Of a stretch of DNA of 64,000 nucleotides, positions 1 through 64,000 are shown piece by piece. Source of the stretch: Streptacidiphilus sp. PB12-B1b (lineage in GTDB: Bacteria; Actinomycetota; Actinomycetes; Streptomycetales; Streptomycetaceae); the NCBI RefSeq assembly GCF_014084125.1, contig NZ_CP048405.1:806001-870000 (forward strand), read 5' to 3'. Made by a program: the position numbers and the translations under genes. The notes under the pieces were generated by a model. That model saw only the letters and a program-made list of their open reading frames with translations. It had not been told where the DNA came from and did no database searches. Position 1 is the stretch's first letter. Each line of letters begins with the position of its first letter.

Positions 1-1215
1 GAGGCCACCGACGTCTTCCTGTTCTACGTCTTCTTCGAAGCCATGCTGATCCCGATGTACTTCCTGATCGGCGGCTACGGCGACCGCACCGAGGGCGAGG
101 ACGCCCGCCAGCGCTCCTACGCCGCGGTCAAGTTCCTGCTGTACAACCTCCTCGGCGGGCTGGTCATGCTGGCCGCCGTCATCGGGCTGTACGTGATCAC
201 CGCCCAGCAGGGCATCGGCGCGGGCGGCCACGGCACCTTCGACCTGAGCACCATCAGCCAGGCGCTGGCCTCGGGCCGGCTGCACTTCTCCCCGGTCGCG
301 GAGAACGCCCTGTTCCTCGGCTTCATGTTCGCCTTCGCGGTCAAGGCCCCGTTGTGGCCGCTGCACACCTGGCTGCCCAACGCCATGGGCGAGGCGACGC
401 CGGGGGTCGCGGTGCTGATCACGGCGGTGGTCGACAAGGTCGGCACCTACGCCATGCTGCGCTTCTGCCTGGAGCTGTTCCCGCAGGCGTCCAAGACCTT
501 CGCCCCGGCGATCCTGGTCCTGGCACTGATCGGGATCGTCTACGGGGCGCTGCTGGCGGTCGGCCAGAAGGACATCAAGCGGCTGATCGCGTTCGCGTCC
601 ATCTCCCACTTCGGCTTCATCATCATGGGCATCTTCGCCATGACCACCCAGAGCCAGTCCGGCGCGACGCTGTACATGGTCAACCACGGCGTCTCCACCG
701 CGCTGCTGCTGCTGGTCGCCGGGTTCCTGATGTCCCGCCGGGGCAGCCGGCTCATCGGCGACTACGGCGGCGTGCAGAAGGTCGCACCGGTGCTGGCCGG
801 GGCGTTCCTGGTGGGCGGCCTGGCGACGCTGTCACTGCCCGGCCTGGCGCCGTTCGTCAGCGAGTTCCTGGTGCTGGTCGGCACCTTCACCCGCTACCCG
901 GTGATCGGGATCATCGCCACCGTCGGCATCGTGCTGGCCGCGCTGTACGTGCTGGTGCTCTACCAGCGCACCATGACCGGCCCGGTGAAGGCCGCGGTGC
1001 AGGGCATGCGCGATCTCCACCTGCGCGAACTGGTGGTGGTCACCCCGCTGATCGCGCTGCTGCTGGTGCTCGGCGTCTACCCGAAGCCGATCACCGACAT
1101 CATCGACCCGGCCGTCGGCCACACCCTCTCCAGCGTCCAGCGGACCGACCCCGCGCCCCCGCACCCGGTCGCCGTCACCGCCGCGACCCAGACCACGACC
1201 GGAGGTGGCCAGTGA
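1..1215 (+). CDS. nuoM: NADH-quinone oxidoreductase subunit M (5' end outside window)
   Basis: Antiporter-like membrane subunit of respiratory complex I; it takes part in proton pumping coupled to NADH:menaquinone electron transfer. The frame is open from base 1, so the gene starts left of the window. The visible 404 residues carry conserved ND4 motifs: the helix with FFEAMLIPMY containing the key glutamate, the proton-path stretch FAVKAPLWPLHTWLP, and GQKDIKRLIAFASISHFGF. Hydrophobic helices continue to a polar Pro/Thr-rich tail. The stop overlaps the start of nuoN by 4 bp (GTGA), as expected for the distal end of a nuo operon. The remaining nuo genes must lie upstream. Family assignment is secure; the N-terminus cannot be seen. 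Confidence 0.96.
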   Translation, partial: EATDVFLFYVFFEAMLIPMYFLIGGYGDRTEGEDARQRSYAAVKFLLYNLLGGLVMLAAVIGLYVITAQQGIGAGGHGTFDLSTISQALASGRLHFSPVAENALFLGFMFAFAVKAPLWPLHTWLPNAMGEATPGVAVLITAVVDKVGTYAMLRFCLELFPQASKTFAPAILVLALIGIVYGALLAVGQKDIKRLIAFASISHFGFIIMGIFAMTTQSQSGATLYMVNHGVSTALLLLVAGFLMSRRGSRLIGDYGGVQKVAPVLAGAFLVGGLATLSLPGLAPFVSEFLVLVGTFTRYPVIGIIATVGIVLAALYVLVLYQRTMTGPVKAAVQGMRDLHLRELVVVTPLIALLLVLGVYPKPITDIIDPAVGHTLSSVQRTDPAPPHPVAVTAATQTTTGGGQ

Positions 1216-2903
1216 CCGCCGCCCAGAGCGCCGTCCACAGCCTGTGGACGCTCGCCGACCCTTCCAGCAACGCCACCATCCCCACCCCCCACATCGAGTA
1301 CGCCCAGCTCTCCCCGATGCTGGTGGTCTTCGGCGCGGCCGCGCTGGGCATCCTGGCCGAGGCGTTCGTGCCCCGGCGGGCCCGCTACTGGACCCAGATC
1401 ACCATCGCCCTGGCCGGGCTGGCCGCCGCCTTCGCCGCCATCGTCGCCCTGGCCGCCGACGGCTACGCCGGCCCCAAGGCGCACCTGGCGGCCATGGGCG
1501 CGGTCGCGGTCGACGGGCCCGCGCTGTTCCTGCAGGGCACCATCGTGCTGATCTCCGTGGTCGCCGTCCTCGGCTTCGCCGAGCGTCGGCTGGAGAGCCC
1601 GCGCACCCCCGGCCGCGGCTTCTGGCGGCCCGGCTGGACCGGCGCGCCGGTCGACGCCTTCGCCCCGCAGGCCGCCGCGGTGCCCGGCAGCGACGCCGAG
1701 AAGTCCGCGGTGCGCTCCGGCTTCGCCACCACCGAGGTCTTCCCGCTGACCATGTTCGCCGTGGTCGGGATGCTGCTCTTCCCCGCCGCGGGCGACCTGC
1801 TGACCATGTTCGTGGCGCTGGAGGTCTTCTCGCTGCCGCTCTACCTGCTGTGCGCGCTGGCCCGCCGTCGGCGGCTGCTCTCGCAGGAGGCCGCGGTCAA
1901 GTACTTCCTGCTCGGCGCGTTCTCCTCGGCCTTCTTCCTGTTCGGCCTGGCGCTGGTCTACGGCTACGCCGGTACCGTCTCGCTCAGCGGGATCGCCGCC
2001 GTCGTCTCCGGCACCGAGACGCCGGTCACCCCGGCCCTGGCCAACACCACCGGCAATGACGCGCTGCTGCTGATCGGCCTGGCCATGCTCGGCGTCGGCC
2101 TGCTGTTCAAGGTCGGCGCGGTGCCGTTCCACTCCTGGACCCCGGACGTCTACCAGGGCGCCCCGACCCCGGTCACCGGCTTCATGGCGGCCGCCACCAA
2201 GGTCGCCGCGTTCGGCGCGCTGCTGCGCCTGCTGTACGTCGCCTTCCCCGGCCTCACCTGGGACTTCCGTCCGGTGATGTGGGCGGTGGCGATCCTCACC
2301 ATGGTCGTCGGCTCGATCATCGCGGTCACCCAGACCGATGTGAAGCGGCTGCTCGCCTACTCCTCGATCGCCCACGCCGGCTTCATCCTCACCGGTGTGA
2401 TCGCCATGGACAAGGCCGGGATCTCGGCCGTGCTGTTCTACCTGGGCGCGTACTCCTTCGTCACGCTGGGCGCGTTCGCGGTGGTCACCCTGGTCCGGGA
2501 CGCGGGCGGCGAGGCCACCCACCTGTCCCGCTGGGCCGGGCTCGGGCGGCGCTCGCCGCTGGTCGCCGCGGTCTTCGCGCTGTTCCTGCTGGCCTTCGCC
2601 GGAATCCCGCTCACCAGCGGCTTCGCCGGGAAGTTCGCGGTCTTCCAGGCCGCCGCGGCCGGGGGCGCCACGCCGCTGGTGATCGTCGGTGTGCTCTCCT
2701 CGGCGGTGGCGGCGTTCTTCTACATCAGGGTCATCGTGCTGATGTTCTTCTCCGACCCCCGGCCCGACGGGCCCACCGTGGCCGTCCCCAGCGTCTTCAC
2801 CGGCACCGCCATCGCCCTGGGGGTCGTGGTGACCCTGGTGCTCGGCATCCTGCCGCAGTACTTCCTGCACCTGGCCGGCCAGGCGTCGTTCTTCGTCCAC
2901 TGA
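1212..2903 (+). CDS. nuoN: NADH-quinone oxidoreductase subunit N
   Basis: Last membrane antiporter-like subunit of complex I (ND2 homologue). The GTG at 1212 is chosen because it overlaps the nuoM stop as GTGA and has GGAGG at 1201-1205; a much longer open frame upstream is only read-through of the nuoM region. The product has 563 residues with many transmembrane helices. Diagnostic stretches are LLTMFVALEVFSLPLYLL, GLLFKVGAVPFHSWTPDVYQGAPTPVTGF (positions about 297-325) and VTQTDVKRLLAYSSIAHAGF. A non-conserved loop with Pro/Arg/Gly between early helices is common in actinobacterial NuoN. A strong hairpin 66 bp downstream closes the operon. Confidence 0.97.
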   Translation: MTAAQSAVHSLWTLADPSSNATIPTPHIEYAQLSPMLVVFGAAALGILAEAFVPRRARYWTQITIALAGLAAAFAAIVALAADGYAGPKAHLAAMGAVAVDGPALFLQGTIVLISVVAVLGFAERRLESPRTPGRGFWRPGWTGAPVDAFAPQAAAVPGSDAEKSAVRSGFATTEVFPLTMFAVVGMLLFPAAGDLLTMFVALEVFSLPLYLLCALARRRRLLSQEAAVKYFLLGAFSSAFFLFGLALVYGYAGTVSLSGIAAVVSGTETPVTPALANTTGNDALLLIGLAMLGVGLLFKVGAVPFHSWTPDVYQGAPTPVTGFMAAATKVAAFGALLRLLYVAFPGLTWDFRPVMWAVAILTMVVGSIIAVTQTDVKRLLAYSSIAHAGFILTGVIAMDKAGISAVLFYLGAYSFVTLGAFAVVTLVRDAGGEATHLSRWAGLGRRSPLVAAVFALFLLAFAGIPLTSGFAGKFAVFQAAAAGGATPLVIVGVLSSAVAAFFYIRVIVLMFFSDPRPDGPTVAVPSVFTGTAIALGVVVTLVLGILPQYFLHLAGQASFFVH

Positions 2904-2968
2904 CCCGCCGCCGACCACTGGAACACCAGTGAAACCCGTGAGGACAGCCCGAAAAGCAAGGCTCAGAG

Positions 2969-3000
2969 CGGCCCGACGTGGTACTTGCCACGTCGGGCCG
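2969..3000 (+). terminator. Terminator hairpin of the nuo operon
   Basis: Perfect 13-bp stem (2969-2981 with 2988-3000, CGGCCCGACGTGG arm) and a 6-nt loop, with no T-tract. It ends the nuo operon and precedes the polyprenyl synthase gene, which therefore probably has its own promoter in 3001-3090. Confidence 0.8.
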
Positions 3001-3097
3001 GAGCAATGATCATCTCCTGACCGGATACGCTGCTCAGGATGGCAGCAGCGGCTCAGGACCGAAGCCGTGCGACCGACTAGCGACAGGAGAGTTCCCG

Positions 3098-4123
3098 GTG
3101 ACCGTCGTGGGGCCCTTCAAGCTGAGCGTGCAGGACCAGGCACTGGAAGCGGACGTCCAACTCGGACTGGCCGCCGTCGAAGAGGCGCTCGGTGACGCTA
3201 CCAAGAGTGATGTGCCCTTCATCACAGTCGCCGCGAAGCACCTCATGGAAGCCGGGGGCAAGCGCTTCCGCCCGCTGCTCGTCCTGCTCGCCGCGCAGTT
3301 CGGCGACCCCAACGCGCCCGGCGTCATCCCCGCCGCCGTCGTCGTCGAGCTGACCCACCTGGCGACGCTCTACCACGACGACGTCATGGACGAGGGCCTG
3401 ATGCGGCGCGGAACGATCAGCGCCAACGCCCGCTGGGACAACTCCGTCGCCATCCTCACCGGGGACTTCCTCTTCGCCCGTGCCTCCAAGATCCTCGCCG
3501 CGCTCGGCCCGGAGGCCGTCCGGCTGCAGGCCGAGGCGTTCGAGCGGCTGGTCACCGGCCAGATCCAGGAGACCGTCGGCCCCCGCCCCGGCGAGGACCC
3601 GGTCCAGCACTACCTGGACGTCCTCTCCGGCAAGACCGGCTCGCTGATCGCCGTCTCCAACCGCTTCGGCGCGCTGCTCTCCGGCGCGGACGCCCACGTG
3701 GTGGACATCCTCACCGAGTACGGCGAGCGCATCGGCCTCGCCTTCCAGCTCGCCGACGACGTCCTCGACGTCGCCAGCGACAGCCAGGAGTCCGGCAAGA
3801 CCCCCGGCACCGACCTGCGCGAGGGCGTGCCCACGCTGCCGGTGCTGCTGCTGCGCGCCTCCGAGCCCGACCCCGCCGTCCCCGGCGACCTGCGGCTGCG
3901 CGAACTGCTGGACACCGGCTTCGACCCGGCCCTGCCCGACGCCGACGCCCGGCACGCCGAGGCGCTGCTGCTGCTGCGCGCCCACCCGGCGCTGACCCGG
4001 GCCCGCGAGGCCACCCTGCGCTACGCCGAGGCCGCCCGCGAGCTGCTGGCCCCCCTGCCGGACTGCGCCGCCAAGGCCGCCCTCGAGGGGCTCTGCGACG
4101 CGGTGGCCCTGCGCACCATGTGA
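3098..4123 (+). CDS. Long-chain polyprenyl diphosphate synthase
   Basis: Trans-isoprenyl diphosphate synthase that condenses isopentenyl diphosphate units onto an allylic primer. Its position just after nuo suggests it makes the menaquinone side chain. The 341-residue protein has both Asp-rich metal-binding motifs, YHDDVMDEG (first, about residue 92) and QLADDVLD (second, about residue 219), plus the GGKRFRP substrate-binding motif. The GTG at 3098 is preferred: it follows CAGGAGA, and the longer open frame reaches back into the nuo terminator. Length fits heptaprenyl/octaprenyl-type synthases. Chain length cannot be read from the sequence, so an ispB/hepB-like symbol is withheld. Confidence 0.92.
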   Translation: MTVVGPFKLSVQDQALEADVQLGLAAVEEALGDATKSDVPFITVAAKHLMEAGGKRFRPLLVLLAAQFGDPNAPGVIPAAVVVELTHLATLYHDDVMDEGLMRRGTISANARWDNSVAILTGDFLFARASKILAALGPEAVRLQAEAFERLVTGQIQETVGPRPGEDPVQHYLDVLSGKTGSLIAVSNRFGALLSGADAHVVDILTEYGERIGLAFQLADDVLDVASDSQESGKTPGTDLREGVPTLPVLLLRASEPDPAVPGDLRLRELLDTGFDPALPDADARHAEALLLLRAHPALTRAREATLRYAEAARELLAPLPDCAAKAALEGLCDAVALRTM

Positions 4124-4225
4124 CGGGGGCGGCGTCCCCCCGCGGCCGGATGCCGCCGGGCCCGTGATCGGCCAGACTGGGGCCGGCGGACCGGACGGCC
4201 GCCGACTGATCAGGGGAGAACGGGC

Positions 4226-4885
4226 GTGCGCGTCGTCATAGCCGAGGATTCGGTACTGCTGCGGGACGGCCTCACCCGGCTGCTGACCGACCGGGGGCTG
4301 GAGGTCGCGGCCGGGGTCGGGGACGGCGAGGCGCTGCTGGCCCTGCTGGACGAGCTCGCCGCCCGCGGGGCCCTGCCGGACGTCGTCGTCGCCGACGTGC
4401 GGATGCCGCCCACCCACACCGACGAGGGCGTCCGCGCCTGCGTCGAGCTGCGTCGGCGCCACCCCGGAGTGGGCACGCTGGTGCTGTCGCAGTACGTCGA
4501 GGAGCGCTACGCCTCGGAGCTGCTCTCCGGCTCCACCCGCGGCGTCGGCTACCTGCTGAAGGACCGGGTCGCGGACGTCAGCGACTTCGTCGAGGCGGTG
4601 CGCCGGGTCGCCGGGGGCGGCACCGCGCTGGATCCGGAGGTGGTCGCCCAGCTGCTCGGCCGCAGCCGCCGGCACGACGTGCTGGACGGCCTGACCCCCC
4701 GGGAGCGCGAGGTACTGGGCCTGATGGCGGAGGGGCGCACCAACGCGGCCGTCGCCCGGCAGCTGGTGGTCTCCGACGGCGCGGTGGAGAAGCACGTCAG
4801 CAACATCTTCATGAAGCTGGGCCTGGCGCAGAGCTCCGAGGACCACCGCCGGGTGCTGGCGGTGCTCACCTACCTCAACTCCTAG
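4226..4885 (+). CDS. NarL/FixJ-type response regulator (orphan)
   Basis: DNA-binding response regulator of 219 residues. A receiver domain comes first (acidic pocket AEDS near residue 6, phosphoacceptor Asp in [10 protein letters not shown] near residue 54, Lys in YLLKDR), followed by a C-terminal LuxR-type helix-turn-helix with [15 protein letters not shown] and [14 protein letters not shown]. The GTG start follows AGGGGAGAA closely. No histidine kinase lies beside it, so its partner must be elsewhere. It is separated from korA by only 159 bp that contain a palindrome, and may be transcribed alone. Target genes are unknown. Confidence 0.93.
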
Positions 4886-4889
4886 AGCA

Positions 4890-4904
4890 CTGACAGCGCG
4901 TCAG
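4890..4904. promoter_or_regulatory. Palindrome CTGAC-N5-GTCAG upstream of korA
   Basis: CTGACAGCGCGTCAG, a 5-bp-arm palindrome with N5 spacer located 141 bp before the korA start and just after the response-regulator stop. The same pattern occurs at 21752-21766, 21805-21819 and 15044-15058. The form is typical of a TetR-type operator; the regulator is unknown. Confidence 0.5.
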
Positions 4905-5044
4905 TAGTGTTGCGGCGGAGGCGCGGAGACGTGCCGCGAAGGTCCGCCGAAGGCGACCCTTACCGGCATAGGATGCGAGCGGTGCACAGAAGCGGACGTG
5001 GGCACACGGCTCGCGCCCGGGTGGTGTCGAGGGAGGTCCCTGCA

Positions 5045-7001
5045 GTGACCAGCCAGGTCCACGTGCCGACGCAGACCGACGAGCCGTTGCCCGGATCGCC
5101 GCCCGGCGGCGGCGCGCCCGCCGCCGCCGAGGGCCCCGCCGCCGAGCCCGGCCAGGGCAAGCGGGTCCGTCGGCTGGACCGGGTGGTGATCAGGTTCGCC
5201 GGGGACTCGGGCGACGGCATGCAGCTGACCGGGGACCGGTTCACCACCGAGACCGCCGGCTTCGGCAACGACCTCTCCACCCTGCCCAACTTCCCGGCCG
5301 AGATCCGCGCCCCCGCAGGCACCCTGCCGGGCGTCTCCTCGTTCCAGCTGCACTTCGCCGACCACGACATCCTCACCCCCGGCGACGCGCCGGACGTGCT
5401 GGTGGCGATGAACCCGGCCGCGCTCAAGGCCAACCTGGGCGACGTGCCGCGCGGCGCGGAGATCATCGTCAACACCGACGAGTTCACCAAGCGGGCGCTG
5501 GCCAAGGTCGGCTACCCGGCCGATCCGCTGGACGACGGCTCGCTGGCCGGGTACGCGGTCCACCCGGTGCCGCTGACCACGCTGACGCTGGAGGCGCTGA
5601 AGGACTCCGGGCTGGCCCGCAAGGACGCCGAGCGGGCCAAGAACATGTTCGCGCTGGGCCTGCTGTCGTGGATGTACCACCGGCCCACCGAGGGCACCGA
5701 AAGGTTCCTGCGGGCCAAGTTCGCCAAGCGCCCGGACATCGCCGAGGCCAACGTCACCGCGTTCAAGGCGGGCTGGAACTACGGCGAGACCACCGAGGAC
5801 TTCGCCGTCTCCTACGAGGTCGCCCCGGCCACCGCCGCCTTCGCGCCCGGCCGCTACCGCAACATCTCCGGCAACCTGGCGCTGGCCTACGGCCTGGTGG
5901 CCGCCGCCCGGCAGTCCGGGCTGCCGCTGTTCCTGGGCTCCTACCCGATCACCCCGGCCTCGGACATCCTGCACGAGCTGTCCAAGCACAAGAACTTCGG
6001 CGTGCGCACCTTCCAGGCCGAGGACGAGATCGCCGGGATCGGCGCGGCGCTGGGCGCGGCCTTCGGCGGGGCGCTGGGGGTGACCACCACCTCCGGGCCG
6101 GGGGTGGCGCTGAAGTCGGAGACCATCGGCCTGGCGGTCTCGCTGGAGCTGCCGCTGGTGGTGGTGGACATCCAGCGCGGCGGGCCCTCGACCGGGCTGC
6201 CCACCAAGACCGAGCAGGCCGACCTGCTGCAGGCCATGTACGGCCGCAACGGCGAGGCCCCGGTGCCGATCGTGGCCCCGGCCACCGCCGCCGAGTGCTT
6301 CGGCGCGGCCCTGGAGGCGGCCCGGATCGCGCTGACCTACCGCACCCCGGTGTTCCTGCTCTCCGACGGCTACCTGGCCAACGGCTCCGAGCCCTGGCGC
6401 ATCCCCGAGCCCGGCGAACTGCCGGACCTGCGGACCGCGTTCACCACCGCCCCGAACCGCCCGGACGGCTCGTTCTGGCCGTACCTGCGCGATCCGCAGA
6501 CCCTCGCCCGGCCCTGGGCGGTGCCCGGCACCCCCGGCCTGGAGCACCGGATCGGCGGGATCGAGAAGCAGGACGGCACCGGCAACATCTCCTACGACCC
6601 GGCCAACCACGAGCACATGGTCCGCACCCGGCAGGCCAAGGTGGACGGCGTCACGGTGCCCGACCTCGAGGTGGACGACCCCTCGCACGCCGCCCGGCTG
6701 CTGGTGCTGGGCTGGGGCTCGACCTACGGGCCGATCGCCGCCGCGGTGCGCCGGGTGCGCGCCGCCGGCGGCCGGGTGGCCCAGGCCCACCTGCGCCACC
6801 TCAACCCCTTCCCGGCCAACCTGGGCGAGCTGCTGGCCGGCTACGACCGGGTGCTGGTGCCGGAGATGAACCTGGGTCAGCTGGCCCACCTGGTCCGCGC
6901 CCGCTACCTGGTGGACGCGCGCTCGGTCAACCAGGTCACCGGCCTGCCGTTCAAGGCCGAGCAGCTCGCCGCCGCCATCACCGACCAGCTGGAGGACGAC
7001 C

Positions 7002-7009
<8 letters not shown>
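5045..7009 (+). CDS. korA: 2-oxoglutarate:ferredoxin oxidoreductase, alpha subunit (gamma-alpha fusion)
   Basis: Subunit of the CoA-dependent oxidative decarboxylase of 2-oxoacids that reduces ferredoxin. The N-terminal gamma-type domain begins with RFAGDSGDGMQLTG (about residues 50-63); the alpha domain follows, with the SYPITPASDILHELSK and TSGPGVALKSETIGLAVS motifs, and a C-terminal transketolase-like part. Length of 654 residues is normal for actinobacterial KorA. The GTG at 5045 is chosen because GGGAGG lies about 10 bp upstream and the open frame before it is Arg-rich and non-conserved. It overlaps korB by 8 bp, so the two are translationally coupled. The assignment to 2-oxoglutarate rather than another 2-oxoacid rests on this gene arrangement. 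Confidence 0.94.
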
Positions 7010-8063
<1,054 letters not shown>

Positions 8064-8107
8064 CCCGCCGGACCGGCCCGCCGACCGGCCCCGCCACCGG
8101 CGCGCTC

Positions 8108-8144
8108 CCTCGCCCCGGCCCCCTTGGAGGGGGCCGGGGCGAGG
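8108..8144 (+). terminator. Terminator hairpin after korAB
   Basis: Perfect 16-bp stem (8108-8123 with 8129-8144, arm CCTCGCCCCGGCCCCC) with a 5-nt loop. Very stable; it isolates korAB from the permease gene. Confidence 0.85.
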
Positions 8145-8377
8145 TGCGTCCGGAGTCGGGCGACCTGGGGGGACTATGCCCTAGTTCGCCCATGTATACG
8201 AATGTATGTATGCCTTTGTGCGTCAAAAAGTCGCTAAGATCCGTAACAAAATCCGATCGGCAGCCAAGAATGTCCAGTATGTCCGTTGAGGCAAGAGTAT
8301 TCATGCACGAGTGCACCTGCCTGGGTGCGCGTTGTTGAAGCAGCAGCAACCATCGATCCCGGATCGGAACACCCGTC
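8145..8377 (+). promoter_or_regulatory. AT-richer leader of the KimA-like permease gene
   Basis: This stretch has clearly lower GC than its surroundings between about 8175 and 8300, including repeated GTAT/TGTATG words, and probably holds the promoter. I looked for a c-di-AMP (ydaO) riboswitch because KimA-type transporters often have one, and did not find the conserved blocks. No gene is seen. Confidence 0.35.
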
Positions 8378-10414
8378 ATGGACAGTCGCACCAGCGCCGG
8401 CTCCAGCGCCCCAGCGGTACCCCCGGGCGGCGCCGACGACGGCGGTCTTCCGGAGAGCCTCGGCTACCGGGTGAAGAAGCGACTGCTCGGCAAGCCGCTG
8501 GTCACCGAGGAGCTCCAGCACGAGAAGCTCTCCAATCCGGTCGCCCTCGGCGTGCTCGCCTCCGACTGCATCTCCTCCTCGGCGTACGGCTCCGAGGCCA
8601 TGCTGGTGCAGATGGTCGGCGTCATCGGCATGTCGGCCTTCAGCCTGCTGATGCCGATCACCGGCATCGTCCTGTGCGTGCTGACCCTGCTGACCCTGTC
8701 GTACCGGCAGGTCGTCATGGTCTACACCCGCGCCGGCGGCTCGTACGTCGTCGCCCGGGAGAACTTCGGCCCCCGGGTCGCCCAGATCGCCGCCGTCGCC
8801 CTGCTGATCGACTACATCGTCACCGTCGCCGTGCAGACCGCCGCCGGCACGGTTGCCCTGCTCTCGCTGGTGCACCTGCTCGGCGGCGCCAAGTACAACT
8901 GGGTCGACCACTACCAGCTGGCCATCTCGGTCGTCATCGTGCTGCTGCTGTGCTGGGGCAACCTGCGCGGCATCCGCGAGGCCGGCAAGGCGTTCGCCGC
9001 CCCCGCCTACCTCTTCATCGCCGCCATGGGCCTGCTCTTCGTGGTCGCCATCGTCCGGCTGATCATCGGGGACCTGCCGCACGCCGACGTGCACGCCGCC
9101 GGGGCCATCAAGCTCGGCATCCACGGCACCAGCAACCAACTGCTGATGGGTGCCTCGATCGGGCTGGTGCTGAAGGCGTTCGCCAACGGAGGCACCTCGC
9201 TCACCGGCCTCGAGGCCATCTCCAACGGCGTCAGCGCCTTCCGCAACCCGCAGGGCATCAACGCCCGCAAGACCCTGGTGGCCATGTCGCTGACGCTGGG
9301 CACCCTGGTGCTGGGCGTCTCCACCCTGGCCTACATCACCCACGCCATCCCGTTCACCGACGGCAGCCCCTCGGTGCTCTCGCAGGAGGGCAGCCTGGTC
9401 TTCGGCAGCACCTGGTTCGGCCAGGCCGGGCTGGTCTTCCTGCAGCTGTCGACCGCGCTGATCCTCTACACCGGCGCCAACACCTCCTTCAACGGCTTCC
9501 CGTTCCTGGCCAGCTTCGTCGCCGAGGACTCCTTCCTGCCGCGCCAGCTCACCCGGCGCGGGCACCGGCTCGCCTTCTCCAGCGGCATCCTCACCCTCAC
9601 CGGCGTCTCGCTGGTGCTGCTCGTCGTCACCGACGCCGACCTGGACCACCTGCTCGGCCTGTACGCGATCGGCGTCTTCACCGGCTTCTTCATGGCCGGC
9701 ACCGGCCTGGTCAAGCACTTCATCGACCGCCCGGACGAGCCCAAGCGGGCGCTGAAGATCGCCATCAACGCCGCCGCCGCCGCGCTCTCCGCCGTCGTCG
9801 TCGGGATCTTCGCGGTCACCAAGTTCACCGAGGGCGCCTGGGTGGTCGTGGTGGTCTTCCCGATCGGCGTCTGGGCGCTGATCAAGGTCAACCGCCGCTA
9901 CCGGGACGAAGCCTCCGCGCTGGCCGCCGCCACCTCCGACACCACCCAGGCCCAGTACCGCCGCCAGGTCATGTACATCCTGGTGGACCGGGTCGACCTG
10001 GCCGCACTCAAGGCCATCAGCTACGCCCGCTCGCTGCGCCCGGCCGAGATCCGCGCCGTGCACTTCATGATCGACAGCCTGGAGGCGGAGAAGCTGGCCG
10101 CCCAGTGGATCGACGCCGGCGTCGGCGACCTCCCGCTGGAGATCGTCCAGTGCCCGGACCGCCGGATCACCCGCGCGCTGCTGGAGCTGATCACCCGCAA
10201 CACGGCCGACAAGAAGAGCCAGATCACCCTGCTGATCCCGGAGCGCAACTACTCGCCCGTCCTGGGGCGGCTGCTGCACCGGCGCACCGCCGACCACATC
10301 GCCCGCGCCGTCGGCAAGCTGCCCAACGTCGTCGCCACCATCGTGCCGTTCGACGTCGTCATCAAGGAGCAGCCCCCGGTCGCCGAGGCGCCGGTCCCGG
10401 CGGGCGCCCGCTAG
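8378..10414 (+). CDS. KimA-like APC superfamily permease (putative potassium importer)
   Basis: Polytopic membrane transporter of 678 residues with about 12 helices and a soluble C-terminal domain of about 160 residues. The N-terminus VKKRLLGKPLVTEELQHEKL followed by LASDCISSSAYGSE, and the later AGGSYVVARENFG, LLIDYIVTVAVQTAAGT, LTGLEAISNGVSAFRNP and ANTSFNGFPFLA, match the order of motifs known in Bacillus KimA, a c-di-AMP-inhibited high-affinity potassium importer of the KUP/APC group. Generic amino-acid permease annotation is the alternative. The C-terminal domain resembles the cytoplasmic universal-stress-like part of KimA. The assignment is from remembered family motifs, and substrate is inferred. 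It stands alone between two terminators. Confidence 0.75.
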   Translation: MDSRTSAGSSAPAVPPGGADDGGLPESLGYRVKKRLLGKPLVTEELQHEKLSNPVALGVLASDCISSSAYGSEAMLVQMVGVIGMSAFSLLMPITGIVLCVLTLLTLSYRQVVMVYTRAGGSYVVARENFGPRVAQIAAVALLIDYIVTVAVQTAAGTVALLSLVHLLGGAKYNWVDHYQLAISVVIVLLLCWGNLRGIREAGKAFAAPAYLFIAAMGLLFVVAIVRLIIGDLPHADVHAAGAIKLGIHGTSNQLLMGASIGLVLKAFANGGTSLTGLEAISNGVSAFRNPQGINARKTLVAMSLTLGTLVLGVSTLAYITHAIPFTDGSPSVLSQEGSLVFGSTWFGQAGLVFLQLSTALILYTGANTSFNGFPFLASFVAEDSFLPRQLTRRGHRLAFSSGILTLTGVSLVLLVVTDADLDHLLGLYAIGVFTGFFMAGTGLVKHFIDRPDEPKRALKIAINAAAAALSAVVVGIFAVTKFTEGAWVVVVVFPIGVWALIKVNRRYRDEASALAAATSDTTQAQYRRQVMYILVDRVDLAALKAISYARSLRPAEIRAVHFMIDSLEAEKLAAQWIDAGVGDLPLEIVQCPDRRITRALLELITRNTADKKSQITLLIPERNYSPVLGRLLHRRTADHIARAVGKLPNVVATIVPFDVVIKEQPPVAEAPVPAGAR

Positions 10415-10440
10415 CCGGGCCGAGCCCGGCCGCAGCACCG

Positions 10441-10469
10441 GCCGCCGCCCCCGCACCCGGGGCGGCGGC
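10441..10469 (+). terminator. Terminator hairpin after the permease gene
   Basis: Perfect 11-bp stem (10441-10451 with 10459-10469) and 7-nt loop, followed by TATGTTGTTG. It lies 26 bp after the permease stop. Confidence 0.75.
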
Positions 10470-10527
10470 TATGTTGTTGCCCGCTGACCCGTTGCCCGCC
10501 GCCTGTCGTCCGTCCTGAGGAAGTCCC

Positions 10528-11766
10528 GTGCTGAGTCCCGAAGCCACCGACGGTCCGGCGGCGGCGACCCCGGCGCAGCCCGCCGACTCCTCCGGCGCCC
10601 GGTGGCGGCGGCTGCCGCGCTCCCCGCTGCTGTGGTGGCTGTGCACCCGGCTGGTGCTGGTCGGCGTGGCCCTGGCCGGGGCCGGCGGCGCCACCGACGA
10701 GGTGCACGCCCTCTACCCCAAGTGGGCCGCCGAGCTGGCGCACGGCCACTTCCCGTTGCACGACTCGCAGTGGCAGTACCCGCCCGTCGCCGGGCTGGTC
10801 TTCCTCGCCCCCCGGGCGCTGCCCTTCCTGCCGTACGCCTCCGCCTTCGCGCTGCTGATGCTGGGCTGCGACGCGGCGGTGGCCGCGCTGCTGCACCGCG
10901 CCTCCCGGGGGCCCGGGCGCAGCAGCCACGGCCTGTGGCTGTGGGTCCTCGGCCTGCCGCTGCTGCTGCAACTGCCCTACATCCGCTTCGACGTCGCCGT
11001 CACGGCGCTGGCCGTCGGCGCGGTGCTGCTGCTGGACCGCCGCCCGGCGGCGGCCGGGACGCTGGCCGCCCTCGGCGCGCTGATCAAGGCGTGGCCGGTG
11101 CTGGCGCTGATCGGCGCCCCGCGCGGCCGGGCCACCCGCCGCTCCTGGGTCTCCGCCGCCCTCAGCGCGGCGGTCGCGGCCGGGGCCGTGGCGCTCGCCT
11201 TTCGGCACGCGCTCGGCTTCCTCGGCGAGCAGGGCGCCCGGGGCCTGGAGATCGAGTCGCTGCCCGGCAGCCTGCTGCTGGTCGCCCGCCGCCTCGGCTA
11301 CCGCGGCACCGTCGGCTACCGCTACGGCTCGTTCCAGATCGGCGGTCCCCATGTGCACGGCCTGGCCACGGCGGTGCTGCTGCTCACCGTCGCGGGCTTC
11401 GGCTGGCTGCTGTGGTGGCGGCTGCGCGCCCGGGTCTGGCACCCCGCCACGGCGGCGGACGCGGCGCTGACCGCGATGCTGGTCTTCGTCACCACCAGCC
11501 GGGTGATCAGCCCGCAGTACCTGGTCTGGCTGCTCGGCCTGGGCGCGGTCTGCCTGGCCTTCCGCGACAGCAGCCAGCGCCGGACCGCCCTGGCCCTGCT
11601 CCCGGTCACCGCCCTGACCACCCTGGTCTACCCCGTCCTGTGGCTGCCGCTGCTGCACGGCGGCGCCCTCGCCGAGCTGGTCCTGCTGCTCCGCAACACC
11701 GCCCTGCTCGCCCTCACCCTCCACTCCGCCCGAGCCCTCCACCGCTCCACCTCCGCCCCGGACTGA
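10528..11766 (+). CDS. GT87-type (DUF2029) polyprenyl-phosphate-mannose-dependent glycosyltransferase
   Basis: Integral membrane protein of 412 residues, GT-C fold class, expected to transfer a sugar from a polyprenyl-phosphate donor on the outer face of the membrane. Seen: a first helix around residues 35-52, the conserved periplasmic segment DEVHALYPKWAAELAHGHFPLHDSQWQYPP with acidic residues characteristic of GT87, a later LGALIKAWPVLAL, and RVISPQYLVWLLGL near the C-terminus, both hallmark stretches of the family. The GTG start follows GAGGAAGTCCC. The acceptor is unknown; related mycobacterial enzymes act on phosphatidylinositol mannosides. Confidence 0.82.
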   Translation: MLSPEATDGPAAATPAQPADSSGARWRRLPRSPLLWWLCTRLVLVGVALAGAGGATDEVHALYPKWAAELAHGHFPLHDSQWQYPPVAGLVFLAPRALPFLPYASAFALLMLGCDAAVAALLHRASRGPGRSSHGLWLWVLGLPLLLQLPYIRFDVAVTALAVGAVLLLDRRPAAAGTLAALGALIKAWPVLALIGAPRGRATRRSWVSAALSAAVAAGAVALAFRHALGFLGEQGARGLEIESLPGSLLLVARRLGYRGTVGYRYGSFQIGGPHVHGLATAVLLLTVAGFGWLLWWRLRARVWHPATAADAALTAMLVFVTTSRVISPQYLVWLLGLGAVCLAFRDSSQRRTALALLPVTALTTLVYPVLWLPLLHGGALAELVLLLRNTALLALTLHSARALHRSTSAPD

Positions 11767-11902
11767 TGCCGGTCACGGCGACGCCCCTCCGAGGCGGTGA
11801 GGACGTCATGGGCAATCGTGGTTGACGGGCATGACAGCGGAGGTGGTCTGCCCGTACCGTCCTGGGGACAGACGGAGTGCGCGCGGCGGGAGGGTGCGGA
11901 TC

Positions 11903-12886
11903 ATGCAGGACGAGCGGAAGGGCTTCTGGCTGGGGGTGGCCGCGTACGGGGCCTGGGGGTTGTTCCCGCTGTACTGGCCGCTGCTGAAGCCCAGCACGGC
12001 CGGGGAGATCCTGGCCAACCGGATGGTGTGGTCGCTGGTGGCGGTGGCGGCCGTGCTGGCCTGGCAGCGGCACTGGGGGTGGATACGCCCGCTGCTGCGG
12101 CAGCCGCGGCGGGTGGCGCTGATCGCCGGGGCGGCGGCGGCCATCTCCGTCAACTGGGGCATGTACATCTGGGGAGTGAACAGCAACCAGGTGGTGCAGA
12201 CCTCGCTGGGCTACTTCATCAACCCCCTGGTGACCATCGCCTTCGGCGTCGCCGTGTACCGGGAGCGGTTGCGCGCGGTGCAGTGGGCGGCGGTCGGGGT
12301 CGGCGCGCTGGCGGTGGCGGTGCTGACCGTCGGCTACGGCCATCTGCCGTGGCTGGCGCTGTCGTTGGCGTTCTCCTTCGGGGTCTACGGGCTGATCAAG
12401 AAGAAGGTCGGCCTGAGCGGGGTGGAGAGCCTCGCGGGGGAGACCGCGTTCCAGTTCCTGCCCGCCGTCGGCTACCTGGCCTACCTGGCGGCGACCGGCA
12501 CCGGGACGCTCGGGCGGACCGTCCCCGGCTCCTACGGCTGGGGGCACAACGTCCTGCTGGTGCTGTGCGGGGTGGTCACCGCGCTGCCGCTGCTGGCGTT
12601 CGGCGCCGCCGCGATCCGGGTGCCGCTGACCACGCTGGGGCTGCTGCAGTACCTGGCGCCGGTGTTCCAGTTCGCGGTGGGCATCGTGGTGGACCACGAG
12701 CACATGTCCGGGCAGGCGTGGGCCGGCTTCGCCCTGGTCTGGGCCGCGCTGACGCTGCTCACCTGGGACGCGCTGCGCCAGGCCCGGCAGGCCCGGGGTC
12801 CGGCGCGCCCGGCCGCCCGCACCGCGCCGGGCGTCGTCGCCGCGCAGGACGAGGGCGCGCCGGTGGTGGAGGGGCTCAACTCCTGA
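11903..12886 (+). CDS. rarD: EamA-family transporter RarD
   Basis: Ten-helix DMT-superfamily permease of 327 residues. RarD features are the N-terminal GFWLGVAAYGAWGLFPLYWP, the stretch NWGMYIWGVNSNQVVQTSLGYFINPL (about residues 88-113), and LTTLGLLQYLAPVFQFAVG near the C-terminus. The ATG at 11903 is chosen because GGGAGG lies 9 bp upstream and the protein begins directly with the first helix; 27 further in-frame codons upstream are not needed. The name comes from a chloramphenicol-sensitivity locus of other bacteria; the physiological substrate is not known. It ends 104 bp before the MerR-PP2C gene on the same strand. Confidence 0.93.
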   Translation: MQDERKGFWLGVAAYGAWGLFPLYWPLLKPSTAGEILANRMVWSLVAVAAVLAWQRHWGWIRPLLRQPRRVALIAGAAAAISVNWGMYIWGVNSNQVVQTSLGYFINPLVTIAFGVAVYRERLRAVQWAAVGVGALAVAVLTVGYGHLPWLALSLAFSFGVYGLIKKKVGLSGVESLAGETAFQFLPAVGYLAYLAATGTGTLGRTVPGSYGWGHNVLLVLCGVVTALPLLAFGAAAIRVPLTTLGLLQYLAPVFQFAVGIVVDHEHMSGQAWAGFALVWAALTLLTWDALRQARQARGPARPAARTAPGVVAAQDEGAPVVEGLNS

Positions 12887-12990
12887 CCGCTCCGGCCGGG
12901 CGTCCGGAGCAGGTTGACCTTGTCCCCGGGGGAAGCCGCAGCATGCACAGGACCGGGCGACGGGCCCGGGACGAGGAGAGGGGCGCGCCC

Positions 12991-14115
12991 ATGGACCTGC
13001 TGACGATCGGGGCCTTCGCCTCGGCGTCGCGGCTGTCGCCGAAGGCGCTGCGCCTGTACGACGATCTCGGCCTGCTGAAGCCGGCCCGGGTCGATCCGCT
13101 GACCGGCTACCGGCTCTACGCCCCCGAGCAGTTGGAGCGGGCCCGGCTGGTGGCCTGGCTGCGCCGGCTGGGCATGCCGCTGGCCCGGATCCAGCGGGTC
13201 TGCGACGCGCGGCCGGACGAGGCGGCGGGCGAGGTGCGTGCCTACTGGGCGCAGATCGAGGCCGACACGGCCGCCCGCCGCGACCTGGCCTCCTTCCTCG
13301 TCGACCATCTGTCCTGGAAGGACCCTGCCGTGCCGGACACCACCGAACCGCTGACCCTCCGCTACGCCTCCCTCTCCGACACCGGCCTGGTGCGCGCGAG
13401 CAACCAGGACGCGGCCTACGCCGGTTCGCGGCTGCTGGCCGTCGCGGACGGCTTCGGCCCGGGCGGCGCGCCCGCCAGCGCCGCCGCCATCGACGCGCTG
13501 AAGCGGCTGGAGGAGGGGGGCGTCCCGGCGGGCGATCTGCTGAACGTGCTGCAGGACGCCGTCGAGCAGGCCAACCGGGCCGTACGCCGCGCCGCCGCCC
13601 CGACGGGCGTCCCGACCGCCGCCGGGGAGGCGCCGGAGACGGAGGCGGCCGAGGCGGGGACGACGCTGACCGCCATGCTGTGGACCGGATCAGAGCTGGC
13701 CCTGGTCCACATCGGCGACTCCCGGGCGTACGTGCTGCGCGACGGCGAGCTGTTCCGGATCACGCACGACCACACGCTGGTGCAGTCCCTGCTGGACGAG
13801 GGCCGGATCAGCCCGGAGGAGGCGAGCGTCCACCCCCAACGGGCGTTGCTGCTGCGGGCGTTGACCGGCGGCGCGGAGGTCGCGCCGCAGCTGCGGCTGC
13901 ATGCCGTCCGGGCCGGGGACCGCTACCTGCTGTGCTCCGACGGCCTGTCGGCGGTGGTGCCGGACGCCGAGGTGGCCGGGGTGGTGGCCGGGGCCGCCGA
14001 CCCGGCGCAGGCCGTCCGCGAGCTGGTGGCCCTGGCCAACCGGGCGGGCGGCCCGGACAACGTCAGCTGCGTGGTGGCGGACGTAGTGGCGGGCGTGGTG
14101 GCGGGCGGCCGGTAG
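12991..14115 (+). CDS. MerR-type DNA-binding domain fused to PP2C-type Ser/Thr phosphatase
   Basis: A 374-residue two-domain protein. Residues 1-70 form a MerR winged helix (TIGAFASASRLSPKALRLYD, then LLKPARVDPLTGYRLY), followed by a helical linker to about residue 115. Residues 125-370 form a PPM phosphatase with the metal-binding aspartates in RASNQDAAYAG, VADGFG, LLCSDGLS and GGPDNVSC, and the IGDSRAYVLRDG strand. All expected metal ligands are present, so activity is likely. The ATG follows GAGGAGAGGGG. The architecture suggests dephosphorylation (of itself or a partner kinase target) linked to transcription control, which is inference. No kinase gene lies adjacent. The alternative that two genes were joined by error is unlikely because the frame is continuous. 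Confidence 0.9.
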   Translation: MDLLTIGAFASASRLSPKALRLYDDLGLLKPARVDPLTGYRLYAPEQLERARLVAWLRRLGMPLARIQRVCDARPDEAAGEVRAYWAQIEADTAARRDLASFLVDHLSWKDPAVPDTTEPLTLRYASLSDTGLVRASNQDAAYAGSRLLAVADGFGPGGAPASAAAIDALKRLEEGGVPAGDLLNVLQDAVEQANRAVRRAAAPTGVPTAAGEAPETEAAEAGTTLTAMLWTGSELALVHIGDSRAYVLRDGELFRITHDHTLVQSLLDEGRISPEEASVHPQRALLLRALTGGAEVAPQLRLHAVRAGDRYLLCSDGLSAVVPDAEVAGVVAGAADPAQAVRELVALANRAGGPDNVSCVVADVVAGVVAGGR

Positions 14116-14186
14116 CCGTCCGGCTGCGGACTGTGCGGGCCCCCTTGACAGTCCCTCCCGCCGGGGCATGTGATATGCGCGTTCAT

Positions 14187-14212
14187 GTTTGAATACGTTG
14201 AACCGTGTCGAA
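14187..14212. promoter_or_regulatory. Three 10-bp-phased repeats upstream of the DeoR gene
   Basis: GTTTGAA (14187), CGTTGAA (from 14196) and TGTCGAA (from 14206) recur with a 10-bp period, one per DNA turn, 33-58 bp before the regulator start. Direct repeats of this kind are typical DeoR-family operators, so autoregulation is likely. Confidence 0.5.
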
Positions 14213-14244
14213 CTATGCACGATCCTGGCGGCAAGGGGGATGTC

Positions 14245-15041
14245 ATGCTGGCGAAGCGGCGGCAGTCGGTGATCCTGGCCGAGATCCGGCGGGTCGGCAG
14301 CGTCCGGGTCGGGGAGTTGGCGGAGCGCTTCGGCGTCTCCGACATGACGATCCGTCGGGACCTCTCCGACCTGGCCCGCCAGGGCCTGGTGGAGAAGGTC
14401 CACGGCGGCGCGCTGCTCTCCGGCACGGCCGGCAGCGTCGAGCCCGGCTTCGAGGCCAAGGCCGAGTGGGAGCCCGAGGCCAAGGACGAGATAGCCCAGG
14501 CGGCGGCCGCGCTGGTGCGCCCGGGCACCGCCGTCGCGCTGTCGGCCGGGACGACCACGCACGCGCTCGCCCGGCACCTGCTGCGCATCCAGCGGCTGAC
14601 CGTGGTCACCAACTCGGTGCGGGTCGCCGACGTCTTCGAGGAGGCCCGGCGTCCGGGCCGGACCGGGCCCACGGTCGTGCTCACCGGGGGGGTGCGCACC
14701 CCTCGGACGCCCTGGTCGGGCCGATCGCCGCGCTGGCCCTGCACGACCTGCACGTCGACCTGCTGTTCATGGGCTGCCACGGGATCGACCCGGAGGCCGG
14801 GCTGACCACCCCCAACCTGGCCGAGTCCGAGACCAATCGGGCGCTGATGGAGTGCGCCTCGCGGGTGGTGGTGCTGGCCGACCACAGCAAGTGGGGCATG
14901 GTCAGCCTCAGTTCGTACGCCCCGCTGGCCGCCGTGGACACCCTGGTCACCGACGAGGCGATGCCCGCAGGGGTCCGCGAGGCCGCCGCCGCCTCGGTCG
15001 GACGACTCGTGGTGGCGGCGGCAGCCCCGGCGGGGCAGTAA
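14245..15041 (+). pseudogene. DeoR-family sugar-metabolism regulator, frameshifted
   Basis: The first frame gives a DeoR helix-turn-helix (VGELAERFGVSDMTIRRDLSDLARQGL, residues about 20-46) and the start of the DeoRC sugar-phosphate isomerase-like domain (VHGGALLSG, ALSAGTTTHALA, TVVTNSV) up to VVLTGGVRTP at about 14700. The rest of the domain (SDALVGPIAALALHDL, FMGCHGIDPEAGLTT, VVLADHSKWG) continues in the next frame to 15041. The shift falls at or just after a run of seven G (14686-14692) and a CCCC tract. It could be a true mutation, a slippage site or a sequencing error; both halves are otherwise well conserved. Start chosen at 14245 after AAGGGGGA. Convergent with the sugar-binding lipoprotein gene 13 bp away. 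Confidence 0.85.
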
Positions 15042-15043
15042 TG

Positions 15044-15058
15044 CTGACGTACCGTCAG
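15044..15058. promoter_or_regulatory. Palindrome CTGAC-N5-GTCAG between convergent genes
   Basis: CTGACGTACCGTCAG, differing by one base from the copy at 21805-21819. It lies just after the DeoR stop and covers the stop codon of the sugar-binding protein gene, so it is not at a promoter. Role unclear; it may be a shared protein-binding site. Confidence 0.35.
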
Positions 15059-16365
15059 ACCGCCGAGAAGTGCTTGGTCGCGGCCTGCACCAGGGCGCTC
15101 TGCAGCTTGCCGGTGTCCGGGTCGGTCAGATAGCCGCCGATGGCGGTGAGGATGTCGTTGTTCCACGCCCCCGGCGCCATCACGCCGTGGGTGAGCGAAC
15201 CGACGATGGTGTCCTTGGTCCACTCGTCCAGCGACCACTGCAGGTAGGTGTCGAACAGGGTGCGCTCCTGCGTGCCGACATGGGCGCGCGGCGGGATCGC
15301 CCCCTTCACCGTGGTGAACGAGTCCTGCCCCTCCTGGCTGCCGCACTCGGTGAGCCAGGCGATGGTCGCGTCCCGGTGCTTGGCGCCCTTGGGCAGCGTG
15401 AAGCAGTCCGACGCGAAGTCGAAGATGCCCGCGGTGCCGGGGGAGGGGGCCCAGTCGTAGTCGATGTGCGGCTGCAGGTTGAAGGTGACGGTGAAGCTCG
15501 CCTCGGTCCAGTCGCCCATGATCTGGTAGGCCGCCTGGCCCTTGGCGACCTGCGCACTGACCTGGTCCCAGGACATGTTCCCGCCGGTGCCCGGCGCGTG
15601 CTGCATCACCTGGTGGAAGTAGTCCAGCGCCTGGGTGACCTTGGCGGAGCTCCAGTCGGCGCCGGGGTGCCACAGCGCCGACCAACCGGCCGCGCCCAGC
15701 GTGCCGATCAGCATGGCCTCCATCACGTGCTGGAGCTGCCAGGACTCGGAGGGGTCGCGGGAGATGGCCAGCGGGATGTGCCCGGCGTCGTGGGCCTTGC
15801 CCAGGGCGTCGATGAACTCCGGGATGGTCTTCGGGCCGGTGGGTATGGAGAGCTTGTCGCAGAGCCGCCGGTTGGACCAGAGCACGTTGATGTGGTGGAT
15901 GTCCACCGGCACCGAGTAGTACCGGCCGTTGCGCTGGATCAGCTTCAGCACATCCTGGTTGAAGGTCTTGTCCCACCCGTTCTGCTGGTACAGGAAGGTG
16001 ACGTCCTCCAACTGCCCGGCGGTGATGTAGTCGCCGACCATCTCCCCGGCCTGGGCCTGGAAGGTGTCCGGCGGCTGCCCCGCGGCCAGCCGCTTCGCCA
16101 GCAGCGCCTTGGCGTTGGTGCCGGCGCCGCCGGCCACCGCCTCGTTGACGAACTGGATGTTCGGGTTGTGCAGGTTGAAGTTGGCCTTGAGCGCGTCCAG
16201 GGCCTGGAGCTCGCCGCCCGCCGTCCACCAGGAGAAGACCTGGAGCGAGGTGGCCGCGCCGTTCAGGCCGGTGGTCGCCTTGGTGCCGCTGCCGCACGCG
16301 GAGAGCAGACCGGCCCCTGCGGTGGCGCCCGCGGCGGCGAGGAACGTGCGGCGACTGATGGTCAT
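15055..16365 (-). CDS. Extracellular sugar-binding lipoprotein of an ABC importer
   Basis: Family 1 solute-binding protein (COG1653) of 436 residues that would capture an oligosaccharide or monosaccharide outside the membrane. The N-terminus MTISRRTFLAAAG has a twin-arginine motif, and LLSAC around residues 21-25 is a lipobox, so the protein is probably exported folded by Tat and lipid-anchored. Trp-rich ligand-site stretches include VFSWWTAGGE and WSNRRLCDKL. Start at 16365 is chosen because it begins the signal peptide. No permease or ATPase gene is adjacent, although streptomycetes commonly share one ATPase (MsiK) among sugar importers. The neighbouring convergent DeoR gene may be its regulator; this is inference. 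Confidence 0.9.
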   Translation of the reverse strand: MTISRRTFLAAAGATAGAGLLSACGSGTKATTGLNGAATSLQVFSWWTAGGELQALDALKANFNLHNPNIQFVNEAVAGGAGTNAKALLAKRLAAGQPPDTFQAQAGEMVGDYITAGQLEDVTFLYQQNGWDKTFNQDVLKLIQRNGRYYSVPVDIHHINVLWSNRRLCDKLSIPTGPKTIPEFIDALGKAHDAGHIPLAISRDPSESWQLQHVMEAMLIGTLGAAGWSALWHPGADWSSAKVTQALDYFHQVMQHAPGTGGNMSWDQVSAQVAKGQAAYQIMGDWTEASFTVTFNLQPHIDYDWAPSPGTAGIFDFASDCFTLPKGAKHRDATIAWLTECGSQEGQDSFTTVKGAIPPRAHVGTQERTLFDTYLQWSLDEWTKDTIVGSLTHGVMAPGAWNNDILTAIGGYLTDPDTGKLQSALVQAATKHFSAV

Positions 16366-16694
16366 GGTGTGTGAGGTCTCCCTGTTGTGCGGCGAGCGCG
16401 TCGTGCTGCCCCCGCGCAGGCAGCACCTGGTCCGTCCATGCCGTCGCCCGGTCCGGGAACTGAGGGAGGAGTCCGCTGGACCCGGCATGAATTGTCCGTC
16501 ACACGCTCGGATGAATGAGCATCATCTGACAGGTCAGCAGGGGTTTCCGTCAAGCCGGCATTCGCTCTGCGAGACACGGTTGGGCAACAATGCGGCGCAC
16601 CGGAGAAATGGAATTGCCACCACTCGGGGTGGTGTTTCTACAGGCCAGGGACGGATCGCACGAGATCGCCGCGAATGGTCACGGAAACGACCGG
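16366..16694. promoter_or_regulatory. Upstream region of the sugar-binding protein gene, no gene seen
   Basis: About 330 bp without a credible gene. It should contain the promoter of the minus-strand lipoprotein gene; the stretch 16480-16640 is noticeably less GC-rich than its surroundings. A small hairpin with CACCAC/GTGGTG arms lies near 16617-16636. No operator could be assigned. Confidence 0.35.
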
Positions 16695-16744
16695 CGGCCG
16701 GTGGACGTGTCGGATATCACCCCGTTCGACACCTCCACCGGCCG
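16695..16744 (-). terminator. Terminator hairpin after the LolA-like gene
   Basis: Long imperfect hairpin (arms about 16695-16713 and 16726-16744, containing CGGCCGGTGGA and its complement) 19 bp beyond the stop of the minus-strand gene ending at 16763. Confidence 0.65.
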
Positions 16745-16762
16745 CCCTCGGCGCCGCTCGGC

Positions 16763-18070
16763 CTACCTCGCGGCGTCCGCCTCCAGCACCGACGGGGTCA
16801 CCGCACCCGCGTACACCGTGCCATCGGCGGTGACCAGCACGTTCACCAACTTGGTCGAGACCAATGTGCCGCCCGCGACCGGCTTGCCGAACTCCTTCAG
16901 CGCGCTCATCGCCCCGGCCTCGCTGCCTCCGGCGCTGCCACTCCCGGCCGCACTGCTCCCGGCCGGCTGCGCGGACGGCTTCACCACCCAGACCGTGCTC
17001 CAGCCGCTGCCGGTGGTGCTCACCGCGGGCGCGCCCGCGCCGCCGTGCGGCAGCGAGGCCGCGCCGGACGGCCGCTGCCACGGCGTGCGGCCCGGCTGCG
17101 AGCCCTGCGGCGGCTGCGCCGGGAGTGCCTGCTGCACCACCGTCGCCCCGCTCGGCGGGGTGAAGCCGTAGTCGGACGCGCTCTGGTGCGCGAACGAGAC
17201 GGTGCTGAAGGCGACGTCCAGGATCGGGTCGCTGCCGTCCGACGGCAGCACCCGCACCTCCAGCGGCATTCCGTTGGCCGCGTCCACCGCGATCCTGACC
17301 TCGCCGACCGTCGAGCCCGAGCCCTTCGGCCGGACACTCAGCTCGTACACGGACTGCCCGGCCACCTTCGACTGCCCGGCGACCGAAACCGTCGTGGACG
17401 AACCGAGTGCCTTCAACGCGTCGGCCGCCGCCTGCTGCGGGTCCAGCGAGGGGTGCGCGGACGGCGTTGCGGAGCCCGCGCCGATCCCGGTCAGGTGCGT
17501 GGCGGTGCGGTTCCGAGCGTCGTACGCCCAGGCCGAACTGCCGTTGCGGACCAGGGAGAAGGCCGCGCCCTGGTCGGTGGAGACCACGCGCTGCCGGGTC
17601 GGTCCGTCCGCCGCCACGGTGAACAGGTGCGTCCCGGAGAGCAGCGAGGCCAGCTCCTGCTCCGCCTGCGCCTCGCCCTGCGCCTGCGCCTGCGCCGAAG
17701 CAGAGGCGGAACCGGAGCCGGACGCCCGGCCCGGCGCCGAGCCGCCCGCGCTCGCCAGCGCCGACGGGAGCGCGCTCACCAGCTGCGAGGGCAGCCCCAG
17801 ATCCACGCTGCTCTGTACCGTCCCGGAGAAGGTCTGCACCCGGGAGGCGAGCATCTTCGCCAGCAACTGCTGTGCGGTGACCGACGGCAGGTCCGAACTG
17901 GCCGCGAACACCGGCACGGCGATCAGCGCCGCCGCGGCCGCCCCGGCGATCGCCGCCGGCACCAGCACCCGTCCGCGCCGCCCCCGGGGCCGCTCGGGCG
18001 CGGCCGCCGCGCCCGGCAGGTCACCCCCGGCCCCGCCCTGCTCCGGGTCGCTCCCACTGCTGTTCCCCAT
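16763..18070 (-). CDS. LolA-like exported/membrane-anchored protein (DUF2092-type)
   Basis: 435 residues: an Arg/Gly-rich cytoplasmic head, one signal-anchor helix (about residues 36-57, VLVPAAIAGAAAAALIAVPV), then an extracytoplasmic domain. The latter has the pattern of actinobacterial LolA/DUF2092 proteins: TAQQLLAKMLASRVQTFSGTV, a long Ala/Ser/Gln low-complexity insert (about residues 110-135), GSSAWAYDARNRTATHL, and DPILDVAFSTVSF. The fold is expected to bind lipids in a half-barrel; the function in monoderm bacteria is not established. A Ser/Gly/Pro-rich segment separates the final small domain ending ADGTVYAGAVTPSVLEAD. Single gene, with a terminator behind it and facing away from fbiC. 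Confidence 0.75.
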   Translation of the reverse strand: MGNSSGSDPEQGGAGGDLPGAAAAPERPRGRRGRVLVPAAIAGAAAAALIAVPVFAASSDLPSVTAQQLLAKMLASRVQTFSGTVQSSVDLGLPSQLVSALPSALASAGGSAPGRASGSGSASASAQAQAQGEAQAEQELASLLSGTHLFTVAADGPTRQRVVSTDQGAAFSLVRNGSSAWAYDARNRTATHLTGIGAGSATPSAHPSLDPQQAAADALKALGSSTTVSVAGQSKVAGQSVYELSVRPKGSGSTVGEVRIAVDAANGMPLEVRVLPSDGSDPILDVAFSTVSFAHQSASDYGFTPPSGATVVQQALPAQPPQGSQPGRTPWQRPSGAASLPHGGAGAPAVSTTGSGWSTVWVVKPSAQPAGSSAAGSGSAGGSEAGAMSALKEFGKPVAGGTLVSTKLVNVLVTADGTVYAGAVTPSVLEADAAR

Positions 18071-18193
18071 GGCCTGTCCCTCCGAAGTCCGGCATCCAGC
18101 ACGCTCACTCCATTAGACGCCCACCGGAAGCGGTCCGGGGTCGCCCCACGGAAGCACCTGCCCTCCGCCTCTCGTCGCATGCGACCCCGAGTC

Positions 18194-18265
18194 GGTCTCA
18201 GGGTCGCGGCCGGTCTCAGGGTCGCGGCCGGTCTCGGGGTCGCGGCCGGTCTCGGGCTCACGGCC
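18194..18265. repeat. Four tandem 18-bp repeats upstream of fbiC
   Basis: Units GGTCTCAGGGTCGCGGCC at 18194, 18212, 18230 and 18248; the first two are identical and the last two diverge by one and three bases. The array ends 28 bp before the fbiC start. It is in the LolA-fbiC divergent intergenic region, so it could affect fbiC expression or copy number could vary. Confidence 0.85.
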
Positions 18266-18293
18266 GGTAGATGATCCGCGTAAGGTTCAGGCC

Positions 18294-20930
18294 ATGAAGG
18301 ATCAGTCGGCGCAGCCCGCCCCCGCCACGTCCCTCGCAGCCGCTGCCGCGGCCCAGGCCGCGCCCACCGCCAACGCCATGCGGCGGGCCCTGCACCGGGC
18401 CCGCGAGGGCGTCGCGCTGGACGCCGGCGAGGCCGCCGTCCTGCTCCGGGCGCGCGGCGCGGACCTGCGCGACCTGTGCGGCACCGCCGCGCGCATCCGG
18501 GACGCCGGGCTGGAGACCGCCGGGCGGCCCGGGGTGATCACCTACTCCAAGAAGGTGTTCATCCCGCTCACCCGGCTGTGCCGGGACCGCTGCCACTACT
18601 GCACCTTCGTCACCGTCCCCGGCAAGCTCAAGCGCGAGGGCCACGGCCTCTACCTCTCGCCGGACGAGGTGCTCGCCATCGCCCGCGAGGGCGCGGCCCT
18701 CGGCTGCAAGGAGGCGCTGTTCACCCTCGGCGACCGCCCCGAGGACCGCTGGCCCGAGGCCCGCGAGTGGCTCGACGCCCACGGCTACGACGACACCCTG
18801 GCGTACGTCCGGGCCATGTCGGTGCGGGTGCTGGAGGAGACCGGGCTGCTGCCGCACCTCAACCCGGGCGTGCTGGGCTGGACCGACTTCCAGCGGCTGA
18901 AGCCGGTCGCGCCCTCCATGGGGATGATGCTGGAGACCACCGCCACCCGGCTGTGGTCCGAGCCCGGCGGCCCGCACCACGGCTCGCCGGACAAGGAGCC
19001 GGCCGTCCGGCTGCGGGTGCTGGAGGACGCCGGGCGCTCCAATGTGCCGTTCACCAGCGGCATCCTGATCGGCATCGGCGAGACCCACGAGGAGCGCGCG
19101 GACGCACTGTTCGCGCTGCGGCGGATCTCCCGGCAGTACCACGGGCTGCAGGAGGTGATCATCCAGAACTTCCGCGCCAAACCCGACACCGCCATGCGGG
19201 CCATGCCCGACGCCGAGCTGGAGGAGCTGGCCGCGACCATCGCCGTCGCCCGGGTGCTGCTCGGCCCCTCGGCCCGCATCCAGGCCCCGCCGAACCTGGT
19301 GGACGCCGAGTACGAGCTGATCATCTCGTCCGGCATCGACGACTGGGGCGGCGTCTCCCCGCTGACGCCGGACCACGTCAACCCCGAGCGTCCCTGGCCG
19401 CACATCGACGACCTCGCGGCGCGCACCGCGGCGGGCGGCTTCGAGCTGCGCGAGCGGCTCACCGTCTACCCCGAGTACGTCCGGCGCGGCGAGCCCTGGC
19501 TCGATCCGCGGGTGCTGCCGCACGTCCGGGCCCTGGCCGATCCGCAGACCGGCCTGGCCCGCCCGGACGTGCTGCCGGTCGGCCTGCCCTGGCAGGAGCC
19601 GGACGAGGTGTTCGTGCCCAGCGGCCGCACCGACCTGCACACCGCGGTGGACACCGAGGGCCGCACCGGCGACCGCCGCGAGGACTTCGACGAGGTCTAC
19701 GGCGACTGGGAGTCGCTGCGCGAGCAGGCCGCCGAGCAGGCCGCGGACGGCCCCGCCCCGGCCCGGCTGGACGGCGACGTCCGCGAGGCCCTGGCCGTGG
19801 CCGCCGACGACCCGCGCCGGCTGACCGATGCACAGGCGCTGGCGCTGTTCCACGCGGACGGCCCGGCCCTGGACGCGCTGTGCGCCATCGCCGACGCGGT
19901 CCGCCGCGACACCGTCGGCGACACCGTCACCTACTGCGTCACCAGGAACATCAACTTCACCAACGTCTGCTACACCGGCTGCCGCTTCTGCGCGTTCGCC
20001 CAGCGCCGCACCGACGCCGACGCCTACACCCTCTCGCTGCAACAGGTCGCCGACCGCGCCGCGCAGGCGTGGGACGTCGGCGCCACCGAGGTCTGCATGC
20101 AGGGCGGCATCCACCCGGACCTGCCCGGCACCGCCTACTTCGACATCGCCCGGGCGGTCAAGGCCCGGGTGCCCGGCATCCATGTGCACGCCTTCTCGCC
20201 GATGGAGGTGGTCAACGGCGCGACCAGGACCGGGCTCTCGCTGCGCGACTGGCTGCAGCAGGCCAAGGAGGCCGGGCTGGACTCCATCCCCGGCACCGCC
20301 GCCGAGATCCTGGACGACGAGGTCCGCTGGATCCTCACCAAGGGCAAGCTGCCCGCCGCCACCTGGGTCGAGGTGGTCTCCACCGCGCACGAGCTGGGCC
20401 TGCGCTCGTCGTCCACGATGATGTACGGGCATGTGGACCAGCCCCGCCACTGGCTCGGGCACCTGCGGCTGCTCGCCGAGATCCAGGAACGCACCGGCGG
20501 CTTCACCGAGTTCGTGACGCTGCCGTTCATCCACACCAACGCCCCGGTCTACCTCGCCGGGATCGCCCGCCCAGGCCCGACGCTGCGCGACAACCGCGCG
20601 GTCACCGCCATGGCCCGGCTGCTGCTGCACGGGCGCATCCCCAACATCCAGACCAGCTGGGTGAAGCTGGGCGCGGACGGCGCGGCCGAGATGCTCCGCT
20701 CCGGCGCCAACGACCTGGGCGGCACCCTGATGGAGGAGACCATCTCCCGCATGGCGGGCTCCGCGTACGGCAGTTACGAGTCCATCCGGGGGCTGGAGGC
20801 GATCGCCGCCAAGGCCGGGCGTCCGTCCGCGCAGCGCACCACCACCTACGCCCCGGTCCACGAGGAGCGCCGGGCCGCCGCCCTGGCCTCGGACGGGCAC
20901 CTGCCGGAGCTGCTGCCGGTGCTGGAGTAG
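18294..20930 (+). CDS. fbiC: FbiC: 7,8-didemethyl-8-hydroxy-5-deazariboflavin (F0) synthase, CofG-CofH fusion
   Basis: Bifunctional radical SAM enzyme that makes the F0 chromophore of coenzyme F420 from a flavin-pathway ribitylaminouracil and tyrosine. Two radical SAM halves are visible, each with a CxxxCxxC [4Fe-4S] motif: CRDRCHYC at about residue 96 (CofG half) and CYTGCRFC at about residue 559 (CofH half). Each is followed by typical barrel motifs, such as [13 protein letters not shown] and [15 protein letters not shown]. Length 878 fits actinobacterial FbiC (about 860). The N-terminal Ala/Pro-rich 30 residues are variable. ATG at 18294 follows AAGGTTCAGGCC. No other F420 gene lies close, as is usual for fbiC. 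Confidence 0.97.
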
Positions 20931-20942
20931 CCGCGCCGGCGC

Positions 20943-21731
20943 TCAGTGCATCAGCTCACCGGCGTTGACCAGCAGCGACTGGCCGGTGATGGCCCGGGCC
21001 CGGTCCGAGGCGAAGAACAGCGCGGCCTCGGCGACATCGCCGTCGGTCGCCAGCTCGGGCAGCGCCATCCGCTCGGTGAGCCGGGCCTTCACCTCCTCCT
21101 CGGGGACGCCCTCGGTGCCGGAGGTCCAGCGGACGTACATCTCCACCGCCGGGCCCCACATCCAGCCCGGGAGCACGGTGTTGACCCGGATCCGCTCCGG
21201 CCCCAGCTCCCGCGCCAGCGAGTACATGGCGGAGGTGAGCGCGCCCTTGGAGGCCGCGTACGCCGCCTGCCGCACCTGGCTGGGCGCGGCCACCGCGGAC
21301 TGCGTCCCGATGATCACCACCGAGCCGCCGCGCTCGCGCAGCGCGGGCAGGCAGGCCCGGGTGAGCTGCAGGGTGCCGATCAGGTTGACGTCCAGCACCC
21401 GCCGCCAGGCGGCGAAGTCGGCGTCGGCCAGGCCGCCGAAGTAGCTGTCCATGGCGGCGACATGGACGACCGCGTCGATGCGGCCGAAGCGCTCCACGGC
21501 CAGCGCGGCCAGCGCGGTGCAGGCGTCGTCCTCGGCGATGTCGGTGCAGCGCCAGGCGACCTGCCCGGGGTGCTCCGCCTCCACCTCGGCGGCGGCCTTG
21601 GCCAGGTTCTCCTCGGTGCGGGCCCCCAGCACCACCCGGGCCCCCTCGCGCGCCGCCCGGACGGCGACCTGCTGGCCCAGCCCGGGGCCCACCCCGGACA
21701 CCACGACCGTACGACCATCGAGCAGCGGCAT
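20943..21731 (-). CDS. Short-chain dehydrogenase/reductase
   Basis: NAD(P)-dependent SDR of 262 residues, with the cofactor motif VSGVGPGLGQQ (TGxxxGxG variant), VHVAAMDSYFG in place of NNAG, the catalytic YAASKGAL (Tyr-x-x-x-Lys), and a preceding Ser in VIIGTQSAV. The start at 21731 (MPLLDGRT) is preferred over ten residues upstream because GGGAGGTG lies 9-10 bp before it. It is divergent from the gene at 21858, and the shared 126-bp region holds two identical-pattern palindromes, suggesting joint control. Substrate unknown; SDRs of this type often act on alcohols or acyl-CoA derivatives. Confidence 0.92.
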   Translation of the reverse strand: MPLLDGRTVVVSGVGPGLGQQVAVRAAREGARVVLGARTEENLAKAAAEVEAEHPGQVAWRCTDIAEDDACTALAALAVERFGRIDAVVHVAAMDSYFGGLADADFAAWRRVLDVNLIGTLQLTRACLPALRERGGSVVIIGTQSAVAAPSQVRQAAYAASKGALTSAMYSLARELGPERIRVNTVLPGWMWGPAVEMYVRWTSGTEGVPEEEVKARLTERMALPELATDGDVAEAALFFASDRARAITGQSLLVNAGELMH

Positions 21732-21751
21732 GGCTGACACCTCCCAGATAG

Positions 21752-21766
21752 CTGACGGCACGTCAG
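21752..21766. promoter_or_regulatory. Operator-like palindrome, SDR side of the divergent promoter
   Basis: CTGACGGCACGTCAG, 21 bp upstream of the SDR start, same CTGAC-N5-GTCAG pattern as 21805-21819 and 4890-4904. The position would let a bound repressor block SDR transcription or translation initiation. Confidence 0.6.
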
Positions 21767-21804
21767 CTTATTTCTCCGGGGCGGGGTTTGCCAGAGCCAT
21801 GCAT

Positions 21805-21819
21805 CTGACTTACCGTCAG
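21805..21819. promoter_or_regulatory. Operator-like palindrome, EthD-like-gene side of the divergent promoter
   Basis: CTGACTTACCGTCAG, centred 53 bp from the neighbouring palindrome (about five helical turns) and 39 bp before the divergent ATG. One base differs from the site at 15044-15058. Confidence 0.6.
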
Positions 21820-21857
21820 TTCTCGGTGCACACGCGAGCGAAGCGGGAGGCCAGCAG

Positions 21858-22781
21858 ATGGCGGACGACGACCGGCTGCAGGCGGGCGAACGGCAGACAG
21901 AGGACCGGCCGACAGGCGAACGGCAGGCGGGCGACCGGCAGCCGCCCGCGGGGGACCTCGACCAGTACACCGCACTGGCCTCCCGGGGGCCCTACTCGGT
22001 GGCTGTCGGCAGCGCCCTGATCACCATGGTCGAACCGCACCCGGGCCACGAGTACGGCTACAACCGCTGGTACGAGGACGACCACTTCTACGCCGGGGCG
22101 ATGGCCATGCCCTGGATGTTCGCCGGCCGCCGCTGGGTCGCCACCCGCGATCTGCAACTGCTGCGCTACCCGGAGAAGTCGGCGGTCGCCGAACCGGTCA
22201 CGGCCGGCTGCTACCTCTCCGTCTACTGGATCAACGAGGGCCGCCAGGACGACCACATGCGCTGGACCGTCGGCATCAACAAGCGGCTCAACCGGGACGG
22301 CCGGGTCTACCGCGACCGCACCCACGTCTTCACCGCGTTCCAGCAGCGGGTCGCCGCCGCCTACCGCGACGGCGCCGCCGGGCCGCGCGACATCCACGCC
22401 CTGGACCACCCCTACGCCGGGCTGGTGCTCCAGGTCGTCGACGCCGAGGACGCCGCCGGGCGCGAGCGGCTGGTCGACTGGCTGCTGGACCGGCACCTCC
22501 CGGCCAAGCTGCGGCCCGGCAGCCCGGCCGCCCTGTGCGTGCTGTTCCGGCCGCTGCCCCTGCCCGGCGACCGGATGACCTACGTCAAGCAGGTCGAGGG
22601 GGTGGACAACCGGCTCACCCTGCTCTGGTTCCTGCAGGAGGACCCGCGCGCCTGCTGGCCCGCCTTCACCGGCTTGGACGCCGAGGTCGCCGCAGCCGTG
22701 CCGGGCGCGCGGGTGGAGCTGGTGGCGCCGTTCGTACCGACCCTGCCCGGCACCGACGCCTACGTCGACCGGCTCCGCTGA
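21858..22781 (+). CDS. Unrecognised protein with EthD-like (dimeric alpha/beta barrel) look
   Basis: 307 residues, not confidently recognised. After a polar, Gln/Arg/Asp-rich head of about 45 residues, the segment SALITMVEPHPGHEYGYNRW and YEDDHFYAGAMAMPWMF (about residues 50-90) resembles EthD-type ferredoxin-like barrels, in which a short strand precedes an N-x-W-Y-x-x-x-H pattern. The body is rich in Trp, Tyr and His (VYWINEGRQDDHMRWTV, LTLLWFLQEDP) and has a second barrel-like part, suggesting two tandem domains. Neither a signal peptide nor a membrane helix is seen. Divergent from an SDR with shared operators, so a joint catabolic or tailoring reaction is plausible. Start ATG at 21858 follows GGGAGGCCAGCAG. 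Confidence 0.7.
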   Translation: MADDDRLQAGERQTEDRPTGERQAGDRQPPAGDLDQYTALASRGPYSVAVGSALITMVEPHPGHEYGYNRWYEDDHFYAGAMAMPWMFAGRRWVATRDLQLLRYPEKSAVAEPVTAGCYLSVYWINEGRQDDHMRWTVGINKRLNRDGRVYRDRTHVFTAFQQRVAAAYRDGAAGPRDIHALDHPYAGLVLQVVDAEDAAGRERLVDWLLDRHLPAKLRPGSPAALCVLFRPLPLPGDRMTYVKQVEGVDNRLTLLWFLQEDPRACWPAFTGLDAEVAAAVPGARVELVAPFVPTLPGTDAYVDRLR

Positions 22782-22850
22782 CCCCGCGACCGGCCGACCG
22801 CCGAAGCCCCCTGCGGATCGGCGAGGGGGCCACGGCCACGGGAGACCCGG

Positions 22851-23063
22851 TCAGCGAAGCTCGAAGGCGCCGCCGGCGACCTCGGCGATGAAGGACGCCC
22901 ACGCGTCGGCGGTGAAGTGCAGCGCCGGACCCTTCGGGTCCTTGGAGTCACGGACGGCCATACCGGCCTCGGGCACCGCGACCTCGACGCAGTTGCCGTT
23001 GCCCGAGTAGGAGGACTTGCGCCAGGCCAGGGCGGTGTCGGCGGAGAGGATGTTCTGGTCCAT
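22851..23063 (-). CDS. DUF397 domain protein
   Basis: Small 70-residue protein with the DUF397 signature WRKSSYSGNGNCVEVA and VRDSKDP, followed by FTADAWASFIAEV. Such proteins are found in large numbers in streptomycetes, nearly always next to XRE/DUF5753 regulators, where they are thought to modulate the regulator in a WhiJ/AbaA-like system. Here the XRE gene ends 166 bp upstream on the same strand, which supports a functional pair. The biochemical role is not known. Confidence 0.9.
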   Translation of the reverse strand: MDQNILSADTALAWRKSSYSGNGNCVEVAVPEAGMAVRDSKDPKGPALHFTADAWASFIAEVAGGAFELR

Positions 23064-23229
23064 GAAGGCTCACTCCGGTTTCGCTGGGGGTGCTCTGTTG
23101 GGCGATCTGTTACCAGTGTTGCCCCGAAAGCTGTGAATCAGCGATTTCGGGCCCAGGTACTCGCCCAAGAGGGCCCAATCGGGCCGGAGTTGCCGCGCCG
23201 TCACCAATCCTGCGCTACCCTGCCCGCCC

Positions 23230-24090
23230 TCAGCGGGCGAAGTCCTTGGCGATGCGGTCGATCAAGTCCCGTGTCTGGTCCGGATTCAGGGCCTGGGCGC
23301 GCAGGTGCTCGTACAGCGTCGAGTAGGTCTTCACGTCCGCCTCCTTCTCCAGGTAGAGGTCGCTGGTGACGCCCTCCAGGTAGACGATGGTGGCGTCGGC
23401 CTCGTCCTCGAACTCCAGGATCGAGAAGGTCCCGCTCATCCCCGGATGCGCGCCGACGGAGTACGGCAGCACCTGGACCGTGATGTGCGGCTCCTGGCTC
23501 AGCGCGATCAGGTGCTCCAACTGCTCGCGCATCACCTGCGGTCCGCCGACCTCGCGGTGCAGCACCGCCTCGTCCAGCACCGCCCACATCCGCAGCGGCT
23601 TGTCCGGGGCGTGCATGACCTCCTGCCGCCGCATGCGGATCTCGGTCCGCTTCTCGTTCTGCGCCGGGGCGGCCTCCGGCTGGATACCGGCGATGACGGC
23701 GGCGGCGTACTCGCGGGTCTGCAGCATGCCGGGGACGAACAGCGACTCGTAGTTCCTGGCGGAGACGGCGTCCGCCTCCAGGCCGATGTAGACGCTGTAC
23801 GGGACGTCGCCGAAGGCGTGCCACCAGCCCCGCTGACGGGACTCCCGGGCCATGGCCATCAGCGCGTCGATCAGCTTCTCGTCCGTCACCGAGTAGACCC
23901 GGCAGAGGTCGCGGACGTCCCGCTGGCTGATGCTGCGGCGGCCGTTCTCCAGCCGGCTGATCTTCGACTGCGAGACGAGCAGCTGCTGGGCGACGTCCTC
24001 AGCGGTGAGGTGCTGCTCCTCGCGCAGCTCGCGCAGTTTCGCGCCCAGCCTGCGGCGGCGGACGGTCGGATTGATGCTGGCGGACGACAA
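23230..24090 (-). CDS. XRE-family regulator with DUF5753 domain (WhiJ-like)
   Basis: 286-residue transcription regulator. Residues about 12-70 form an XRE helix-turn-helix (LGAKLRELREEQHLTAEDVA, QQLLVSQSKISRLENGRR); the remainder is the DUF5753 sensor-like domain with YIGLEADAVSARNYESLFVP and GMLQTREYAAAV, ending in VTSDLYLEKEADVKTYSTLY. The TTG at 24090 is selected because GGAGGACCC lies directly upstream and the preceding in-frame segment is Pro/Arg-rich and unlike the family. It pairs with the DUF397 gene downstream. Members of this group affect development or antibiotic production in streptomycetes. Confidence 0.9.
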   Translation of the reverse strand: MSSASINPTVRRRRLGAKLRELREEQHLTAEDVAQQLLVSQSKISRLENGRRSISQRDVRDLCRVYSVTDEKLIDALMAMARESRQRGWWHAFGDVPYSVYIGLEADAVSARNYESLFVPGMLQTREYAAAVIAGIQPEAAPAQNEKRTEIRMRRQEVMHAPDKPLRMWAVLDEAVLHREVGGPQVMREQLEHLIALSQEPHITVQVLPYSVGAHPGMSGTFSILEFEDEADATIVYLEGVTSDLYLEKEADVKTYSTLYEHLRAQALNPDQTRDLIDRIAKDFAR

Positions 24091-24295
24091 CGGGTCCTCC
24101 GGCTCTGCTGGTGGGGTGATGTTCGGTATTCGTTGGTATGCCTTTCGCTCAGCAGGATGCCACTCGGACCCGCCTCCGCGTGGGGCAATCGGCAGGGATG
24201 GGGCGGAGCAACCGGAAAGAGCGGGCGCGCGGCCCGGTACGCGCGCGGGGGTGGCTGACCGCGCAGGTGGCCGGGGGCGGAGAGGGCGCACACGA

Positions 24296-24345
24296 CCGAC
24301 CGCCGTCCGTCCCGCGAGGGTGGTCGCGGGACGGACGGCGGTCGG
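24296..24345 (-). terminator. Very long perfect hairpin between the GPP34 and XRE genes
   Basis: 22-bp perfect stem (24296-24317 with 24324-24345) and 6-nt loop. It lies 30 bp after the GPP34 stop on the minus strand and upstream of the XRE start, so it ends the former and insulates the latter. Confidence 0.8.
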
Positions 24346-24374
24346 GTTCGGTGCGAGTCGGCGGGCAGCGGCCG

Positions 24375-25103
24375 TCAGCGGGCCGCGGCGCGCGCCATGC
24401 CGGGCAGGGCGGGGGACCGCCCCGCCGGTCGCGCGGCCGTCCTGGCCGGGGCGGGCGCGCCACCCCGGACCTGCGCGGCGGGTAGGCCGTTCTGCACGTC
24501 CATCACGGCGTGCGCGACCATTCCGCCCAGGGGGTCGTACCTGATCAGGTCACGCAGCCGTGACCTGGAGGAACGGCCCTCGTTACCCGGATAGAGATGC
24601 TTACCCAGGCCCACGGCGTGGGCGAGGGCGGCCAGCGCGGCCGTCCGGGGGTCCGGGGGGATCCCGGTCCGGATGGCCGTGTCCAGCCGTTCCTTGATGG
24701 CGTTGTTCGTGCAGTCGTCCGACGCCTGGTACCGCGTCGTCGGCAGCACTCCGCACACCTGGCCCGGCACCGCCCGCACCATCTCGCACCGCTCCAGGTG
24801 CGCGAGGTACGTCTGGCGCAGCCCCAGCCGGGGCCCACCGATCCAGTGCACGGCACGCACCGCACTGCCACGTCTGCGCAGCAGTTCCAGGGCGTGGTCC
24901 AGTGTCGGGTCACCGGTCGGCCGTGGATTGACCACGGCGATCCGGTCCCCGTCCGGGACTATGCGTCCGGCCATGGCCAGCTCGACGAGCTGCGCTCCGG
25001 CCAGCCCGAGGTCAAGGGTCTGCGGTTGCGCGGTGGTCCCGGTCGTCGGGTCCAGTGCGAGCAACAACAGTTCCTCGGGAATTGTTCTGCGGCTCTTGCC
25101 CAT
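24375..25103 (-). CDS. GPP34 (GOLPH3/Vps74-like) family protein
   Basis: 242-residue protein of the Golgi phosphoprotein 3 family, which in eukaryotes binds phosphatidylinositol 4-phosphate; the bacterial role is unknown. Seen: the N-terminal IPEELLLLALDPTTG, LGLAGAQLVELAMAGRI (about residues 33-49), LDHALELLRRRG, and the C-terminal RLRDLIRYDPLGGMVAHAV. The final 40 residues are an Ala/Pro/Arg tail. A paralogue-rich family in actinomycetes. It is divergent from the D,D-carboxypeptidase gene, with 255 bp between them. Confidence 0.85.
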   Translation of the reverse strand: MGKSRRTIPEELLLLALDPTTGTTAQPQTLDLGLAGAQLVELAMAGRIVPDGDRIAVVNPRPTGDPTLDHALELLRRRGSAVRAVHWIGGPRLGLRQTYLAHLERCEMVRAVPGQVCGVLPTTRYQASDDCTNNAIKERLDTAIRTGIPPDPRTAALAALAHAVGLGKHLYPGNEGRSSRSRLRDLIRYDPLGGMVAHAVMDVQNGLPAAQVRGGAPAPARTAARPAGRSPALPGMARAAAR

Positions 25104-25194
25104 CCAAGCCTCCCCGCGTGGATGAAGACAGCGTGACGCCTCTCACACCCTGCTGTCGAGAGTGCCTGGAGAGTGACACGACACCGTGATCTCT

Positions 25195-25221
25195 GGAACC
25201 GCCCGGATGAACCCCACGTCT
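25195..25221 (+). promoter_or_regulatory. Possible ECF (SigE-type) promoter of the D,D-carboxypeptidase gene
   Basis: GGAAC (25195-25199), 17-bp spacer, CGTCT (25217-25221), 138 bp before the chosen start. The arrangement resembles promoters read by cell-envelope-stress sigma factors of streptomycetes; a cell-wall gene is a reasonable target. Inferred from pattern only. Confidence 0.35.
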
Positions 25222-25358
25222 GGCACTGGAGGGGGCGTCAACACCGAGGAATCGCCGGTGGAGGGCACCGCGTGCCAGGGTTTTCGCGGCCGTGAAGGAA
25301 ACTGGTGCCGGAGCGTCGATCTCGGGCGCCCACCGGACACGCGAGGAGGTTGGGATAC

Positions 25359-28151
25359 GTGGGCGAGTCCCCCGGCAGGGTGGAACGGAACGGCGACGCG
25401 GACGGGGACCAGGAGGTGACGGTCCTCCCGGACACACGGGACGACGCGGATCGCGCGGATCGCGCGGATCACCGCGAGCCGAAGGCCGCCGCGGGCGGCG
25501 CCGACGCCTCAGCGGGCCCGGACGAACCGGACGACGCCGCCGAGGACGTCCGCGAGGACGCGCGCGAACCGGAGCTGGCCGGCGTCGGCGCCGCCGCGGC
25601 CGCCCGGGACGGCGGATCCCGCACCGCGGAGCGCCCCGCCCCCCGCAACGGCGCTCCGCGCCCCGCCCCCGACCCCCGCAACCACCCCGCCGACCCCGCC
25701 CCCAACGGCACCATCGCCCCCCAGCCCACCCCCACCGCCGAAGCCGCCACCGAGGCCCCGGAGAACGCCCCCGCCGCCGACCGCGAAGCCGGTTCCAGCC
25801 AAGCCGACGGCAGCGAGAACAACGCCTCGCAGCCCGCCGCCGCCGCGCGCGACGGCGCCGCGCCTACCGGCCCCGCCGAGCGCGAGGCTGATTCCAGCCA
25901 AGCCGAGGACGACGACGCCTCCGCAGCCGCCGCGCCCGGCGCCGAGCCGTCCGCTGAGGCCGCTACCGCCGCGCGCGCTGGCTCCGCCGCGAGTGAGGTC
26001 GACTCGGGCCAGGTGGGAGACGGTGACGGCACCGCTTCGCAGTCCGCTGCCGCTCCCGAACTCGATGGCGACGCGCGCTCCGCCTCCGTTGAGGCTGATT
26101 CCGGCCAGGCCGAGGACAGCGAGGGCACCGCAGCCGCCGCGCCCGGCGCCGAGCCGTCCGCTGAGGCCGGTACCGCCGCGCGCGCCGCCGCTGCCGAGCG
26201 TGAGGCTGATTCCGGCCAAGCCGAGGACCGCGAGGGTGCTGCCTCGCAGGCTGCTGGCGCTGGCGAGGCTGGTGCCGCTGACGACTCCCGCGGTGCTTCT
26301 GCTGGCGGCCCTGAGGACGGGGCGTCGGTACCGGCTGCGGTGGACCCGCGTACGCCTGCCGGGGCGAATTCCGGCCAGAGTGGGGACACCCGCACCACGG
26401 AGCTGCGGACCGGTGCCGAGGCGCCCGCCCGGCCCGCCGCCGACCCGCGTACCCCGGCCGAGCCCGGTGCCGCGCCCGCCGCCGCTGCCGCGCGGAAGGC
26501 GACCGGCGACCCGCGTACCCCTGCCGCAGACCAGGCCGCGCCCAGCGCTGCCCCTGCCGCTGACAAGGCCGCGCCCGCTGCTGCCGCCGCAGGCGGGCCG
26601 GGGGACGAGGATGCGGCTACGGCGCTGCTACCGTCTGCCGCCGAGAAGCGGACTGCGCTGCTGCCGACGGTCGGTCCCGGGGGGCGTCCGGCTGACGCGC
26701 CGACCACCGCCCTGCCGACCGCGACCGCGACCGCAGCGGCGGCGTCGGCGGACCAGGCCACCCGTGCGCTGCGTCGGCAGTCGTCCCAGCCCGCCACGCC
26801 CGTGGCCCCCACGCCCGTGGCCCCCGCGCCGGCGGGCCCCGCCGACGGCGGGGAGTCCGTGCCGGAGACCACCTCCGAGGCGCTGGAGATACTGGCCACC
26901 CTCAGCAGCCGCCCGATGACCCCGCTGCGCCGCGCGCTCCAGCGCTTCCGGCTGTGGGGCGTGCTGCTGGCCCTGCTGCTGGTGATCCTCGCGGTGGTGC
27001 AGCTGCTGCGTCCGCTGCCCGCGCCGCGCCTGCGGCTGACGGCGGCGTCGAGCTACACCTTCGCCGGGGCGACGCCCACCCTCGCCTGGCCGGGCAGCGG
27101 GCAGTCCGCCGTGGAGGTCGACGGCCTGGGCATGCTGGGCAACAGCGGCGCGGAGAAGCCGGTGCCGATCGCCAGCGTCACCAAGGTGATGACCGCGCAC
27201 CTGGTCCTCAAGGACCACCCGCTGACCGTCGGCCAGCAGGGCCCGCTGATCACCGTGGACCAGCAGGCGCAGGACGACTACACCAACGGGACCAAGGACG
27301 GCGAGTCCGTCATGAAGGTCACCAAGGGCGAGCGCATCAGCGAGTACCAGGCGCTGCAGATGCTGCTGATCCCCTCGGCCAACAACGTGGCCCGGCTGCT
27401 GGGCCGTTGGGACGCGGGCACCGACGCCGCCTTCGTCGTCAAGATGCAGCAGGAGGCCGCCGCGCTGGGCATGAACCAGACCACGTACACGGACCCCAGC
27501 GGCCTCCAGGACACCACCAAGAGCACCGCCGACGACCAGCTGAAGCTGGCCAAGGTGGCGATCGAGACGCCGGTGTTCCGGGAGATCGTCAGCACCACCT
27601 CGTTCTCGCCGCCGCAGAACCCGCTGACGTACAACACCAACACCCTGATCGGCCAGGACGGCGTCATCGGCGTCAAGACCGGTTCGGACTCGGCGGCGCT
27701 GGGCTGCCTGATGTGGGCGGCCCGGACGACCGTCGGCGGCACCACGCAGACGGTCCTCGGCGTGACGCTGGGCCAGCCCGCGCTGAGCGCGTCGTTCGGC
27801 ATCCTCGACAACGCGATGGCGACCAGCAAGAAGCTGCTGGTGAGCGCGGAGAACGTGCTGCAGTCGCAGATCCTGGTGAGCAAGGGCCAGGTGGTCGGGT
27901 ACGTGGACGACGGCGAGGGCGGCCACACGCCGCTGGTCGTCTCCAAGGACGTCAACGTCATCGGCTGGGCCGGGACGACCGTCCCGGTGTCGCTGGAGGC
28001 CGTGGGCGGCGCCGTGCCGCGCACCGGGAAGGCCGGTCAGGCGGTGGCCTACCTGGTGGTCGGCACGGGCGCCAGCGCCCAGCGGATTCCGGTCACGCTG
28101 CGGTCGGCGCTGGCCGAGCCCTCGTACGGGGCCCGGCTGACCCGCGTCTGA
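25359..28151 (+). CDS. Membrane D-alanyl-D-alanine carboxypeptidase (S11) with giant disordered cytoplasmic tail
   Basis: Penicillin-binding protein that trims D-Ala from peptidoglycan stem peptides outside the membrane. 930 residues: about 530 N-terminal residues are Ala/Pro/Asp/Glu-rich with no fold, one membrane helix lies at about 534-553 (VLLALLLVILAVVQLL), and the S11 peptidase domain follows. The catalytic motifs are complete and in order: SVTK (Ser near 606), SANN (near 673) and KTGS (near 773). S11 enzymes are usually 380-450 residues, so the cytoplasmic part is an addition, with acidic repeats such as EADSGQAED. GTG at 25359 is preferred because GAGGAGG precedes it. The tail also contains several DPRTPA motifs and Thr-rich pieces that could be phosphorylated; this is inference. 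Confidence 0.9.
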   Translation: MGESPGRVERNGDADGDQEVTVLPDTRDDADRADRADHREPKAAAGGADASAGPDEPDDAAEDVREDAREPELAGVGAAAAARDGGSRTAERPAPRNGAPRPAPDPRNHPADPAPNGTIAPQPTPTAEAATEAPENAPAADREAGSSQADGSENNASQPAAAARDGAAPTGPAEREADSSQAEDDDASAAAAPGAEPSAEAATAARAGSAASEVDSGQVGDGDGTASQSAAAPELDGDARSASVEADSGQAEDSEGTAAAAPGAEPSAEAGTAARAAAAEREADSGQAEDREGAASQAAGAGEAGAADDSRGASAGGPEDGASVPAAVDPRTPAGANSGQSGDTRTTELRTGAEAPARPAADPRTPAEPGAAPAAAAARKATGDPRTPAADQAAPSAAPAADKAAPAAAAAGGPGDEDAATALLPSAAEKRTALLPTVGPGGRPADAPTTALPTATATAAAASADQATRALRRQSSQPATPVAPTPVAPAPAGPADGGESVPETTSEALEILATLSSRPMTPLRRALQRFRLWGVLLALLLVILAVVQLLRPLPAPRLRLTAASSYTFAGATPTLAWPGSGQSAVEVDGLGMLGNSGAEKPVPIASVTKVMTAHLVLKDHPLTVGQQGPLITVDQQAQDDYTNGTKDGESVMKVTKGERISEYQALQMLLIPSANNVARLLGRWDAGTDAAFVVKMQQEAAALGMNQTTYTDPSGLQDTTKSTADDQLKLAKVAIETPVFREIVSTTSFSPPQNPLTYNTNTLIGQDGVIGVKTGSDSAALGCLMWAARTTVGGTTQTVLGVTLGQPALSASFGILDNAMATSKKLLVSAENVLQSQILVSKGQVVGYVDDGEGGHTPLVVSKDVNVIGWAGTTVPVSLEAVGGAVPRTGKAGQAVAYLVVGTGASAQRIPVTLRSALAEPSYGARLTRV
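25880..26240 (+). repeat. Degenerate repeats coding for the acidic tail of the carboxypeptidase
   Basis: The coding sequence repeats blocks encoding EADS(S/G)QAED and AAAAPGAEPSAEA, with copies near 25885, 26085 and 26195 and near 25930 and 26130. Several are nearly identical in DNA, pointing to expansion by slippage or recombination. Confidence 0.7.
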
Positions 28152-28173
28152 CCCGTATCTGAACCCGCCTGGC

Positions 28174-28215
28174 CCGGCGCGGCCCCCGGTGCACGTGGAC
28201 CGGGGGCCGCGCCGG
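28174..28215. terminator. Bidirectional terminator between convergent genes
   Basis: Perfect 17-bp stem (28174-28190 with 28199-28215) with an 8-nt loop, between the carboxypeptidase gene (+) and the MFS gene (-). Confidence 0.85.
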
Positions 28216-28226
28216 TGCCGGGGAGG

Positions 28227-29723
28227 TCACATGTGCACCGGGGCCGCCTCGGCGTCCGCCTGCTCGGGGGCGGCGGCCGGCCTGCCGGAGGGGTAGAGCA
28301 GGCCGCACAGGACCATGCCGAACAGGAAGAACCCGGCGGACCACCAGTACGCCGTCGAGTAGCTGTGCAGCTGCGCCTGGGCCAGCACGGCGGGGGTGTG
28401 GTGCCTGCCGACGAGGTAGGCGGTGGCGGCGCTGGTGGCCAGGGTGTTCAGCAGCGAGGTGCCGATCGAGCCGCCCACCTGCTGGCTGGTGTTGACGCAG
28501 GCGGAGGCCACGCCCGCGTCGCGGGGCTCGACCCGGGCCGTGGCCGTGGACATCGCCGGGGCGAAGATCAGGCCGATGCCGGCGCCGAGCACCAGCAGCG
28601 GCGGCAGCACATTGGCCGCGTAGCTGCTGTGCAGGTCGAGCGCGGTCATCCAGGTCATCGCGCCCGCGCCGAGCAGCATGCCCACCGGCACGATCGGTCG
28701 TGGACCGATCCTCGGGACGAGGGAGTTCTGCGCGGTGACCGAGGTGATGATCAGCATGCCGATCATCGGCAGGAAGGCCATCCCGGTCATCACCGGGGAG
28801 TAGCCCAGCGACTGCTGGAGGTAGTACGTCAGGAACAGGAAGACGCCGAACATGCCCGCGCCGGAGATGAACATCGCCAGGAAGGACGCGGCCCGGAACC
28901 GGTTGAGCACCACCCGCGGCGGCAGCAGCGGGTGCGGGGTGCGGCCCTGCCACCAGGCGAAGACGGCGATGAGAATCACACCGGCGAGCAGGAAGCCCCA
29001 GGTGGCGACGGTGCTCCAGGGGTGCGACTCGGCGTTGGAGAAGCCGTAGACCAGGCAGAACAGGCCCAGCGAGACGATGACCGTGCCCGGGATGTCCAGC
29101 CTCGGCGGGTTGGCGGGCTTGCCCGCGCGCAGCAGCCGGATGCCGCCGGTGAAGGCGATGACCGCCAGGATCAGGTTGACGTACAGGCACCAGCGCCAGT
29201 TCAGGTACTCGGTGAGCACGCCGCCCAGCAGCAGGCCGACGGCGCCGCCGGTGCCGGCGATAGCGCCGTAGATGCCGAACGCCTTGGCGCGCTCCTTGCC
29301 GTCGCTGAAGGTGGTGGTGAGCAGGGACAGCGCGGCCGGGGCGAGCAGGGCGCCGAAGCAGCCCTGGAGGGCGCGGGCGGAGACCAGCACGGCGAAGTTG
29401 GGCGAGGCGCCGCCGATCGCGGAGGCGACCGAGAAACCGATCAGGCCGATGAGGAACACCCGCTTGCGTCCGACGAGGTCGGCGATGCGCCCGCCCAGCA
29501 GCAGCAGGCTGCCGAAGGCCAGGGCGTAGGCGGTGACCACCCACTGCCGGTTGGCGTCGGTGAAGCCGAGTTCCCGCTGGGCGGAGGGGAGGGCGATGTT
29601 CACGATCGTCGCATCGAGAACGACCATCAGCTGGGCCAGGCCGATCACCACCAACACCCACCATCGGCGGCTGTTGCCGGTGGCCTGGTCGCCGGTGGTG
29701 GATTCTGCGGTCGTACGTGCCAT
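28227..29723 (-). CDS. DHA2-family MFS drug-efflux transporter
   Basis: Proton-coupled exporter of 498 residues, fitting the 14-helix DHA2 group. It has QLMVVLDATIVNIALPSAQ in helix 1, RQWVVTAYALAFGSLLLLGGRIADLVGRKRV (motif A region, about residues 60-90), and GRHHTPAVLAQAQLHSYSTAYWW near the end. The start MARTTAEST at 29723 is preceded by GGAG and is used instead of fourteen more codons upstream. No TetR or MarR regulator is adjacent, which is unusual for this family. Substrates, typically hydrophobic drugs or own metabolites, are unknown. Confidence 0.92.
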   Translation of the reverse strand: MARTTAESTTGDQATGNSRRWWVLVVIGLAQLMVVLDATIVNIALPSAQRELGFTDANRQWVVTAYALAFGSLLLLGGRIADLVGRKRVFLIGLIGFSVASAIGGASPNFAVLVSARALQGCFGALLAPAALSLLTTTFSDGKERAKAFGIYGAIAGTGGAVGLLLGGVLTEYLNWRWCLYVNLILAVIAFTGGIRLLRAGKPANPPRLDIPGTVIVSLGLFCLVYGFSNAESHPWSTVATWGFLLAGVILIAVFAWWQGRTPHPLLPPRVVLNRFRAASFLAMFISGAGMFGVFLFLTYYLQQSLGYSPVMTGMAFLPMIGMLIITSVTAQNSLVPRIGPRPIVPVGMLLGAGAMTWMTALDLHSSYAANVLPPLLVLGAGIGLIFAPAMSTATARVEPRDAGVASACVNTSQQVGGSIGTSLLNTLATSAATAYLVGRHHTPAVLAQAQLHSYSTAYWWSAGFFLFGMVLCGLLYPSGRPAAAPEQADAEAAPVHM

Positions 29724-29916
29724 GGCCGGATCTCCGATCCGTTCAAATATGGACAAGTACGACACTATGCGGGGTCCGGGGGCCTGGCATCTGGGCCTGG
29801 AGATGCCGTCCGCACGTGCTGCATTCAGTGACCGAGGTCACACGGACTTGTAGTTTCAAGCCTCATCTGCCTAGCGTGCATCCTGTTCGCACTTATGCGG
29901 AACCAACTCTTCCGAA

Positions 29917-30083
29917 ACGCCGAGTCCTGCCGGCGGAGGCGTTGGCACACGAGTACCGACACCACGGCAGGGGCGGGGGAACCAGGTAAGTCGCCGCGAT
30001 TCCAGCATCGCGGCTAGGGGTGAAGCCGTGCACGCACGGCCGGGCAACTCCAGCCCGAATCCGACAGCTCACCTCGCAGGCGT
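29917..30083 (+). ncRNA. c-di-AMP (ydaO-yuaA) riboswitch
   Basis: The conserved blocks appear in order: CGCCGAGTCCTGCC at the 5' side, GGGGCGGGGGAACCAGG, TAGGGGTGAAGCCG, CCGAATCCGACAGCTCACC and CTCGCAGGCG at the 3' side. The closing helix P1 pairs ACGCC (29917-29921) with GGCGT (30079-30083). The element ends 20 nt before the start of a LysM-NlpC/P60 hydrolase gene. In streptomycetes this riboswitch class is known ahead of resuscitation-promoting and cell-wall hydrolase genes, and c-di-AMP binding lowers their expression. Recognition is from sequence blocks; folding was not computed. Confidence 0.93.
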
Positions 30084-30102
30084 GGGAGAGGAAAACTTCA
30101 CC

Positions 30103-31137
30103 ATGCTGCTGTCCAGCCGCGGCCGCCACCGCGCCGTTCCTGCCCGCCGTACCGCCACCCAGCGCCTGCTCGCCGGCGCCGGAATCGCCAGCGTCGTCGG
30201 CATGGCCGTCCCGCTGGCCGGCGCCACCAGCGCCATGGCCGCCCCGTCCTCCTCCGCCAGCGCCGCCAGCACCACCCCCGCGCCCGCCGTGGCCGCCGCG
30301 CCCACCTCCGCCGGCACCCCCCGCCGCGCCGCCGCGCCCGCCGGGTACACCGTCGTCGCCGGTGACTGGCTCTCCACCATCGCGCAGAAGCACCACGTCT
30401 CGGGGGGCTGGGAGCGTCTGTACGCGCTCAACCGCTCCACGCTGACCCAGGGCCCGGACCTGATCTACCCCGGCGAGCACCTGGTCCTCGACGGCACCGT
30501 CGTCGCGTCGCACACCAGCGCCCCGGCCGCCCCCGCGCCCAGCACCCCGGCCAGCACGACCAGCACCTCCGGTTCGGCCACCGGCTCGGGCTCGGGCACC
30601 GGCTCCAGCGACGCCAACACCGCCGCCTCGGCCGCCGCCCAGGCCGCCTACAACGCCGCGACCAGCGCCGGTTCCTCGACCGGCTCCTCCGCGTCGTCCA
30701 ACTCCGGCGCCGGCTCCGGCTCCGCCTCGGGCTCGACCTCCGGCGACTCGGCCACGACCACCGCGCCCAGCTCCAGCAGCGGCATGGCGGCGGCGATCGC
30801 CTTCGCTCAGGCGCAGGTCGGCAAGGCGTACGTCTACGGCGCCACCGGCCCCGACGCCTGGGACTGCTCGGGCCTGACCCAGGCCGCGCTGGCCCAGGCC
30901 GGGATCTCCATCCCGCGCACCAGCGAGGACCAGGCCGCCGCCGCCACGCCGGTGTCCATGAACGCCCTCCAGCCCGGCGACCTGCTGTTCTGGTCCAGCG
31001 ACGGCACCGCCGCCGGTGCGTACCACGTCGCCATCTACATCGGCAACGGCTCGTACGTCGAGGCCGCCAACCCCAGCGCGGGCGTCAAGATCGACACGAT
31101 CAGCGACTACACCCCCACCTTCGCCGGCCGTTTCTGA
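30103..31137 (+). CDS. Secreted LysM-NlpC/P60 peptidoglycan endopeptidase
   Basis: 344 residues. The N-terminus has Arg-rich residues and a signal sequence ending near AMAAPS (about residues 25-48). A LysM cell-wall-binding domain follows (GYTVVAGDWLSTIAQKHHVS to IYPGEHLVL, about residues 83-127), then a long Ser/Gly/Thr linker (135-225), then the NlpC/P60 domain (about 228-344). The catalytic Cys is in WDCSGLTQ (about 255), and the His in YHVAIYIG (about 307). It would cleave stem-peptide bonds in peptidoglycan. ATG at 30103 follows GAGAGGAAAAC. Expression is expected to be controlled by the upstream c-di-AMP riboswitch, which ties wall remodelling to c-di-AMP level. Confidence 0.94.
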   Translation: MLLSSRGRHRAVPARRTATQRLLAGAGIASVVGMAVPLAGATSAMAAPSSSASAASTTPAPAVAAAPTSAGTPRRAAAPAGYTVVAGDWLSTIAQKHHVSGGWERLYALNRSTLTQGPDLIYPGEHLVLDGTVVASHTSAPAAPAPSTPASTTSTSGSATGSGSGTGSSDANTAASAAAQAAYNAATSAGSSTGSSASSNSGAGSGSASGSTSGDSATTTAPSSSSGMAAAIAFAQAQVGKAYVYGATGPDAWDCSGLTQAALAQAGISIPRTSEDQAAAATPVSMNALQPGDLLFWSSDGTAAGAYHVAIYIGNGSYVEAANPSAGVKIDTISDYTPTFAGRF

Positions 31138-31173
31138 CCCTCGGCACCCAGCGGCGCCAGCCGCCGACAGCAC

Positions 31174-31205
31174 TGCGCCCCACCGGACAACTCCGGTGGG
31201 GCGCA
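31174..31205. terminator. Bidirectional terminator between NlpC/P60 and ABC permease genes
   Basis: Perfect 13-bp stem (31174-31186 with 31193-31205, arm TGCGCCCCACCGG) and 6-nt loop, between convergent genes. Confidence 0.85.
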
Positions 31206-31232
31206 GCGTCATTGCCGTCGCGGTACGGCCGG

Positions 31233-32069
31233 TCAGGCGTCGCGGCGCTTGAGCAGCACGCCGGCGACGGCCAGCAGCACCACGGCGTAGCCGACGAACA
31301 GCGCGAAGCCGCCCCACGGCGACATCAACGTCGGGTCTGGGACGACGTTGAGCAGCGCGCCGCCGGCATTGCTGGGCAGGTAGGGCACGATGTGCGGGGC
31401 CCAGCTCGAGGGCAGCAGGTTGGAAAGGATCGGGATCACCAGCAGCAGGCCGACCAGGGTGGAGATGGCACCCGCGCCGTTCCGGATCAGCGCGCCGAGG
31501 GCCACACCGAGCAGGCCGACGACGGCCAGGTACAGGCCGGTCCCCAAGACGACCCGGGCGACACCGGGTTCGGACAGCGTCACGGATCGGCTGTAGTGCG
31601 ACAGGATGGCCTGGCCGCTGTAGAACGCGACCAGCGAGGCAATGGTCATCAGCACCAGGACGACCACGGCGTAGACCACGGCCTTGGCCCACAGGACGGG
31701 CAGCCGCTTGGGGACGGCCGAAAGGCTGGCCCGGATCATTCCGGTGCTGTACTCGCCGGTGACCATCAGCACGCCGAGGACGCCGATGGCGAGCTGGGCG
31801 AAGTGGTACGGGAAGAGGCTCAGTTCGGCGCCGTTGACGATGGGGGCGCCATGGTCGCCCGGACCACCGCCGGAGTGGGCGGCGTTGGCCCAGGTGAGCA
31901 GCGGGCCCAGGGCGACCATGAGGAGCACGGCCACCAGCAGCGTGATCGGGGTGGAGCGCAGCGTCCGCAGCTTGATCCACTCGGAGTTGATCACCCGCAG
32001 CTGGGTGACCTTCCCCTCCTGGACCCGGGCCGGGGCGGCCTGGGGGAGTTCGGTGGCGGTGGTGCTCAT
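31233..32069 (-). CDS. ABC-2 type transporter permease
   Basis: 278-residue membrane partner of the ATPase encoded directly upstream (4-bp ATGA overlap). About six helices are seen, beginning with LRVINSEWIKLRTLRSTPITLL, the typical opening of actinobacterial ABC-2 permeases, then FAQLAIGVLGVLMVTGEYSTGMIRASL, a conserved cytoplasmic-loop motif of the family. The C-terminus ends in KRRDA. With the ATPase it forms an exporter, of the kind often serving lantibiotic or bacitracin resistance; the cargo is unknown. The two-component system upstream on the same strand probably controls it. Confidence 0.92.
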   Translation of the reverse strand: MSTTATELPQAAPARVQEGKVTQLRVINSEWIKLRTLRSTPITLLVAVLLMVALGPLLTWANAAHSGGGPGDHGAPIVNGAELSLFPYHFAQLAIGVLGVLMVTGEYSTGMIRASLSAVPKRLPVLWAKAVVYAVVVLVLMTIASLVAFYSGQAILSHYSRSVTLSEPGVARVVLGTGLYLAVVGLLGVALGALIRNGAGAISTLVGLLLVIPILSNLLPSSWAPHIVPYLPSNAGGALLNVVPDPTLMSPWGGFALFVGYAVVLLAVAGVLLKRRDA

Positions 32070-33019
32070 GCGGTGATCCTTCCGGTGCCGGCCGACTCGC
32101 CCGAACCGGCGACCGTGGTGCTGGCGTGGTACTCGACGGCGTCCCGGGTGAGTTCCATGAACGCCTCCTCCAGGGAGGCCTGCTGCGGCGCGAGCTCGAA
32201 CAGGGTGATGCCGTGCTCGGCCGCGATCGTGCCGATGCGGTCGCTCTCCAGGCCGGTGACCTCGAGCGTGCCCGGCTCGGCGCTCTCCACCGCGACATCC
32301 GGGCCGACCAGCAGCCCCGCCAGCCGGTCGGCGTGCGGCGAGCGGACCCGCACCACGTTGCGCGAGGCACTGCGGGTGAACTCCTCCACGGAGGTGTCCG
32401 CGATGGGCCTGCCGCGCCCGACCACGATCAGGTGCTCGGCGGTCAGCGCCATCTCGCTCATCAGGTGCGAGGAGACGAAGACCGTGCGGCCCTCGGACGC
32501 CAGCCCCTTGAGCAGGTTGCGGATCCACAGGATGCCCTCGGGGTCGAGGCCGTTGACCGGCTCGTCCAGCAGCACCGTGGCCGGGTCGCCGAGCAGCGCG
32601 GAGGCGATGCCGAGCCGCTGGCCCATGCCGAGCGAGAACCCGCCGGCCCGCTTGCGCGCGACCTCGCGCAGGCCGACCAGGTCGATGACCTCGTCCACCC
32701 GGCGGGCGCCGATGCCGGTGGTGGCGGCCAGCGCCAGCAGGTGGTTGCGGGCGCTGCGGCCGGTGTGGATGGCCTTGGCCTCCAGCAGCGCGCCGACCTC
32801 GTGCAGCGGCGCGGCATGCTGGTTGTAGGGCTTGCCGTTGACGGTGACGCTGCCCGAGGTGGGCGCGTCCAAGCCCATGATCATGCGCATGGTGGTCGAC
32901 TTGCCCGCGCCGTTGGGGCCGAGGAAGCCGGTGACGATGCCGGGCTTGATGGTGAACGACAGGTCGTCCACGGCGGTCTTGTCGCCGTACCGCTTGGTCA
33001 GGTTGCTGGCTACGATCAT
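32066..33019 (-). CDS. ABC transporter ATP-binding protein
   Basis: 317-residue ATPase of the multidrug/bacitracin exporter class. Motifs seen: Walker A GPNGAGKST (about residues 35-43), Q-loop region, signature SLGMGQRLG, Walker B VLLDEPVNGLDPEG and H-loop SSHLMSE. A C-terminal extension of about 90 residues (VRVRSPHADRLAGLL onward) is typical of this subclass. It is the first gene of the exporter pair and lies 151 bp downstream of the response regulator. Confidence 0.95.
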   Translation of the reverse strand: MIVASNLTKRYGDKTAVDDLSFTIKPGIVTGFLGPNGAGKSTTMRMIMGLDAPTSGSVTVNGKPYNQHAAPLHEVGALLEAKAIHTGRSARNHLLALAATTGIGARRVDEVIDLVGLREVARKRAGGFSLGMGQRLGIASALLGDPATVLLDEPVNGLDPEGILWIRNLLKGLASEGRTVFVSSHLMSEMALTAEHLIVVGRGRPIADTSVEEFTRSASRNVVRVRSPHADRLAGLLVGPDVAVESAEPGTLEVTGLESDRIGTIAAEHGITLFELAPQQASLEEAFMELTRDAVEYHASTTVAGSGESAGTGRITA

Positions 33020-33170
33020 CGCGGGAATCCGTTCATGGGATCACCTTGCCCGACCCGGCGACCCGGCGCGTCCCCCTGCCGCATCGGTCCGCCTACTGCG
33101 GCCGCAGTACACCCGGGCGCGGGCCTCATCCCGCTGCTGGCGGTACGCGTGCGACCCGGGGCTGATCGGG

Positions 33171-33857
33171 TCAGCCGGTGCCGGGCCGGACCAGGCCGCA
33201 CTGGTAGGCGGCGACCACCAGCTGCGCCCGGTCGCGGGCGCCGAGCTTGGCCATGGCCCGGTTCACATGGGTCTTCACCGTCAGCGGGCTGAGGAACAGC
33301 CGGACCGCGATCTCGTCGTTGGACAGCCCGAGCGCGACCAGGCCCATGACGTCCCGCTCGCGCGGCGTCAGCACGTCCAGTCGGCCCGGGTCGGCGGCGG
33401 CGGGGCGCTCCGGCTGGGAGAGGAAGCGGGTGATCAGGCTGCGGGTGGCGGTGGGGGAGAGCAGTGAGTCTCCGGCCGCCACCGTGCGCACCGCGTCCAG
33501 CAGCTCCTCCGGGCGCATGCCCTTGCCGAGGAAGCCGCTGGCCCCGGCGCGCAGCGCCTCGGCGACGTACTCGTCGAACTCGAAGGTGGTCAGGATCAGC
33601 ACCCGCACCCCGGCCAGCTTCTCGTCCGCGCAGATCAGCCGGGTGGCGGCGAGGCCGTCCAGATCCGGCATGCGGATGTCCATGAGCAGGACGTCCACGC
33701 CGGAGCCGGCGGCGAGCGCGGTGGCGAGGTCGACCGCCTCGCGTCCGTTGGCGGCCTCGCCGACGACCTCCATGTCGGGGGTGGAGTCGATCAGCATCCG
33801 GAAGGTGCCGCGCAGCAGCGCCTGATCGTCGGCGAGCAGCACGCGTACGGTCGTCAT
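33171..33857 (-). CDS. NarL/FixJ-type response regulator (paired with the adjacent kinase)
   Basis: 228 residues: receiver domain with LLADDQALLRGTF, phosphoacceptor Asp in LLMDIRMPDLDG (about residue 58) and ILTTFEFDEYV, then a LuxR-type helix-turn-helix with LTPRERDVMGLVALGLSNDEI and VKTHVNRAMAKLG. The ATG overlaps the kinase stop by 4 bp, so kinase and regulator are cotranslated. Its likely targets are the ABC exporter genes just downstream, by analogy with many streptomycete exporter/two-component cassettes. Confidence 0.95.
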   Translation of the reverse strand: MTTVRVLLADDQALLRGTFRMLIDSTPDMEVVGEAANGREAVDLATALAAGSGVDVLLMDIRMPDLDGLAATRLICADEKLAGVRVLILTTFEFDEYVAEALRAGASGFLGKGMRPEELLDAVRTVAAGDSLLSPTATRSLITRFLSQPERPAAADPGRLDVLTPRERDVMGLVALGLSNDEIAVRLFLSPLTVKTHVNRAMAKLGARDRAQLVVAAYQCGLVRPGTG

Positions 33858-35296
33858 GCCCCGGCCCCCCGCAGCGCGCCGGCGGGCCGGGCGGGCTGGG
33901 CGGTGGGGGTGGTGCCGCTCGGGTCGGCCTCGATCGGGGCCGGGGTGTCCGGTGTGTCCGGTGCGTCGAGGGCGTCCGTTGTGTTCGTTGTGTCCGGGGT
34001 CTGGAGGCCGCCCGGGCGCAGCGGGAGGTCGGCGGCGACCCGGAAGCCGCCCCAGGGGTCGCGTCCGGCGGTCAGCGTGCCGCCGACGACGGCCGCGCGC
34101 TCGCGCATGCCGGTCAGCCCGTGCCCGGTGCCGTGGCCGTGGCCGGGGTAGCTGCGCAGCGGCGCGGTGCGGCCGTCGTCCTCGATCCGGATCGCCAGCC
34201 GGTCGGCGTCGAAGTACAGCTGGAGCCGGGCGGTCGGTACGGCGGCGTGCTTGCTCACGTTGGTCAGCGACTCCTGGACGATCCGGTACGCGGTCAGGTC
34301 GACGGCGGGCGGCAGCGGCCGTACCCCGCCGACCTGCTCCAGCGTGACGTGCAGCCCGGCCCGGGCGAAGGAGGCGAGCAGCTCGGGCAGCTGGTCCAGG
34401 CCGGGCGCGGGCTCCAGCGGCGCGCTCGGGTCCTCGGACTGGCGTAGCAGGCCGACGGTGGCCTTGAGCTCCTGCAGGGCGTCGTGGCTGGAGTCGCGGA
34501 TGTGCTCCAGGGCCGCGCGCACCGGCGCCGGGATCTCGTCGGCGAGGTGGACGGCCACCCCGGCCTGGGCGTTGATCAGCGCGATGTGGTGGGCGACGAC
34601 GTCGTGCAGCTCGCGGGCGATCCGGATGCGGTCCTCGGCGACCCGGCGGCGGGCCTCCTCCTCGCGGGTGCGCTCGGCCCGCTCGGCGCGCTCCTTGATC
34701 GCGGCGATGTAGGCGCGGCGCGAGCGGACGGCGTCCCCGGCCGCCGCCGCCATGCCGGTCCAGGCGACCACGCTGAGCTTCTGCGGCTCCAGCCACGATC
34801 CGGGCGCGAGGACCATCTGCGAGGCCACCAGGACGACGGCGGCGGCGGTCGCGCCCATCCAGGCGGTGCGCCGATCGGTGTGCAGTGCCAGACCGCAGAG
34901 GGCGGCCAGCACCGGTGACAGCAGCACCGGCTCCAGGCCGTAGCCGAGCAGCGTGTAGGCGATGGCACAGCCGACGGTGACGGCCACGGTGGCCCGGGGC
35001 CGACGGCACTGGGCCGTCAGCACGCCGCAGGCGATGGCCGCGACGACGACGGTGGCGGGGTGGATCGAGCCCAAGGTGGGCAGGGCGTGCCGGGAGGGCC
35101 GGGCGGACATCGCCGACGCCGCCACCGACAGCACGAACAGCAGCAGCACGCCGAGGCGGTCGGCCAGGGTGGTTCGCCGGGCGGTCTGCCGCCGCACCGC
35201 GTCTACCGCGCCCATGCCCGCGTCCGTGCCTGCCGCTGCTGGGGCGTCTGCTCGGGCGCCTGCGCCTGCGCCGCTCCGATCCCGTCCATCCCGCAA
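33854..35296 (-). CDS. Sensor histidine kinase (HisKA_3)
   Basis: 480 residues. Several hydrophobic helices occupy residues about 45-180 (no large extracellular loop), followed by a coiled helical part, the dimerisation/phosphoacceptor motif IARELHDVVAHHIALI (His about residue 240), and an HATPase domain with LTNVSKHA (N-box) and HGLTGMRERA (G-box). A hydrophilic Thr/Asp/Pro tail of about 70 residues with repeated DTPDTP-like units follows the ATPase domain; this is unusual. The most upstream start is retained, but a start at the internal Met near residue 28 is possible. It forms a two-component system with the overlapping regulator gene. Confidence 0.92.
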   Translation of the reverse strand: MRDGRDRSGAGAGARADAPAAAGTDAGMGAVDAVRRQTARRTTLADRLGVLLLFVLSVAASAMSARPSRHALPTLGSIHPATVVVAAIACGVLTAQCRRPRATVAVTVGCAIAYTLLGYGLEPVLLSPVLAALCGLALHTDRRTAWMGATAAAVVLVASQMVLAPGSWLEPQKLSVVAWTGMAAAAGDAVRSRRAYIAAIKERAERAERTREEEARRRVAEDRIRIARELHDVVAHHIALINAQAGVAVHLADEIPAPVRAALEHIRDSSHDALQELKATVGLLRQSEDPSAPLEPAPGLDQLPELLASFARAGLHVTLEQVGGVRPLPPAVDLTAYRIVQESLTNVSKHAAVPTARLQLYFDADRLAIRIEDDGRTAPLRSYPGHGHGTGHGLTGMRERAAVVGGTLTAGRDPWGGFRVAADLPLRPGGLQTPDTTNTTDALDAPDTPDTPAPIEADPSGTTPTAQPARPAGALRGAGA

Positions 35297-35438
35297 CGGT
35301 ACGGCCCCCGCGCTGCTCCGGACGTCGTCCGGGGACGGTAGCCGGGCTGTACGGCGGCTGCGGTACGCGCGGGGTGGCGCCTCCGCGTCCCCGGACCTGC
35401 CGTCCGGGCCCGGCGTCCCGGCGCTGGGGCACGGACAG

Positions 35439-35463
35439 AAAACATGAGCATGGCTCTTGTTTT
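35439..35463. promoter_or_regulatory. AT-rich operator-like palindrome in the divergent kinase/esterase region
   Basis: AAAACATGAGC-ATG-GCTCTTGTTTT, 11-bp arms with one mismatch, in an otherwise very GC-rich region, 106 bp before the esterase start and 142 bp before the kinase start. Possible protein-binding site; the regulator is unknown. Confidence 0.4.
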
Positions 35464-35569
35464 GTTACCCACTGGTACCTAGCATCTGAGGCCGATCGAC
35501 GCAGTGCCACCGCTCCGCACCGCCTGGTCCATCCACCCGGCGGTCCCCCCGCCTCACCAGGAGCCATGC

Positions 35570-37234
35570 GTGACCAGATCCGTACTAGGGCGGGCCGCCG
35601 TGCTCACCGCGGCCGCCCTCATCGGGGCGTTCGGCCTCACCGGGGCCCCGGCCCTCGCCAGCACGCCGACCGTTGCCACCGGCAGCACCGCCACGACGAC
35701 CAGCGCAGCCGCCCGTACGCCGGCCATCGTCGCGCTGGGCGACAGCGCCATCTCGGGCGAAGGCGCGGGCACCGACACCGACGACGGCTACGTCGCCGGA
35801 ACCGACGGGCCCACCAACTTCTGCCACCGCAGCACCTCGTCGGAGATCTTCGACACCGGCCTGTCCGGGGTCACCGACGTCGACCTCGCCTGTTCCGGCG
35901 CGCAGACCGGCGATCTGGTGAGCGATCCCACCCTGGCCAAGATCACCGGCTCCGGCAGCGGCGACTTCGGCGAGCCCAAGCAGGACGCCGAACTCGCTCA
36001 GACCGCCGCCCAGTACCAGGTCAAGATGGTCGTGGTCACCATCGGCGCCAATGACGACTTCGACTTCAGCGGCATCATGGAGAGCTGCCTCGGACAGTAC
36101 TTCCCGATCCCGCAGTCCGAGGGCTGCCGCGACACCATCGGCAGTGCGACCATCACCGCGCGCGCCAAGGCCGTCATCCCGAAGATCGAGGCCGCGCTCA
36201 CCGACGTCCGGCAGACCATGCGCACCGCCGGCTACGCCGACGGCTCCTACCAGCTGGTCATGCAGTCCTACTTCACCCCGATCACCCCGGACATCCGCAG
36301 CAACAGCTACGCCACCAAGGTCGCCGACGGCTGCCCGGCCTTCCCGGAGGACCTCGCCTGGGGCCACAACTGGGTCGTCCCGCAGCTGGACGACGCCCTG
36401 CGGACCGCCGCCGAGGCCGTACCGGGCGTGCGCTTCCTCGACCAGCGCCGGGTCAGCTACGGCCACGAGGTCTGCGCCGAGATGACCACCTCGCCGTACG
36501 AGTACACCAACGGCGACGTGATCGACACCAGCGAGCTCACCCGCAACGGCTGCGACTACTCCATCGGCATCCTCGGCCTGTGCGAGGACGAGATCCGGCA
36601 GTCGTACCACCTGCGCGTCGCCGGCTACAAGGGCGAGGGCGCCTGCCTCGGCGAGTTCTACGCCGCCCCCTCCCAGCAGGAGGCGTACTGCACCCTGGAC
36701 CAGGGCGACGGCACGACCATCGAGCCGCTGACGGCCGGCCAGCCGTTCAACGACGCCCCGCAGGACGGCGCCTGGTTCCAGCTCACCAACCACGCCACCG
36801 GGCAGGTCCTCGACTTCTCCGGCGGCGGCAGCTACGGCGACAGCACCAACGGCCGCCAGGCGATCACCTATCCGGCGGACGGCGGGCTGAACCAGTCGTT
36901 CGTCTTCGAGGCCAAGCCGGGCGGCAGCTACGAGCTGGACTTCAGCGGCAACCGCGACATGTGCCTGGACGCCACCGGCGCCTCCACCGCCGCCGGAACC
37001 GCGCTGGAGCAGTGGGGCTGCAACGGCGGCGGCAACCAGCACTGGGTGCTGGAGCCCGCGGGCAACGGCCTCTACAAGGTCGCCGACTCGCAGAACACGG
37101 GCATGGTCGCCACCCTCGGCACCAGCGCCGTCACCGACTCCAGCGGCAACCCGGTCACCACCCTGCAAGCGGACACCGGCGCCCCCGGCCAACTGTGGCA
37201 GCTCACCCTCCTGGGCATCGTCTACCTCGGCTGA
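35570..37234 (+). CDS. Secreted SGNH-type esterase/lipase with C-terminal ricin-type lectin domain
   Basis: 554 residues. A Sec signal peptide ends near ALAST (about residue 28). The SGNH hydrolase domain has GDSAISGEG (block I, nucleophile Ser about residue 58), GANDDF (block III, about 158) and a late His candidate in SYHLRVAGY. About 14 Cys suggest disulfides. From about residue 395 a ricin-B-like lectin follows with QLTNHATGQVLDFSGG, CLDATGAS and two QxW-type motifs (NQHWVLEP, GQLWQLTL). GTG at 35570 follows AGGAGCC and fits the signal peptide; twenty-two upstream codons are rejected. Likely hydrolyses ester bonds in polysaccharides or lipids; the lectin would target it to glycans. Confidence 0.92.
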   Translation: MTRSVLGRAAVLTAAALIGAFGLTGAPALASTPTVATGSTATTTSAAARTPAIVALGDSAISGEGAGTDTDDGYVAGTDGPTNFCHRSTSSEIFDTGLSGVTDVDLACSGAQTGDLVSDPTLAKITGSGSGDFGEPKQDAELAQTAAQYQVKMVVVTIGANDDFDFSGIMESCLGQYFPIPQSEGCRDTIGSATITARAKAVIPKIEAALTDVRQTMRTAGYADGSYQLVMQSYFTPITPDIRSNSYATKVADGCPAFPEDLAWGHNWVVPQLDDALRTAAEAVPGVRFLDQRRVSYGHEVCAEMTTSPYEYTNGDVIDTSELTRNGCDYSIGILGLCEDEIRQSYHLRVAGYKGEGACLGEFYAAPSQQEAYCTLDQGDGTTIEPLTAGQPFNDAPQDGAWFQLTNHATGQVLDFSGGGSYGDSTNGRQAITYPADGGLNQSFVFEAKPGGSYELDFSGNRDMCLDATGASTAAGTALEQWGCNGGGNQHWVLEPAGNGLYKVADSQNTGMVATLGTSAVTDSSGNPVTTLQADTGAPGQLWQLTLLGIVYLG

Positions 37235-37328
37235 CCCCGGCTGAGCCGAGTCCGTCCTGATCCGGGGCGTGCGGCGCGCGAACTCCCTCCGCGCGCCGTA
37301 CGTCTCGCGCCATTTTGCCATTCCTTTA

Positions 37329-37355
37329 CAACCGGGTCCGCCGCTGCGTCGTCTC
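37329..37355 (+). promoter_or_regulatory. ECF-type promoter (CAACC-N16-CGTCTC) before the DUF4232/sortase genes
   Basis: CAACC at 37329-37333, then exactly 16 bp, then CGTCTC at 37350-37355, 72 bp before the ATG. The same boxes with the same spacing occur at 39135-39161 before the ECF sigma gene of this cluster. CAAC/CGTC boxes are the usual form of ECF promoters. Confidence 0.6.
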
Positions 37356-37427
37356 TCCGCACGATCTGAACAACGGTCAGCCCACGCCCCCAGCGGGTCG
37401 GGCCGACCCGACGAGAGAGAGCTACCC

Positions 37428-38291
37428 ATGCGCACAACCACCCTCGCCGCCGGGGCCCTGGCCTGCACCGCTGTGGTGCTCGGCGCCGCCCCGGCCATGG
37501 CCGCCGCCCCCGCGTCCGCCTCCTCCGCCGCGAAGACGCCCGCGTGCGCGACCTCGCAGCTGACGGCGTCCCTCGGCGGCAGCGACGCGGGCGCGGGCAA
37601 CCTGTACCGCTACCTGCTGCTGACCAACCACAGCGGCACCACCTGCGACGTCGCCGGATTCCCCGGCCTGTCCCTGCTGGACTCCCACGGCAAGGAGATC
37701 GGCGCCCCCGCCGTCTTCGACCACAACATCTCCTACACGGCGGTCGCCGTCCGCCCCGGACAGACCGTCAGCGACACCATCCACACCCTCAACTCCGGCG
37801 CCACCCCGTGCCAGGGCACCTCCACCAGCCTGCGCATCTACCCGCCGGCCAACAAGGCCGCGCTGGTCATCCCCGGCAAGGTCATGCTCTGCGGCAACCA
37901 GCTCAGCGTCAGCCCCTTCGCGGCGGGCACCACCGGCAACCCGTCCAACAGCGGCACCACCGTCACCCCCATCAGCGCGGCCTCGGGATCGCCGACCCCC
38001 GCCCCGAGCAGCGGTGGCGGAGCCGGGAGCGGGACCGGGGCGTCCGCCGCCCCGGCCACGCCCACGCCCAGCAGTGCCGGCAGCGGGACGGGCGCGGCCC
38101 CGGCCTCCTCCGCCTCCCCCGCCTCGGGCCAGGTCGGCGTCGTGCCGTCGGGCGCGCCCGACACCGGCGTGCCGCCGATCGGCGGGTCCAGCAACGAGAC
38201 CGGCCTGATCGCCGGTGCCTGCGCGATCGGCGCGGCGCTCCTCGGCGGCGCCGGCTTCATGCTGCGCCGCAGGTCGCAGGCGCGGGGCTGA
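37428..38291 (+). CDS. Secreted DUF4232 protein with sortase-type C-terminal anchor
   Basis: 287 residues: signal peptide (residues 1-25, ending AMAAAP), DUF4232 domain (about 37-165) with CATSQLTASLGGSDAGAGNL and three further Cys in SGTTCDVAGFPG, CQGTSTSLRIYPP and VMLCGNQL, which can form two disulfides. A long Ser/Pro/Ala/Gly stalk (about 170-240) follows, then GAPDTG (about 242-247), a hydrophobic helix, and RRRSQARG. The last three elements mimic a sortase sorting signal in which the usual LPxTG or LAxTG is replaced by APDTG. The next gene encodes a sortase, supporting wall anchoring. DUF4232 function is unknown. ATG follows CGAGAGAGAGC. Confidence 0.88.
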   Translation: MRTTTLAAGALACTAVVLGAAPAMAAAPASASSAAKTPACATSQLTASLGGSDAGAGNLYRYLLLTNHSGTTCDVAGFPGLSLLDSHGKEIGAPAVFDHNISYTAVAVRPGQTVSDTIHTLNSGATPCQGTSTSLRIYPPANKAALVIPGKVMLCGNQLSVSPFAAGTTGNPSNSGTTVTPISAASGSPTPAPSSGGGAGSGTGASAAPATPTPSSAGSGTGAAPASSASPASGQVGVVPSGAPDTGVPPIGGSSNETGLIAGACAIGAALLGGAGFMLRRRSQARG

Positions 38292-38294
38292 CTG

Positions 38295-39110
38295 TTGCGG
38301 CCGAGCAGGAGCAGGAGTGAGCCGGACCGCCCCGGCGGCGGTGTCCGTTCCGCGGGCGATCCGACGGCCGACGGCCTGACGTCCGGCAGTCCGACGCGTC
38401 GGGGTTCGGGTTCGCGTTCGGGCCCGGGGCCGGGTTTGGGCCCGGGCCCGGATCGGGGCCGGGGTGCGGGTCGGCGCGGGCGTCGGTCGGCGGCTGCTGG
38501 CGCGCTGCTGGCGGTGGTCCTCGCGGTGGCGCAGCTCTCCGGCTGCGCCTCCGGGAGCTCCGGCGCCGGTGCCCCCGTCGGCGCCCCGGCCCAGGCCGTC
38601 GCACCGCCTGCGGGCCCGCCCTCGGGTGCGCCCGCGCCCAAACCGCTGGCGCGGTCCGTTCCGGTACGGCTGGAGATCCCCGCGATCGGCGTGGACTCGC
38701 CCGTCATCCCGGTCGGGCTGGCTGCGGACGGGACGGTCGGCGTGCCGCCGATCGAGCGGAACGCCCCCGCGGGCTGGTACCAGAACTCGCCCACACCCGG
38801 GCAGCTCGGGCCCTCCGTGATCCTCGGCCATGTGACGGTCGGCCAGTACGGCGACGGCGTCTTCCTGCACCTCGCCCGGCTGGTCGCGGGCGACCGCGTG
38901 GTCCTGGTGCTCCAGGACGGTACGTCGGCGGTGTTCACCGTGGACTCGGTCCAGACCGTCTCCAAGGCGCACTTCCCGACGCAGTCGGTCTACGGCAACG
39001 TCGACCGCCCCGAGCTGCGGCTGATCACCTGCGCGGGCCCGCGCGGGGCCGACGGTCGCGGCTACCCGGACAACACCATCGTCTACGCAGGCCTGGCCTC
39101 GGCGAGTTGA
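38295..39110 (+). CDS. Class F sortase
   Basis: 271 residues. A polar Pro/Gly/Arg head of about 65 residues precedes a membrane/signal segment (about 66-85) ending in LSGC, which could also be a lipobox. The sortase fold follows: VRLEIPAIGVDSPVIPVGL, the catalytic His in VILGHVT (about 178), and the catalytic Cys in LRLITCAGP (about 245). Arrangement fits class F, the actinobacterial type of uncertain substrate choice. The start is uncertain: the TTG at 38295 gives an in-frame product, with no better ATG or GTG ahead of the helix. It lies 3 bp after the DUF4232 gene, whose tail is its probable substrate. Confidence 0.87.
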   Translation: MRPSRSRSEPDRPGGGVRSAGDPTADGLTSGSPTRRGSGSRSGPGPGLGPGPDRGRGAGRRGRRSAAAGALLAVVLAVAQLSGCASGSSGAGAPVGAPAQAVAPPAGPPSGAPAPKPLARSVPVRLEIPAIGVDSPVIPVGLAADGTVGVPPIERNAPAGWYQNSPTPGQLGPSVILGHVTVGQYGDGVFLHLARLVAGDRVVLVLQDGTSAVFTVDSVQTVSKAHFPTQSVYGNVDRPELRLITCAGPRGADGRGYPDNTIVYAGLASAS

Positions 39111-39134
39111 AGTCGTACAGGCACTCGGGCGTCG

Positions 39135-39161
39135 CAACCGAGAACCAGCCGGAACCGTCTC
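39135..39161 (+). promoter_or_regulatory. ECF-type promoter (CAACC-N16-CGTCTC) before the sigma gene
   Basis: CAACC at 39135-39139, 16-bp spacer, CGTCTC at 39156-39161, 53 bp before the sigma start at 39215. Identical boxes and spacing to 37329-37355, so the sigma factor probably activates itself and the sortase operon. Confidence 0.6.
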
Positions 39162-39214
39162 GTCCAGTGAGACCCGCCGAACCGGCGGCGGACCCCTTAC
39201 AGACGAGGAGCACG

Positions 39215-39709
39215 GTGCCCCGGTCGATCCGGTCCGACGAGAGGGAGGCGTCCGAGCTGTTCGCCGCCCTCTACCCGAGGCTGGCCGGCTGGTGCCGCCG
39301 CCTGGTCGACGACGACGGCACGGCCCACGAGGTCGCCTCCGAGGCGTTCACCCGGCTGTGGGCGCGCTGGACCAAGGTCGAGGAGCCGCGCGGATTCCTG
39401 TACGTCACCGCGGCCAACCTGGTCCGCGACCACTGGCGCAAAATGGAGCGCGAACGGCGGGCCGTGCGGCGCGCCACCACGGAGGAACTCGTGAACGACC
39501 GGCAGCGCACGGACGCGGGCGACCCGTCCGTGCGCCTGCTGGTGCAGTCACTGCCTCCGCGGCTGCGCACGCCCGTCCTGCTGTACTACTACGCTGACCT
39601 GCCCGTGCGCGAGGTGTCCGCGCTGATGGGGCGGAACGAGGGAACGGTGAAGGCCGATCTGCACGCAGCCAGGGAACTGCTGCGCGCCAAGCTGGGAGAG
39701 TCGGCATGA
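39215..39709 (+). CDS. ECF-type RNA polymerase sigma factor
   Basis: 164 residues if started at the GTG at 39215, which has GAGGAG five bases upstream; a longer frame back to the sortase stop adds 36 polar residues. Region 2 is seen as ASELFAALYPRLAGWCRRLV and EVASEAFTRLWARW, followed by LYVTAANLVRDHWRK. Region 4 is SLPPRLRTPVLLYYYADLPV and EVSALMGRNEGTVKADLHAA. It directs RNA polymerase to a small regulon, apparently including the DUF4232/sortase genes. Its stop overlaps the start of the membrane DUF4232 gene (ATGA), the usual position of an anti-sigma factor gene. Confidence 0.93.
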   Translation: MPRSIRSDEREASELFAALYPRLAGWCRRLVDDDGTAHEVASEAFTRLWARWTKVEEPRGFLYVTAANLVRDHWRKMERERRAVRRATTEELVNDRQRTDAGDPSVRLLVQSLPPRLRTPVLLYYYADLPVREVSALMGRNEGTVKADLHAARELLRAKLGESA

Positions 39710-40935
39710 CCGCACACCCCGACAACCCGCCCCCCGACGACCCCACCCCCGCCCCACACCAGCCCGCAGGCGGCCCCGCCCCCGACCCCGGCGCGCCCGC
39801 CGCCCCCGGCGTCCCGGCTGACCCCTCCGCCCCCGCTTACCTCGCCGCGCCCGGCACCCCCGGCCTCCCGGCTGACCCGGCTGCGCCCGGCGCGCTGGGT
39901 GTGCCTGCCGCCCCCGCCGCCCCCGGGCCGACCGGCACCCCCGTGGCGCCCGGCACCTCTGGGGCCCCCGGTAACCCCGGCGCCCCCGCCAAACCCGCCC
40001 TCCCAGCCGTCCCGGGCACCCCCGCCGCGCCCGGCTCGACCGGCCTCCCGGCCGATCCGTACGACCTCGGCGGGTGGACGCCCGGGCTGGATCCGGTCGC
40101 GCCGCTGCTCGGGGCACCCGTCGAGCCGCTGCCCGTGCCGGCTGGCTCGTTCGAGCGCATCCGGCGTCGTGCCACGCGTCGCAGACGGGTCCGCGCCGCC
40201 GTCGGCGGGGGAGCCGTCGCCGCTGTCGTCGCCGGATCGCTGTACCTCCTCGGCGTCCCCAGCCACCTCTGGGACGCCGCACCGCCCGTCACCGCCACCG
40301 GCGGCACCCCGCCCGCGCTGGTGCCGCACAGCACCTCCGCCACCCCCACCCCGCCCGCCGTCCAGCACACACCGGCCGCCACCCAGCAGCCGAGCACGTT
40401 CAACACGCCGACCCCGTCCCCGGACGCGGCTCCGGCGAACCCCTCGGAAGGCTCCGGCGCGGCCCCCGCCAGCGTCCCCTCCACCTCGGCCTCGGCCGTT
40501 TCCGGCACCGGGGCCGACGGCCCCCTGTGCGCCAGCTCGCAGCTGACAGCGTCCCTCGGCGGCAGCGACGCGGGCGCGGGCAACCTGTACCGGTACCTGC
40601 TGCTCACCAACAACGGCAGCACGAGCTGTTTGGTGAGCGGATTCCCCGGCCTGTCGCTGCTGGACGCCCAGGGCGGCGTGCTCGGCGCGCCCGCGACCTT
40701 CGACCACACCTACACGTACGCACCGGTGGAGCTCGCGCCGGGACAGACGGCCAGCGACACCATCCACACCCTCAACGCCGGAGCCACCACCTGTCAGGGC
40801 ACCTCCACCAGCCTGCGCATCTACCCGCCGGGCAACAAGGCCGCACTGGTCATCCCGGGCGCGGTCATGCTCTGCGGCAACCTCCTGACCGTCACGCCCT
40901 TCACCTCAGGCACCACCGGCAACCCGCCCTCCTGA
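39706..40935 (+). CDS. Membrane DUF4232 protein in anti-sigma position
   Basis: 409 residues. The N-terminal cytoplasmic 145 residues consist of collagen-like Pro/Gly/Ala repeats (PGTPGLPADPAAPG style), then FERIRRRATRRRRVRA, one transmembrane helix (about 165-184), a Thr/Pro/Ser stalk, and an extracellular DUF4232 domain (about 273-405) starting CASSQLTASLGGSDAGAGNL. That domain is almost identical, also in DNA, to the one in the secreted protein at 37428. Start overlaps the sigma gene stop, so coupling is certain. The cytoplasmic part lacks a recognisable zinc anti-sigma domain; an anti-sigma role is inferred from position and topology only. Confidence 0.85.
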   Translation: MTAHPDNPPPDDPTPAPHQPAGGPAPDPGAPAAPGVPADPSAPAYLAAPGTPGLPADPAAPGALGVPAAPAAPGPTGTPVAPGTSGAPGNPGAPAKPALPAVPGTPAAPGSTGLPADPYDLGGWTPGLDPVAPLLGAPVEPLPVPAGSFERIRRRATRRRRVRAAVGGGAVAAVVAGSLYLLGVPSHLWDAAPPVTATGGTPPALVPHSTSATPTPPAVQHTPAATQQPSTFNTPTPSPDAAPANPSEGSGAAPASVPSTSASAVSGTGADGPLCASSQLTASLGGSDAGAGNLYRYLLLTNNGSTSCLVSGFPGLSLLDAQGGVLGAPATFDHTYTYAPVELAPGQTASDTIHTLNAGATTCQGTSTSLRIYPPGNKAALVIPGAVMLCGNLLTVTPFTSGTTGNPPS

Positions 40936-41258
40936 CCCACCGGCCCGTCGCCACCCGTGAGCCCTCCTGACCCCGTCCGCCTGCCGCCTACTGCCGCCCG
41001 CGTGCCGCCGCCGTCCGGGCCATCCATCACCCGACCCACCCCACCTGCCTGGACCCTGTGCCGCGCCAATCCCTCGGCCGTCCAGCCCCGCCGTCCGTCC
41101 GCGCCTCCGTCCCCGGGCCGCCCGCCGCCCTGACGGCGCGTCGTCCCGCACCACCCCCCAGGGCCACGACCCCCGCGCGGCACGCGCCCGCCCCCAACTG
41201 GCCGAAGGCGACCGTCCACCGCGCGCGCCCGGGGCCGACCGCTCCTAGGGTCGAGGAC
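40936..41258. other. 323-bp interval, nothing recognised
   Basis: Very GC-rich and Pro/Arg-coding in all frames, with no credible gene, hairpin or operator seen. It should hold the promoter of the NAD(P)-binding protein gene at 41259. Confidence 0.3.
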
Positions 41259-41918
41259 ATGCGCATCGTCATCGCGGGTGGACACGGTCAGATCGCCCTG
41301 CTGCTGGAGAGGATCCTCGCCGAGCGCGGGGACACCCCCGTCGGCCTGATCCGCAGCGCCGAGCAGGCCGACGACCTGCACGCCTGCGGAGCCGAATCGC
41401 TCCTGTGCGACCTGGAGTCGGTCGGCGTCGACCAGTTGGCGGCGCAGTTGGCCGGCGCGGATGCTGCGGTCTTCGCAGCCGGGGCCGGAGGCCGGGGCGG
41501 GGCCGGACGCACCCAGGCCGTGGACCAGGGCGGCGCGGTGCTGTTCGCCGAGGCCGCCGAACGGGCGGGGATCCGGCGGCTCGTCCAGCTCTCCTCCATG
41601 GGCGCCGACCGCGAGCCGTCGCCCGACACCGACCCGGGCTTCGCCTCCTACCTGCGCGCCAAGGCTGCCGCCGACGAGGACCTGGCCACCCGCACCCACA
41701 TGGACTGGACGATCCTTCGCCCGGGCCACCTGACGGATGCCCCCGGCACCGGCCTCGTCACCCTGGCCCCGCACACCGGCGTGGGCTCGGTCCCGAGGCA
41801 GGACGTCGCCGCCGTCATCGCCCACCTGCTGCAGACCCCGGCCACCGCCGGTCTCGCCCTGGAACTCATCAGCGGCGACACCCCCGTAGAAGCAGCCGTC
41901 CACTCCGCCACCCCCTGA
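41259..41918 (+). CDS. NAD(P)-binding Rossmann protein (NmrA/SDR-a5-like)
   Basis: 219 residues with the dinucleotide-binding start MRIVIAGGHGQIALLLERIL (GxxGxxA/G), GADAAVFAAGAG after the fourth strand, VQLSSMGAD in place of the catalytic Ser region, and DWTILRPGHLTD, a hallmark of atypical SDRs acting on NAD(P)H-linked stress or sugar modification. The Tyr-x-x-x-Lys pair appears as YLRAKAAAD, where Lys is present. ATG at 41259 follows GAGGAC and begins the Rossmann strand; the longer upstream frame is low-complexity. Function otherwise unknown. It is the last chromosomal gene before the tRNA. Confidence 0.85.
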   Translation: MRIVIAGGHGQIALLLERILAERGDTPVGLIRSAEQADDLHACGAESLLCDLESVGVDQLAAQLAGADAAVFAAGAGGRGGAGRTQAVDQGGAVLFAEAAERAGIRRLVQLSSMGADREPSPDTDPGFASYLRAKAAADEDLATRTHMDWTILRPGHLTDAPGTGLVTLAPHTGVGSVPRQDVAAVIAHLLQTPATAGLALELISGDTPVEAAVHSATP

Positions 41919-42155
41919 GACCCACCCGTCCCCGCCCCCGCACCGAACCCCACGGCAGCCGCCCAGCCCAGCCGCCCAGCGCCCCCTCGCCCCCCGAACG
42001 GGCCGACCCCGCCGAGCCGCCGCCGCGTTCCCGCACACCCCACAGCGGCTGCGGGCTGTCCGTCGTGCCCACACAAGATCAGCCGAACCTGCACACGGAC
42101 CCAGCCCCGGACCGGGTACGCTGTTCCTCGGCCGCCTCACAGCAGCCAACCGCCC

Positions 42156-42228
42156 GCCTCAGTAGCTCAGGGGATAGAGCACGGCTCTCCTAAAGCCGGT
42201 GTCGCAGGTTCGAATCCTGCCTGGGGCA
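42156..42228 (+). tRNA. tRNA-Arg (anticodon CCT)
   Basis: 73-nt cloverleaf: acceptor GCCTCAG (42156-42162) pairs with CTGGGGC (42221-42227, one T-G pair), D-arm AGCTCAGGGGATAGAGC, anticodon loop CTCCTAA with CCT, T-arm CAGGTTCGAATCCTG, discriminator A. CCA is not encoded. The 3' part from 42187 is repeated at 55671, marking it as an integration site. The gene is intact here, so the repeat at 55671 is only the displaced 3' fragment. Confidence 0.97.
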
Positions 42229-42367
42229 CAAGGCAGGGCAAAATTTCATGACAGAACGGATATGCCGGGCGCCCTGGAGTGCCCGGCATATCCGTTCTGT
42301 GGGCACATAAGCGCTGGTGGAAGCCGTGTGACACCAACTCCTGAAGAGCCCTGCTCGTTCTCCATCG
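42187..42367. repeat. Left direct repeat (attL-like), 181 bp
   Basis: Matches 55671-55851 without gaps at a constant offset of 13484; the first 45 bp are identical, and about 17 mismatches lie in the rest. It covers the anticodon loop to the 3' end of the tRNA, the terminator hairpin and about 65 bp beyond. Confidence 0.9.
42251..42300 (+). terminator. Terminator hairpin of the tRNA-Arg gene
   Basis: Perfect 20-bp stem (42251-42270 with 42281-42300) and 10-nt loop, 23 bp after the tRNA. The copy at 55735-55784 keeps full pairing with a compensating base-pair change. Confidence 0.85.
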
Positions 42368-42401
42368 TTGCAGGCTGGACCTGCCTCTGCCGTTGATGCG
42401 T

Positions 42402-43239
42402 GTAACCGCAGGTCAAGGGTGCCATTCGGCGGCCCTGGGCCACCAGCTCAATCTCGATGCGCGCGACAGTTCCGGCCTGTCCCTGATGAGCGTGCACCCC
42501 GAGACTGAGACCCAGCCGCAGGACGCTGTGGTCTGGATCCGGGAGGGGGCAGTCCAGAAGCTGTTCCAGAAGATCGAACAGTCCACCGAGGACACCCGTG
42601 GCGGCAACCCGAAAAACAATGCCCTGGTCGCCAACATCGAACAGATTGAACGGGCGACCATCCGGAGCCTCTGGCTGGAGGAAGCCCGAGTACTGCGCAC
42701 GAACGCCTGCCTCGGAGATTCGCAAATCCAACTTCACCGAGGACCTGCACAGCAGCGAAGCACGTGACCTGCACTCCGACCTCGTCCACGACCTGGCAGC
42801 CAGGGTGTCCCCCGCCGCCCCGGACGCTCCCGCAGTCGCCCTCCTGGACACGGGCATCGACGAGGGGCACCCGCTGCTGCGGGCGTGCATCATCGGAGCC
42901 CACACGTTCATCCACGGCGAGGGCGTATACGACAATGCCGGCCACGGCACTCAGATGGCGGGCTTGGTGATCTTTGGCGACACCCTTGACGGGGCCCTCG
43001 GTTCCCGTGCCACCGTGAGGCTCGACCACCACGTGGAGTCTGTGAAGATCCTCTCCCGCGGCCGGGACCAGCGCAGGCCCTATGGCGAGGTCACCACGGT
43101 CGCCGTCAGCACAGCTGAGACGGCCGAAACGGAGAGCAACCGTCAGCGTGTCTTCGCGATGGCGTCACCATTGGTGCGCGCGGCGATGCCGGAGGGCGTC
43201 GAGAGTCGGGAAGGCACCCCAGGTCCGTCGGCGGCATGA
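42402..43239 (+). pseudogene. Remnant of a large S8 (subtilase) family peptidase
   Basis: Two overlapping frames together resemble a large island-type S8 peptidase. Up to about 42760, the first frame encodes the N-terminal domain (DAVVWIREGAVQKLFQKIEQ, then VANIEQIERATIRSLWLEEA). From about 42700 to 43239 the next frame encodes the start of the subtilase domain: the catalytic Asp in VALLDTGIDEGHPLL, the catalytic His in NAGHGTQMAGL, and the following VESVKILSRG and RVFAMASPL. The linker between the parts is too short, and the region with the catalytic Ser is missing. The gene therefore carries a frameshift, an internal deletion and a 3' truncation, and cannot give an active protease. Family recognition is from motif order. 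Confidence 0.75.
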
Positions 43240-43514
43240 GGGGATCGTTCAGGAAGCCTGCAACCCGGAAGCGCGCTGATCCACTTCGCACGTGTGGGTA
43301 TCTGGTCTGCGGCCAGCCGTGCTGTTCCAGGGCAGGACGAGACCCGGTCCCCTGAGCTGTCGCAGGGCGATCACCTCCGACCCCGACTGCCGCGAGCGCC
43401 TCACCTCCGTCCGCAGCGTGCTCCACGCGGCCGGTCCTGGGCAGGCAGTTCGAGCACTCGCATTTACCTGGCAGGGAATTGGTTCGACATCAGCGGCGCC
43501 GCAAACTTGCACCC

Positions 43515-44084
43515 ATGACCGATTTCCAGATCCACACCGTTCACTCCGCCCCCCAGGAAGCGCAGCAGGCGCTGGCGGTCCTCAATGACGCGTTCGGGTT
43601 CGTGCCCAACGGCGCCGGTTTGATGGCCAACTCCCCGACGCTGCTGAACACCTTCCTCTCGGCGTTCGGCCACTTCCGCGGCAACGGCACGTTCAGTCCG
43701 GCCGAGCGGCAGGTACTGCTGCTGTCCAATGCGGTCGCCAACACCTGCGCCTGGGCCGTGGCCTTCCACTCGCTGGAAGCCCTGGCGGACGGGGTCGATC
43801 CCGACACCGTCCAGGCCCTGCGCCGCGGGGACCTGCCCGCCGACCCGCGCACAGCCGCTCTCTCCAGCCTCACCAGGGCCCTCATCGCCAGTCGCGGCCA
43901 CCTCCACCACACACAGGTGGCAGCATTCCTCGCGGCCGGGTTCACCCAGTCCCAGTTGTTCGAGGTGGTGACCGGTGCGGCGATCTCGACGATGACCAAC
44001 TACGCTGCGAATCTCGCCCAGCCCCCGCTGGAAGGACCGGTGCAGGCGCACGCCTGGACCAGGGCACACTTGAGCGATGTCTGA
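43515..44084 (+). CDS. AhpD/carboxymuconolactone decarboxylase-like protein
   Basis: 189-residue all-helical protein of the AhpD-like superfamily, with NDAFGFVPNGAGLMANSPTLL, the LLLSNAVANTCAWAVAFHS helix (about residues 75-95) and VTGAAISTMTNYAANLA near the end. AhpD peroxidases carry CxxC before the His; here only the first Cys is kept (CAWA), so a classical thiol peroxidase activity is doubtful. ATG at 43515 is chosen at the start of the family homology. Its end overlaps the regulator gene at 44077 by 8 bp, indicating one transcript and probably joint function. Confidence 0.85.
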   Translation: MTDFQIHTVHSAPQEAQQALAVLNDAFGFVPNGAGLMANSPTLLNTFLSAFGHFRGNGTFSPAERQVLLLSNAVANTCAWAVAFHSLEALADGVDPDTVQALRRGDLPADPRTAALSSLTRALIASRGHLHHTQVAAFLAAGFTQSQLFEVVTGAAISTMTNYAANLAQPPLEGPVQAHAWTRAHLSDV

Positions 44085-44913
44085 CATAGGCCCCCTGCTC
44101 AAGCACTGGCGCAACGCCCGGCGACTGAGCCAGCTGACGCTGGCCGCCCAGGCATCGGTCTCCATCCGGCACCTGTGCTTCCTGGAGACCGGCCGGGCCC
44201 GTCCAAGCCGCGCCATGGTCCTCAGACTCGCCGAAGTCCTCGATGTACCGCTGCGCGAACGCAACACCCTGCTGCTCAGCGCAGGATTCTCCCCCCAGTA
44301 CCAGGAGTCCCCGCTGGACGCGCCCGCACTGAGCGCGGCGCGCGGCGCCCTTGATGCGATCCTGGCGCAGCAGGAACCCTTCCCCGCCCTGGTGATGGAC
44401 AGAAGCTGGGACATCCAGCACACCAACGCCGCCGCCCGCAGGTTCTTCGCCTACCTCAACGACGAGCAGGAAGCCACCCCGCTCGGGCCACCGAATGTGC
44501 TGCGCCGCATGTTCCACCCCGACGGAATCCGCCGGCATATCTCCAACTGGCACGAAGTCGCCGAGGCCCTGATCCGACGTGTCCGCAAGGAAGCACTCGG
44601 CGGTGTCACCGACGAACGCGCCCAGCGCATCCTCGACGAGGTGCTGGACTACCCCGGAGTACCCCAGGAACTGCGAACCCTGGACCCTGCCACCCCGCAG
44701 CTGCCGATCGTGCCCGTCCACTACGTCCGCGCCGGTCGCCGGTTCGACTACTTCTCCACCGTCACCACCCTGGGCACACCACAGGACGTGACCCTCCAGG
44801 AACTGCGCATCGAATGCTTCTTCCCCATGAACGACCAGACCCGGACACAAGCCCGCCACCTGGCCGAGTCAGGAGCGTGTCCCAGTAACGGGCAACCGGC
44901 CTGCGTTTCGTGA
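44077..44913 (+). CDS. XRE regulator with MmyB-like ligand-binding domain
   Basis: 278 residues. N-terminal helix-turn-helix (LKHWRNARRLSQLTLAAQA, then SIRHLCFLETGRARPS, residues about 8-45), then an MmyB-like PAS-type domain with FPALVMDRSWDIQHTNAAAR, LLRRMFHPDGIRRHISNW-like text (here VLRRMFHPDG) and VHYVRAGRRFDYFSTVTTLGTPQD. The last 13 or so residues (from about ESGACPSN) look unlike the family, as if the original 3' end was replaced by foreign DNA. It probably regulates the overlapping AhpD-like gene, an arrangement in which MmyB-type regulators are often found with small oxidoreductases. Confidence 0.88.
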   Translation: MSDIGPLLKHWRNARRLSQLTLAAQASVSIRHLCFLETGRARPSRAMVLRLAEVLDVPLRERNTLLLSAGFSPQYQESPLDAPALSAARGALDAILAQQEPFPALVMDRSWDIQHTNAAARRFFAYLNDEQEATPLGPPNVLRRMFHPDGIRRHISNWHEVAEALIRRVRKEALGGVTDERAQRILDEVLDYPGVPQELRTLDPATPQLPIVPVHYVRAGRRFDYFSTVTTLGTPQDVTLQELRIECFFPMNDQTRTQARHLAESGACPSNGQPACVS

Positions 44914-45127
44914 TCTTTCGTGCGGGATGACAGCGGTATGCGTGGTGGGGATGGGCTGTTCGAGGTCGAGCCGGTCGAGCAGAAGCAGTCTCAGGGTCGT
45001 CCGGCGGCGCCCGTTCGTCGCCGACCCTCGGCAGGAGTGCGGCCGAAACGTCGAGGGCCCGGTCCGGTACCCGCTCTCGTATTCATCCGGGAACAGCGAA
45101 GGTGCGTTGACGGCATAAGCTGGGTGG

Positions 45128-45694
45128 ATGGCGCGACGTGTACCCGGCATCCGACTGCGGATGGAAGAGACTGCGTTGCAGCTGTACGAGGCCCAAGGCC
45201 TGGCGAACACGACCGCGGCCGAGATCGCCTCCGCAGCGGGCGTGACGGAACGCACGTTCTTCCGTCATTTCCGCGACAAGCTCGAAGCCGCTTTCGGGGA
45301 CGAAACCCGCCTGCGGGACACCGCTGCGGCTGCGGTGGCGTCCGCTCCGGCTGGGATGTCCGCGCTTCCCGCCGCGGAGCATGCCCTGTCGGTCATTGCC
45401 GGTGACTTCGACTGCCGCCGTGACAGCATTCTGCGCCGGGCCCGGGTGGTGGAAGCGAATCCGGAACTGCGCGAGCGGGAGATGAGCCGGGCCGCAGAGT
45501 GGGCCACCGTGATGGCCCGAGGGCTGGTCGCCCGGGGTGTCGACGAGCATCGTGCGGCGATGGTGGCGGGGGTTGCACTCGCCTTGTTCCGCACCGCGTA
45601 CGAACGCTGGGCCCAGGACGGCACCGCCGACCTGACGACCGAGCTGCAAGAGGTCTTCGCGGACTTCCGCGCTGAGGCCGCCGCGTTGGTGTAG
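45128..45694 (+). CDS. TetR-family regulator
   Basis: 188 residues. The TetR helix-turn-helix spans about residues 8-55: MEETALQLYEAQGLANTTAA, EIASAAGVTERTFFRHFRDK. A helical ligand-binding domain follows (SALPAAEHALSVIAGDF onward), with MVAGVALALFRTAYERWAQD in the dimer-interface region. The start ATG at 45128 is the first in the frame and fits the family. Two inverted-repeat sites lie 145-210 bp downstream, before the NmrA-like gene, so this regulator probably represses that gene. Confidence 0.92.
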   Translation: MARRVPGIRLRMEETALQLYEAQGLANTTAAEIASAAGVTERTFFRHFRDKLEAAFGDETRLRDTAAAAVASAPAGMSALPAAEHALSVIAGDFDCRRDSILRRARVVEANPELREREMSRAAEWATVMARGLVARGVDEHRAAMVAGVALALFRTAYERWAQDGTADLTTELQEVFADFRAEAAALV

Positions 45695-45837
45695 GCGCCG
45701 GGGTTCCGGCGGGTCCCGGCCGCCTTGCCCACAGGCGCCCGGAAGGAAGAAGCGTGCGCATCGGGCGGGCGCGTGGCGGCACCGGCCGTCAGCCCGCTGA
45801 GGTCCGGCCGCGAGTCCGCGACCGGGAGCCCGTCAGC

Positions 45838-45905
45838 GTCAGTTACTGACACAGCAAGGCTCGCGGCAATGTATGCTGCATACTGTGTCAGTTACTGACA
45901 CAGTA
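45838..45905. promoter_or_regulatory. Double operator upstream of the NmrA-like gene
   Basis: A palindrome TACTGTGTCAG-TTA-CTGACACAGTA at 45881-45905 (12-bp arms around one central base) and a second copy of its core, GTCAGTTACTGAC, at 45838-45850. The two centres are about 49 bp apart. Both lie between a TetR gene and the NmrA-like gene and probably bind that TetR protein. The rest of the 336-bp interval 45695-46030 shows no gene. Confidence 0.65.
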
Positions 45906-46030
45906 TGCGCGTCCGGGGCCGCTGGGCCAGGTGGAGTTCCTGCCGGCTCCGGTCACCCCGCACGCCGGTCATGCGTACGGCCACCAGGCGAGAGCGCCGG
46001 GCCCACGCCCGGTGGGACAAGGACGTAGAG

Positions 46031-46681
46031 ATGCAGATCGCACTTATTGGCAGCACCGGTGGCATGGGGACCTTCATCCTTGAGGAACTGGCCTCCCGTG
46101 GGCACGACATCAGGGCCGTCGTGCGCAGGCCCGGAGCCGTTGCAACAGCCGGGCATCTCACATCGGTGCAGGCCGATGTGTACGACACGGCCGCACTGAG
46201 CGAAGCACTGAGGGGCGTCGATGCTGTCGTCAGCGCCTTCAACCCGGGATGGCACGAGCCGGGTCTGTACGAGAAGTACCTCCTGGGGGCGCGGAGCATC
46301 CAGGGCGCCACCGCGGCGGCCGGGGTGGAAAGACTGCTGGTCATCGGAGGCGCCAGCAGCCTGTACAGCGAGGACGGCATACAGATGATCGAGTCGTTCA
46401 CGCCGCCGGAGCCGTACGGCAGCGGGGTGCGCGCGGCACGTGACTACCACCAGGAGATCCTGACCGAGACGGGGTTGGACTGGGTGTTCTTGAGCCCTCC
46501 GATGGACTGCGGACCGATGGGTCCGGACGGCAGGACGGGGGTTTTCCGCACCGGCACCGAGCATCCGGTGGTCGACAAGAACGGCAAGAGCTCACTGTCC
46601 CGTCAGGATCTCGCGGTCGCGGTCGTGAACGAGATCGAGCGACCGGCCCACCACCGTCAGCGGTTCACCGTGGGCTACTGA
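46031..46681 (+). CDS. NmrA-like NAD(P)-binding protein
   Basis: 216 residues with a Rossmann start MQIALIGSTGGMGTFILEEL (GxxGxxG), VVRRPGAVATAGHLTSVQAD, ALRGVDAVVSAFNP and GLDWVFLSPPMDCG, as in the atypical SDR group that includes NmrA and NADH-flavin reductase-like proteins. The ATG at 46031 is used because AAGGA lies 8 bp upstream and the Rossmann strand begins at once; 42 further in-frame codons run through the operator region. Expected to be controlled by the TetR encoded upstream. Substrate unknown. Confidence 0.87.
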   Translation: MQIALIGSTGGMGTFILEELASRGHDIRAVVRRPGAVATAGHLTSVQADVYDTAALSEALRGVDAVVSAFNPGWHEPGLYEKYLLGARSIQGATAAAGVERLLVIGGASSLYSEDGIQMIESFTPPEPYGSGVRAARDYHQEILTETGLDWVFLSPPMDCGPMGPDGRTGVFRTGTEHPVVDKNGKSSLSRQDLAVAVVNEIERPAHHRQRFTVGY

Positions 46682-46797
46682 CCGTTCCGGCCACGCCGCT
46701 CGCCTGCCCCCGCACCGACGAACCGCACCTGCCCCGAGGGGGCAAGCGATGCGGACAACGCACCCCTTCCCCCTGAGCGCGACTCGAAGGAATTCCC

Positions 46798-47964
46798 ATG
46801 CGCATCCTGTTCTCCGGGCCGCCCGACTTCGGCCATACGCTGCCCCTGCTTCCCTTGGCGCAAGCAGCCCGGCACGCCGGTCATGACGTTACGATCCTCA
46901 CGCACACCAGCATGAGCCAGATGGTCAGCCCGCTCCGGGTGCTGACCACCGAGCCGCCCTTCGGCGCCCTGCGGGCCGAGACCGTCCGCCGGCTCATGGG
47001 CCCAGCGGCGGCCGGGACGGCGCCGCCCATGCGCAATGTGAACACCGGGCTCACCCCGGCCATGCTGGCCGAGCTCTTCGTTCGCGTCCGCGTGGATCTC
47101 AGTGGTGACGAAGCGCTTGCGCGCGGTCGGGACTTCGGCCCGGATCTGGTCGTGGCGGACGAGTTGGACGCCCTGGGGCCACTGATCGCCGCGGACCTCA
47201 AGGTGCCGTGGGCGACCCACTCCTTCGGGCTCGCGCCGGGCCTGCCCTTCTTGGAGAGCAGAGACGAGGCGATCACCGAGCGCTTGGCCGCACGAGGCCT
47301 CGTGCCCACCCCCCGCCTGGCATACCTCGACATGTGGCCCGACCTTCTCCAGCCGGACGACTGGACCCCGTCCACGGACCGAATCACCATCCAGCACCGG
47401 CCTTTTCACCAGGACGGCGTCCCCTGGTCGGTGCCTGGCTTCCCGGGCCGTGAGGGCCTGCCCCTGGTGCTGGTCACCCTCGGCACGACAGCGAACGATC
47501 CGGACGTACTCAGAGCCATCGTCGATTCCCTGGCCACCGCGGACGTCAACGTGGTCGCCACACTCGGTACTCAGGACAAGGCCGACGCCTTCGAGACGGA
47601 TCGCACACGGGTCTGCGTGGTGGGCTTCGTTCCGCTCGCGCAATTGCTGGAAGGCGTGAGCCTGGTCGTATCCGCAGCCGGGGCCGGCACGCTGCTGTCC
47701 CCACTGAGCAGGGGCCTACCGGCGGTACTGCTGCCAGCCGTCGCCGAACAACCGCTCAACGCCGAGCGCGCTGCAGCCGCTGGCGCCGCCGCCGTTGTGA
47801 CGAAGCCGGAAGAGATCGGCGAGGCCGTCCGGCGAGTACTGGCCGACACCTCCTACCTCTCGGCCGCCCGGAAGGCCGCCGAGCAGATCAGGCACATGAA
47901 CGCCCCGCAACAGGCGCTGGACCTGCTCCTGGAACGATGGAACCGAGGGAAGACCGGGGGCTAG
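46798..47964 (+). CDS. GT1-type glycosyltransferase with altered donor motif
   Basis: 388 residues, macrolide/natural-product glycosyltransferase type (GT-B fold). The N-terminal acceptor domain has SGPPDFGHTLPLLPLAQAAR with the usual catalytic His; the C-terminal donor domain has VLVTLGTTANDPDVL and VPLAQLLEGVSLVVSAAGAG. In functional GT1 enzymes the last motif reads HGGxGT, whose His contacts the sugar nucleotide. Here it is SAAGAGT: the His and one Gly are both Ala, while the paralogue at 50045 keeps THGGAGT. Either activity is lost or donor use differs. ATG has AAGGAATTCCC before it. Lies 116 bp after the NmrA-like gene, perhaps in one operon. Confidence 0.88.
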   Translation: MRILFSGPPDFGHTLPLLPLAQAARHAGHDVTILTHTSMSQMVSPLRVLTTEPPFGALRAETVRRLMGPAAAGTAPPMRNVNTGLTPAMLAELFVRVRVDLSGDEALARGRDFGPDLVVADELDALGPLIAADLKVPWATHSFGLAPGLPFLESRDEAITERLAARGLVPTPRLAYLDMWPDLLQPDDWTPSTDRITIQHRPFHQDGVPWSVPGFPGREGLPLVLVTLGTTANDPDVLRAIVDSLATADVNVVATLGTQDKADAFETDRTRVCVVGFVPLAQLLEGVSLVVSAAGAGTLLSPLSRGLPAVLLPAVAEQPLNAERAAAAGAAAVVTKPEEIGEAVRRVLADTSYLSAARKAAEQIRHMNAPQQALDLLLERWNRGKTGG

Positions 47965-48174
47965 CCAGTAGGGCTTGGTCGGGTTCGCATGGCTGTGGGT
48001 ATGTCGCGGTGGCAGGTGGGGCAGGCGCCGGCCCAGGTTGCGAGGAGCAACTGCAGCTCGCGGATGATCTGGTAGAGGCTCAGGTCGGCGTGGCGGCTCT
48101 TGGGGCGGTGGCCGGCCTTCGCAGGGTGCAGAGGGCGTGGGCGAGGGAGGCCGCTTGTCGATCGCTTCCCCAGA

Positions 48175-48353
48175 TCGCGGCGCAGAGCGTCGAGTTGCGC
48201 ATCCCAGCAGGTCAGGTCGAGCCCGGCGGAGTGGAGCAGCACGACCGGCGTCCCCCCTCTCGGTCCGGTGCGGATGGCCTTGACAGCGGTGGCGTTGGTC
48301 GCGGTGGTGGAGAGCATGCATCCCGCGTCTGTCAGCGCAGCCATCATGTCCAA
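48175..48353 (-). pseudogene. 5' fragment of an alpha/beta hydrolase gene (inverted partial duplicate)
   Basis: The minus-strand frame begins like the intact hydrolase at 51444 (MMAALTDAGCM, then GGTPVVLLHSAGLDLT) and follows it to DALRRD. At 48174 homology stops abruptly and the frame runs on into unrelated sequence to 47961 (ending CPTCHRDIPTAMRTRP). The catalytic Ser, Asp and His are therefore missing. It is a broken copy made when the promoter region was duplicated in inverted orientation. Confidence 0.85.
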
Positions 48354-48413
48354 CGATGAGTAATGATGGGATTGATCACCGTAGATGATAAAATCCGGCC
48401 GTGGACCTTCGCC
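48175..48413. repeat. Inverted repeat arm A
   Basis: About 240 bp reverse-complementary to 51383-51628 with a few small differences, covering the hydrolase 5' end, the shared promoter region and the first codons of the LysR gene. Confidence 0.9.
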
Positions 48414-49312
48414 AACTCGAATCCTTCGTCGCCGTGGGCGAGACCGGCAGTTTCACCCGGGCCGCTCAGCGGTTGCATCTCGTCCAGTCCGGGCTCTCCA
48501 CCTCGATCCGGGCCCTGGAGCGGGAGTTGGGCGTCGAACTGTTCACCCGGACCACCCGCCGGGTCGATCTGACCGACGCCGGACGGATGCTGCTGGCCGA
48601 CGCACGGCACATCCTGGAAAGCGTCGAGCAGGCCCGGGGCGCGGTGCAGGGCGCGGCTGGCGGGATGCGCGGCACGGTGCGGTTCGGCATCATGCACTCG
48701 CTGACCGCCCCGGAACTCCTGGACGCCCTGGCCGTCTTCCACCGCGAGCGGCCGCAGGTCCGGCTCCTACCGCGCACCCACGCCGCCGGGTCGGCGGGGC
48801 TGGTGCAGGGGGTTCTGGACAACGAACTCGACTTCGCTGTCGCCGCGTCGGCAGCCGAACCGGCCCTCGGCCAGGTCGAGTTCGTCCCGCTGCGCTCCGA
48901 GCGGATGATCCTGGTGTGCCCGCAGGACCACCAGCTCGCCGCACGCAAGCAGGTCCGGCTCGCGGAGCTGACCGACGAGCCGTTCGTGGACGTGCCCGCC
49001 GGGTGGGGCAGCCGCGCCAGTGCCGACCGGCTGTTCGCCTCGCTCGGCCTGGCGCGCCGGGTCGAGATCGAGGTGGGCGACGTCGCCACCGTCGTGGACC
49101 TGGTCCGCGCGGGCCTGGGCATCGCGCTGATCGCGCCGTCCTCCGCGCCGTCGCCGATCGGAATCCCGGTGCTCAGGCCGCTGCCCGCGCCGAACTTCGA
49201 CGTCAGCCTGGTCCTGCCGACGACCCGGAAGCTCGGCCCCGCCGCCCGCGACCTGGCGACCGCCGTACTGGCACGCGTCAGCAGCCGCCCGGGCGCCGAC
49301 GCGGTGAGGTAG
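48401..49312 (+). CDS. LysR-family transcription regulator
   Basis: 303 residues: winged helix-turn-helix at residues 1-60 (MDLRQLESFVAVGETGSFTR, LHLVQSGLSTSIRALERELG), linker helix, and the periplasmic-binding-like co-inducer domain (RFGIMHSLTAPELLDAL, VQGVLDNELDFAVAAS, VDLVRAGLGIALIAPS). The GTG at 48401 fits the family start. It is divergent from the truncated hydrolase copy at 48353, and the shared region is also found in inverted form before the intact hydrolase at 51450. This implies that the original arrangement was a divergent LysR/hydrolase pair and that the hydrolase operon is its target. Confidence 0.93.
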   Translation: MDLRQLESFVAVGETGSFTRAAQRLHLVQSGLSTSIRALERELGVELFTRTTRRVDLTDAGRMLLADARHILESVEQARGAVQGAAGGMRGTVRFGIMHSLTAPELLDALAVFHRERPQVRLLPRTHAAGSAGLVQGVLDNELDFAVAASAAEPALGQVEFVPLRSERMILVCPQDHQLAARKQVRLAELTDEPFVDVPAGWGSRASADRLFASLGLARRVEIEVGDVATVVDLVRAGLGIALIAPSSAPSPIGIPVLRPLPAPNFDVSLVLPTTRKLGPAARDLATAVLARVSSRPGADAVR

Positions 49313-49329
49313 GCGGCAAGCCGCCGGGT

Positions 49330-50013
49330 TCAGCGGGGTGGCTTGGTCGCGGCGTGTTCCGGGGTCAGTAGTGCCGCCCCGGCGCACTCGGCCAGCCAGC
49401 TCTGCGCGTCCTCGTAGGACCAGCCGTTGTCCTCCACCAGTTGGCGCCACGAGTGCAGGCCGAAGAAGTACCAGAGCATGTCGGTGGCCCGCTCGACGCC
49501 GAGGCCGCCGCGCAGGGCGGACAGGTCGTCGAGCCTGCCGGCCACCGCGCCCAATGCCTGCCGGTAGGCGGTGACGGCCTCCCGCATTGCCTCGGCGATC
49601 TCCGGCACGGTGTTGGCCGTGGAGAGCATCAGCGCGACCATCTCCCGGCTCGCCTCGTTGCTGTACCGGGTACCGGCTGCGGTCAGCCGGATGACCTCGC
49701 GCGGATCGTCGGCCGAGGCCACCGCCGTGAGAGTCTCCGTGGTCCGGGGCTCGTTGACGCCTCTCTCGATGAGGGCGCGCAACAAGGTCGGCTTGCCGCC
49801 CACGCTGGTGTAGACGGTGGCCACGGCCACCCGGGCCTTGGCGGCGACTTCGTTCACCGTGGTCGCCGTGTACCCGCGGCTGGAGAACAACTCGGAGGCC
49901 GCGGCCAGGATCGCCTCCCGGGTGTAGGCGGCGCTGTCCTGTCGGCGGCTGGCTCGATGCTGGATCGATGCTGTCACGACTTCATCATACCGACTTCTTC
50001 TCATCAGAATCAT
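49330..50013 (-). CDS. TetR-family regulator divergent from a glycosyltransferase
   Basis: Up to 227 residues. DNA-binding domain: YTREAILAAASELFSSRGYT, TVNEVAAKARVAVATVYTSV; then a helical ligand domain with SREMVALMLSTANTVPEIAEAM. The start is uncertain: ATG at 50013 would place the first codons inside the operator-like repeat, ATG at 50004 is also inside it, and GTG at 49977 would give 215 residues and leave the operator free. The divergent start of the glycosyltransferase is at 50045, so one repressor site between them can serve both genes. Convergent with LysR, 17 bp apart. Confidence 0.9.
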   Translation of the reverse strand: MILMRRSRYDEVVTASIQHRASRRQDSAAYTREAILAAASELFSSRGYTATTVNEVAAKARVAVATVYTSVGGKPTLLRALIERGVNEPRTTETLTAVASADDPREVIRLTAAGTRYSNEASREMVALMLSTANTVPEIAEAMREAVTAYRQALGAVAGRLDDLSALRGGLGVERATDMLWYFFGLHSWRQLVEDNGWSYEDAQSWLAECAGAALLTPEHAATKPPR

Positions 50014-50040
50014 ATTCTATCGAGTAGATGCTATTCTGAT
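50003..50040. promoter_or_regulatory. Operator-like inverted repeat between TetR and glycosyltransferase genes
   Basis: ATCAGAAT (50003-50010) and ATTCTGAT (50033-50040) are exact inverted half-sites 22 bp apart in a markedly AT-rich segment that also repeats TATTCTAT/CTATTCTGAT words. It ends 4 bp before the glycosyltransferase ATG, consistent with repression by the divergent TetR. Confidence 0.55.
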
Positions 50041-50044
50041 AGGC

Positions 50045-51190
50045 ATGAAGATCCTTTTCTCCAGCACGCCAGCCTTCGGGCACCTTCTCCCGTTGTTCCC
50101 GCTGGCCCGCGCGTTCCAGGGGCAGGGCCACACTGTCGGAGTCCTCACCGCGGCCGGCCTGGCGCCGCTGCTCGAGGCCGAAGGCTTCGAGGCGCTCGCC
50201 GCAGGCCCCCTGCCCGACGTGCTGTTCGCCGAGGTGGCGCGGCGTACTGGCGCCGACCCGGCGGCCGATCCCACCCCTGAGGGTGTCGCGGAGTTCTTCG
50301 CCGGCACCCGCGTCGACCTCTCCGCACCCGAGGCGATAGCCGCGGTCGACTCCTGGGCCCCCGACCTGGTCGTGAGTGAGCTGTTCGACTTCGTCGGACC
50401 GCTTGCCGCCGCGACGCTCGGCACCCCGGTCGCCACGTTGGCCTTTGGCCCCGCTGTGCCGCCGGCCTTCCTGGAGGCGATGCGCGCCCTCGTGGCGTCG
50501 CGCTACCGTGACCGGGACCTGCCCGCCCCCATCGCCGTGCCCTCCGGTCGCTGGCTGCTCGACACCTGCCCGCCCGGCCTGCAGTTCGACGGCGTGCGGC
50601 CTGCCGCCGAGCACCTCCCGCTCCGGCCCGAGCCGCACCAGGGAGCCGAGGCGGCCGCTTCCAGCCCCTCCACGTCGGCCGCGGCCCGCCCGCGGGTGCT
50701 CGTCACCTTCGGCACCCACTTCGCCGATCCGGCTGTCGTCGGCCCGCTGCTGCACGCCCTGGCCGACCTGGACGTCGATCTGATCGCCACCCTCGGCGTG
50801 GACGGCAAGACCGACGACTACGACCTCGCACCGGGACGGGTCGACTTCGCACCGTTCGCACCCATGGCCCAACTCCTCGAAGGTGTCTCGGCGGTGGTCA
50901 CCCACGGCGGCGCGGGCACCACCCTGGGCGCGCTCGCCCGAGGCATCCCGCTGGTCATCCTGCCGCAGGGGGCGGACCAGTTCGTCCAGGCCGACCGGGT
51001 CGCCGCCGCCGGCGCGGGCACGGCGCTGCCGCCGGGCGGGAACGCTCCCGAAGCCGCAGCCGCCGCGCTGCGTACAGTGCTGACCGATCCGGCCTTCGCC
51101 GCCGCGGCCACCCGCATCGGCGACGAGATCGCCGCCATGCCGTCACCCGCCGCCGTCGCCGAATGTCTCATCGCCGACCTCAGGGGCTGA
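50045..51190 (+). CDS. GT1-type glycosyltransferase (macrolide-type)
   Basis: 381 residues, paralogous to the protein at 46798. N-terminal domain: ILFSSTPAFGHLLPLFPLAR with catalytic His; C-terminal donor domain: RVLVTFGTHFADPAVV, APMAQLLEGVSAVVTHGGAG (HGGxGT intact, about residue 284) and GADQFVQADRVAAAGAG. This is the organisation of enzymes that glycosylate macrolides or other polyketides, for biosynthesis or for inactivation. A divergent TetR gene with a shared operator suggests substrate-induced detoxification; that reading is inference. No biosynthetic cluster is adjacent. Confidence 0.9.
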   Translation: MKILFSSTPAFGHLLPLFPLARAFQGQGHTVGVLTAAGLAPLLEAEGFEALAAGPLPDVLFAEVARRTGADPAADPTPEGVAEFFAGTRVDLSAPEAIAAVDSWAPDLVVSELFDFVGPLAAATLGTPVATLAFGPAVPPAFLEAMRALVASRYRDRDLPAPIAVPSGRWLLDTCPPGLQFDGVRPAAEHLPLRPEPHQGAEAAASSPSTSAAARPRVLVTFGTHFADPAVVGPLLHALADLDVDLIATLGVDGKTDDYDLAPGRVDFAPFAPMAQLLEGVSAVVTHGGAGTTLGALARGIPLVILPQGADQFVQADRVAAAGAGTALPPGGNAPEAAAAALRTVLTDPAFAAAATRIGDEIAAMPSPAAVAECLIADLRG

Positions 51191-51382
51191 CCGCCCGCCC
51201 CGCAGTCCCTGCGGATCGCGGGGGTGCCCGCGTCCACAACCGTCCGCAACGCTTGCCGCGTCACCGCTCCACGGCCGCAGCGCAGGGAGACCGGTGGATA
51301 CCCGGTGGCCAGAGCCTTCTTGATGACCTACGGCTTCTGGCCCCCGGCCACGGCGAACCCGTGCCGCATGGGGATTCGAGCC

Positions 51383-51628
51383 GGCGAAGGTCCACGGACC
51401 GAAATTTATCAGCTACGGTGATCAATCCCATCATTACTCATCGTTGGACATGATGGCTGCGCTGACAGACGCTGGATGCATGTTCTCCACTGACGCCACC
51501 GCGACCGACGCCACCGCTGTCAACGCCATCCGCACCGGACCGAGAGGTGGGACGCCGGTCGTGCTGCTCCACTCCGCCGGGCTCGACCTGACCTACTGGG
51601 ACGCGCAACTCGACGCCCTGCGCCGCGA
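51383..51628. repeat. Inverted repeat arm B
   Basis: Partner of 48175-48413 in opposite orientation; includes a reversed remnant of the first LysR codons at its left end (GGCGAAGGTCCACGG) and the intact hydrolase 5' end. Confidence 0.9.
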
Positions 51629-52286
51629 CCACGACGTGGTCGCCCTTGATCTGCCCGGACACGGAGGCAGTCGGGGCCGGGCGGAGGAGATCACCGTCGA
51701 GCACGTGTCGGCGGCGATCGGCGCGGCCATCACCGACCTGGACGCCGGCCCGGTGCACCTCGTCGGCCTCTCGGTCGGCGGCCTGATCGCCCAGTCGATC
51801 GCCTTGGACCGTCCGCAACTCGTCCGCTCCCTGGTGCTGATCGACACCGCCGCCAACTTCTCGCCCGGCGGCCAGGCCGCCATGCGCGAGCGCGCCGACA
51901 CGGCCCGGCGCGAGGGCATGGCCGCGGTCCTGCCGGGCCTGTTCGCCCACTGGTTCATGCCCGACACCCTCGCGCGGCGGCCGCATCTGGTGGACCGCGC
52001 CACCAAGACGCTGCTCCACGACGACCCGCACACGCACGCGGCACTGTGGGAGCTGATCGCCGCCTTCGACGTCGCCGAGCGGCTCCCGGCGGTCACCGCG
52101 CCCACGCTGGTCCTGGTGGGCGAGCACGACTCCAGTTCTCCCCTGTCCAGCGCCCGGCACCTGTGCGAGGCGATCCCCCGGGCGCGTCTGCGGATCGTCC
52201 CGGACGCCGCCCACCTGTCCCCCATCGAACGGCCGGACACGGTCACCGGCCACATCGACGCCTTCCTGAACGAGGTGACCCGATGA
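51450..52286 (+). CDS. Alpha/beta hydrolase (3-oxoadipate enol-lactonase-like)
   Basis: 278 residues. Alpha/beta hydrolase fold with the oxyanion-hole strand GTPVVLLHSAGLDLTYWD, VVALDLPGHGGS, nucleophile elbow GLSVGG (Ser about residue 104), acid in VLVGEHDSSSP and the His in DAAHLSPIERPD. Sequence order resembles PcaD-type lactonases and related carboxylesterases. The start could be either of two adjacent ATG codons (51450, 51453) or an earlier TTG. It overlaps the next gene by 4 bp (ATGA), forming an operon with a CMD-like protein, which is also the partner of PcaD in protocatechuate catabolism. LysR-type control is likely. Confidence 0.88.
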   Translation: MMAALTDAGCMFSTDATATDATAVNAIRTGPRGGTPVVLLHSAGLDLTYWDAQLDALRRDHDVVALDLPGHGGSRGRAEEITVEHVSAAIGAAITDLDAGPVHLVGLSVGGLIAQSIALDRPQLVRSLVLIDTAANFSPGGQAAMRERADTARREGMAAVLPGLFAHWFMPDTLARRPHLVDRATKTLLHDDPHTHAALWELIAAFDVAERLPAVTAPTLVLVGEHDSSSPLSSARHLCEAIPRARLRIVPDAAHLSPIERPDTVTGHIDAFLNEVTR

Positions 52287-52813
52287 GCCGGATACCGCTC
52301 GCCGACAGCGCGACACTCAACGACTCGCAGCAGGCCCAGTACAACCGGTTCCCGTCCAACCTCACCCGGGCCGTGCTGCTGCTCGACGACCGGCTGGCCG
52401 GGCTGCTGCCCGAGTCCGCCAACGCGCTGCGCGCGACCGACCTCGACCCCGCCTGGCGGGAGGCCGCGATCCTGCGGGTCGCGGCGCTGAGCTACAGCGC
52501 CTACGAACGCTTCCAGCACCTCGACCAGGCCCGCGCGGCCGGCTGGAGCGAGCAGCAGATCTCCGACATCGAGTCCGGCCGCTTCGGCCGACTCGACGCC
52601 GAAGTCGCCGCCCTGCTCACGTTCGTGGACGCCTGCGTGGCCGGCACCGACACCACCGACGAGACCTTCGGCTCCGCCCGAGCAGTGCTGACGGACCGTC
52701 AACTCGTGAACGTCATCGTCCTCGTCGGGCACTACATGACCGTCGCCCGGATCACCGGCATCCTGCGGATCGAACTGGACGACGCACCCGACGCATGGAC
52801 CCACGACCACTGA
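52283..52813 (+). CDS. Carboxymuconolactone decarboxylase family protein
   Basis: 176 residues, CMD/AhpD-like all-helical protein (RFPSNLTRAVLLLDDRL, WREAAILRVAALSYSAYERF, QHLDQARAAGWSEQQISDIE, VIVLVGHYMTVARITGILR). The helix that in AhpD carries CxxC has none here (SYSAYERFQH), so it is not a disulfide peroxidase; a decarboxylase- or isomerase-like role is more plausible. Start ATG overlaps the hydrolase stop. With the hydrolase it mirrors the PcaD-PcaC pair, but the substrate need not be the same. Confidence 0.87.
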   Translation: MSRIPLADSATLNDSQQAQYNRFPSNLTRAVLLLDDRLAGLLPESANALRATDLDPAWREAAILRVAALSYSAYERFQHLDQARAAGWSEQQISDIESGRFGRLDAEVAALLTFVDACVAGTDTTDETFGSARAVLTDRQLVNVIVLVGHYMTVARITGILRIELDDAPDAWTHDH

Positions 52814-52865
52814 AACCATCCGCCACGACCGTCCCGGTCGCGGCGAACCCGACAGGAAGAGTCTC

Positions 52866-54284
52866 ATGGACCACAGCAGCGTGCATGGCGTGGTGGAAAC
52901 GGGCTGGATGGCCTCGGCGCTGCCGAGTCTGGCCGAGTACATCAAGATCCCCGCTCTCTCACCCGACTTCGACGCCTCCTGGGCCGAAACCGGGCACCTG
53001 CGCAGGGCCGTTGAGCATGTACGGGACTGGATCGCCGCTCGCGGGCTTCCGGGCGCCCGCTTGGAGATCCTCCAACTGGACGGCCGCTCACCGCTGTTGG
53101 TGGTCGATGTGCCCGCGACCCCGGGCGCGGTCGCCCAGGGAACGGTCGTCCTCTACGGCCACCTCGACAAGCAACCCGCGGCCGGCGATTGGTCCGAAGG
53201 GCTCGATCCGTGGCAGCCGATGGTCCGCGGCTGCCGGTTGTACGGCCGCGGCGCGGTCGACGACGGCTACGCGGGGTACGCGGCGGCGCTGGCGATCGAG
53301 GCCGTGCACGCGACCGGCGGCGAGCACGCCCGGTCGGTGCTGCTGCTGGAGACCGGCGAGGAGTCGGGGAGCCGGGACCTGCCCGCGTACGTGGAGCACC
53401 TGGCGGGCCGGCTCGGCGACGTCTCGCTGGTGGTCTGCCTGGACGCGGGCGGCGGCGACTACGAGCGGCTGTGGCTGACCACCAGCCTGCGCGGGATCGT
53501 GCAGGCCACGGTGAAGGTCACGGTGCTGACCTCGCCTCAGCACTCGGGCCTGGCCGGCGGCATCGTGCCCAGCTCGTTCCGGGTCCTGCGCGCGCTGCTG
53601 GAGCGGGTCGAGGACGCCGGGACCGGCAGGATCAAGCTCCCGGCAATGAACGTGCAGATACCGGCCGAACGCCGGGCCGGGGCCGAGGCTTTGGCCCGGT
53701 TCGACCCCGGCGCGCCGAAGCGGCGGCACCCGTTGGCCGACGGCGTGCGTCCGGAGTCCGAGGACGACGTCGAGCTGATCCTCAACAGCACCTGGCGGCC
53801 GGCGCTCGCGGTGACCGGCGCGTCCGGGCTGCCGGAGCCGGCCGACGCGGGCAACGTGCTGCGCGCCTCCACCTCGCTCAAGCTGAGCTTCCGGCTCCCG
53901 CCGACCGCCGACTCCCGGGCCGCACTGGCCGAGTTGGAGCAGGCGCTGACCACGGACGTGCCGAACCACGCGCAGGTGGAACTCGACGACGTCTTCGCAC
54001 AGGACGGATGGAACGCGCCGACGCCGGCGCCGTGGCTGACCCAGGCACTGGACTCGGTCGGCGACGCAGTGCTCGGCGGCCGGCACCAGGGCGTCGGCAT
54101 CGGCGGCGGTGTGCCGTTCATGACGATGCTCGCAGAGCACTACCCCCGGGCGCAGTTCCTGGTCACCGGGGCGCTCGGCGCGGACTCGAACATGCACGTG
54201 CCGGACGAGTGGCTGAACCTCGCCTTCGCGGCGAAGGTGACCGAGGCCGTCGCCCACGTGCTGGACGCCCACGCCCGGGTCTAG
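52866..54284 (+). CDS. M20-family metallopeptidase
   Basis: 472 residues, zinc exopeptidase/deacylase of the M20 (CPG70/ArgE-like) family. First metal site: LYGHLDKQPAA (His and Asp, about residues 98-108) and GRGAVDDGYAGY (bridging Asp, about 130). Catalytic and metal Glu pair: LETGEESGSRD (about 163), then VVCLDAGGGDY. Dimerisation insert in the middle, and a late His in DSNMHVPDEWLN. Start ATG follows AGGAAGAG, 52 bp after the CMD gene, so it is likely in the same transcript. The substrate is probably a peptide or N-acyl amino acid. Confidence 0.93.
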   Translation: MDHSSVHGVVETGWMASALPSLAEYIKIPALSPDFDASWAETGHLRRAVEHVRDWIAARGLPGARLEILQLDGRSPLLVVDVPATPGAVAQGTVVLYGHLDKQPAAGDWSEGLDPWQPMVRGCRLYGRGAVDDGYAGYAAALAIEAVHATGGEHARSVLLLETGEESGSRDLPAYVEHLAGRLGDVSLVVCLDAGGGDYERLWLTTSLRGIVQATVKVTVLTSPQHSGLAGGIVPSSFRVLRALLERVEDAGTGRIKLPAMNVQIPAERRAGAEALARFDPGAPKRRHPLADGVRPESEDDVELILNSTWRPALAVTGASGLPEPADAGNVLRASTSLKLSFRLPPTADSRAALAELEQALTTDVPNHAQVELDDVFAQDGWNAPTPAPWLTQALDSVGDAVLGGRHQGVGIGGGVPFMTMLAEHYPRAQFLVTGALGADSNMHVPDEWLNLAFAAKVTEAVAHVLDAHARV

Positions 54285-54352
54285 CCCGCGCCTTGCCCAC
54301 GACCCGACCCCAGCAGGCAGTTGACGCAGTGGCCGCCAACCGAGAGGAACCC

Positions 54353-55381
54353 ATGTCCGAGATCCGGAGCCTGTTCTACGTCGAACCGGGACAGGTGCGA
54401 TGGCGATCGGTCCCCACGCCGGTCCTGGCCGCCGACACCGACGCGCTGGTACGCCCGATCGTGTCCAGCACCTGTGACCTGGACCGGCGCATCGTCACCG
54501 GGCGCACCCCGATGCCCGGACCGTTCGCCCTCGGCCACGAGGCCGTCGGCGAGGTCGTGGCGGTGGGCGACGCCGCGGGCGCGGCCGGGCTGCGCCCCGG
54601 CGACCGGGTGGTGATCCCGTGGCACCTGAGCTGCGGTACGTGCGTGCACTGTCTGGCCCGCCGACCGGCGAACTGCTCGGCCACCCCGCCGCTGGCCGCC
54701 TACGGCGTCCCGTTGGGCGGTCCGCACGGGGGTCTGTTCGACGAACTGGTCCGAGTCCCCTACGCCGCGACGTCGCTGGTGCCGCTGCCGGACGGGCTGG
54801 ATCCGGCGGCGGCCGTCTCCTGCTCGGACAACCTCACCGACGCCTACCAGGGCGTACGCGACGCGATGGCCGAGCACCCCGACGCCAGGGTGCTGATAGT
54901 CGGCGGGACCGCCAGCCTCGGGCTGTTCGCGGTGATGTTCGCCGTCGCCCTCGGTGCGGGTGAGGTGACGTACATCGACAAGGACCCGGAGGCCGTGGCG
55001 CTCGCCACCCGGCTCGGCGCCGCGCACGTGATCTGCGGCCGGCACCCCGAGCGCGTCGAGGGCGTCTTCGAGGCCACCGTGGACGCCTCCGGCAGCGCCG
55101 CCGGCCTGGCCTGCGCGCTGAGGTCCACCGCCCCGGGCGGGACCTGCTCGATCCGCTCGGTGTACTTCACGGACATGCCGTTCCCGTACTTCGACATGTA
55201 CGCCGCCGGCATCACCGTATGCACCGGCCTGGCGCAGATCACGCCGAACGTGCCCGTCGTGCTCGACCTGCTCCGGACCGGGGCCGTCCAGCCGGGCCCG
55301 GTCTACTCCGCACCGCTCCGCTTCGACGACGCGCCGGCGGTCCTGCTCGACCCGCCCCGGAAACCGGTCTTCGTCCGCTGA
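54353..55381 (+). CDS. Zinc-binding alcohol dehydrogenase (MDR superfamily)
   Basis: 342 residues. Catalytic domain: SSTCDLDRRIVTG and PFALGHEAVGEVVAVGD (catalytic zinc ligands), structural zinc lobe CGTCVHCLARRPANC with all four Cys (about residues 92-106). Coenzyme domain: VLIVGGTASLGLFAVMFAV with YIDKDPEAVALATRLGA, the acidic residue favouring NAD. Ends with PPRKPVFVR. ATG at 54353 follows GAGAGGAAC. It is the last gene of the hydrolase/CMD/M20 set and the last coding gene before the right island boundary, so it may complete a short catabolic route. Confidence 0.92.
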   Translation: MSEIRSLFYVEPGQVRWRSVPTPVLAADTDALVRPIVSSTCDLDRRIVTGRTPMPGPFALGHEAVGEVVAVGDAAGAAGLRPGDRVVIPWHLSCGTCVHCLARRPANCSATPPLAAYGVPLGGPHGGLFDELVRVPYAATSLVPLPDGLDPAAAVSCSDNLTDAYQGVRDAMAEHPDARVLIVGGTASLGLFAVMFAVALGAGEVTYIDKDPEAVALATRLGAAHVICGRHPERVEGVFEATVDASGSAAGLACALRSTAPGGTCSIRSVYFTDMPFPYFDMYAAGITVCTGLAQITPNVPVVLDLLRTGAVQPGPVYSAPLRFDDAPAVLLDPPRKPVFVR

Positions 55382-55670
55382 CCCCACCGCCCGGGATCCG
55401 TCCGCCCAATCGCAGAGACACTCGACGACGTCACCTGTTGAGCACCCGCCGCCGACGCCGGGTTCCTGCTGTGTCCCCGCTCACCAGTAGGCTCAATACG
55501 GCAGCTCAGAAAGCCACAGGGGACTGTCACGACACGGCTCCAGCGGCCCGGATTTCGCCCGTATGAGGATGAGAAATGATGGGCAACGACGAGATCCATC
55601 GAGAGTGATTTTCGCAGCTCAGTGATCATGTCGCCGCATCGTTGCAGGTCAGCGGCTTGACTGGGGAAAA

Positions 55671-55851
55671 CTCCTAAAGCCGGTGTCGCAGGTTCGAATC
55701 CTGCCTGGGGCACAAAGCAGGACAAAATTTCATGACAGAACGGACATGCCGGGCGCTTCAGAGTGCCCGGCATGTCCGTTCTGTGGGTACATAAGCACTG
55801 GTGGAAGCCGTGTGACAGCGACTCCCGAAGAGCGGTGCTCATTCTGCATCG
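55671..55851. repeat. Right direct repeat (attR-like), 181 bp
   Basis: Copy of 42187-42367. Begins at the anticodon-loop CTCCTAAAG without the tRNA 5' half, so it is not a functional tRNA. It carries its own copy of the terminator hairpin (55735-55754 with 55765-55784). Confidence 0.9.
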
Positions 55852-55939
55852 GCGGGGGTTGGGCGCGCCCGTGTCTCTGACGCGCGTAGTTGCTGGTCGA
55901 GTCGCCCCTTGAAGGCGACGGACTCATACGGGGCATCTG

Positions 55940-56101
55940 TTGGGCGGAGGTGCTGCTGTCTATCGGTACGACGGGCTGACCTGCGGCTTTGCCGCGGAGC
56001 CTGCGACGCGCCCGGATTTCGCCCGCATGACGCTGCGCGACTGGCGGATGATGGTGACGTATCGTCACATCATGCAGGCGGTGGATGATACATGCTGGTG
56101 A
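55940..56101 (+). pseudogene. Short protein-like reading frame, possible gene fragment
   Basis: From a TTG at 55940 the frame encodes 53 residues with a natural-looking composition (VYRYDGLTCGFAAEP, RPDFARMTLRDW, MMVTYRHIMQAVDD), unlike the Pro/Arg-rich shadows around it. The part encoding PDFARM is also present at about 55548-55566. There is no good ribosome site, and a stop lies shortly upstream in frame, so it is probably a fragment of a gene of unknown family. Confidence 0.35.
56055..56067. promoter_or_regulatory. Operator-like palindrome TGACG-TAT-CGTCA
   Basis: Flanked further by GTGAC/GTCAC and partial GATG/CATC symmetry. Similar to, but distinct from, the CTGAC-N5-GTCAG sites. It lies inside the short frame ending at 56101, so it may be coincidental. 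Confidence 0.3.
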
Positions 56102-56712
56102 ACGCCCTGCTGCGTATCGCCGTTGGTGTCCATTGGCCAGAAGTCTTGATGTGGGGCGGGCAACGGAGTTGGGCATGGCCGTTGCCCCACGGGGAGTGCG
56201 GTACGCATTTTGTAGGCATGGCCTCGGGCTCCCCCCGCTGGAGCTTCTGGAGCGGGCAGATCGCTGTGGATCACCGCGGGCATCCGGGTGGACTTCAGCC
56301 ACAAGCGCTGCCGCGGGCTGCTGTACCGGGTCACGTCGCAGGTGCGCAGCGGGCCACCCAGAATCGTCGGTCGGTGCAGAGGACGCGGCTCACCTTCTGG
56401 TCGGCGGCCTGCTGGTGGTCGGGATGGGCCAGGGTCTGATGGCGGGCCCAGCAGCGCGGATGCTCGGCCACGACGTCGCTGTCTGGTGGTGACGCGGATC
56501 AGGTCGGCGTCGCAGGACCCGGCGGCCGCGCGGGTACACGGAGTCGAAGCGCGGTGTGGATGCTGTGACCCGGGGCGGTTTGTGCCAGTGCCTTCAGAAT
56601 GGTCCTCCGCCTCAGTGTTCTCCTGAGGAGGATTTCGAGGAGGGCTCGGTTCGCGCCGGGACGCTTGCCGCTCCCCAGGGGGCGCTGGCGCGGGGGCTGT
56701 CGGGCGGCTCCG

Positions 56713-57063
56713 TCAGGTGTGGAAGGGATCCCCGGTCAGGGCGATGAGGCGGGCCACGGATGGGCTGATCGGGCCCAGGAGCAGGGCGGTGCGCGAGTAT
56801 GAGGCGTGGACACTGATCCGCAGCAGGGCGGCGAGTCCCGCGCAGTCGATGAAGGCGATTCGGCTCAGGTCGAGGGTGAGTACCGAGGGCAAGGCGCCGA
56901 GGTGGGCGGTGGCGGCGGATTCGAGGGTCGGAGCGGAGTCGAGGTCAAGTTCTCCGCTCACGTGCAGGACGAGGCCGCCGGGTGCGCGCTGTGCCGTGGT
57001 CGTCAAGGGGATGCAGGTCCAGGGCTGTCGGAGTCGACGCCGACGTGGTCGGTGCGGAGGCAC
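56713..57063 (-). CDS. STAS-domain anti-sigma factor antagonist
   Basis: 116 residues, SpoIIAA/RsbV-like. After an Arg/Pro head the STAS fold appears: APGGLVLHVSGELDLDSAP, LTLDLSRIAFIDCAGLAALL, ARLIALTGDPF. The phosphorylatable Ser of RsbV proteins (usually DSSGL) is replaced by Cys in FIDCAGL, so control by an RsbW-type kinase is doubtful. The GTG start immediately follows the stop of the WhiB-like frame (TGAGTG), so translation is coupled. The alternative TTG start about 20 codons in would remove the basic head. No kinase gene is adjacent. Confidence 0.83.
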   Translation of the reverse strand: MPPHRPRRRRLRQPWTCIPLTTTAQRAPGGLVLHVSGELDLDSAPTLESAATAHLGALPSVLTLDLSRIAFIDCAGLAALLRISVHASYSRTALLLGPISPSVARLIALTGDPFHT

Positions 57064-57282
57064 TCAGGTGGCACCCGCGACGCGAGGTGTTGTCGCCCGC
57101 TGACGCGCGGTCAGGCCACCCCACACACCGTAGGGCTGCCCGGTTCTGTCGGCGAAGGCGGCGCACTGGTCTACCACGGCGCAGCTCCGGCAGACCCTGA
57201 GGGCGTGTTCCTCGCGCCGTCGCCGGGCGGGGCCGCGTTCGCCGGTCGGTGAGAAGAAGCTCTCGGAGGCCATGCCCCTGCA
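57064..57282 (-). pseudogene. WhiB-like iron-sulfur regulator frame without a normal start
   Basis: The frame has all WhiB hallmarks: first Cys in KTCRGMASESFF (codon 57280-57282), then RVCRSCAVVDQCAAF (CxxCx5C), and the YGVWGGLTARQR turn. An ATG at 57273 would exclude the first cluster ligand. Upstream the frame stays open for about 50 codons but offers no ATG, GTG or TTG before the Cys; an ATG just upstream lies in another frame. Hence either a CTG start is used, a frameshift broke the start, or the gene is decaying. If functional it would bind a [4Fe-4S] cluster and regulate transcription. It is coupled to the STAS gene downstream. Confidence 0.7.
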
Positions 57283-57497
57283 CGTCTTCAGGGCGATCTG
57301 CGGCTCATGCGCGACAAGCCCCTCGCGTGCCCAAGGCGCGCTCAGCAGTCCTCCGGCCGCCGCGCGCAGCAGAGGAATCAGCTGTCTGACTGCACCCGCT
57401 TCGCCGGACGAGCGCAGTCATTCTGCGGATTCCGCCGCAGTAGCGGAGCACCCGAGCATGGGGATCACAAGGTTCCTACCAGGGAGGACTTACGGAG

Positions 57498-58202
57498 ATG
57501 AGTGTTCGACCCAACATCGTCCTCGTCCACGGCGCGTGGGCGGACGGTTCCTGCTGGAGCGGTGTCGTCGAGCGTCTGCAGGCCGACGGCTACCACGTGA
57601 CGGCGCCGCAGTTCCCGATGACCGCGCTGGCTGCCGACGTCGCTCGGCTGCGGCAGGTTCTGGAGTTGCAGGACGGCCCGACGGTCGTCGTGGGCCACTC
57701 CTACGGGGGGCAGATCATCACGGCGCTGGGCGCCGACGCCCCGAATGCGGCGGCTCTGGTCTACGTCGCCGCGTTCGCGATCGACCAGGGTGAGTCCCTG
57801 GGCGGGCTGCTGTCGCAGGGCCCTGTGCCCCCGGCTGTGGCACACCAGTTCATCGACAAGCAGGGCCTGGGCTGGCTGCCGGAGGACGACTACGTCCACC
57901 ACTTCGCCGCCGACGTCGACCCGGTCAGGGCCAGGGTCATGCACGCCGCTCAGCAGCCGCTGGCCGCGTCCACCTTCGGCGACGTGATGGGCGACCCGGC
58001 CTGGACGCACCTGCCCTCCTGGTACCTGGTCGCCACCGAGGACCAGGCCATCCCGGCGGACGCTCAGCGCCTGTTCGCCCGGCGCATGGACGCGGTCACC
58101 GCGGAGGTCACCTCCAGCCACGTCGTCATGGTCTCCCACCCCGACGAGACGGCGCAGCTGATCAAAAAGGCGGCTGAGGTCGTCGCCGTCAACGCCGGCT
58201 AG
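57498..58202 (+). CDS. Cytosolic alpha/beta hydrolase
   Basis: 234 residues. Start of the fold at NIVLVHGAWADGSCWSGVVE, nucleophile elbow VGHSYGGQI (Ser about residue 76), acid in LVATEDQAIP and His in SSHVVMVSHPDE. This small family (EstC/salicylate esterase-like) is common in soil actinobacteria. GGGAGGACTTACGGAG precedes the ATG. It is followed after 61 bp by a secreted paralogue, the two sharing the LVHGAW, GHSYGG and HVVMVSHP/HLSMVSNP frames, so they arose by duplication and differ in location. Confidence 0.9.
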   Translation: MSVRPNIVLVHGAWADGSCWSGVVERLQADGYHVTAPQFPMTALAADVARLRQVLELQDGPTVVVGHSYGGQIITALGADAPNAAALVYVAAFAIDQGESLGGLLSQGPVPPAVAHQFIDKQGLGWLPEDDYVHHFAADVDPVRARVMHAAQQPLAASTFGDVMGDPAWTHLPSWYLVATEDQAIPADAQRLFARRMDAVTAEVTSSHVVMVSHPDETAQLIKKAAEVVAVNAG

Positions 58203-58263
58203 CACACCCTGCGCCGCCCAATCCGGGCGGTTCGCAGAGCAGCACACGACAAGGAGACAACTG

Positions 58264-59127
58264 ATGCGCATCATGTCGACGACTCGGCCGAAGCTGCGGG
58301 TGACGGCCATAGCCGTCGCCCTGGCCGCTGCCGCGATCGCTGTTCCGGCCAGCCAGACCGCGTTCGCCAGCACGAGCAGCAGCCCCACGGCGGCCGTTGC
58401 CACCGCGAACACCGCCGTCAAGCCCAGCATCGTCCTCGTCCACGGTGCATGGGGCGACAGTTCGAGCTGGTCGGCGGTGGTCAGCCGGCTGCAGGCCGAC
58501 GGGTACACCGTCTATGTGCCGCCGAACCCGCTGGAGGGGCTGTCGACCGACGCCACCTCGATCCGGGACTTCCTCGACACCATCTCCGGCCCCGTCATCC
58601 TCGTCGGCCACTCCTACGGGGGCGCCGTCATCACCAACGCCGCAACCGGCGACGCGAACGTCAAGGCTCTGGTCTACATCGACGCGTTCGCCCCCAACGA
58701 GGGACAGACCATCGGGCAGCTGGTGACCACCGTCCCGGGATCCTGCGTCACCGACGACGCCAACCTCACCCTGGTGCCCTACCCGGGCGCCCCGGCGGGC
58801 GCGGAGGACGCGTACATCAAGCAGAGCGCGTTCGCCAGTTGCATGGCCAACGGCCTACCCGCCAAGGAAGCAGCTCAGCTGGGCGCCGTCCAGCGGCCGC
58901 TGACCACCGCGGCTCTCACCGAGGCGTCGGGTGTCCCGGCGTGGAAGACCATCCCCTCGTGGGCGGTCGTCGGCACCGCGGACAACGCCATCCCGCCGGC
59001 CGAGCAGCTCGCCATGGCCCAGGCCGCCGGTGCCCACATCACCGAGGTCAAGGCCCCGCACCTGTCCATGGTCAGCAACCCCGGCGTCGTCACCAAGGTC
59101 ATCCTGGAGGCCGTACACGGCAGCTGA
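58264..59127 (+). CDS. Secreted alpha/beta hydrolase, paralogue of the preceding gene
   Basis: 287 residues. A signal peptide (residues about 1-37, LRVTAIAVALAAAAIAVPAS, cleavage near AFAST) is followed by the same fold: SIVLVHGAWGDSSSWSAVVS, VGHSYGGAVITNAA (Ser about residue 118), VVGTADNAIPP and HLSMVSNPGV. Two Cys pairs in the inserted lid (GSCVTDDA, ASCMANG) could form a disulfide, as expected outside the cell. AAGGAG stands 8 bp before the ATG. Together with the upstream gene, an intracellular and an extracellular version of one activity would be made from one transcript. Confidence 0.92.
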   Translation: MRIMSTTRPKLRVTAIAVALAAAAIAVPASQTAFASTSSSPTAAVATANTAVKPSIVLVHGAWGDSSSWSAVVSRLQADGYTVYVPPNPLEGLSTDATSIRDFLDTISGPVILVGHSYGGAVITNAATGDANVKALVYIDAFAPNEGQTIGQLVTTVPGSCVTDDANLTLVPYPGAPAGAEDAYIKQSAFASCMANGLPAKEAAQLGAVQRPLTTAALTEASGVPAWKTIPSWAVVGTADNAIPPAEQLAMAQAAGAHITEVKAPHLSMVSNPGVVTKVILEAVHGS

Positions 59128-59236
59128 CGCGGCGTGGCCCTGGGAGGGGCTTCGAGTTCCCGCGCACCCGCCGCACCGCGGCGTGACGGAAGTGCTGGCC
59201 ACACTGCGGTGCGGCGGGTGATCCGGTGCCGCCGGG

Positions 59237-61984
59237 CTATTGCGCCGCGTGTTCTCGTTCCCGCGCGGCGAGGCGCGCGGCGGCCTCGGGTGCTGCGCCG
59301 GCGCCGATCTGCTGGTAGATCCCGACGGCTTCGCGCAGGGCGTCGAGGGCGGCGGGTCGCCGGCCTTGGGACCAGAGGCAGTCCGCCTGGCCGTCCAACG
59401 CCGCGGCTGTGCCCGGCAGAGTGCCGAGTTGGCGGGTGATTTCAAGGGCCTGAGCGTAGGAGGCCAAGGCCTGGTCGTGGCTCCCGGTCTGCGCGGCCAG
59501 AGCACCTGCTTCGATCAGCGTCAGGGCGTGGCCGACGCGCAGTCCGCTCCGCTCGTGCAGGTCCAGCGCCTCGCGGCACAGTTCCTCGGCGGTCGTCACG
59601 TGTCCCACACAGCGATGGGAGCGGGCGAGGGCGATGAGGGCTTCCCCGATCGACTCGGGCCGTGCGGCCTCGCGGAATGCCGCGAGGCTGGCCTCGATGA
59701 TCTCAAGGGCCTCGGTGTGCCGCCCGGCGGCCTGTCTGACCACCCCGAGAGTCAGGCGACCGTGCGCCGCGCCGATCTCGTCCCCGTGTCTGAGGAACGA
59801 GGCGAGCGAGGCCTCGGCCAGGTCGGCAGCGCTGCCCTGGTCGCCGACCTCGAGCCTGCAGTGGGCCAAACTGCGCAGCACCACCCCCTCGAAGAGGCGG
59901 AGCGAGTCGATGCTCCTGACCAACGGCAGGGCCTGCTCGAAATGAGCGAGTGCCTTGTGGAACCTGCCCATGGTCGTCTCCGCTGCGGCGAGGATGGCCA
60001 GAGTGGGCGCTTCCACCGAGTGTTGGCCGAGAGCCTGATTGATGGTCAGGGATTTCTTGAGGTGGGCGATGCTGGCCGAGGGGTTGACACCCTCGCTTGC
60101 CAACGCGAGTGCCAGCAGGGCGGCGGCCTGCCCCGGGGGATCGTCGACTTCATGGAAGATCTCCAGCGCGCGCGTTCCGAAGCCGGTCGCCACGGGAAGC
60201 TCGGCCAGGTTCGTGTGCGCCCAGCACAGCGAACGCAGCTGTACCGCCTGGCAGTGCCGCTGTCCGGCATCCTCGTAGAGCCGCAGGGCTTCGAGGTGCA
60301 CGGTCACTGCGGCCCTGTACTCCCCGTTCAGGAAGAGGAACTGGGCCAGCCGGGCGAGGATGTCAGCTTCCATGACGGGGTTGTCGAGGTCTTTGACGGC
60401 CTCGGCGGCGGACCGGAACAGCCGTATGCCGTCGACCCAGGGGCCGTCGACGAAGAGGGTGAAGTTCAGCGCCTCGGTGAGGTTGACGGCGCGCAGCAGC
60501 CGTCCGCGGGTGCTCGCGTGGGCGACGGCGGCGGTGATGTTGTCGCGTTCGGTGCGCAGCCAGGCGAGGCGTTCGTCGCGGGCCGTGAACTGGGGCGCTG
60601 CAAAGGGTTCTGGCGTGTCCAGTTGGCGGTCGCTGACGATGAAGCCGTCGCCGGGGGTGTCGCTGAGCGTGCGGGCGCCGTGCTCGTAGTAGTCGAACAG
60701 GTGGCCGATGGCTGTTTCGGCCTCGCCGTTGTCGGCGGTTGTGAGTGTGCGGGCGTAGTCGCGTACGAGGTCGTGGAGGCGGTAGCGGCCGGAGGTGTGC
60801 TGGATCAGGAGGTTGTGGTCGAGGAGGGTGTCGAGCATGCGGGCGGCGGTACGGTGGTCGCTCTGCAGGAGGTTCGCGGCAGCGTAGGGGTCGAAGTCCT
60901 GTCCGGGTATGAGGCCCAGGAACCGGAAGAGGCGCTGCAGGCCGGGTTCGAGCCTGCGGTAGGAGCCTTCGAAGGCCGCAGTGAGGCTGCGGTCCCCGTC
61001 GGCCAGGGCGTCGAGTCTGTGGTGGTCGTCGCGCAGCTGCCGGGCGAGGTCGTCCAGGGTGAGGGCGCTCCGGTGCTTGAGGCGGGTGGCGGTGATGCGC
61101 AGGGCCAGGGGGATGCGGCCGCACAGATCGGCGATCTGCTCGGTCAGGTGCTCGTCCGACGCGTGGATGCGGCCGGGGCCCGCGACGCGGCGCAGCAGCG
61201 CGACGGCGTCCTCGATCGGCAGCGCGTTCAGATCGATGAGGGTGGCGTCGTCGAGTCCGGGCAGGCGCCGTCGGCTGGTGACGATGACCAGGCAGCTGCT
61301 GGTGCCCGGCAGCAGCGGACGCACCTGCGCGGTGTCGGCGGCGTTGTCGAGCACCACCAGGGTGCGGGTGCCGGCGAGCCGGTCGCGCAGCAGCGCGGAG
61401 CGCTCGGCCTCGCCGGCGGGAACGGACTGGGCCGGCACCCCGAGCAAGGGCAGCAGCCGGCCCAGGGCGTCCAGCGCGGTGACGGGCTCGGCCAGCGGGT
61501 CGTAGCCGTGCAGGTCGATGAAGAGCTGCCCGTCCGGGAAGTTGGCGGCCAGCCGGTGCGCGGCATGGACCGCGAGCGTGGTCTTGCCGACTCCGGCCAT
61601 CCCGCCGATCGCGTGAATGCCCACCACACCGCCCGCTGTGACGGCGGCGCTTGTCAGCTGGCCGAGTTCCCGCTGCCGCCCGGTGAACGAGGCCACGTCG
61701 CGCGGCAGAGACCGCACCGCCGGGGCGGCGGCTGCGGACACGGCCTCCAGCGGGCGGCCCCGCGCCGCGGTCTCGAACCGCGCCCGCTCAACGCCGATCA
61801 GGGACAACGCGCTGCCCAGCAGCCGCAGCGTCTCCCGCTGCGGGATGGTGGCGACGCCCCGTTCAAGGTCACTGACAGTCCGCAGACTCACCCCGGCCGC
61901 ATCCGCCAGCTCCTGCTGGGTCATCCCTGCCCGCTTACGCTGCTCCCGCAGCTCAATCGCGAACCCGCCCGGTGTCTCCGCCAT
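59237..61984 (-). CDS. XRE-NB-ARC-TPR regulator (AfsR/SARP-like architecture without the SARP domain)
   Basis: 915 residues: XRE helix-turn-helix (about 6-62, ELREQRKRAGMTQQELADAA), NB-ARC ATPase (about 90-380) with P-loop GGMAGVGKTT, Walker B TLVVLDNA and the LVIVTSRRRL sensor, then a winged-helix region and TPR repeats to the end (LEQALPLVRSIDSLRLFEG, SYAQALEITRQLGT). STAND-type NTPases of this kind integrate a ligand or partner signal to control transcription, often of secondary metabolism. ATG at 61984 (MAETPGGFAIEL) is chosen after GGGGGTGGG; 29 upstream codons do not resemble the family. No known target is adjacent except the large LuxR gene upstream. Confidence 0.92.
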   Translation of the reverse strand: MAETPGGFAIELREQRKRAGMTQQELADAAGVSLRTVSDLERGVATIPQRETLRLLGSALSLIGVERARFETAARGRPLEAVSAAAAPAVRSLPRDVASFTGRQRELGQLTSAAVTAGGVVGIHAIGGMAGVGKTTLAVHAAHRLAANFPDGQLFIDLHGYDPLAEPVTALDALGRLLPLLGVPAQSVPAGEAERSALLRDRLAGTRTLVVLDNAADTAQVRPLLPGTSSCLVIVTSRRRLPGLDDATLIDLNALPIEDAVALLRRVAGPGRIHASDEHLTEQIADLCGRIPLALRITATRLKHRSALTLDDLARQLRDDHHRLDALADGDRSLTAAFEGSYRRLEPGLQRLFRFLGLIPGQDFDPYAAANLLQSDHRTAARMLDTLLDHNLLIQHTSGRYRLHDLVRDYARTLTTADNGEAETAIGHLFDYYEHGARTLSDTPGDGFIVSDRQLDTPEPFAAPQFTARDERLAWLRTERDNITAAVAHASTRGRLLRAVNLTEALNFTLFVDGPWVDGIRLFRSAAEAVKDLDNPVMEADILARLAQFLFLNGEYRAAVTVHLEALRLYEDAGQRHCQAVQLRSLCWAHTNLAELPVATGFGTRALEIFHEVDDPPGQAAALLALALASEGVNPSASIAHLKKSLTINQALGQHSVEAPTLAILAAAETTMGRFHKALAHFEQALPLVRSIDSLRLFEGVVLRSLAHCRLEVGDQGSAADLAEASLASFLRHGDEIGAAHGRLTLGVVRQAAGRHTEALEIIEASLAAFREAARPESIGEALIALARSHRCVGHVTTAEELCREALDLHERSGLRVGHALTLIEAGALAAQTGSHDQALASYAQALEITRQLGTLPGTAAALDGQADCLWSQGRRPAALDALREAVGIYQQIGAGAAPEAAARLAAREREHAAQ

Positions 61985-62386
61985 CGCACCCACCCCCAGT
62001 TGGCAGCCCTTGCAGGGGATTGTCGCAGGTGAACTGCGGTCAATGCCGTGTGTGGCCAGGATGTGGATCACGGGCGAGTACCGGGCGGATCCGAGGTCGG
62101 CGCAAGGCGCGTCCGGATCGGTCCCGGCCTAGAGGGCTCTTCATGTGGGCGAATTGCCGCTTACGGGTTCTCGGGTCAGACCGGAGCCGATGACTCACGA
62201 GCACGTAAGAGGTAGTCGCCCCAGGGGGCTTGGACCACGATCATCATCGGTGATCAGGTGACAGGTGGCGACAAGGCCCTCATTCTGACACGTACGAGAT
62301 GGCCTGCGGCAATGCGTCGGCACTGGTACTGGTGTGCGCCTGCTGGAGCACCGCAGTGTGGGCCGAAGAACCTGCGACGACGGCGC
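61985..62386. other. Interval between two large regulators, no gene seen
   Basis: About 400 bp with lower GC around 62190-62300. It should contain the promoter of the NB-ARC regulator (minus strand) and the end signal of the LuxR gene. A partial inverted repeat around GATCATCATCGGTGATC (about 62238-62255) is seen; no clear hairpin terminator was found. Confidence 0.3.
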
Positions 62387-64000
62387 TCATGGCCCGAGCG
62401 TGAACTCGCCCTCAGCCTCAACGGATTGCAGGATCGTACCGAGCGCCGCCCTGGAGGTGATGCCCAGCCTCGGGAACATCCGGTACAGGTGGCTGGCGAC
62501 GGTTCTGTGCGACATGAACAGGCGGTCGCCGATCTCCTTGTTGCTCAGGCCCGCAGCCGCAAGTCGCGCGATCTTGAGTTCCCGCGCCGTCAGGAGCTGC
62601 TGGCCGCCGAGGTCCGTGCCCGGCGGAACCAGGCCGACGGCACGCAGTCCTGTAGCGGCACGTTGTGCCCAGGTCGGCGCGCCCAGTCGGCGGAAGTCGT
62701 CGTGGGCGGCGGCGAGGTGGACGCGCGCCTGGCCCACCGCCCGCATGCGCCGTAGGCGCTCGCCCGCCAGCAGGCGCACCCGGGCCCGGTCGAACGGGCA
62801 CCGCCCGGCATCCTCGCCCGCCAGCGCCAGCTCGAACAGGGCCGACGCCTCTTCGTCCGGCGCGGTCATCGCCATTGCCGCGGTGGACAGCAAAGCCATG
62901 CGCGGCGACGACGCCATCAGGCTGGCCTGCCTGATGGCGTGCGCATACACGTCGGCTTCCTCGCGTCGGTCCGCGCGCAGCGCGGCTTCGACGAAGTCGA
63001 GCAGCGCCCACGCGGCGAACGGCTCGGCAGAGGCCAAGTCCCCGGCCGGGGTGAACCTGGAAGCCTGCTGATATGCCCCGAGGAAGTCCGACTGGGCGAG
63101 AGCCGCCAGGACGCAGGCGTACTGAGCGCCGACGAGCAGGGAGGTGAGTCCTCGCGGCGCCGCCCACCCTGCGATCTCGTCGGCGATGGCCCGGGCCGTC
63201 GTGGCGTCGCCGCGGCCGGCCGCCACGACTGCCAGGACGGTCTGCGCCTGTCGGCGAAGCAACTGGTAGCCCTCGGCGGCGCACTGGTCCGCGGTGGTCC
63301 TGGCGAGTCGATCGGCCTCGTCCCACTGTCCGGTCTGGTACGCCTCGAAGGCGAGCAGGATGCTGGCCTGTACGCCCGGCACGCCGAAGCGGCCGACGGG
63401 ATCAGTGCACGCGATACTGCGCAGGGCGTGCCGACTGTCGGACAGGTTGCCGAAGAAGGCCGACACGCCGGCGATCCGTACGATCTCAGCCGGTCCGGCC
63501 CGACCGTCGAGCGACTCGATCTGTCCGCGCAGCCAGCCGGGCGCGGCAGCCGGGTCCAGGACGCCGCGCAAGTCAGTCCGCACACTCGGCGTGAACAGTG
63601 CGCCTGAGTCGGCGATATAGCGTTCGAGGGACTCCCGGTGCCCCGGCCGAGCACTGAGTTGGCAGGCCGCTACGAGGCTCCAGAGGATCTCCTCGGCGCC
63701 GACCCGTCCGACGCCCTCGTCGTGCACGCCCTCGGCTGCCCGCAGCAGCATGCGGTAGGCAGCCGACACGTCCCCGTCCTCGTGGAGCAGCGCGAGGGCG
63801 TTCTGGAGCTGAGTCTCGGCTGCTGAGGCAAGCCTGGAGCGGCCACGCCGGATGTCCGCGGGTAGCGTCGCGTCCGTACGCAGGCCACCAGTGGCGTTCT
63901 CGGCGGGGCGCACAGCGTTCTCGCCGCGTACCTCACCGTCCGCCGCCAGTTCCAGCGCGGCACGCCGCAGGCCCGGATACAGGAAGAGCAGCTGGGCCGC
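62387..64000 (-). CDS. Large LuxR-family (LAL-type) regulator, truncated by the window edge
   Basis: The minus-strand frame is open from the right edge (first visible residues LLFLYPGLRRAALELAADGE) to the stop at 62387, so 537 residues of a longer protein are seen. The visible part is helical, TPR-like (LASAAETQLQNALALLHEDG, AYRMLLRAAEGVHDEG, REEADVYAHAIRQASLM), and ends in a LuxR helix-turn-helix (LTARELKIARLAAAGLSNKEI, DRLFMSHRTVASHLYRMFPR). Large regulators of this type carry an N-terminal ATPase domain, which would lie outside the window. A GTG at 63913 is within the open frame and should not be taken as the start. Confidence 0.9.
   Translation of the reverse strand, partial: AAQLLFLYPGLRRAALELAADGEVRGENAVRPAENATGGLRTDATLPADIRRGRSRLASAAETQLQNALALLHEDGDVSAAYRMLLRAAEGVHDEGVGRVGAEEILWSLVAACQLSARPGHRESLERYIADSGALFTPSVRTDLRGVLDPAAAPGWLRGQIESLDGRAGPAEIVRIAGVSAFFGNLSDSRHALRSIACTDPVGRFGVPGVQASILLAFEAYQTGQWDEADRLARTTADQCAAEGYQLLRRQAQTVLAVVAAGRGDATTARAIADEIAGWAAPRGLTSLLVGAQYACVLAALAQSDFLGAYQQASRFTPAGDLASAEPFAAWALLDFVEAALRADRREEADVYAHAIRQASLMASSPRMALLSTAAMAMTAPDEEASALFELALAGEDAGRCPFDRARVRLLAGERLRRMRAVGQARVHLAAAHDDFRRLGAPTWAQRAATGLRAVGLVPPGTDLGGQQLLTARELKIARLAAAGLSNKEIGDRLFMSHRTVASHLYRMFPRLGITSRAALGTILQSVEAEGEFTLGP

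Follow-up and report, generated by a model that had tools for sequence, protein, structure and literature searches.

The 64-kb window, i.e., the whole stretch of DNA that was analysed, probably stems from Streptacidiphilus and harbours an operon of four genes on the forward strand. Profile matches confirmed the gene set proposed by a first-pass annotation, namely a secreted DUF4232 protein (the cargo), a class F sortase, an ECF sigma factor and a membrane-bound DUF4232 protein (the membrane partner). The following features were identified:

37324..37356, + strand: P1, conserved promoter candidate, sigma-dependent in the proposed model, CTTTACAACC-N15-TCGTCTC and then T (core CAACC-N16-CGTCTC at 37329-37355)
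37428..38291, + strand: cargo, secreted DUF4232 protein of 287 aa with signal peptide and sorting tail (Pfam, 88.1 bits; gene call)
38151..38168, + strand: cargo sorting motif GAPDTG, followed by a hydrophobic helix and an RRRS tail (sequence)
38295..39110, + strand: class F sortase (NCBIfam NF033748, 184.3 bits)
38535..38546, + strand: sortase lipobox L-S-G-C (sequence)
39135..39161, + strand: P2, weak promoter candidate between sortase and sigma gene (second CAACC-N16-CGTCTC core match)
39215..39709, + strand: ECF sigma factor of 164 aa (Pfam Sigma70_r2 and r4_2)
39706..40935, + strand: membrane partner, proposed anti-sigma factor/sensor (Pfam DUF4232, 92 bits)

Both DUF4232 (PF14016) matches lie above the gathering cut-off of 27 bits; the domain limits in the cargo are approximately 37536-37919. 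With its xPxTG-like motif, the hydrophobic helix and the basic tail, the cargo has the make-up of a sortase substrate. Its score of 21 bits remained below the cut-off of the GVDTG_CTERM profile (NF058571, 29 bits), as did those of three Streptomyces cargos (19.5 to 25.8 bits). The sortase frame is open to 39110 and its start is uncertain, the TTG at 38295 being the first start in frame. The protein exceeded the curated cut-off of the class F profile (166 bits). According to the available part of PMC6998099, actinobacterial class F sortases possess catalytic His and Cys residues, while Asn replaces Arg; the corresponding stretches GHVT, LITCAG and YPDN were located in the translation by eye rather than by alignment. 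The sigma protein, whose GTG start codon is preceded by GAGGAG, is of the ECF type as it comprises regions 2 and 4 only (both over the Pfam cut-off), and it did not reach the cut-off of the SigE family TIGR02983 (85.6 versus 141.55 bits). Its stop codon overlaps with the start codon of the membrane partner (ATGA). The latter is composed of a cytoplasmic N-terminus with the patch G-S-F-E-R-I-R-R-R-A-T-R-R-R, one TM helix (approximately 40186-40251), a Pro-rich linker and DUF4232 (40522-40902). It lacks the hallmarks of class I (zinc) anti-sigma factors: neither a Pfam anti-sigma match nor a His/Cys motif in the family consensus was detected.

The conservation of the operon was studied in a family sample of 101 loci (the window, 80 named and 20 fetched loci), from which seven repeats of identical sigma DNA were removed, leaving 94 distinct loci. 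The sigma orthologues are 69-92% identical across Streptomycetaceae. A conserved gene order, suggested as a check by the first-pass annotation, was indeed found, though DUF4232 is variable: in 93 of the 94 loci, a class F sortase gene immediately precedes the sigma gene in the same orientation, and a separate genome search revealed a sortase within 1.5 kb of the sigma gene in all 43 loci returned, many of which overlap with the 94. The cargo motif GAP[DN]TG occurs in 87 loci and a variant of it in six, while L165 has none. All 65 parsed sortases exhibit a lipobox, 62 of them by pattern and three by eye. This count left aside 24 loci that failed the domain pattern and five without a sortase frame in the parser, four of which do possess a sortase by profile search. 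The membrane partner was found in 88 loci (of the other six, five end too soon and one has broken frames), and a fixed pattern detected the N-terminal basic patch in 85 of the 88 proteins. Among 35 class F sortase loci examined, out of 46 matches from eight genomes, an ECF gene adjoined the sortase gene only in the five family members, four of which encode an xPxTG cargo and the fifth the variant GAADTG. Within this genome, the GAPDTG sorting tail yielded a single match below E 0.2 and no second convincing one. The operon is a compact circuit present in many Streptomyces and their relatives.

The sequence CAACC-N16-CGTCTC occurs in the window only at positions 37329 and 39135 (mean of shuffled windows 0.07; none of 100 reached two). 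The exact core of P1 was recovered in 78 of the 94 loci, at none of 13 other spacer lengths, and 199 permuted motifs gave a mean of 0.11 and a maximum of 2 loci. CTTT precedes the core in each of the 78 loci. Out of the 16 loci devoid of the exact core, three carry the flanks with CAACT in place of CAACC, while the pattern used disclosed no near version in 13. The two sites had been described as promoters with identical boxes. They do share core and spacing, but they are unequal, as only the site at 37329 shows the extended consensus conserved in the family. P2 fits the 11-base core only. Exact counterparts beside the sigma gene were observed only in two other Streptacidiphilus loci, L070 and L166, and L069 has a P2-like version with a 15-base spacer. 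Being a core match that is exact beside sigma in three Streptacidiphilus loci only, P2 was rejected as a family-wide feature; even its conservation there says little, because the surrounding DNA of the three loci is 83% alike.

On the whole genome of 7.67 Mb, the core was detected ten times and a reversed control pattern not at all. Seven matches reside within called genes and three are intergenic, two of them at the operon and the third 41 bp upstream of a further gene for a secreted DUF4232 protein. The search for the boxes before DUF4232 and sortase genes, which the first-pass annotation had recommended, thus turned out favourably. Rarity of the bare core is not general, since seven other genomes gave 54 matches compared to 21 for the reversed control. 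Of these 54, 30 were located: 22 inside called genes, five at the operon, one before the gene of a secreted alpha/beta hydrolase (L196), and two (L180, L192) outside any called gene and not followed by one. The extended 17-base pattern CTTTACAACC-N15-TCGTCTC was much more selective. It occurs exactly once in each of the seven other genomes, at the operon, and at two places in this genome, at the operon and upstream of the DUF4232 gene mentioned above. When up to two mismatches were allowed, the eight genomes yielded 14 matches (reversed control, one), comprising the eight exact ones at the operon, the exact one before the DUF4232 gene of this genome, one with a single mismatch before the gene of a secreted peptidase (L285; type assigned by eye) and four with two mismatches inside genes. 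For the genomes examined, a wide regulon was rejected, as the located core matches mostly lie inside genes and the extended pattern is nearly confined to the operon. As exact extended sites are restricted to the operon in the seven other genomes, with one additional DUF4232 gene in this one, the regulon looks nearly limited to a single operon.

Since P1 is conserved in the same operon as the sigma gene and very few other sites exist, we infer that sigma reads P1 and very probably switches on the operon holding its own gene. Streptomyces species possess many ECF factors with related -35 and -10 boxes, so the conserved box might be read by another ECF sigma factor, this one having other targets; the occurrence of the bare core inside genes would also fit. 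We regard this as very unlikely in view of the co-occurrence of box and sigma across the loci and of the near restriction of the exact extended site to the operon in the scanned genomes, all of which carry sigma.

The membrane partner may inhibit sigma. This assumption is based on its position, its topology and its pairing with sigma even in distant actinobacteria lacking the sortase. Position and pairing had to be relied upon because the cytoplasmic part is short (approximately 45 aa in most Streptomyces), contains no zinc motif and gave no Pfam anti-sigma match; Pfam and NCBIfam profiles disclosed no anti-sigma family to which the protein is homologous. Among more distant relatives of sigma (39.5-63% identity), all 19 loci with downstream DNA contain, at the position of the membrane partner, a frame with a hydrophobic helix, a result that is favoured by the choice of these frames for a hydrophobic stretch. 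By eye, a Pro-x-basic patch was recognised in 14 of the 19 frames and was absent from five, and a sortase was seen in none of 20 distant sigma loci. The short cytoplasmic part of most members and the lack of a recognised anti-sigma domain would also suit a positive regulator or a plain envelope protein. Overlapping genes and persistent pairing are usual for sigma/anti-sigma pairs, and here the start codon of the partner overlaps with the sigma stop codon and the pairing persists in distant families with differing ectodomain and sortase; a positive regulator or plain envelope protein is thus quite unlikely. CnrY is a short, minimal inhibitor. Regarding the mode of action only, CnrH-CnrY and the class II anti-sigma domains show that such domains are not confined to class I, as described in the available part of PMC8103513.

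What can be read from the DNA itself is the gene set and its conserved order, the conserved candidate promoter, the overlap, and the presence of one sortase together with one matching sorting tail. We consider it likely that the operon is an ECF sigma module that regulates itself and serves a single wall-anchored protein. RNA polymerase containing sigma would read P1 and transcribe all four genes of the operon. The sortase, held by a lipid anchor, would then cut the cargo at GAPDTG and join it to the wall. Produced in overlap with sigma, the membrane partner would tether sigma at the membrane by means of its short basic juxtamembrane segment and free it once the outside part reports an envelope change. 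The initial interpretation, a circuit of sigma, sortase and cargo that drives itself and has a membrane partner, is supported by the conserved promoter, the gene order and the overlap, while P2 proved weaker and the role ascribed to DUF4232 incomplete.

Among 84 loci with enough downstream DNA (10 of the 94 end too soon), DUF4232 is encoded in both cargo and membrane protein at 16 loci and in neither at 67. One locus, without sortase, has it in the membrane protein only, and none in the cargo only. Because 67 of the 84 loci lack the domain in both proteins, it was rejected as a defining feature; it is an optional ectodomain that the circuit can do without. In 56 loci without DUF4232, which passed simple filters and were measured, both ectodomains are Pro/Ser/Thr-rich (47% and 54%). 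Cargo and membrane domains of the same locus share 73% identity compared to 66% between loci (15 loci, L070 and L165 omitted; 0 of 19,999 permutations as high). In the domain tree, calculated without L070 (broken frames), four copies from the window and L166 form one set with support values of 100/99. Judging from these relationships, the two copies evolve in concert.

The first-pass annotation had attributed the shared domain to a feedback, in which anchored or free cargo competes for the ligand of the partner or pairs with the partner, so that the cell senses the amount of cargo in its wall. We deem this possible, albeit doubtful. The joint presence or absence of DUF4232 in the two proteins speaks for it, but the sigma tree can be reconciled with a small number of gains, and co-occurrence may hence reflect few events. 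The higher similarity within loci and the set formed by the window and L166 copies point in the same direction, yet such concerted evolution may also result from neutral gene conversion between neighbouring repeats, and in just five of 15 loci does the cargo find its best match in the membrane copy of its own locus, with ranks up to 10. The tree needs seven changes of role, which favours the feedback, but this is fewer than in shuffles (10.6), indicating that the roles are somewhat clustered. The Pro/Ser/Thr-rich composition of both ectodomains in loci without DUF4232 would likewise fit the feedback, yet tails of low complexity are widespread among the secreted proteins of actinobacteria. An AlphaFold model of DUF4232 (pLDDT 82) consists mostly of strands. 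No Foldseek match reached E 0.001; the matches listed include 3isy, a small domain of similar length (E 0.03, TM 0.52), and a PDB sequence search gave one match (E 0.77). The comparison of the predicted fold points to no ligand. Competition of the cargo and membrane copies for one ligand or each other can only be called suggestive.

The first-pass annotation knew of no described system of this form. Here the claim has to be restricted, since SCO3736-3738 of S. coelicolor, very probably orthologous, have been published as strongly induced in a ppm1 mutant, although the available part of that paper (PMC5882110) does not give the circuit. Based on the published description rather than on alignment, SCO3735-3738 is the probable counterpart: SCO3736 is an ECF sigma factor, the directly upstream SCO3737 a lipoprotein/sortase of the cd05829 group, SCO3738 further upstream a small membrane protein and proposed sortase substrate like the cargo, and the downstream SCO3735, in the place of the membrane partner, a 'putative secreted protein' (PMC5882110, as far as available). 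The same source reports that SCO3736, SCO3737 and SCO3738, the most significantly changed genes, were up 13-, 37- and 32-fold in the ppm1 mutant, which was used for RNA-seq rather than the pmt mutant. The ppm1 mutant alters much besides the expression of these genes. In the available part of PMC5882110, neither DUF4232 nor a promoter, autoregulation or a circuit is mentioned, and the term anti-sigma factor does not occur. The main text of the paper on the S. coelicolor glycoproteome makes no mention of SCO3735, SCO3737 or SCO3738. SCO3736 was down in acid shock according to the available part of PMC2631018, without a link to the proposed model, and the corresponding part of PMC3123327 contains nothing on this operon. 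The open-licence literature yielded no publication joining DUF4232 and a sigma factor; within it, SCO3735 and SCO3737 each appear in a single paper and SCO3736 appears in three.

As to the inducing cue, one may only speculate; the best hint is the published induction of the probable S. coelicolor operon in the absence of polyprenol-phosphate-mannose, which would be compatible with a sensor whose Ser/Thr/Pro-rich outside part is normally mannosylated. Somewhat improbable, in our estimation, is the further idea that the cargo-like ectodomain of the partner shares the outside fate of the cargo, which could be O-mannosylation, folding, or ligand or wall binding, and that sigma is released when this ectodomain has not been completed or occupied. 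A decoy copy of the cargo would then allow the cell to gauge the quality of export and anchoring, and to respond with more cargo and sortase.

To our knowledge, the BldN-RsbN operon lacks a sortase, and the chaplins are anchored by class E sortases; in both respects it differs from the operon in the window. In Streptomyces venezuelae, BldN-RsbN resembles the pair studied here in consisting of an ECF sigma factor and a membrane-anchored anti-sigma factor; BldN activates genes of cell-surface proteins (chaplins), and RsbN differs from the membrane partner in defining the anti-sigma class ASDIII (PMC8103513 and PMC4255298, both in part). A sortase co-transcribed with its own substrate has been proposed before (cited in the available part of PMC5882110). 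The operon likewise comprises a dedicated sortase and its substrate, and is extended by a sigma factor of its own and a membrane partner, the sortase being lipoprotein-like.

Class F sortases were without designated function in 2020 (PMC6998099), their roles are described as unknown in PMC13251363, and the deletion of four class F sortase genes in Actinoplanes missouriensis caused no phenotypic change (PMC13251363), as stated in the available parts of these papers. The conserved operon combines a single sortase and a single substrate with one sigma factor and a promoter that is almost unique, which makes class F sortase function directly testable. It offers a defined substrate, a reporter and, provided that it corresponds to the S. 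coelicolor operon, a candidate inducing condition, the loss of polyprenol-phosphate-mannose. It also provides an evolutionary case of a sensor and an output with a shared ectodomain.

The four genes and both proposed promoter boxes described in the first-pass annotation were confirmed at the following positions of the window:

37329: first copy of the core box CAACC-N16-CGTCTC (P1), before the cargo gene
37428-38291: cargo, a secreted DUF4232 protein with a signal peptide and with a tail consisting of GAPDTG, a hydrophobic helix and RRRS
following the cargo gene: sortase, scoring above the NCBIfam class F cut-off
39135: second copy of the core box, between the sortase and sigma genes
39215: best start (GTG, with GAGGAG ahead of it) of the ECF sigma factor gene; a similar start is used in the gene calls of most relatives
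39706: start of the DUF4232 membrane protein, the proposed anti-sigma partner, within the sigma stop

Directly upstream of the operon (35600-37234) lies a gene for a secreted hydrolase, which matches GDSL weakly and carries ricin-B-type lectin repeats. Another ECF gene overlapping a membrane protein gene was found just outside the window (G000:C1:878338-883403; L024 4239-9304), with one more lipoprotein-like DUF4232 gene about 3 kb away.

The anatomy of the operon is conserved. Sigma orthologues in Streptomycetaceae were at least 69% identical, followed by one at 59% and none above 39%; 73 of 200 genomes contained a match of at least 59%. We compared 94 distinct loci. Of 312 related loci the best 80 were kept, from records under the names Streptomyces, Actinacidiphila and Streptacidiphilus; the window and 20 fetched regions were added and seven repeats removed. 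The conservation of gene order, suggested earlier as a check, was borne out, as the sortase gene lay directly upstream of sigma in 93 loci. An open frame upstream contained GAP[DN]TG in 87 loci, and six more showed a tail of the same kind with a variant motif (GAPYTG, AAPNTG, EAPDTG, GAADTG, GAAGTG or GGAGTG). The membrane protein was present in 88 loci; five of the remaining six end too soon and one, L070, has broken frames. Its cytoplasmic patch followed a fixed pattern in 85 of the 88 proteins and was nearly alike in the other three. The sole locus of the 94 in which no sorting motif was found upstream was L165 (5268-6573, genome G097), where a divergent sigma gene (59% identity) and a DUF4232 membrane partner are adjoined by neither sortase nor cargo. 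In L070 (Streptacidiphilus sp. 4-A2) the frames of cargo, sortase and membrane protein are broken, by assembly error or decay. L081 and L083 are two copies in one record (Streptomyces sp. Y2F8-2) that lie about 34 kb apart and do not differ in their sigma DNA, which reflects either a duplication or an artefact of assembly.

In 78 of the 94 loci the exact core box occurred no more than 2.3 kb upstream of sigma, while 13 other spacers gave no match in the same loci and permuted motifs (n=199) a mean of 0.11 and a maximum of 2. A CAACT version with the same flanks was present in three further loci; in 13 the pattern used revealed no near version. In all 78 loci with the exact core, CTTT preceded the -35 box and T followed the -10 box. 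Being related, the loci do not count as independent, but much of the spacer sequence varied among the 78, so there was enough time for change. The extended pattern CTTTACAACC-N15-TCGTCTC had a single exact match, at the operon, in each of seven other genomes scanned, and two exact matches in the genome of the window. The two boxes of the window, claimed to be identical, indeed share the core; the copy at 39135 matches this core only and lacks the extended site.

The window contains two core boxes versus 0.07 expected, and the whole genome ten versus none for the reversed pattern. The bare core is not specific, giving 54 matches in the seven other genomes versus 21 for the reversed control. Seven of the ten copies reside within called genes; the others are the two operon boxes and a third at which the extended pattern is exact for the second time in this genome. 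This third site precedes by 41 bp the gene, at 4874087 (G000:C1:4874015-4874623; L023 8016-8624), of a secreted DUF4232 protein. Since the genome has seven DUF4232 matches, a chance origin of this site is unlikely. The gene, which encodes a 178-aa protein without a sorting tail, is probably a second target of the operon's sigma factor; it may be a copied gene that brought its own promoter. In one Streptomyces genome (G199), two genes for secreted enzymes are possible strain-specific extra targets: that of an alpha/beta hydrolase has a core site 80 bp upstream (L196, C1:3295109), and that of a peptidase has, 195 bp upstream, an extended site with a single mismatch (L285, C1:6797969).

The sortase appears to be dedicated. 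Among 35 class F loci from eight genomes, drawn from 46 matches (11 matches gave no locus), an ECF gene adjoined the sortase gene in exactly the five loci of the operon's family, whose cargos carry xPxTG in four cases and GAADTG in the fifth. Elsewhere in the genome, nothing matched the cargo sorting tail convincingly. A lipobox was present in all sortases from the 65 of 94 loci that were parsed (62 by pattern, three, LCGC, by eye). Many Streptomyces copies have an SRRAF leader, which we read as twin-arginine-like.

Apart from 10 loci that end too soon, 16 loci carried DUF4232 in both proteins and 67 lacked it in both; in one (L165) the membrane protein alone had it, and in none the cargo alone. 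This co-occurrence represents few events, because the sigma tree allows few origins. Without DUF4232, both ectodomains were Pro/Ser/Thr-rich (56 measured loci); genomes G099 and G120 contain both versions. The domain tree mixed the two roles, with seven role changes on the best tree, three of them forced by strong branches; shuffled labels gave 10.6, so roles also cluster somewhat. Identity was 73% for same-locus pairs, 66% for different-locus pairs and 71% between cargos. None of 19,999 permutations reached the same-locus mean, yet of 15 loci there were only 5 in which the own partner ranked first among the matches. Judged from these sequences, the two copies evolve partly in concert, through selection or gene conversion.

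No sortase was found in 20 loci that belong to other families of actinobacteria (sigma identity 39.5-63%). A hydrophobic-helix frame, chosen for the helix, followed sigma in all 19 with DNA downstream, and 14 of these frames showed a Pro-x-basic patch by eye. This suggests that sigma and membrane partner are the old unit, which gained sortase, cargo and promoter in Streptomycetaceae. The distant ectodomains differ; in L247, L250, L258 and L262 the outside parts resemble BNR-type repeats, and the two that were scanned, L247 and L258, gave weak Pfam BNR matches.

According to PMC5882110, in a Streptomyces coelicolor ppm1 mutant SCO3736, SCO3737 and SCO3738, described as ECF sigma factor, lipoprotein/sortase and membrane protein, were up 13-, 37- and 32-fold, the three most significant changes, and SCO3735 downstream is a putative secreted protein. 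By these descriptions, the order of SCO3735-3738 fits that of the operon's family. A sigma gene rising with its operon is what autoregulation predicts, although the mutant changes much else.

We infer that the sigma factor reads P1 as its own promoter and that the membrane partner restrains it. Feedback by the cargo is speculative. The operon would yield the cargo, the cargo's sortase, sigma and its membrane partner, and the state of the envelope would set the release of sigma, the cue perhaps, speculatively, being mannosylation of the partner's outside part.
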